A stretch of DNA of 20,746 nucleotides, from positions 1-20,746 of the IMG/VR virus record IMGVR_UViG_3300042691_036153, one strand, 5' to 3'. Each line of letters starts with the position of its first letter. The first letter of the stretch is position 1. The notes under the pieces were generated by a model. The model had not been told where the DNA came from, made no database searches, and saw only the letters and a program-made list of their open reading frames with translations. The DNA is from a virus. The position numbers and the translations under genes are program-made. Positions 1 through 20,746 of the stretch are shown here, in pieces.

Positions 1-2
1 CA

Positions 3-665
3 GTCATTACGATCAAAGAGCGTCTTCTTGGCTACAAGTTCATGGCTGCAGAAGCTGCATGGATTATGAGCGGCGACAATCGTGTATCTACTATCCAGCC
101 GTTTAGTAAAGTCATCGGCAATTTTAGTGATGACGGCATTCTGTTCTTTGGAGCATACGGTCCTAAGATTCGTGATCAACTAGCCCATGTGCTTCAGTCA
201 TTGTTAGCCGACAACGACAGCAGGCAAGCGGTGATCACTATATGGCGCCAGAACCCTCGAGCATCAAAAGATATACCATGCACCATCAGCTGCCAATTCA
301 TGATCAGAGATGGCTATCTACATTGCTTTATGAACATGAGAAGCAGTGACGCTTGGTTAGGTGTTCCCTACGATTGGTTTAACTTCAGCATGCTGTCTGC
401 TGGCGTTGCCTTATTGCTGCGTGAAAAAGGACTTAACGTCAACCTTGGCAATCTGCACTTCTATGCTGCAAGCCAACACTTGTATGAAAAGAATTGGGAA
501 GGCGCAGAGCAGTGTCAAGATGGTGTTGTCTTAGGTGACTATGCTCCATTGGACCTGGCAGAATTTGCAAGCTATGACGACCTTGTCAATCACTTGTGGG
601 TTATTGCAAATGGTGTTGAACCAAACAGAAAGTTTTTATCAGAGATTAAATCATGGAAAGGTTAA
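3..665 (+). CDS. Thymidylate synthase/dCMP hydroxymethylase family protein, 5' partial
   Basis: The reading frame is open to the left window edge, so the true start lies upstream; the first in-frame ATG is at 42, giving at least 207 residues. Numbering from that ATG, the ThyA-fold motifs are present: phosphate-binding NDSR (about 58-61), catalytic Cys80 in IPC, MRSSD (about 100-104), and HLY in SQHLYEKN. The family transfers a one-carbon unit from methylenetetrahydrofolate to C5 of a pyrimidine deoxynucleotide. Asp111 lies 31 residues after the catalytic Cys, where E. coli ThyA has Asn177 and T4 dCMP hydroxymethylase has Asp179. The MRSSD...G...D pattern also resembles T4 gp42. This suggests dCMP as substrate, making 5-hydroxymethyl- or 5-methyl-dCMP; that is inference. 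The 3' end overlaps the dCMP deaminase gene by 13 bases. Family membership is secure; the exact reaction is not. Confidence 0.85.
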   Translation, partial: VITIKERLLGYKFMAAEAAWIMSGDNRVSTIQPFSKVIGNFSDDGILFFGAYGPKIRDQLAHVLQSLLADNDSRQAVITIWRQNPRASKDIPCTISCQFMIRDGYLHCFMNMRSSDAWLGVPYDWFNFSMLSAGVALLLREKGLNVNLGNLHFYAASQHLYEKNWEGAEQCQDGVVLGDYAPLDLAEFASYDDLVNHLWVIANGVEPNRKFLSEIKSWKG

Positions 666-1096
666 GCAAAGATGAATATTTCAGCAGGATGGCTGATCTC
701 GTCAGTAAACGAGCTACATGCAAAAGGAGGTCTGTGGGCTGTGTGCTTGTATCTGCTGCTGGCCACGTGCTTGCTACCGGTTATAACGGGGTTCCTGCTG
801 GTAGCCCTCATTGCATTGATATACCTTGCCCTGGGGCTCAGTTTCCTTCAGGGACTGGCCTTGATGCATGCGAAGCTATTCACGCGGAACAAAACGCGCT
901 CCTCCAATGTAGAGATGTAAGCTTGATTCATACGGCTTATGTCACGACATTGCCTTGCATGACTTGCGCAAAGCTGCTGATGAACACTGGCTGCCAGCGC
1001 ATCGTGTACGGACAAGAGTACCCACAACAAGAAGCTAAAGAATTTTGGAAGAAAAATGGACGTATCATCTTATCAGCCGCCGAAGCACTTTCCTGA
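653..1096 (+). CDS. dCMP deaminase (zinc-dependent cytidine/deoxycytidylate deaminase family)
   Basis: 147 residues. The protein has the deaminase signature: HAE (His77-Glu79), the zinc ligand and catalytic proton shuttle, followed by PCMTC (Cys102, Cys105), the other two zinc ligands. An N-terminal strand-helix with the GYNG motif (about 43-46) and a Cys/His-rich insertion (HC at 53-54, Cys59) are typical of dCMP deaminases, some of which bind a second structural zinc there. The enzyme converts dCMP to dUMP, normally to feed dTMP synthesis. It starts inside the upstream ThyA-family gene (13-base overlap), and its last 41 bases overlap the polymerase start, so all three are likely translationally coupled. 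Length is close to that of short phage dCMP deaminases. Confidence 0.93.
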   Translation: MERLSKDEYFSRMADLVSKRATCKRRSVGCVLVSAAGHVLATGYNGVPAGSPHCIDIPCPGAQFPSGTGLDACEAIHAEQNALLQCRDVSLIHTAYVTTLPCMTCAKLLMNTGCQRIVYGQEYPQQEAKEFWKKNGRIILSAAEALS

Positions 1097-2918
1097 TCTG
1101 CTCAGGGCCAAGCGCATTGCGATCGATTGCGAGACTCGTGATCCGAATCTAATGACAAAAGGTCCTGGCGGTGTCAGAGGCGATGGCTACATTGTTGGCG
1201 TTTCAATAGCCACTGATGATGGCTTCTCCGAGTACTACCCTGTGCGTCATGCTGCAGGAGGTAACTTGCTGCCTGAGAATGTCTTTGCTTGGTTAAAGGA
1301 CATGCTAAAGACAGACATACCTAAGGTAGGTGCTAACTTGCCTTATGACCTTGAGTGGCTGCTTACAGAGGGCGTAGTCGTTGGTGGACTTAAATACGAT
1401 GTCCAGATTGCAGAACCTCTGTTAGATGAGGATCGCATCACATATAAGCTAGATGCATTGGCAGAGGCTTATCTAGGTGAGCATAAAGATGAAGCAGGCA
1501 TGACTGAAGCTGCTATCAGACGAGGCATACATCCTAGTAAGGTCAAAGAAAACATCTGGCAGCTGCATGCTGGCGAAGTTGCTCCTTATGGTCGTAAGGA
1601 CGCAGATCTTCCGCTGCGAATCTTTGCCCAGCAAGAGGTGTTATTGAAAGACGAGAAGCTGTGGGATGTGTTCCAGCTTGAGACCCAGCTTGTCGACGTC
1701 ATTGTTGCAATGCGTCAGAAGGGCGTTCGTATCGACCTAGACCGCGCCCATGCCGTTAAGAAGCAACTACTTGACGAGCAAGATCAGATCATGGATAGCT
1801 TGAAGAAGGTGGCTGAGCGGGATATAGACATCTGGTCTGGTGATGACATACAAGCTGCTTGTGATAGCTTGAAGCTGGATTACCCAAAGACTGAAAAGGG
1901 GAATGCTAGTTTTGCTGCTGAGTTTCTTGAAAGTAGTACGCACGAATTTTTCTCCTTGATTTCGAAGGCCCGTAAACTTGATCGAGCCGGTGGAGTATTT
2001 ATCGACTCGAAGATCATTCAAATGGAAAAAGATGGACGAATCTACCCGACATTCCGCCAGGTTAAAGACGACCGTGGGGGCACTAAATCCGGCCGTTTTG
2101 CGTCGGCTAATCCGAACATGCAGCAGGTCCCGGCACGTGATCCTGTACTTGCACCGCTCATCCGTGGCATCTTCATACCTGACGACAATTGCCAGTGGGG
2201 CGTATTTGACTACTCACAGCAGGAACCTCGCGTTACGGTACACTACGCCTATCTACGTGGGTTCCAGGGCGCTGAAGCTGCTCGCAAGAGATATATCGAA
2301 AACCCGGATACGGACTACCATCAGCTTGTCGCGGAGATGGCTGGCATTACTCGAAAGAATGCTAAGACGTTAAACCTAGGCTTGGCTTATGGTATGGGGG
2401 CTGCTAAGGCTGCAAGTCAACTTGGTTTGCCACCTGCAGAAGCAAAGCGTGTCTACGAGCAATACCATGAGAATGTTCCATTCATTAAGGCACTTGGTGA
2501 AGAGTGCACAAGGATTGCAACAAACCGTGGATATGTAAAGACGCTGCTAGGTCGTCGTAGACGGTTCCAATTATTTGGTCCACCTAAATACAGCCCAGGT
2601 CTGATTCCGCTGCGTAAGGAATTGGCAGAAGACAAGTATGGTTTGCCCTTAAAACGTTATTTTGTTCACAAGGCAATGAATGCAGTGATTCAAGGGTCAT
2701 CAGCAGACATGATTAAGCAAGCCATGGTGAATTTATACAAACTAGGTGAAGTACCGCATCTGACTATTCACGATGAACTGGACTTCAGCGTCCGTGACCT
2801 TGATCACGCAAGAATGATTCGTCAGGAGATGTTGACATGCGTGGACTTAGAAGTACCATTGAAAGTGGATTGCGAACTTGGACCCAGCTGGGGAGAAGCT
2901 GTGGAGGTGCAGCTATGA
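1056..2918 (+). CDS. Family A DNA polymerase with 3'-5' exonuclease domain
   Basis: 620 residues. The N-terminal half is a DnaQ-like proofreading exonuclease: Exo I Asp24/Glu26 (DCE), Exo II around ANLPYD, Exo III YGRKDAD. The C-terminal half is the polymerase: motif A DYSQQEPR with Asp385 and Glu390, motif B Arg433, Lys437, Tyr445, and motif C HDE at 572-574. There is no room for an N-terminal 5'-3' exonuclease, as in T7-type replicative polymerases. Leu441 occupies the position of E. coli Pol I Phe762 (T7 Tyr526). The ATG at 1056 lies in the deaminase gene with a GGAAG four bases upstream. The product is probably the phage replicative polymerase, working with the adjacent primase, SSB-like protein and helicases. 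The stop overlaps the nuclease start (ATGA). Confidence 0.97.
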   Translation: MDVSSYQPPKHFPDLLRAKRIAIDCETRDPNLMTKGPGGVRGDGYIVGVSIATDDGFSEYYPVRHAAGGNLLPENVFAWLKDMLKTDIPKVGANLPYDLEWLLTEGVVVGGLKYDVQIAEPLLDEDRITYKLDALAEAYLGEHKDEAGMTEAAIRRGIHPSKVKENIWQLHAGEVAPYGRKDADLPLRIFAQQEVLLKDEKLWDVFQLETQLVDVIVAMRQKGVRIDLDRAHAVKKQLLDEQDQIMDSLKKVAERDIDIWSGDDIQAACDSLKLDYPKTEKGNASFAAEFLESSTHEFFSLISKARKLDRAGGVFIDSKIIQMEKDGRIYPTFRQVKDDRGGTKSGRFASANPNMQQVPARDPVLAPLIRGIFIPDDNCQWGVFDYSQQEPRVTVHYAYLRGFQGAEAARKRYIENPDTDYHQLVAEMAGITRKNAKTLNLGLAYGMGAAKAASQLGLPPAEAKRVYEQYHENVPFIKALGEECTRIATNRGYVKTLLGRRRRFQLFGPPKYSPGLIPLRKELAEDKYGLPLKRYFVHKAMNAVIQGSSADMIKQAMVNLYKLGEVPHLTIHDELDFSVRDLDHARMIRQEMLTCVDLEVPLKVDCELGPSWGEAVEVQL

Positions 2919-3316
2919 AAGAAAGCCAGTTCTGGGCTCTCGTAAAAGGTAAGCTGCCAGGCCATGTAGAACGTGTTGAGAACGCCTTGACAAGAGGTAC
3001 ACCAGACGTGAACATGTGCTTTCAAGGTATTGAGGTTTGGTTAGAGCTCAAAGTACTTGATTCAAAAGGCGCTTGCGAATTGAGACCAGAACAATATCTG
3101 TGGCACCGTAAACGCCAGGAGATGGGTGGCAAAGTATTTGTGCTTGCAAGGAATGACTCAGTCATCAAGATCTTTCAGGTTCAACGCGACATGAAGATGT
3201 TTGAGATCTGGTCTTGCACAAAGCCATTCGACTGGGGAAACATGAACAATTTAATTTTTGGCGTACCTGCTTTTTGCACAGAGGTTCACGTCATACACAC
3301 AGGGGAAATGCAATGA
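2915..3316 (+). CDS. VRR-NUC domain nuclease
   Basis: 133 residues. This is a compact PD-(D/E)xK nuclease of the VRR-NUC type: GTPD (Asp31), then ELK (Glu44, Lys46) on the next core strand, then PEQYLWHRK with Gln60, which belongs to the family-specific helix. Stand-alone VRR-NUC proteins of phages are structure-specific endonucleases acting on flaps, replication forks or Holliday-type junctions, so a role in processing replication or packaging intermediates is likely. The start at 2915 is chosen over an in-frame ATG at 2837 because it has GGAGG seven bases upstream and forms an ATGA overlap with the polymerase stop. The last ~45 residues extend past the minimal domain. Confidence 0.88.
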   Translation: MKESQFWALVKGKLPGHVERVENALTRGTPDVNMCFQGIEVWLELKVLDSKGACELRPEQYLWHRKRQEMGGKVFVLARNDSVIKIFQVQRDMKMFEIWSCTKPFDWGNMNNLIFGVPAFCTEVHVIHTGEMQ

Positions 3317-3633
3317 CTGTATACGTCGTTCAAGAATCAATGAAGTTCAATCTGCTGCCTGCAGCTGAGTATGGAGAACTTCAAACGTTGCTGCCGCCTG
3401 GTCAGGTGATGTTGGCTACTGCGCCAACGATCCGTGCCTTGCGTGACAAGCTACGAACCTTTTCAGACAGCGATTTTCTGCTGGCTATCGGTGATCCGAT
3501 TGCTATTGGACTGTCTGTCGCGATTGCTGCCGGTTTCAATGGTGGCAAGATCAGGATGCTTAAGTGGGATCGGCAAGAGCATCGGTATTACGCCATTGAG
3601 GCGGACTTAAATGGAGTCAGACAAAATGCTTGA
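3313..3633 (+). CDS. Conserved phage hypothetical protein in the replication operon
   Basis: 106 residues. I recognise no domain. The ATG at 3313 overlaps the preceding stop (ATGA) and has AGGGG upstream; in-frame ATGs further upstream would run into the nuclease gene. The sequence mixes short hydrophobic strands and helices (FLLAIGDPIAIGLSVAIAAG near the middle) and a tyrosine-containing segment DRQEHRYYAIEADL near the C-terminus, with no signal peptide. The hydrophobic stretch contains Asp and Pro and reads more like a buried alpha/beta core (a P-type loop around GDPIAIG) than a membrane helix. The position between the nuclease and SSB-like genes suggests a replication accessory factor, but nothing in the sequence shows what it does. 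Confidence 0.8.
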   Translation: MTVYVVQESMKFNLLPAAEYGELQTLLPPGQVMLATAPTIRALRDKLRTFSDSDFLLAIGDPIAIGLSVAIAAGFNGGKIRMLKWDRQEHRYYAIEADLNGVRQNA

Positions 3634-4174
3634 AGACATGTTGGCCGATAGTCAGAACCTTCCATCTGACCAAGGCTTGAGCAAAGTAAGTCGTTTGGCT
3701 GAAGAGCTGATTGACAAGGAAGAAGAGGTCAAAGAGGCAGAAGCTCGCCTCAAGATCTTAAAAGAGCACGCCCGTGACATTGCTGAAAGGCAGCTGCCTG
3801 ATGCGATGGCTGAGGTTGGCATGGCAAAGTTTGTACTTACTGATGGCAGTGAAGTGACCGTCAAACCGTACTACTCTGCCAAGATAGGTGAAGACAAGCG
3901 TGATGAGTGCTTTAACTGGCTGCAAGACCATGGCCACGAAGCGCTGATTAAAGACGAAGTGTCTGTAACCTTTAACAAGGGTGAGCATGAACGAGCCGAA
4001 GAATTCAAGAGCCAGCTAGAACAGCAAGGCATCGAATACAACGGCAAGATGGGTGTTCACCCTCAGACTCTGACAGCATTCGTCAGGGAACAAGTGGAAA
4101 GCGGTGCCGAGTTTCCTCTTGAACTTTTCAACGTGTATATCGGCCAAATTGCTAAAGTCAAAAGGAGCAAATGA
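3611..4174 (+). CDS. Coiled-coil phage protein of unknown function, replication module
   Basis: 187 residues. Residues about 20-60 form a charged heptad-like helix (EELIDKEEEVKEAEARLKIL), so an N-terminal coiled coil, probably mediating oligomerisation, is likely. It is followed by a beta-rich segment (FVLTDGSEVTVKPYYSAKI) and a C-terminal part with VHPQTLTAFVREQVESG and FPLELFNVYIG. I recall similar architectures as conserved genes beside single-strand-binding or recombination genes in other phages, but no established function. The start at 3611 overlaps the previous gene by 23 bases, with TGAGGCGG just upstream; ATG 3626 is an alternative. The stop overlaps the next start. A role with the SSB-like protein is inferred from position only. 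Confidence 0.85.
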   Translation: MESDKMLEDMLADSQNLPSDQGLSKVSRLAEELIDKEEEVKEAEARLKILKEHARDIAERQLPDAMAEVGMAKFVLTDGSEVTVKPYYSAKIGEDKRDECFNWLQDHGHEALIKDEVSVTFNKGEHERAEEFKSQLEQQGIEYNGKMGVHPQTLTAFVREQVESGAEFPLELFNVYIGQIAKVKRSK

Positions 4175-4941
4175 TGAGTAAGAAGAACGAAGTTGCAGTA
4201 AAGCAGGACAATTTGCCTGTTGCGTTTGCAGACGACATGATGGCCGATGCAGGTCTTGGTTTTGAGAATGTGAGTGCGAATGACGTCGCAATCCCATACC
4301 TCAAGATCTTGCAAGCATTGTCGCCTGAATTGCGTGGAGTCACCAAGGTTGCTGGTGCTGAAGAAGGTTTGATCATCAACACTGTAACAGGTCAGCTAAT
4401 GAAAGAAGGCCGTGTGATCCCTTGTGCATTTAAGAAGAGCTATGTTGAATGGACTCCTCGTGAAGCAGGTGGTGGTCTTGTCAAGGAACACACAGACGAG
4501 AAGATCCTCGATAAGACTAAGAAGAACGAGCGTGGACAAGATGTGCTGCCTAACGGCAACCTGATCGTTACCACGGCTTATCACTACGTCATGGTAGTTT
4601 CTGATGGTGGCTTTGAACGTGCTTTGCTTGCCATGTCTTCGACACAATTGAAGAAGAGCCGTCGCTGGTTAGGCCAGATGATGAGCTTGCAAGTGAAGAT
4701 AGGTGATAAATCTTTCACCCCTCCTCCGTTTAGCCATAGCTACCACTTGGGAACCGGCATGGAGACCAAGGACACAAACAGCTGGTATGGCTGGTTGATC
4801 AATGATCCGTTGATGGTTAACGACAAGGGAATCTATGAAGCAGCTAAGAAGTTCGGATCTGACGTCACTGCTGGTCTCGTCAAAGTATCTGAACCTCCTG
4901 CAGAAGGTGCTCCAACAGGAGACAGCGATGTTCCTTACTGA
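4174..4941 (+). CDS. Putative phage single-stranded DNA-binding protein
   Basis: 255 residues from ATG 4174; an adjacent ATG at 4171 would add one Met. AAAGGAG sits six bases before 4174 and only three before 4171, so 4174 is preferred. The body is a beta-rich domain with aromatic and basic residues (YVEWTPRE, FKKSY, SSTQLKKSRRW, SYHLGTGM), consistent with an OB-like ssDNA-binding fold. The C-terminus loses structure and ends EGAPTGDSDVPY, close to the acidic tip (DDDIPF) by which bacterial SSBs, and functionally T7 gp2.5, contact polymerase and helicase. Location between polymerase and primase genes fits an SSB role. Fold assignment is inference; no motif uniquely proves it. Confidence 0.6.
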   Translation: MSKKNEVAVKQDNLPVAFADDMMADAGLGFENVSANDVAIPYLKILQALSPELRGVTKVAGAEEGLIINTVTGQLMKEGRVIPCAFKKSYVEWTPREAGGGLVKEHTDEKILDKTKKNERGQDVLPNGNLIVTTAYHYVMVVSDGGFERALLAMSSTQLKKSRRWLGQMMSLQVKIGDKSFTPPPFSHSYHLGTGMETKDTNSWYGWLINDPLMVNDKGIYEAAKKFGSDVTAGLVKVSEPPAEGAPTGDSDVPY

Positions 4942-5164
4942 TCTGTTTCCAACACTCGGAGCAAAGACCCCGAAAGTCGATGGCAGGAATCCTCATGCCA
5001 CGAAGAAGGGTCCTGGTCGTAAGGCTGCAGAGGGTCATAAGAAAAGCAAACGCAAAGTCTCTAGTCGCTTTTTAAAGAGACAAGTGAACAAGCTGAAGCC
5101 TATGAACGCTCAGACTGATACGGTGACGAATGCTCCGTTGAAGGCAGCCGCAAGAGGCGGATAA
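4928..5164 (+). CDS. Small very basic protein, unknown function
   Basis: 78 residues from ATG 4928, which has AGGAG six bases upstream; the longer in-frame ORF from 4835 lies inside the SSB-like gene and lacks this site. The gene overlaps the SSB-like gene by 14 bases. After a short hydrophobic N-terminus (MFLTDLFPTLG) the protein is strongly basic and low in complexity (ATKKGPGRKAAEGHKKSKRK, then SSRFLKRQVNKLK), suggesting nucleic-acid binding by a largely disordered chain. It could be a partner of the SSB or a DNA-coating protein. No family is recognised. It is the last gene before the hairpin at 5169. Confidence 0.65.
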   Translation: MFLTDLFPTLGAKTPKVDGRNPHATKKGPGRKAAEGHKKSKRKVSSRFLKRQVNKLKPMNAQTDTVTNAPLKAAARGG

Positions 5165-5168
5165 GGTT

Positions 5169-5188
5169 GGAGGGGCTTCGGCCCTTCC
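5169..5188 (+). terminator. UUCG-tetraloop hairpin, terminator or mRNA stabiliser
   Basis: An 8-base-pair stem (one G-U pair) closes on a C(TTCG)G loop, an exceptionally stable RNA tetraloop. It begins four bases after the stop of the basic-protein gene. What follows is TCTTCAAAA rather than a T-run, so termination may be weak; the hairpin may instead protect the 3' end of the upstream message or partially attenuate transcription into the primase-helicase genes. Confidence 0.6.
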
Positions 5189-5215
5189 TCTTCAAAACTA
5201 GAAAGAGAAAAAATT

Positions 5216-6739
5216 ATGCTTGCACAACGATTGATGTCCTTATTTTCAGGACACACAGGCGCTTATGGCACCTATGACATCGATGGCAAGAATACCGGTC
5301 TGAAGGTACAAGGAACTGCGGTAACAAAAAGAGCTCCTGTAACTGAACAGCTTTGGGAAGATCATCTCTCAGGGAAAAAAGGAATCGGTATTGTGCCTAT
5401 CAGAGAGGACAACTCGTGCCTCTTTGGTGCTATTGACATCGACGAATATAAAAACTACGACTTGAAAGAAGCGGTTGATGCTTGCAAGAAGGCAAAAGCT
5501 CCCGTTGCTGTTTGCCGCAGTAAGAGTGGCGGTGCGCATATTTATATGTTTTTCTCAGAGCCGGTACCGGCTGCTGATGTAAAGAGGAAATTGGCTGAGC
5601 TCGCATCTGTGCTCGGCCACCCGACGTCGGAGATCTTTCCTAAACAAGATGCTGTTTTATCCGATCGCGGTGACGTAGGTAACTGGATCAACATGCCCTA
5701 CTTTGAAGGGCCTGCAACAAGTCGCTATGGAGTCGCTGAATCTGGTGCTCCAATGACACCTGAGGATTTCCTTAACTTCGCTGAGCCATTGAAGATGACA
5801 CGGGCTCAGTTCATTAAGCTGAAATTCACAGAGCCTAAGTCAAAGCGTAAACAATTTAAAGATGCTCCACCATGTTTAGAGAAGCTAGCTACTCAAGGCT
5901 TCCCTGAAGGCACACGAAACAATGGCCTTTTCAATCTATGTGTTCTTGCACGTAAGATGAACCCAGAAGATTGGCAGCCAATCGTGATGCAGATGAATAT
6001 GGAAGTCATGGATCCTCCGCTGCCAGAGTCAGAAGTCTATGGTGTCATGAATTCACTTCAGAACAGCGACTACCAGTACACGTGCAGCAGACCACCGATC
6101 AGACCACACTGCAATGCTGGTTTATGCCGCATGCGTAAGTTTGGAGTTGGCATGCAGCAAGGGGCTCCTCGCCTGTCAAGCCTTTCTAAATACAACACTG
6201 ATCCTCCCATCTGGTTCCTTGACATGGACAACGGGGCGCGATTATCACTGTCAACAGAGGATCTTCAGAATCAAGGTGGATTTCAGAAGCGCTGCATGGA
6301 GGCTATGAATTACATGCCGCCAAAGATGAACCTAAATCAGTGGAATCAAATGATCCAAGCGCTGCTTGCAGATGTAGTGATCATTGAGGCACCTGAAGAC
6401 TCGACACCGAAAGGCCAGTTCATTGAGCTGCTTGAAAGATACTGTACAGGCAAGGCGCAGGCTAAGCATCTTGATGAGATTCTTCTTGGCAAGCCGTTCT
6501 TTGACCAAGACGACAATCGTCACCTTTTTAGGTTAGCTGACTTCATTAACTTCTTAGACAAGCAGAAGTTCAAGGAGTTTAAGCTTAATCAGATCAGCTC
6601 TGCGATCCGTGACTACGGCGGCGAGACGCATGCATATAAGTTGAATGGCAAGAGGGCCACTGTTTGGTCTGTCCCAGCATTCTCGTTCCAAGACAAAGGG
6701 CATCAGACACCGGACTTCGCAAATGGCAGCCTTATCTAG
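5216..6739 (+). CDS. Archaeo-eukaryotic-type (AEP) primase with zinc-binding cluster
   Basis: 507 residues. The N-terminal ~200 residues match the AEP fold as in phage and TOTE-type primases: FGAIDID gives catalytic Asp74 and Asp76; SKSGGAHIYMFF gives the conserved His108; a later NWINMPYF segment matches the G-N-hI-hP strand typical of the family. A middle helical part (CLEKLATQGFPEGTRNNGLF) resembles PriCT domains, which follow AEP catalytic domains. Near residues 288-307 lies a Cys/His cluster (C, then HC, then C in CNAGLC), a probable zinc site like the PriCT/iron-sulfur analogue. The C-terminal ~200 residues are unassigned and helical. No SF3 helicase motif is fused. It makes primers for the upstream polymerase; the spacing from the hairpin and 17-base overlap with the helicase gene place it at the head of the next block. 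Confidence 0.82.
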   Translation: MLAQRLMSLFSGHTGAYGTYDIDGKNTGLKVQGTAVTKRAPVTEQLWEDHLSGKKGIGIVPIREDNSCLFGAIDIDEYKNYDLKEAVDACKKAKAPVAVCRSKSGGAHIYMFFSEPVPAADVKRKLAELASVLGHPTSEIFPKQDAVLSDRGDVGNWINMPYFEGPATSRYGVAESGAPMTPEDFLNFAEPLKMTRAQFIKLKFTEPKSKRKQFKDAPPCLEKLATQGFPEGTRNNGLFNLCVLARKMNPEDWQPIVMQMNMEVMDPPLPESEVYGVMNSLQNSDYQYTCSRPPIRPHCNAGLCRMRKFGVGMQQGAPRLSSLSKYNTDPPIWFLDMDNGARLSLSTEDLQNQGGFQKRCMEAMNYMPPKMNLNQWNQMIQALLADVVIIEAPEDSTPKGQFIELLERYCTGKAQAKHLDEILLGKPFFDQDDNRHLFRLADFINFLDKQKFKEFKLNQISSAIRDYGGETHAYKLNGKRATVWSVPAFSFQDKGHQTPDFANGSLI

Positions 6740-8231
6740 AGCAAAAATTATCCTGGGTCCTCCTGGGACAGGCAAGACGACAACACTCATGAACATCGTG
6801 GAGTCGCTGCTTGAGAAGGGTGTCAAGCCTGATGAGATTGGTTTCATCAGCTTCACAAAGAAGGCAACCGCAGAAGCCAGGGACAAGGCAAGGCTTCGCT
6901 TTGGCTTCTCTGTCGATGACATGCCGTACTTTAGGACGATCCACAGCCTGGCATTTAGGCAGCTTGGATTATCGAGGCAGCAGGTGATGCAGCACAGCCA
7001 CTATCAAGAATTGGCTGACGAGATCGGCGTTGAGATTACTGGCAGAAACCAAGGTGAAGATGGCACCATGACTGGAATGGCTCATGGCGACAAGTTGAAG
7101 TTCTTAGAAGGAATGGCGCGCATTCGCTGCGTTCCTTTGAAGCAGCAATGGGAAGAACAAGCTGATGACGACATTGGCTGGTTTGAGTTAGATCACTTTG
7201 CAAGAAGTTTAAAAGAGTACAAGGACGAGTCAGGTCTGATAGACTACACAGACATGCTCGAGAATATGAGAGTTGGCGGCTTCTGCCCTAAGTTAAAGGC
7301 ACTACTCGTCGACGAAGCACAGGACTTGTCTAGGTTGCAATGGCAAGTCGTAGAAAGGTTAATGCAATATGCAGATGAAACTTACATCGCAGGAGACGAC
7401 GATCAGGCAATATTCCGCTGGGCCGGGGCAGACGTTGATCATTTCATCGGACTCGAAGGAGATGTGCGGATTCTTGATCAGTCGTACAGAATCCCCGCCG
7501 TGGTTCACGATTTCAGTGCTGGAATTATCAACCGAGTATCAAGGCGGCGAGAAAAGAACTTTAAGCCTGCAACCCACACAGGCCAAATCAATTACCATAA
7601 CGATCTAGAACACGTAGACCTGCGTGAAGGAAAGTGGCTGCTGCTTGCTAGGAATGTCTACATGCTCAAGGAACTGGTTGACCTATGTCATCGTGAAGGC
7701 TTTGCTTACGAGTGTCAAGGATTCTCACCTCGTAAGTCTGAGGCACTAACAGCCATACGTGCATGGGAACGACTTAGGAAAGGCGATCCTATCAGCCCAG
7801 ACCTTGCAAAGATTGTCTATGCTCACATGAGTAAGAAGATGATCGAGCACGGGTTCAAGGAACTGAAGCAGATCACAGAAGAAGCAGTGACTATGGAGAT
7901 CTTGAAAGCAAAGTACGGACTGAAGACGACTGCCATCTGGCATACATCTTTAGACCGCATCAGCGATGAAGAGAAGGAATACTTCCTAGCAGCCTTACGC
8001 CAGGGTGAATCACTGTCAGGAGAGCCACGGATACAGATCAGCACAATCCATGGGTCAAAGGGCGGAGAAGCAGACAATGTCTTGCTGCTCACTGATATGA
8101 GCCCAAAGACATACAACAGCTATCAGGAAAATGAGGACGACGAGTCTCGCGTCTTTTATGTAGCAGCAACACGAGCAAAGAAGAACTTGCATATCATCAC
8201 ACCTAGAACATCGAGGCATTTTCAACTATGA
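6723..8231 (+). CDS. UvrD/Rep-like superfamily 1 DNA helicase
   Basis: 502 residues from ATG 6723; an in-frame ATG at 6645 would add 26 unnatural residues inside the primase gene. SF1A motifs are in order: Walker A GPPGTGKTT (Lys18), motif Ia FTKKA, motif II DEAQD (197-201), motif III GDDDQAIFRWAGAD, motif IV QSYRIP, motif V STIHGSKGGEADNV, motif VI VAATRAKKNL. It is shorter than bacterial UvrD (about 720) with reduced 1B/2B insertions, closer to phage Dda-sized enzymes. It is expected to be a 3'-5' DNA translocase serving replication, repair or recombination. The ribosome binding site is weak, so translation probably couples to the primase (17-base overlap). Confidence 0.95.
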   Translation: MAALSRAKIILGPPGTGKTTTLMNIVESLLEKGVKPDEIGFISFTKKATAEARDKARLRFGFSVDDMPYFRTIHSLAFRQLGLSRQQVMQHSHYQELADEIGVEITGRNQGEDGTMTGMAHGDKLKFLEGMARIRCVPLKQQWEEQADDDIGWFELDHFARSLKEYKDESGLIDYTDMLENMRVGGFCPKLKALLVDEAQDLSRLQWQVVERLMQYADETYIAGDDDQAIFRWAGADVDHFIGLEGDVRILDQSYRIPAVVHDFSAGIINRVSRRREKNFKPATHTGQINYHNDLEHVDLREGKWLLLARNVYMLKELVDLCHREGFAYECQGFSPRKSEALTAIRAWERLRKGDPISPDLAKIVYAHMSKKMIEHGFKELKQITEEAVTMEILKAKYGLKTTAIWHTSLDRISDEEKEYFLAALRQGESLSGEPRIQISTIHGSKGGEADNVLLLTDMSPKTYNSYQENEDDESRVFYVAATRAKKNLHIITPRTSRHFQL

Positions 8232-8320
8232 CATCCATCATCAAATCAGAGTTTTGGCACATCTTGCAAAAACACATCGCACTTAGAAAGGCACAAAAGA
8301 ATGACGTTCCTAGTCGCTAA
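8228..8320 (+). CDS. Possible 30-residue peptide
   Basis: The ATG overlaps the helicase stop as ATGA, and the 30-codon frame ends 20 bases inside the next gene. The product (starting MTSIIKSEFW) is basic and amphipathic. It fills what would otherwise be a 70-base gap in a gap-free operon. Support is only the coupled start; no Shine-Dalgarno is convincing and no homology can be judged at this size. Confidence 0.35.
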   Translation: MTSIIKSEFWHILQKHIALRKAQKNDVPSR

Positions 8321-8936
8321 CATCCCACCCGTTAAGTGCTTTGTTCGCACAGAATTTTTATATAACCAAGAGCACGGTCACGGGGTCCTTGAGCCTTGCG
8401 TATGGATGACTGCAAAGGCAATCAAGGGGCAAGCATTCAGAATCGAGTCAATGCTCACAAACTATGGAGCCTTGTATGACAAGCTGCCCATCAGTGCTTA
8501 TGTATGGAAGCCTGTAGAGAATCCGTTGCCGCTCGATCATCTACAGATCTGGGACTGCCTGTCGTATGACATGGCTGTCATTGAGAAGTCTAACTTACGT
8601 GGACTGAAGGTCAAGTTTTACGGTAAAGACAGGCAATACCACTTTGGCAATTACTTATTCACCATTGACTTTGCCTCGCCTGACGCAAACCGCATTGATA
8701 CCAGCTTCAGTGAAGGCGTGCAAGAACACAAGAGCTACAACTTCATTCAGCTTGACAATGGCCAGTTCGCTTGCCAGCCGAACAACCGCTGCCTGTGGTA
8801 TGACGTGTCTCTTGTGCCAGCTGTGCTCAAGACCCCTGACTTCAAGATACCGACCACCGTGTACTCAGTCGAGAACCATGCTAAGTGGAGTGCAAAAGAC
8901 GAATGGTTTTACAACTTTGAGGAGTTGAATAAATGA
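8301..8936 (+). CDS. Conserved phage hypothetical protein
   Basis: 211 residues. No domain is recognised. The sequence is rich in aromatics and alternating hydrophobics (LKVKFYGKDRQYHFGNYLFTIDF is broken here as a beta-rich core; later YNFIQLDNGQF and CLWYDVSL), suggesting a mostly beta globular cytoplasmic protein with no signal peptide or membrane helix. It begins with GAAAGG about ten bases upstream and ends in an ATGA overlap with the next gene. Being between two helicase genes it could be a helicase or replication accessory; this is position-based only. Confidence 0.8.
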   Translation: MTFLVANIPPVKCFVRTEFLYNQEHGHGVLEPCVWMTAKAIKGQAFRIESMLTNYGALYDKLPISAYVWKPVENPLPLDHLQIWDCLSYDMAVIEKSNLRGLKVKFYGKDRQYHFGNYLFTIDFASPDANRIDTSFSEGVQEHKSYNFIQLDNGQFACQPNNRCLWYDVSLVPAVLKTPDFKIPTTVYSVENHAKWSAKDEWFYNFEELNK

Positions 8937-9163
8937 ACGATAAACCTGTTGCATGGATTGACCCAAACGACAACATGAGTGACCCATTTAGTTGGAATAA
9001 GACAAGTTACCACACAGTTCCACTCTACACCTCACCAAGAGAGTTAAGTGATGAGGAAATACATCAAATTTTTAGGGATGAATCAGGCTTTGAAATAGAT
9101 ACTTGTCCGATAGCAATATTAGATTTTGCTAGAGCAATCCTAAAGAAAGCGAGCGAAAAGTGA
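8933..9163 (+). CDS. Small phage protein with PVAWI/VPLYT pattern
   Basis: 76 residues. The N-terminus KPVAWIDPND... followed by HTVPLYTSPRELSDEEI resembles a widespread group of small phage proteins in which a PVAW segment and a VPLYT segment precede a helical tail; their function is unknown. GGAG lies eight bases upstream and the start overlaps the previous stop (ATGA). The second half is visibly AT-richer than its neighbours, which may mark a recently acquired gene. Its stop overlaps the GTG start of the SNF2 gene. Confidence 0.8.
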   Translation: MNDKPVAWIDPNDNMSDPFSWNKTSYHTVPLYTSPRELSDEEIHQIFRDESGFEIDTCPIAILDFARAILKKASEK

Positions 9164-10596
9164 TTGACTACAAGTACAAGACGAAGCCGTTCGAGCATCA
9201 AGACCTTGACTTTGTGAGAAGCAGGGACATGGACGAGTTTGCCTTGTTCCTTGAGATGGGCCTTGGCAAGTCAAAGATTGTAGTAGACACTGCTGCTTGG
9301 TTATATGCGACAGGCAAGATCAATGCAGTGTTTATCTTAGGCAACAAGGGCTCATACCGCAACTGGGTAACGAACGAGCTGCCAGTACACATGCCTGACT
9401 ACGTAGATTGGGTAGGAACTTACTGGGATTCGGGAGCTAACAAGGACTTACTCAAGAGCTATGAGAACCTGATGGTGCCATTAGATCAGCTGAAGGTGTT
9501 TGTCATGAACATCGAGGCACTGGCCTTTGATCGCAGCTACAAGATTGCAGAGTCATTTGTCAATTGCCATAATACGTTGATGGTGATCGATGAGTCTACA
9601 ACCATTAAGAATCGCGATGCTAAACGCACGAAGGCAGCAGTGAAGATCGGTCGTAAGGCGACGTACAGAAGGATCTTGACAGGATCACCAGTGACTAATA
9701 ATCCACTAGACCTGTTTAGTCAGGCATGGTTTCTCAATCCACACTTGCTAGGTTTCACAAGCTTCTATACATTCAGGGCAAAGTATGCAGACATGGTCAA
9801 GATCACGGCTGGTAACCGCGCGTTCACAAAGATTAAAGGCTACAAGAATCTTGACGAGCTTACCAAGTCGATTCAAGCGTGGTCGTCACGACGTACAAAG
9901 CTGGAATGCCTTGACCTGCCTGAGAAGATCTACCAGACTTACGAGGTGGAGCTTACGGAAGAGCAGAAGAAGCACTACAAGAGCCTCAAAGAGCGGGCCA
10001 TGGCTGAACTGGATGGAAAGCTTGTTTCGGCGCCCATTGTTCTTACCAAGCTGCTTCGTCTTCATCAACTTATCTGCGGAAGCCTCACGACTGATGATGG
10101 CAAGGTGATCCCAGTAGAAAGCAATAGGATGAAGGCACTCATGGAGGTGCTTGAAGAAGCTAGCGGCAAGGTGATCATCTGGGCGAACTACCGATCAGAC
10201 ATCGCTGCCATCGAAAGTGCATTGAAAGAGGAGTATGGACACAAGTCCACCGTGGTTTACTTTGGAGATACCTCGACAGCAGACCGCGAAGAAGCAGTCA
10301 ATCGCTTTCAGAATGACCCTGAGTGCATGTACTTCGTGGGCAATGCCCAGACTGGCGGCTTTGGAATTACGCTGACCGCTGCTAGCAACGTGGTCTATTA
10401 CTCGAACAGCTACAACCTAGAACACCGGCTGCAGTCTGAGGATCGTGCACACAGGATTGGTCAAAAGAACGCAGTGACCTACGTAGACCTGATCAGCCCG
10501 AAGACTGTCGACGAAAAGATCGTCAAGGCACTGAGAGCAAAAAAGATGCTCTCAGCACAGGTGCTTGGTGACGAATGGAAAGAGTGGTTAGGCTGA
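9160..10596 (+). CDS. SNF2-type superfamily 2 helicase/translocase
   Basis: 478 residues starting at GTG 9160, which overlaps the previous stop as GTGA; no in-frame ATG gives a full domain. Motifs in order: HQ (13-14), Walker A LEMGLGKSKI (Lys37), Walker B DEST (144-147) where DEAH is typical, motif III TGSP (174-177), and in the second RecA lobe GDTSTADREEAVNRF, NAQTGGFGITLTAA and the arginine-finger segment LQSEDRAHRIGQ. This is a complete minimal SNF2 core without accessory domains, as found in many phage replication modules. SNF2 enzymes move along duplex DNA without classical unwinding; here it may remodel forks, displace host proteins or assist recombination. The weak ribosome site and overlap imply translational coupling. 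Confidence 0.94.
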   Translation: MIDYKYKTKPFEHQDLDFVRSRDMDEFALFLEMGLGKSKIVVDTAAWLYATGKINAVFILGNKGSYRNWVTNELPVHMPDYVDWVGTYWDSGANKDLLKSYENLMVPLDQLKVFVMNIEALAFDRSYKIAESFVNCHNTLMVIDESTTIKNRDAKRTKAAVKIGRKATYRRILTGSPVTNNPLDLFSQAWFLNPHLLGFTSFYTFRAKYADMVKITAGNRAFTKIKGYKNLDELTKSIQAWSSRRTKLECLDLPEKIYQTYEVELTEEQKKHYKSLKERAMAELDGKLVSAPIVLTKLLRLHQLICGSLTTDDGKVIPVESNRMKALMEVLEEASGKVIIWANYRSDIAAIESALKEEYGHKSTVVYFGDTSTADREEAVNRFQNDPECMYFVGNAQTGGFGITLTAASNVVYYSNSYNLEHRLQSEDRAHRIGQKNAVTYVDLISPKTVDEKIVKALRAKKMLSAQVLGDEWKEWLG

Positions 10597-10782
10597 TTGC
10601 TTTACGCGCAAGAAGAATTCAAGGAAGACCTTTTCATTCATGCTGCGCAGCACGTTACCTGGGAAATACTGGTCAGGCCAACCATCTTGCCTGTCAGACA
10701 GGATGTACAACCGCTGGCTGTTGGAGTATTCGAAATTAAAGTTGTTCTCTGCTGCCATGCTTTTTGCTGTTGCGATCTTCAT
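10588..10782 (-). CDS. Small minus-strand phage protein, unknown
   Basis: 64 residues read on the minus strand from ATG at 10782, with a perfect AAGGAG at 10789-10794 six bases upstream. The longer frame from 10836 lacks such a site. The product (starting MKIATAKSMA) is mixed charged and aromatic, soluble, with no recognised domain. The 3' end overlaps the end of the SNF2 gene by nine bases, tail to tail. It is one of only two minus-strand genes in the window, so it is expressed separately from the replication operon. Confidence 0.75.
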   Translation of the reverse strand: MKIATAKSMAAENNFNFEYSNSQRLYILSDRQDGWPDQYFPGNVLRSMNEKVFLEFFLRVKQSA

Positions 10783-10911
10783 AGTGATCTCCTTGAAAAG
10801 GCTCATTTTACTACGAAGTGCGCACCAGTGGCTCATCCGGTGAGCTTGTCGATGAAAAAGAGCCTAGTCTATGCCTGACAAGTACCTCGAGATGTGCCGG
10901 TTCTCACGACG

Positions 10912-10931
10912 TGGCCCCCAGGGCCATTTTT
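10912..10931 (+). terminator. Rho-independent terminator
   Basis: A 6-base-pair stem TGGCCC/GGGCCA with a CCA loop (10912-10926) runs directly into five T. It is positioned to stop plus-strand transcripts leaving the SNF2 gene after crossing the minus-strand gene. Confidence 0.65.
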
Positions 10932-10954
10932 ATGGCTTGCCCATAGTAAGTTAT

Positions 10955-11033
10955 GAGGAGCCTGGTTCCGGGTCCTCTGGGATCATTCTGGGGGTCAGCT
11001 TTCCTCGCGCCGGGGCTAGTATTTGTCCCTGCG
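10955..11033 (+). other. Two consecutive GC-rich hairpins, possible structured RNA
   Basis: 10955-10977 folds as GAGGA/TCCTC plus CCTG/CGGG around a four-base loop with one bulged G. 11008-11033 folds as CGC/GCG plus GGGGC/GTCCC with one mismatch and an 8-base loop, followed by AAAATATTTTT. They could be tandem terminators or part of a small untranslated RNA or leader. The strand is assumed from the downstream T-rich tract; no known RNA family is recognised. Confidence 0.35.
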
Positions 11034-11130
11034 AAAATATTTTTGCTAAAAGTGCGCGCAGTGCGAGGTTTCACCGTAGAATCTAACCATGCTCACCGAG
11101 AGCGTAACTAGAAAGAAGAAAGGTAACATC

Positions 11131-11304
11131 ATGGAAATTACTGTTCGCATCACCAACGTGTACGGCCAGAAGGCTGTGTATCCTGTCTGTGAGACAGCTC
11201 GTATCTTTGCTGACATCGCTGGCACCAAGACTCTCAAGCCTACAACGATCAACTCAATCAAAGCATTGGGTTACACCATCAACGTACAAGCGGAGACAAT
11301 CTAA
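11131..11304 (+). CDS. Small conserved phage protein
   Basis: 57 residues from ATG 11131, preceded by AAGAAAGG about seven bases upstream; an in-frame ATG at 11089 has no such site. The product resembles small phage proteins with the pattern NVYG...YPVCE.A..FA.IAGTKTL...T...IKALGY, predicted as a compact beta-alpha domain; their function is unknown to me. It is the first gene of the small-gene operon. It ends in a TAATG junction with the next gene. Confidence 0.75.
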   Translation: MEITVRITNVYGQKAVYPVCETARIFADIAGTKTLKPTTINSIKALGYTINVQAETI

Positions 11305-11307
11305 TGA
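11291..11307 (+). repeat. Gene-junction repeat, copy 1
   Basis: CGGAGACAATCTAATGA: it holds a GGAG ribosome site, the last codons (Glu-Thr-Ile), a stop and the overlapping start of the next gene. An identical 17-base copy occurs at 11470-11486, one gene later. Confidence 0.85.
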
Positions 11308-11483
11308 ATATCCACATGCAAGACATTCAAAAAATCCTTAAGTGCAGCGATGAATTTGCTGCTGACGTTTACTTTGAGATGAGCATTGATTTCAGTGAGT
11401 GCACTTCTAAAGAATTCCGCGAAGAAGTTTTGTTCTGTGCAGCAATGCTTCGCGCGACTACTGATCAGACGGAGACAATCTAA
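11304..11483 (+). CDS. Small hypothetical protein
   Basis: 59 residues. The ATG overlaps the previous TAA (TAATG), with GGAG eight bases upstream, and the stop overlaps the next ATG the same way. The product begins MNIHMQDIQKILK and is helical and acidic, with three cysteines in the mature chain (Cys14, Cys33, Cys45) and no signal peptide. No family is recognised. It shares the C-terminal Glu-Thr-Ile and the 17-base junction with the preceding gene. Confidence 0.7.
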   Translation: MNIHMQDIQKILKCSDEFAADVYFEMSIDFSECTSKEFREEVLFCAAMLRATTDQTETI

Positions 11484-11486
11484 TGA
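11470..11486 (+). repeat. Gene-junction repeat, copy 2
   Basis: Identical to 11291-11307. It again serves as ribosome site, C-terminal codons, stop and next start, suggesting that a junction or gene cassette was duplicated by recombination. Confidence 0.85.
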
Positions 11487-11692
11487 CTTACAAATTCAAC
11501 AAACACAACGTTCTTGAACACTTATGGGCGCGTAAAGAAGCCCTCGAGAAGGAATGGGACTTTAATCCTGACAACGGTTACTCACAGCTTGATCCTTCTG
11601 ACTTTCTTCGCGTGATGGCTTATGGCAAGTACATTGAAATAGAGAATATCATCAATGACATCGAGTGGAAAAACATCAAGGAGGCAGCATGA
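11483..11692 (+). CDS. Small hypothetical protein
   Basis: 69 residues, beginning MTYKFNKHNVLEHLWARKEALEKEWDF when read in two parts: a charged N-terminal helix, then a loop NPDNGYSQLDPSDF and a second helix. It is acidic to neutral, cytoplasmic and without recognised domain. The start is coupled to the previous stop, with GGAG eight bases upstream; it ends in an ATGA overlap with the next gene, whose AAGGAGG lies inside this gene's last codons. Confidence 0.75.
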   Translation: MTYKFNKHNVLEHLWARKEALEKEWDFNPDNGYSQLDPSDFLRVMAYGKYIEIENIINDIEWKNIKEAA

Positions 11693-11862
11693 GCACATTA
11701 CGCAGCCAAGTTATGGCAGAGCTAAAAGAGATGAAGCGCGTTGGCATGCGCGTTCCTCCAAAGGCTTTTGATTTACTCGTCGAGGAAGACCTTGATGACT
11801 ATGACAACATGTCTGCTTCGGAGATAGCAGATCTTCTAATTGAACTTGCAGGAGTGAAATAA
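11689..11862 (+). CDS. Small acidic helical protein
   Basis: 57 residues from ATG 11689, overlapping the previous stop and preceded by a full AAGGAGG (11678-11684); the longer in-frame start at 11665 has no such support. It has an N-terminal basic helix (SQVMAELKEMKRVGMRV), then an acidic segment EEDLDDYDNMSASEIADLLIELAG. The two-helix shape is seen in many small phage proteins, and no function can be given. It ends in a TAATG overlap. Confidence 0.72.
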   Translation: MSTLRSQVMAELKEMKRVGMRVPPKAFDLLVEEDLDDYDNMSASEIADLLIELAGVK

Positions 11863-12209
11863 TGGACTACGCATCGATGACCACAGACGAGATTGGCGGA
11901 ATCTTTTCAGACTGGTATAAAGACACACATGGCTTTCGCCCACGCCACGTCAGCTTTGACGACCGCGAAGCCTTGATCAACGGCTGCATGGAGCTGGCTG
12001 CTTACCATGACAAGATGAATGAAACTTTTGAAGGCCGTGAAGAATTGCGTGAAAATGGATGGATCGTACATGAAGAAGATCCTGAGTTGCAGCGCCGTGC
12101 TTACTGGCTTGCTCAGGAACGCGACCGGATTAAAAAGGAGCAATATGCAGAACATTGGCACGACTCGCTCGCTGAAGCGCGTCACTACGCGGAAAAGGAA
12201 ACGGCGTAG
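11862..12209 (+). CDS. Conserved phage hypothetical protein with DWYKDTHGFRPR motif
   Basis: 115 residues; AGGAG lies seven bases before the ATG, which overlaps the previous TAA. The segment DWYKDTHGFRPRH (about 17-29) matches a motif I recognise from many unnamed phage proteins, usually near replication or accessory genes. The rest is helical and charged, ending in DSLAEARHYAEKE. No enzyme motif is visible. The basic-protein gene starts inside its 3' end (65-base overlap in another frame). Confidence 0.78.
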   Translation: MDYASMTTDEIGGIFSDWYKDTHGFRPRHVSFDDREALINGCMELAAYHDKMNETFEGREELRENGWIVHEEDPELQRRAYWLAQERDRIKKEQYAEHWHDSLAEARHYAEKETA

Positions 12210-12417
12210 CGATTTTGCAATAGCCTTTAACCTCCCTCGCAAGAGGAAGGTGAAGGCAGCATCATTTGGTTGTAAGAGGAAGAAGCCAAGGTATGACAAG
12301 AGCAAGCAGGCAAGCCGCAGGAGGAGTCACTCCAGACGCAGCGAACGGTTTGCCCGGATCACGACCTTGCGTATTCGAATTATGTTGATACACAGAAAGA
12401 GAAAGGAAGCAACATGA
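12145..12417 (+). CDS. Arginine/lysine-rich small protein
   Basis: 90 residues from ATG 12145, with AAAAAGGAG ending four bases upstream; the ORF is open further 5', but that part lies inside the previous gene. By my count it has 34 Lys/Arg and 4 Asp/Glu. Basic runs (TTRKRKRRS, PRKRKVK, CKRKKPR, SRRRSHSRR) suggest nucleic-acid binding. The middle phrase DFAIAFNLP looks like ordinary folded protein, arguing against a random frame. The stop forms an ATGA overlap with the next gene, and without this gene there would be a 200-base gap. It could equally be a poorly conserved or decaying gene. Confidence 0.55.
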   Translation: MQNIGTTRSLKRVTTRKRKRRSDFAIAFNLPRKRKVKAASFGCKRKKPRYDKSKQASRRRSHSRRSERFARITTLRIRIMLIHRKRKEAT

Positions 12418-12587
12418 AGAAGATCATTGAGTGGACCGTGACATTCGTGACCATGGTCATATTTGGAGCAGGCCTTGCAGTCATCACCATCGAGTGGATG
12501 GCAGGCTGCGGGGAGTCTTACGTCGACGCATACGGCAAGCGTCACCTGAATGAGTGTGTATTTATTAACTTTCCACCTAAGGAGTAA
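12414..12587 (+). CDS. Small membrane protein
   Basis: 57 residues. The ATG overlaps the previous stop (ATGA), with AAAGGAAG upstream. After MKKIIEW a hydrophobic helix (about residues 8-27) would span the inner membrane; the remaining ~30 residues contain two cysteines (32 and 48) that could form a disulfide outside the cytoplasm. Function unknown. It is followed two bases later by a second gene with the same MKKII start, so the pair may have arisen by duplication or act together at the envelope. Confidence 0.65.
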   Translation: MKKIIEWTVTFVTMVIFGAGLAVITIEWMAGCGESYVDAYGKRHLNECVFINFPPKE

Positions 12588-12589
12588 CC

Positions 12590-12751
12590 ATGAAGAAGAT
12601 CATCACTGGCCTGCTGGCCTCTTACCTAACCTTGTCTGCTGCCTCAGTCTATGCTGCATGCGTAGTGACCACGAACCCAGGACCTAACGGCCGCCTGATC
12701 GTGTGCACCACTTGCTGCGTAGGTAATAATTGCAGCACGAATTGTATTTAA
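12590..12751 (+). CDS. Exported cysteine-rich peptide
   Basis: 53 residues, preceded by AAGGAG (12579-12584). The first ~23 residues form a classical Sec signal peptide: MKK, a hydrophobic core (IITGLLASYLTLSAA), and an A-x-A-like site around VYAA. The predicted mature part is about 30 residues with six cysteines (24, 39, 42, 43, 48, 52), few charges and many Gly/Asn/Thr, compatible with three disulfides in the periplasm. It is not a lipoprotein, because Tyr rather than Leu sits at lipobox -3. No family is recognised. Being disulfide-rich and exported, it may act on the envelope or outside the cell; this is inference. Confidence 0.65.
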   Translation: MKKIITGLLASYLTLSAASVYAACVVTTNPGPNGRLIVCTTCCVGNNCSTNCI

Positions 12752-12771
12752 ACCGTCTGAAAGGAAAAATC

Positions 12772-12972
12772 ATGACACAAGAAGCACTGCACTTTGAAGA
12801 GAAGACCAATGGTACCGTAGAGGTGGCAAGCCTGCGCGACTACTACGCTGCTAGGATCCTCCAGGGGCTTGTAGAGAAGCACGGAGCAGCCTACATGTAT
12901 GAAACTATCAGAGAAGCTTTCCGCATGGCTGATGCAGCCCTGGTCATCCGCGAGGAGAGCGCAAATGGCTGA
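12772..12972 (+). CDS. Small helical hypothetical protein
   Basis: 66 residues from ATG 12772 (AAGGA six bases upstream); an in-frame ATG at 12730 lies within the exported-peptide gene and lacks a site. The protein has a short polar N-terminus and two helices (SLRDYYAARILQGLVEKHG and AYMYETIREAFRMADAAL). The spacing and aromatic pattern recall small phage proteins that carry a YYAAxxLQG segment, with unknown role. It overlaps the next gene by eight bases. Confidence 0.72.
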   Translation: MTQEALHFEEKTNGTVEVASLRDYYAARILQGLVEKHGAAYMYETIREAFRMADAALVIREESANG

Positions 12973-13225
12973 TGCAATTGACCTGAGTAATCTTGTCTTG
13001 CCTAACGCCGAGGACGAGTTTGCGGTCATCAACAAGAAGAGCCTGGAGAACGTGCTGCGGTTCGTGAACACGGTGCAGGTGAATGATCTGACCGTCAGGA
13101 TTGACCCTGAGAAGAACACGCTGTGGATCTGGAACCATGCAGGCCCTTCAGAAGGCGAAGGTGGTGAATTTAAGTTAAACGAGTTTGCCAAAGTCGTGGA
13201 AGAATTCTACAAGGAGAACTTCTAA
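12965..13225 (+). CDS. Small hypothetical protein
   Basis: 86 residues from ATG 12965, with GAGGAG seven bases upstream; the longer frame from 12899 has no such site. A strand-helix-strand core is suggested by FAVINKKSLENVLRFVNTV and LTVRIDPEKNTLWIWN, with a C-terminal acidic helix (FAKVVEEFYKENF). There are no catalytic motifs. The stop TAA abuts the next ATG with no spacer. Confidence 0.75.
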   Translation: MADAIDLSNLVLPNAEDEFAVINKKSLENVLRFVNTVQVNDLTVRIDPEKNTLWIWNHAGPSEGEGGEFKLNEFAKVVEEFYKENF

Positions 13226-13426
13226 ATGCCATGGTGCTGCGCATGCAAAGAAGAGTGCAATGTGATCGAGGTTGACTTCGGGATAGGCTCTTACGAGTAT
13301 TGGGGAGCAAAGGGTGTTGACATTCAGATTGAGGAGGTGAGCTCGTGCTGCGAGGAAGACTGGACAGACGAGCCGCCAGAAGAGGACGACGATGAAGACG
13401 AAGAAAAGGAGAAATTGGATGGCTGA
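13226..13426 (+). CDS. Small CxxC phage protein with acidic tail
   Basis: 66 residues starting directly after the preceding stop. Cysteines in MPWCCACKEEC and VSSCCEEDW, with the intervening FGIGSYEYWGAKGVD, match a widespread small phage protein in which a GxYEYxGxxGxD segment lies between two Cys pairs, probably a one-zinc knuckle. The tail (EEDDDEDEEKEK) is almost entirely acidic and could mimic nucleic acid or aid solubility. The function is unknown. Its last codons contain the AAAGGAG for the next small gene. Confidence 0.75.
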   Translation: MPWCCACKEECNVIEVDFGIGSYEYWGAKGVDIQIEEVSSCCEEDWTDEPPEEDDDEDEEKEKLDG

Positions 13427-13478
13427 CGTACTATTTGGCTTGATTGCAGGTCTTGTTGCAGTAATACTGGGCTCATGA
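13419..13478 (+). CDS. 19-residue membrane peptide
   Basis: ATG 13419 has AAAGGAG at 13405-13411 with a seven-base spacer. The product, MADVLFGLIAGLVAVILGS, is essentially a single hydrophobic helix. It overlaps the CxxC-protein gene by eight bases, and its stop overlaps an ATG. Such short transmembrane peptides are easily missed and have no recognised family here; the good ribosome site is the main support. Confidence 0.45.
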   Translation: MADVLFGLIAGLVAVILGS

Positions 13479-13479
13479 G

Positions 13480-13707
13480 ATGGACGCCAATGAGTTTATT
13501 GAGATGGATCTACAGCTGGGCGAAGCGCAATCTGAAATTAGGAAGCTTCAGAAGGTCATCGAAGACCGCGACGCCACTATCAGCAGCTTGCGGGGTCTGC
13601 TCAACACAATCATCAGAACAGCTCAGGAAAGCTATTCACTCGGCTCAGAAAGAACTAGAGGATTTCCAGCGCCAAGTGGACAAGAAGTGTCAAAAGAAGC
13701 GTTTTGA
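13480..13707 (+). CDS. Coiled-coil protein, apparently frameshifted
   Basis: In this frame residues 1-50 are natural coiled coil (MDANEFIEMDLQLGEAQ, SEIRKLQKVIEDRDATI), then LLNTIIRTAQESYS, and the end (ERTRGFPAPSGQEVSKEAF) reads as out-of-frame sequence. In the +1 frame, which ends at 13720, the coiled coil resumes (EQLRKAIHSAQKELEDFQRQ, then VDKKCQKKRFDSEI) but that frame has only poor sequence before and no suitable start. The full-length product would therefore be about 79 residues, ending at 13720, after a single +1 shift between about 13590 and 13660; GAAAG at 13648-13652 or GGGG near 13592 are candidate sites. The cause may be a real indel, a sequencing error or recoding. Confidence 0.6.
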   Translation: MDANEFIEMDLQLGEAQSEIRKLQKVIEDRDATISSLRGLLNTIIRTAQESYSLGSERTRGFPAPSGQEVSKEAF

Positions 13708-13760
13708 TAGCGAGATCTAATGTAAGATGACTTAGCTTGCGGTTGCCAACTCAAGCTTTT

Positions 13761-13787
13761 GAGGGCCTCGATGGGCCCTCTTTTTTT
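13761..13787 (+). terminator. Strong rho-independent terminator
   Basis: A perfect 7-base-pair stem GAGGGCC/GGCCCTC with a six-base loop (13761-13780) is followed by seven T (13781-13787). It ends the small-gene operon and shields it from the convergent minus-strand regulator gene. Confidence 0.92.
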
Positions 13788-13796
13788 AACCTCGCA

Positions 13797-14246
13797 CTAC
13801 GCAGCTTCGTCAGGATCCTTACGCAGCTTGCATCCCAGGTCCATTGGATCTACCTTCAAGAAGTCAAAGACAGCCTTGCGGCGCTTCTCGGTTCTTTGAC
13901 CTCCACACTGGCTGCATTGATGACCACACACATTGCAGTAAGACGGTGGGCTTTCGAATGCCTTGACGACGCGGCGCTTGTGCTCCTGGCGGCAATGATC
14001 GAGATACTGTGGCTGCCAACCACGGATTGCGATGAGCTCGTCGATTGCAGCGATCACGTGATGACTGACCTTGCGCCCCTTAATGGCGTTAAAGAACGTG
14101 CCGCGTGAAAGATCTAGACCATCAGCTGATTCGCGGTCATACAAGCGACTGATGTTCGGGTGCCCTGAGCCATACTCACTGGCCCATAACAAGATCTTCA
14201 CGGTGTCTAAGTCGAGTGCCGTTGTTGCTTCTACAGGACGTGACAT
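13797..14246 (-). CDS. Putative zinc-binding transcriptional regulator
   Basis: 149 residues on the minus strand from ATG at 14246, with AAAGGAG six bases upstream (14253-14259); the longer frame from 14309 would start within the promoter. The N-terminal ~80 residues are helical and include LSRGTFFNAIKGRKVSHHV (about 46-64), compatible with a helix-turn-helix. Residues 104-114 form a C-x2-C-x3-C-x2-C knuckle, flanked by basic segments (HKRRVVK, RTEKRRK). The order helical domain plus zinc knuckle plus basic residues suggests a DNA- or RNA-polymerase-binding phage regulator, for instance of late genes or of Q-antiterminator type, but it matches none clearly. Its position opposite the late operon and divergent promoter supports regulation. 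Confidence 0.65.
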   Translation of the reverse strand: MSRPVEATTALDLDTVKILLWASEYGSGHPNISRLYDRESADGLDLSRGTFFNAIKGRKVSHHVIAAIDELIAIRGWQPQYLDHCRQEHKRRVVKAFESPPSYCNVCGHQCSQCGGQRTEKRRKAVFDFLKVDPMDLGCKLRKDPDEAA

Positions 14247-14277
14247 TTGATTCTCCTTTCTAAATGATGAGAGATCT

Positions 14278-14306
14278 ATTATACATTGCATTTTGTGTAA
14301 GTTGTA
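14278..14306 (-). promoter_or_regulatory. Minus-strand sigma70-like promoter for the regulator gene
   Basis: A perfect TATAAT on the minus strand (14278-14283) lies about 30 bases before the regulator's start codon, with its ribosome site in between. The -35 region at 14301-14306 (TACAAC on the minus strand, 17-base spacer) is poor, so an activator or another spacing may be used. A TTGTACAA palindrome (14302-14309) overlaps the -35 and may be an operator. Confidence 0.6.
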
Positions 14307-14311
14307 CAAAG

Positions 14312-14331
14312 TGCGTGATGTGCTGCGTGAT
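14312..14331. repeat. TGCGTGAT direct repeats
   Basis: Two identical TGCGTGAT copies, 14312-14319 and 14324-14331, lie 12 bases apart just upstream of the regulator's minus-strand promoter. Near one helical turn apart, they could be a regulator-binding site. Confidence 0.5.
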
Positions 14332-14359
14332 TTTATCTTTTTGTCAGTGGACTCGTCCC

Positions 14360-14381
14360 AAAATCCCTATAGAGGGTTTTT
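14360..14381. other. Hairpin with A-run and T-run flanks
   Basis: AAAA-T-CCCT / AGGG-T-TTTT with an ATAG loop: a short symmetric structure that could act as a weak bidirectional terminator between divergent transcripts. The core CCCTATAGAGGG also looks like the start region of T7-class phage promoters; neither role can be proved from the sequence. Confidence 0.35.
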
Positions 14382-14397
14382 AGAGGCATAAAAGAGT

Positions 14398-14419
14398 GAA
14401 TCAATACAATCTGTTATGG
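14398..14419 (+). repeat. 22-base direct repeat, copy 1
   Basis: Matches 14473-14494 at 18 of 22 positions and shares TCTGTTATGG exactly; the TGTTATGGT end resembles an extended -10 element. Confidence 0.6.
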
Positions 14420-14436
14420 TCTCGCGCGATCTAGAG

Positions 14437-14456
14437 ACGAACGAACGAACGAATGA
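14437..14456. repeat. ACGA tetranucleotide tandem repeat
   Basis: Four ACGA units followed by a variant ATGA (14437-14456). It could be a slippage-prone spacer between promoter elements; no coding frame uses it. Confidence 0.75.
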
Positions 14457-14466
14457 AATATTTAAT

Positions 14467-14495
14467 TTGTATGGATCAGTTCACTCTGTTATGGC
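14467..14495 (+). promoter_or_regulatory. Candidate plus-strand promoter upstream of terS
   Basis: TTGTAT (14467-14472), a 17-base spacer, and TATGGC (14490-14495) preceded by TG one base before, i.e. an extended -10. The -10 lies within the second copy of the direct repeat (14473-14494). It points toward the terminase operon about 100 bases away. Confidence 0.4.
14473..14494 (+). repeat. 22-base direct repeat, copy 2
   Basis: Second copy, 75 bases downstream of 14398-14419, ending in the same TCTGTTATGG. Repetition at fixed elements near the divergent start suggests duplicated promoters or operators. Confidence 0.6.
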
Positions 14496-14518
14496 TGAAA
14501 AAAACATCTATAGCGTTT

Positions 14519-14547
14519 TTGAGCTGGGCTATGTACGTTGTTACGCT
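14519..14547 (+). promoter_or_regulatory. Second candidate plus-strand promoter upstream of terS
   Basis: TTGAGC (14519-14524), a 17-base spacer and TACGCT (14542-14547) with TG at the extended -10 position. The hexamers are weak, but the TGTTACGCT string is close to the TGTTATGG motifs of the two direct repeats; all may be variants of one phage promoter type. Confidence 0.3.
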
Positions 14548-14591
14548 GTACGATCTAAAATAGAAAACAAATAGAATTTAAGGAGCCTGCT

Positions 14592-14912
14592 ATGCCATTC
14601 CAGAAGGGCGTTAAACCAGAGGGATCCGGTCGCAAGAAAGGATCGCAGAATAAGCGCAATATCGAGCGTCAAGAGATCTTCGATCGCATCGTCGACAAGC
14701 ACGGTGATCCACTCGAAGCCTTGGCCGAGATGGCCTTCGACCCTAACCACGATCTGATGGTCCGCAAAGACTGTCTCAAGGAAGTGGTTCAGTATGGTCA
14801 TGCCAAGAAGAAAGCAATCGAGATCAGTGGACCTGATGGAGGCCCGATCGAGATGCGTCTTGAACTGATTGAACAGATCACTGCCCTAATTGAGAAGCTC
14901 AACAGCAAATGA
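14592..14912 (+). CDS. terS: Terminase small subunit-like protein
   Basis: 106 residues, AAGGAG six bases upstream. The N-terminus FQKGVKPEGSGRKKGSQNK is the basic DNA-binding type seen in many short phage terminase small subunits; the middle GDPLEALAEMAFD and LMVRKDCLKEVVQYGHAKKK are helical, followed by AIEISGPDGGPI. The small subunit recognises the packaging start site and loads the large subunit. The call rests on this N-terminal pattern plus position immediately before terL, sharing an ATGA overlap. Confidence 0.82.
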   Translation: MPFQKGVKPEGSGRKKGSQNKRNIERQEIFDRIVDKHGDPLEALAEMAFDPNHDLMVRKDCLKEVVQYGHAKKKAIEISGPDGGPIEMRLELIEQITALIEKLNSK

Positions 14913-16387
14913 CCGCGCTGTCGAAGCAAGAGCTCTCGCTCATTCAGACTAACCTCGCGCACCTCGAGATCTCAGACCTTGAGCTGCTTGCATGGCGTCT
15001 CAAATGGAAAGCCACAGCAAGGCCTGAACAGGTCACGCCAGCTGGTGATTGGACCGTATGGCTGATCCTCGCAGGTCGTGGGTTCGGTAAGACAAGAACC
15101 GGTGCCGAAGACATCGCAGACTACGCGGTCAAGAACCCAGGTGTTCGCTGCGGGGTCATTGCACCAACGTCTGCTGACATCCGAGGCGTTTGCTTTGAAG
15201 GAGAGTCAGGCATCATCAACACGCTGCCAGTGAGCCTGATTGAGAACTACAACAAGTCGATCGCCGAGATCACATTGACCAATGGATCATCGATCCGGGG
15301 CTTCTCTGCTGAGGAACCTAGCCGTCTACGTGGTCCGCAGTTCCACAGAGTCTGGTGCGATGAGCTAGCTGCTTGGCAATACTGCGAAGAGACCTGGGAC
15401 ATGATGCGGTTTGGATTGCGTCTTGGTGACCATCCACAGGTTGTGGTGACCACGACCCCACGGCCCATAGAGCTAGTAAGGCAGCTGATCAAGGACTCTA
15501 CGAAGAAGGACAGCAAGGTCCACCTTACCAAAGGATCAACATACGACAATGCTGCGAACTTGGCCAAGTCATTCCTTGAACAGATCACGCAGTACGAAGG
15601 AACACAGTTAGGCCGCCAAGAGATCCACGCCGAGGTCATCGACCCAGAAGAGTCAGGCATCATCAAACGCAGCTGGATCAAGCTGTGGTCCAAGGATAAG
15701 CCGCTTCCTGGCCTTGAGTACATTGTCATGAGCCTTGACACGGCATTCACTGAGAAGACTACAGACCGCAAGAATCACGATCCTGACCCCACGGCCTGCT
15801 CCGTATGGGGCGTGTTCAGGCACGACAAGAAGCCTGCATTCATTCTCCTTGACTGCTGGCAAGATCACCTTGGGTTGCCAGGCCTGATCGAGCGAGTCAA
15901 AAAAGAGTACACCGTCAGGTACGGCGACGATGACATGAAGCCCATGATCAAGCCGCTTGTAGGCCCGAAACAGTCTTACCTGACCGGACGCAGCCCAGAC
16001 TTGCTGATCATCGAGGACAAAGGATCAGGTATCAGCCTGCGCCAGATGCTAGCCCGTGAGGACATCCTGTCGTATCCATACAACCCCGGACGAGCGGACA
16101 AGCTCAGCAGATTGCATGCCGTATCACATTTATTTGCCCACGGGTTCGTTTGGGTAGTAGAATCTGACAAGCGGCCTGGGAATCCACGTTCCTGGGCAGA
16201 CCCATTGATTACGCAGCTTTGCAGCTTTACTGGAGAGGGTTCAATTAAGCATGATGACTTTGTCGACAGCACAACTCAAGCGCTCAGGCTACTTGCCGAT
16301 CGCAATGTGCTCTCAGTCACCAAGCCAACTCCAGAGAGACGCGAAGCTTCAAACAAACCGCAGTTAGTTAACCCCTACGCTGCATGA
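14909..16387 (+). CDS. terL: Terminase large subunit
   Basis: 492 residues. The ATPase domain has Walker A AGRGFGKT (Lys61), Walker B ending in Asp151-Glu152 (VWCDE), and a coupling motif region TTTPRP (181-186). The C-terminal RNase H-like nuclease has acidic residues at SLDTAF (Asp277), IIEDKGSG (Glu369/Asp370) and HDDFVDS (Asp449, Asp450, Asp453). It packages concatemeric genomic DNA into procapsids through the portal and cuts it. It is of the Terminase_6 type. Start at the ATGA overlap with terS; stop TGA 15 bases before the portal start, in one late operon. Confidence 0.97.
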   Translation: MTALSKQELSLIQTNLAHLEISDLELLAWRLKWKATARPEQVTPAGDWTVWLILAGRGFGKTRTGAEDIADYAVKNPGVRCGVIAPTSADIRGVCFEGESGIINTLPVSLIENYNKSIAEITLTNGSSIRGFSAEEPSRLRGPQFHRVWCDELAAWQYCEETWDMMRFGLRLGDHPQVVVTTTPRPIELVRQLIKDSTKKDSKVHLTKGSTYDNAANLAKSFLEQITQYEGTQLGRQEIHAEVIDPEESGIIKRSWIKLWSKDKPLPGLEYIVMSLDTAFTEKTTDRKNHDPDPTACSVWGVFRHDKKPAFILLDCWQDHLGLPGLIERVKKEYTVRYGDDDMKPMIKPLVGPKQSYLTGRSPDLLIIEDKGSGISLRQMLAREDILSYPYNPGRADKLSRLHAVSHLFAHGFVWVVESDKRPGNPRSWADPLITQLCSFTGEGSIKHDDFVDSTTQALRLLADRNVLSVTKPTPERREASNKPQLVNPYAA

Positions 16388-16401
16388 GACCGGAGAATTG
16401 A

Positions 16402-18945
16402 ATGGCTGAACGTGATGATGACAACCTAGGCGAGATGATCGATCTTCCGGATGAGGACAGCGGTGTCGAGGATACAGAAGACGGCGGTGCGCTAGTCACG
16501 ATCGACGAATCACCAACTCCGGCTGACTCAGAGTTTTATGCAAACCTTGCTGAGACAATGCCGTCCTATGAGCTGGCGAACCTAGGCTCAAGTCTGTGCG
16601 ACATCATTGAGAAGGACAAGGAAGCTCGCAAGCGTCGTGATGAGCAGTATGAAGAGGGCATCAGACGTACTGGCCTTGGTGAAGATGCTCCTGGCGGTGC
16701 TTCATTCACAGGTGCATCAAAAGTTGTTCACCCGATGTTGACTCAAGCTTGCGTGGACTTTGCAGCTCGTGTCATGAAAGAGATGTTCCCACCTGATGGA
16801 CCAGCTCGTGAGAAGATTGTTGGCGAACCTACCTTGGACAAGGTTGAGAAAGCCCAGCGAATCACCAAGTACACAAACTGGCAGCTCACAGAGCAGATGC
16901 CTGAATTCAGAGCCGAGCTCGAGCAGCTAGCGACTCAGTTGCCTTTGGGCGGTGGTCAGTACCTCAAGATGACGTGGGATGGCAACAAGAAGCGTCCAGT
17001 CCCAATGTTCGTTCCGATTGACGATGTCTATCTGCCATTCGCAGCGACAAACTTCTACACAGCCGAGCGCAAGACCCATGTACAGTACATCACTCGCATC
17101 GAGTATGAGAAGCGCATTCAGGCTGGTGACTACCTTGACGTTGATCTTCGCGTTGATCCACTACCGCCAGACGAATCTAAAGCTTCAAAGGCCAATGACA
17201 AGATCGAAGGACGCCAGTCTGATGGCTACAACATCGATGGTCTAAGAACCATCTACGAATGCTATGTGATCCAAGACCTGGACAACGATGACGGCATCGC
17301 TCCATACGTGATCAGCATTGACAAGAACACGCAGCGAGTGCTCAGCATCTATCGCAACTGGGAAGAGGATGACGAGACCAAAGACGAGATGCAATGGCTT
17401 GTTGAGTTCCCATTCGTCCCTTGGCGTGGCGCTTATCCAATCGGCCTGATCCACATGATCGGTGGCTTGAGTGCCGGTGCAACAGGTGCTCTTCGCGCCC
17501 TCCTTGATTCAGCTCACATCAACAACTTCCCTGGCCTCTTGAAGCTCAAGTCAGGTGCAGGCGGCCAGACAGACCGTGTTGATCCTACCGAAGTGAAAGA
17601 GATCGAAGGCACATTTGGCCAAGACGATATTCGCAAGGTGCTGATGGCAATGCCATACAACCCACCGAGCCCAGTCTTATTCCAGCTGCTTGGCTTCTTG
17701 GTTGATGCTAGCCAGAACGTGGTCCGCACGACATTTGAAGAGTTTGCAGATAGCAATGCCAACACGCCAGTAGGTACAACCTTGGCTCGTCTTGAGCAAG
17801 GCATGGTTGTGTTCTCTGCAATTCACGCTCGCATGCACGATGCAATGGCTCGTGTGTTGAAGCTCTTGTTCCGTTTAAACCGCACCTACCTTGAAGAAGC
17901 ACAGGTCGTTGACGAGACAGGCGAGTTGATGGTTAAACGTTCGGACTTTGAAGGTCCAATGAACGTGGTCCCTGTATCAGACCCGAACATCTTCAGTGAA
18001 GCCCAGCGCTTTGCTCAGATCCAGGCAGTCATGCAGCGTGCCAAAGAGATGCCTCAGCTCTATGACCTACGCAAGGTCGAAGAGATGTTCTTGGTTCGCT
18101 TGAAGATTCCTCAGGGCAAAGACTTGTTGCTACCGAAGCAGCAGCCGCTGGAATTGAATGCAGTGAACGAGAACATTGCAGCCACGATGAAGCGACCAAT
18201 TGTCGCGTTCCCAGAGCAAGATCATCTGGCTCACTTGCAGGTGCACTTGGACTTCGTAACAAACCCAATGTTCGGTGGTAACAGGATCATCGGGCCTCAA
18301 TGCGTGCCTATCTTGCTTGACCACATCAAGGAGCACATGGTCTTATGGTATGCGAACCAGATCTTCAATGAAGCATCTGACGCTGCGCAAGTAGACATTG
18401 GCGAGATTCAGAAGGGCGCAACGACCGAAGAGAAGCAGTCACTCGACAAGATGCTGGCTGCCACATCCCAGGTTGTGTCCCAACAAGCCGAAGAGACGTT
18501 CAGCTCAATACCGCAGATCATTCAAACTGCAATCGAGACCCTCCAGGCCATGATGCCTCCGCCTCAGATGCCAAACGATCCACGTGTCGAGGTCATGAAG
18601 CAGCAAGTAGAGGCCCAGGCAGCAAGAGACCAGGCCGATGCTCAGTTCAAGCAGACCAAGTTGCAGCAAGACGCCCAGATCAAGGCTCAAGAGATGCAGA
18701 CCAGAAGCCAGGAGAAGATGCAAGATCTTCAAGCTCGTATGGCAATGCTGCAAGAAGATCTCAAGAAAGAGATGATGCGTCAAGAGGCCGAGGATCGCCG
18801 TGTACAAGCCCAGATCCAAGCTCGCCTCGAGATGAACGAGTCCGACAACCAAACAGCCAAGCAGCTTGCTGCCTTAGAGGTAGCAACTGGCGAAAGAATC
18901 GCGGTCTCAACAGGGACCGGGATAAACCCCACCCCACGTAGATAA
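16402..18945 (+). CDS. Portal protein (P22-class podovirus type)
   Basis: 847 residues; GGAG six bases upstream. The acidic N-terminus (first ~45 residues) precedes a conserved core with KVVHPMLTQACVDFAARVMKE, later VPWRGAYPIGLIHMIGGLSAGATGALR and the PVGTTLARLEQG segment, all typical of large podovirus portals. The last ~150 residues are Gln/Glu/Lys/Arg-rich helical coiled coil (starting at QMPNDPRVEVMKQQVEAQ), compatible with the barrel helix of P22-type portals. A dodecamer forms the DNA entry vertex and docks the terminase. Size and order (after terL, before scaffold) fit well. Confidence 0.92.
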   Translation: MAERDDDNLGEMIDLPDEDSGVEDTEDGGALVTIDESPTPADSEFYANLAETMPSYELANLGSSLCDIIEKDKEARKRRDEQYEEGIRRTGLGEDAPGGASFTGASKVVHPMLTQACVDFAARVMKEMFPPDGPAREKIVGEPTLDKVEKAQRITKYTNWQLTEQMPEFRAELEQLATQLPLGGGQYLKMTWDGNKKRPVPMFVPIDDVYLPFAATNFYTAERKTHVQYITRIEYEKRIQAGDYLDVDLRVDPLPPDESKASKANDKIEGRQSDGYNIDGLRTIYECYVIQDLDNDDGIAPYVISIDKNTQRVLSIYRNWEEDDETKDEMQWLVEFPFVPWRGAYPIGLIHMIGGLSAGATGALRALLDSAHINNFPGLLKLKSGAGGQTDRVDPTEVKEIEGTFGQDDIRKVLMAMPYNPPSPVLFQLLGFLVDASQNVVRTTFEEFADSNANTPVGTTLARLEQGMVVFSAIHARMHDAMARVLKLLFRLNRTYLEEAQVVDETGELMVKRSDFEGPMNVVPVSDPNIFSEAQRFAQIQAVMQRAKEMPQLYDLRKVEEMFLVRLKIPQGKDLLLPKQQPLELNAVNENIAATMKRPIVAFPEQDHLAHLQVHLDFVTNPMFGGNRIIGPQCVPILLDHIKEHMVLWYANQIFNEASDAAQVDIGEIQKGATTEEKQSLDKMLAATSQVVSQQAEETFSSIPQIIQTAIETLQAMMPPPQMPNDPRVEVMKQQVEAQAARDQADAQFKQTKLQQDAQIKAQEMQTRSQEKMQDLQARMAMLQEDLKKEMMRQEAEDRRVQAQIQARLEMNESDNQTAKQLAALEVATGERIAVSTGTGINPTPRR

Positions 18946-18954
18946 GGAGTAATC

Positions 18955-19182
18955 ATGGAAGCAATAAAGCTACACAAATTGATGGCCATGGGTAAAGGCT
19001 ATCCAAAGGCGAAGAAGATCTCCAGTGATCCTTCTCCTAAGGCACCAATGCCCAGCGCAGACTACAAGACCACACCTAAGATGAAGACAGAGACTGTCAA
19101 GGGTGAAGGTAACGGCGGCACTAACAGCCAGCGCGGTACCGGCAAGAACATGATCTCAACCGTCATGGGCGGCCGTAAGTAA
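18955..19182 (+). CDS. Small basic hypothetical protein in head module
   Basis: 75 residues, AAGGAG at 18944-18949 and five-base spacer. Low-complexity and basic (GKGYPKAKKISSDPSPKAP, later TGKNMISTVMGGRK), Gly/Lys/Ser/Pro-rich, probably disordered. It lies between portal and scaffold genes, where small structural or assembly proteins are common; no function is recognised. It ends in TAATGA with the next start. Confidence 0.72.
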   Translation: MEAIKLHKLMAMGKGYPKAKKISSDPSPKAPMPSADYKTTPKMKTETVKGEGNGGTNSQRGTGKNMISTVMGGRK

Positions 19183-19382
19183 TGATTGACAAATTCTTCG
19201 CGAAGATCCAGGCTGAAAAGGAAAAGATGGCTCACGAAGCCGTCGCCGTTAAGCCAGGTGAGGGCAAGGACATCAGTTTTGAGTATGGCTACAGACAAGG
19301 CGTTTATCAAGGCCTTGAGATGGCTAAGCAACTGATCGAAAGTGTCCTTCGCGATCAAGACAAACGAGATTCAGATTTATAA
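19182..19382 (+). CDS. Small helical protein in head module
   Basis: 66 residues. The start overlaps the previous TAA. A basic N-terminal helix (MIDKFFAKIQAEKEKMAHEA) is followed by FEYGYRQGVYQGLEMAKQLIESVL, a helix pattern (GxxxGxxxGL) common in small phage proteins encoded between portal and scaffold. The role is unknown. No ribosome site is strong, so translational coupling is likely. Confidence 0.72.
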   Translation: MIDKFFAKIQAEKEKMAHEAVAVKPGEGKDISFEYGYRQGVYQGLEMAKQLIESVLRDQDKRDSDL

Positions 19383-19403
19383 ACCCAGCAGCCGGAGAAG
19401 CGA

Positions 19404-19823
19404 ATGCTACTAGAAACACCACTATCAATGTCGTATGACTCAATCGAGGATGCCTTTCCAGATGTAGATCCTGGCATCATTCCATTTGGAAGCCGAGTCA
19501 TGGTTCAAATTCGTCGGGCCAAGAGCCAGACAAGTGGGGGTATTTACATCCCTGAAGAAGCACGTAAGACAGAAGCTAGCAACACCCAGGTGGCTAAGAT
19601 TGCAGCCATTGGTCCGTTGGCTTACAAGAATCGAAGCACCATGGAGTCGTGGCCGGAAGGCAATTGGTGCCAAATCGGTGATTTCGTCCGCACACCGAAA
19701 TATGGCGGCGATCGTTGGTCTGTAAAGTCCGGCGATGAGGAGATCGAATTCGTGATCTTTAATGACCTTGACATTATCGGCAAGGTTACCATCGATCCGA
19801 CCCAGATCAGGGCGTTTATCTAA
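19404..19823 (+). CDS. GroES-like co-chaperonin
   Basis: 139 residues; GGAG seven bases upstream of ATG 19404. A ~25-residue acidic N-terminal extension precedes the Cpn10 fold: IIPFGSRVMVQIRRAKSQT, the mobile-loop-like SGGIYIPE (compare GroES SAGGIVL), VAKIAAIGPLAY, then GDFVRTPKYGGDRW and EEIEFVIFNDLDIIGKV. It would cap host GroEL to fold the capsid protein, as T4 gp31 does. No GroEL gene is seen. The position between portal and scaffold supports a head-assembly role. The fold call is strong; functional replacement of host GroES is inference. Confidence 0.88.
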   Translation: MLLETPLSMSYDSIEDAFPDVDPGIIPFGSRVMVQIRRAKSQTSGGIYIPEEARKTEASNTQVAKIAAIGPLAYKNRSTMESWPEGNWCQIGDFVRTPKYGGDRWSVKSGDEEIEFVIFNDLDIIGKVTIDPTQIRAFI

Positions 19824-19842
19824 CTGCTGAAAGGAGCAGGCA

Positions 19843-20746
19843 ATGGCAGAAAACAAAGGTGAAAACCTCTTAATTGAGGATGACGAGGACCAAGAGTCCA
19901 AGTCAAAGTCTCAGGAAGTTGAGTTCGTACCGGTCGATACACAGGCCGCCGATCAAGACGAAAATGATGACGATGAGGGCGGCGAAGATACGCGGTTGTC
20001 GGAAGACAATGAAGACCGCGAGGAAATCCGCCGTAAGCGTCGCGAAGAAAAGGCCGACCGCGCAGCGCGCAGGAAAGAAGCCATTCAACGTGACAAGACA
20101 GAGCTTAACTTCCTGAGACAGAGGAATGAGGCACTTGAGAAGCGGATGTCTGCTGTTGAGATGTCTGCGGTTGCCAATACCATCTCGAACATCGATTCTC
20201 GTCTAAACGACAAGATCGCCGAGGTACGGGCAGCTGAGCGAATCATGGGCCAGGCAGTAGAAGCTGGTAACGGAGAAGATGTAGCTAAGGCTCTTCGGAT
20301 TCGTGATGAAGCCATGAAACAGGTGCAGCAACTGCAAGTCATGAAGCATCGTCAGTCGCAAACCGCAAATGAGATTCAACAACCACAAGGTCCGGACCCT
20401 GAAATCGCGAGCCATGCCCAGCAGTGGGTAAGCAAGAATTCATGGTATGACCCAAATGGAAAAACCGAAGAATCCAAAATTGTGTTAGCAATTGATCAAA
20501 CTTTGGTAGAAGAGGGCTATAATCCAAAATCAGAGGCGTATTGGCAAGAACTCGATCGTCGAGTCGCCAAACGACTGCCTAACATAAAAGGTGGCAGTGA
20601 CAATGATGATGATGGTGTTAGTACAGCAAGAACAGGACGCAGAGGTCCTCCAGTTGGTTCCACACGGGACCATGCGCCATCTTCTTCTCGCCAACAAGTA
20701 TACATCTCCCCTGAACGAAAGCAAGCAATGATAGATGCTGGAGTCT
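19843..20746 (+). CDS. Scaffolding-like protein, 3' partial
   Basis: At least 301 residues, open to the window end. AAGGAG lies six bases before ATG 19843. The N-terminal ~55 residues are very acidic and Ser/Asp/Glu-rich, followed by a charged coiled coil (EDREEIRRKRREEKADRAAR onward to about residue 165), a globular segment with KNSWYDPN and EAYWQELDRRV, and a Ser/Arg-rich linker leading to ISPERKQAMIDAG. This layout of acidic start, long helix and SPE..AMxxAG end matches phage scaffolding proteins, which guide capsid assembly. Position after the co-chaperonin fits; the capsid gene would be expected just downstream. Confidence 0.75.
   Translation, partial: MAENKGENLLIEDDEDQESKSKSQEVEFVPVDTQAADQDENDDDEGGEDTRLSEDNEDREEIRRKRREEKADRAARRKEAIQRDKTELNFLRQRNEALEKRMSAVEMSAVANTISNIDSRLNDKIAEVRAAERIMGQAVEAGNGEDVAKALRIRDEAMKQVQQLQVMKHRQSQTANEIQQPQGPDPEIASHAQQWVSKNSWYDPNGKTEESKIVLAIDQTLVEEGYNPKSEAYWQELDRRVAKRLPNIKGGSDNDDDGVSTARTGRRGPPVGSTRDHAPSSSRQQVYISPERKQAMIDAGV

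Follow-up and report, generated by a model that had tools for sequence, protein, structure and literature searches.

A phage gene family encoding a small, probably exported six-cysteine peptide under strict purifying selection

Results

In this work we analysed an IMG/VR virus record of 20,746 bases, called here the window, and within it two adjacent small genes on the plus strand whose products both start with MKKII. The first gene (12414–12587) encodes a 57-aa protein with a single membrane span, MKKIIEWTVTFVTMVIFGAGLAVITIEWMAGCGESYVDAYGKRHLNECVFINFPPKE, and the second (12590–12751) a 53-aa precursor with six cysteines, MKKIITGLLASYLTLSAASVYAACVVTTNPGPNGRLIVCTTCCVGNNCSTNCI; coordinates and lengths agree with the description in an earlier note on this DNA. 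The genes are spaced by 2 bp, and directly upstream of each lies a purine-rich run resembling a ribosome-binding site, AAAGGAAG for the membrane gene and AAGGAG for the six-cysteine gene.

The precursor opens with a predicted Sec-type signal peptide, MKKIITGLLASYLTLSAASVYA (12590–12655, plus strand), called from sequence features and from conservation across relatives: a start with K/R, a hydrophobic core and an xYA motif, with predicted cleavage before AC (VYA|AC). The mature peptide that would be released, ACVVTTNPGPNGRLIVCTTCCVGNNCSTNCI (12656–12748, plus strand), contains the sheet predicted by AlphaFold2 and the invariant columns described below. Cysteines stand at precursor positions C24, C39, C42, C43, C48 and C52, and the stop codon follows I53. 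The export signal and the six cysteines within about 30 residues to which the earlier note had pointed are thus upheld as a prediction from sequence features and conservation.

A custom ORF rule (K/R near the start, a hydrophobic core and at least 6 Cys within the last 32 residues) was satisfied by exactly one ORF in the window and by none in 100 order-1 Markov simulations of it. In the window and four relatives (L002–L005), which we call the window clade, no residue of the 30-residue mature part varies, while the signal peptide diverges, with pN 0 and pS 0.39 for the mature part and pN 0.30 and pS 0.70 for the signal peptide. In the wider family pN/pS equals 0.11 for the mature part, compared with 0.43–0.48 for the signal peptide. 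Since the differences in the mature part are synonymous only across the five distinct relatives, window included, the ORF must be truly coding, and a chance ORF is ruled out by the simulations together with selection on the mature part. The mature peptide is under very strong purifying selection. The fall of pS between signal and mature part within this clade is a separate observation, which may reflect recombinational exchange of the mature region or an extra constraint at the nucleotide level.

The shared MKKII was considered as a mark of gene duplication and rejected: the two families are unrelated in sequence, and starts vary among the relatives of each, including MKRVL, MKRLL and MRKLF. 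MKK followed by hydrophobic residues is a common start for membrane or exported proteins, and the identical starts are therefore not evidence of common origin.

The membrane protein has one hydrophobic span, as the earlier note had read it, and two cysteines after the span; the positive-inside reading predicts an N-in/C-out topology. Its conserved outer segment, EWMAGCGESYxDxxGxxHxxEC, retains both cysteines, and 36 matching loci in viral contigs encode a membrane span followed by a GCGE-Y-D-G-C-like segment, with no family found for it in Pfam or PHROG. A cultured phage also has a similar protein, gp02 of Roseobacter phage CRP-810 (WOZ07695.1; 36.7% identity, E 3e-3), with a membrane span and then TGCGETF...G....EC, but its N-terminus is longer and basic and, unlike in the window, the next gene does not encode a six-cysteine peptide. 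In about nine of ten loci the membrane gene is followed by something other than the six-cysteine gene, and most six-cysteine genes are found without the membrane gene. The idea that the two genes form one obligatory system is therefore not supported, as each family mostly occurs without the other and they are paired only in the window clade. There the pair is present in all five distinct members, despite gain and loss of up to about 1 kb of flanking genes. It is thus a stable two-gene unit within this clade, with neither family depending on the other, and in this clade the membrane protein is a likely candidate partner of the peptide.

Around the pair, the window encodes a DNA polymerase (assigned by reading the sequence), helicases, GroES, a terminase and an 847-aa portal protein; the terminase is about 55% identical to those of Caulobacter phages GB2A, RLK and KcrB. 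The six-cysteine gene is flanked by small hypothetical genes and lies upstream of the terminase. The 200-base gap at 12210–12413, upstream of the pair, contains the end of a putative ORF for a very basic, K/R-rich product (12019–12417); the stop codon of that ORF and the start codon of the membrane gene overlap in ATGA. Compared with window positions 12190–13400, L002–L005 show gains or losses of about 0.2–1 kb of small genes to the left or right of the pair, which marks the region upstream of the terminase as a hotspot of gene turnover. A terminator-like hairpin at 13761–13780 (plus strand; 8-pair stem with 6 GC, TTTTTTT tail) is possibly the end of the transcript carrying the pair; it is a consensus match only, with four such hairpins found against 3.3 expected from shuffles. 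Just past it, a 170-aa ORF on the minus strand (13797–14309) faces the operon; it gave no match in Pfam or PHROG, and its product is possibly a regulator.

A first scan recovered five relatives at full length and a further one in part. The window's own phage recurs as L001 (99.99% over 7.6 kb). Search with a profile, and then with the DNA pattern for C-x-T-CC-x4-C-x-T-x-C, extended the family to at least 106 contigs with at least 95 distinct proteins, and to at least 128 distinct sequences in viral contigs when both turn lengths were combined. The cysteine order is C-x(13-15)-C-x-T-CC-x(4,5)-C-x-T-x-C, and the C-terminus lies at most three residues past the last cysteine. A signal peptide precedes the cysteine-rich part in all 128 distinct relatives among the matches listed. 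As a control, the second cysteine spacing was altered in pattern scans of viral contigs: a signal-like start combined with the C-terminal motif was found, among the matches listed, in 0 of 80 loci for x3, 76 of 108 for x4 and 36 of 92 for x5. The empty x3 control indicates that the family turn is of four or five residues and that the background is near nil. The window peptide has all three family features, namely the signal peptide, the cysteine order near the stop and an even cysteine number.

Among the matches listed, the mature part contains six cysteines in 105 of 128 members, eight in 23 and an odd number in none, with five of the six cysteines being required by the search motif itself. 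Loss of the cysteines in relatives, which the earlier note had named as evidence against its reading, was looked for, and six or eight were present in 128 of the 128 listed. The mature columns C2, C17, T19, C20, C21, C26, T28 and C30 are invariant. In the eight-cysteine form one extra cysteine is at mature position 8 and the other at 13, or at 14 where the turn is one residue longer (22/22 aligned). All eight-cysteine members have the start MKYL, MRYL or MKYI, so this form may stem from one evolutionary event.

Three loci differ in their gene arrangement. L115 (3976–4334, plus strand) contains a family member and then, at 4143, a divergent relative with CTICCFNKHCNTTCRWD, which suggests that this tandem pair arose by local duplication. 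In L134 (minus strand) and L301 (2956, plus strand) the six-cysteine gene is directly followed by a second gene for an apparently exported cysteine peptide, with a signal peptide and ACPAYAPYNCKPGMNGKMICGCGVR (four Cys); some phages thus seem to encode exported disulfide peptides of two kinds one after the other.

The fold was predicted with AlphaFold2 from the window mature peptide and 90 family sequences, with one row from a GenBank phage collection left out. The model of the window peptide (mean pLDDT 92.4, pTM 0.46) has strands at 2–8, 14–22 and 25–30, and that of an eight-cysteine member (pLDDT 92.2, pTM 0.43) at 2–9, 12–21 and 24–29; low pTM is usual for chains of 30 residues. The mature peptide is accordingly predicted to form a three-stranded antiparallel sheet. 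Disulfide pairing was derived from the strand positions, with the strand ends taken as the hairpin register (position sums 22 and 47 for the six-cysteine model, 21 and 45 for the eight-cysteine model). The window peptide would then have the bonds C2-C20, C17-C30 and C21-C26 in mature numbering, and the eight-cysteine member C2-C19, C16-C29 and C20-C25 plus the extra C8-C13; every cysteine, the extra pair included, faces a partner in both predicted registers. For the phage lipoprotein Rtp45 an AF3 model differs greatly from its structure (PMC12685063), so AlphaFold may mislead for such proteins, and the six-cysteine fold stays a prediction.

For a fold this small, searches of the PDB brought up no clear match: the best Foldseek hit (E 0.34) was a hairpin piece of lipocalin-type PGD synthase, the best VIA-align Z was 3.6, and search of the PDB by sequence gave an unrelated weak match (E 1.5) or none. 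The C-C-CC-C-C order fits a knottin. However, 14 residues make a long first spacing, and by the predicted register cysteines 1-3, 2-6 and 4-5 would pair, whereas an inhibitor cystine knot pairs 1-4, 2-5 and 3-6. The knottin and defensin labels were not adopted, on grounds of spacing and pairing. The best viral structural match to both models (BFVD/UniProt) was the 49-aa A0A6J5M8Q5 from an uncultured Caudovirales phage, with TMq 0.87 and 0.92, 48% and 53% identity over 30–31 residues, and Foldseek E-values of 0.0098 and 0.0049, which are in the range to be expected at this chain length. By its sequence it is almost certainly a member of the family; no study of it was found, and it is known only by its database name, 'Lipoprotein'. 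The third Foldseek match, A0A5B9N6S7 of Stenotrophomonas phage Ponderosa, was rejected, as the 66-aa CDS of matching length has one cysteine and no signal peptide.

Across about 85,000 species of bacteria and archaea, a pattern search for members with a turn of four residues, with M at two codon positions, yielded 111 stretches, two of them true members. One of them, L273, is a phage contig in an alphaproteobacterial MAG, with ERF, SSB and phage lysozyme genes. The other, at 3527–3685 (plus strand) of L268, sits on a 5.3 kb contig from a Burkholderiales MAG and is flanked by genes for a VIT/VWA protein and for a WYL-domain regulator; no phage genes were recognised in the 5.3 kb and the contig looks chromosomal, so a host-adopted copy is possible, as is a mis-binned contig. 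Profile searches of 399 genomes from the order of the L268 genome and 142 from that of the L273 genome gave nothing further convincing, and two weak alphaproteobacterial matches (L535, L536) were rejected as members. The family is thus nearly phage-only.

Among annotated phages the gene was found in two records of a single Manatee Spring phage (MW202462.1 and MW202544.1), as an unannotated 47-aa ORF with a signal peptide. In tblastn against INPHARED two members returned nothing, probably owing to the low-complexity filter, and another found MW202462 with E 2e-8. In MW202462.1 (L007 reverse complement, 755–898) a CDS has been called on the opposite strand over the six-cysteine ORF.

The neighbours of six-cysteine genes, assigned by clustering and Pfam, include DUF1376, ERF, YqaJ, SSB, MazG, P22_Cro/YdaS-like and HTH_3 genes. 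Terminase genes are near in some loci, and structural or lysis genes are seldom immediate neighbours. A lysis role was rejected, because the immediate neighbours are not lysis genes; one is occasionally nearby, like the phage lysozyme about 1.5 kb off in L273.

Pfam, NCBIfam and PHROGs held no convincing model for the window peptide or for diverse members, the best near-full-length weak match being phrog_38795 (E 0.016) for one divergent type only. The remark of the earlier note that such a gene is uncommon in phages is in line with this lack of a model in all three collections.

Discussion

From the signal peptide, the cysteine parity and the models we infer that the precursor is exported by Sec and trimmed to about 30 residues, and that in the oxidising periplasm three disulfides would lock it into a tiny three-stranded sheet. 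The company of replication, recombination and Cro/YdaS-type regulator genes suggests that the peptide would probably be made early in infection. More speculatively, its most likely target is a host envelope protein, which it would bind and alter to the advantage of the infecting phage; in the window clade the membrane protein, with its outward pair of cysteines, would be a likely candidate partner. The role that we tentatively place first for this exported periplasmic peptide with an envelope target is superinfection exclusion. It would act as T5 Llp, Cor and Rtp45 do, except that the peptide would be soluble rather than a lipoprotein. Exclusion and envelope modification, both named in the earlier note, are the best candidates among the roles proposed there.

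Exclusion is favoured because, of all tasks, it has the best precedent among exported phage proteins that are small and disulfide-bonded. Llp of T5 is made early and acts in the envelope (PMC9586334); Rtp45 of phage Rtp targets LptDE, has a Cys30-Cys38 disulfide and alters the outer loops of the receptor (PMC12685063); and Lpp of mEpimmI phages is likewise an exclusion protein (PMC11893012). All three set a precedent for blocking outer-membrane receptors from the periplasm (PMC9586334, PMC12685063, PMC11893012). The six-cysteine peptide resembles Llp of T5 and Cor of phi80 and T1 in being small and, by prediction, exported and disulfide-bonded, and Rtp45, compared by description, is also a small phage protein on the periplasmic side with a disulfide. 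These proteins are, however, lipoproteins. Llp and Cor are lipidated and membrane-anchored, with one intramolecular disulfide described (PMC9586334), as against three or four predicted in the six-cysteine family. The llp gene, like those of other known exclusion lipoproteins in many cases, adjoins a receptor-binding gene (PMC9586334), whereas six-cysteine genes belong to replication and recombination modules, and the window gene does not lie beside a receptor-binding or tail-tip gene.

Could the peptide nevertheless carry a lipid on its first cysteine and belong in the outer membrane, as a lipoprotein like Llp and Cor? The UniProt name of A0A6J5M8Q5 points that way, and in most members the first cysteine stands 0–1 residue past the predicted cleavage site. 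Yet a strict lipobox occurs in only 4 of 128 members among the matches listed, and is missing in the other 124. Residue -3 to the first mature cysteine is Y or W in 102 of 128 listed, which suits ordinary signal peptidase, and the SVYAAC of the window, with Y at -3, has no lipobox either. Lipidation of the first cysteine would leave an odd number over, and in L110 and L134 the likely cleavage (AIA|QSTQVC and ALA|QNTNVC) falls five residues before it. We consider lipidation very improbable and the peptide most likely non-lipidated; lacking a lipid anchor and linkage to receptor binding, it cannot be filed with the Llp/Cor-type lipoproteins. Still slighter is the chance of a periplasmic metal-binding peptide whose cysteines hold metal rather than form disulfides. 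The short cysteine-rich chain, the CxTCC and the frequent His at mature position 5 (53/90 aligned) would suit it, but the cysteine number is even without exception among the matches listed, the extra pair is exactly opposed in the predicted hairpin, and export would lead to an oxidising compartment.

An envelope effector serving exclusion agrees with the strong selection on the mature part, the even cysteine number, the confident models pairing every cysteine, the spacing control (0/80 against 76/108 and 36/92 listed), the early-module neighbours, the nearly phage-only distribution and the Llp, Rtp45 and mEpimmI Lpp precedents. Against it stand the membrane anchor of the known exclusion lipoproteins and their frequent place by a receptor-binding gene, with six-cysteine genes located elsewhere, and also the identity of the mature peptide across the window clade, as a receptor blocker might vary with its receptor. 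The same invariance is easier to reconcile with a host target that is conserved than with a receptor that varies. It would be expected, as would the export and the early-module location, of a factor that serves host takeover or anti-defence in the envelope early in infection and has no bearing on other phages. Such a factor would inhibit a periplasmic or inner-membrane host protein, for instance a periplasmic nuclease, an enzyme of the cell wall, a protein of the envelope-stress response or a defence linked to the envelope. Pfam, PHROGs and NCBIfam gave no match to a defence or takeover model. We rate this reading only slightly below exclusion, both being less likely than not. A released effector, set free after export or at lysis and acting outside the cell on neighbouring bacteria like a bacteriocin or defensin, or signalling to other infected cells, seems improbable. 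A small, secreted, disulfide-locked three-stranded sheet, if the model is right, would be defensin-like in size, but net charge is 0 to +2 in 127 of 128 mature peptides among the matches listed, which speaks against a classic membrane-active antimicrobial peptide; no immunity gene, receptor or regulator is constantly adjacent, no route of exit through the outer membrane was seen, and the cysteine order of defensins differs from C-C-CC-C-C.

Conclusions

Small, early exported phage effectors are already known; the six-cysteine family and its predicted three-disulfide sheet are new, and in the open-access literature no description of the family was found. It could represent, with a confidence that falls somewhat short of even, a large class, so far without a name, of soluble micro-proteins locked by disulfides and exported early, which would control the host envelope by an undescribed mechanism and have an ultra-small three-stranded fold of their own. 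A gene present in more than 100 phage contigs is left unnamed by standard annotation and can be overlooked, as in the single GenBank record with the gene that was inspected, where an ORF on the opposite strand was called instead, and yet the 30-residue product of this gene is very strictly kept. Synthesis and folding pose little difficulty for such a peptide, which makes its target directly findable. If the peptide is a receptor blocker, exclusion would not need a lipid anchor; if another envelope protein is hit, this would mark a weak spot found by many phages.
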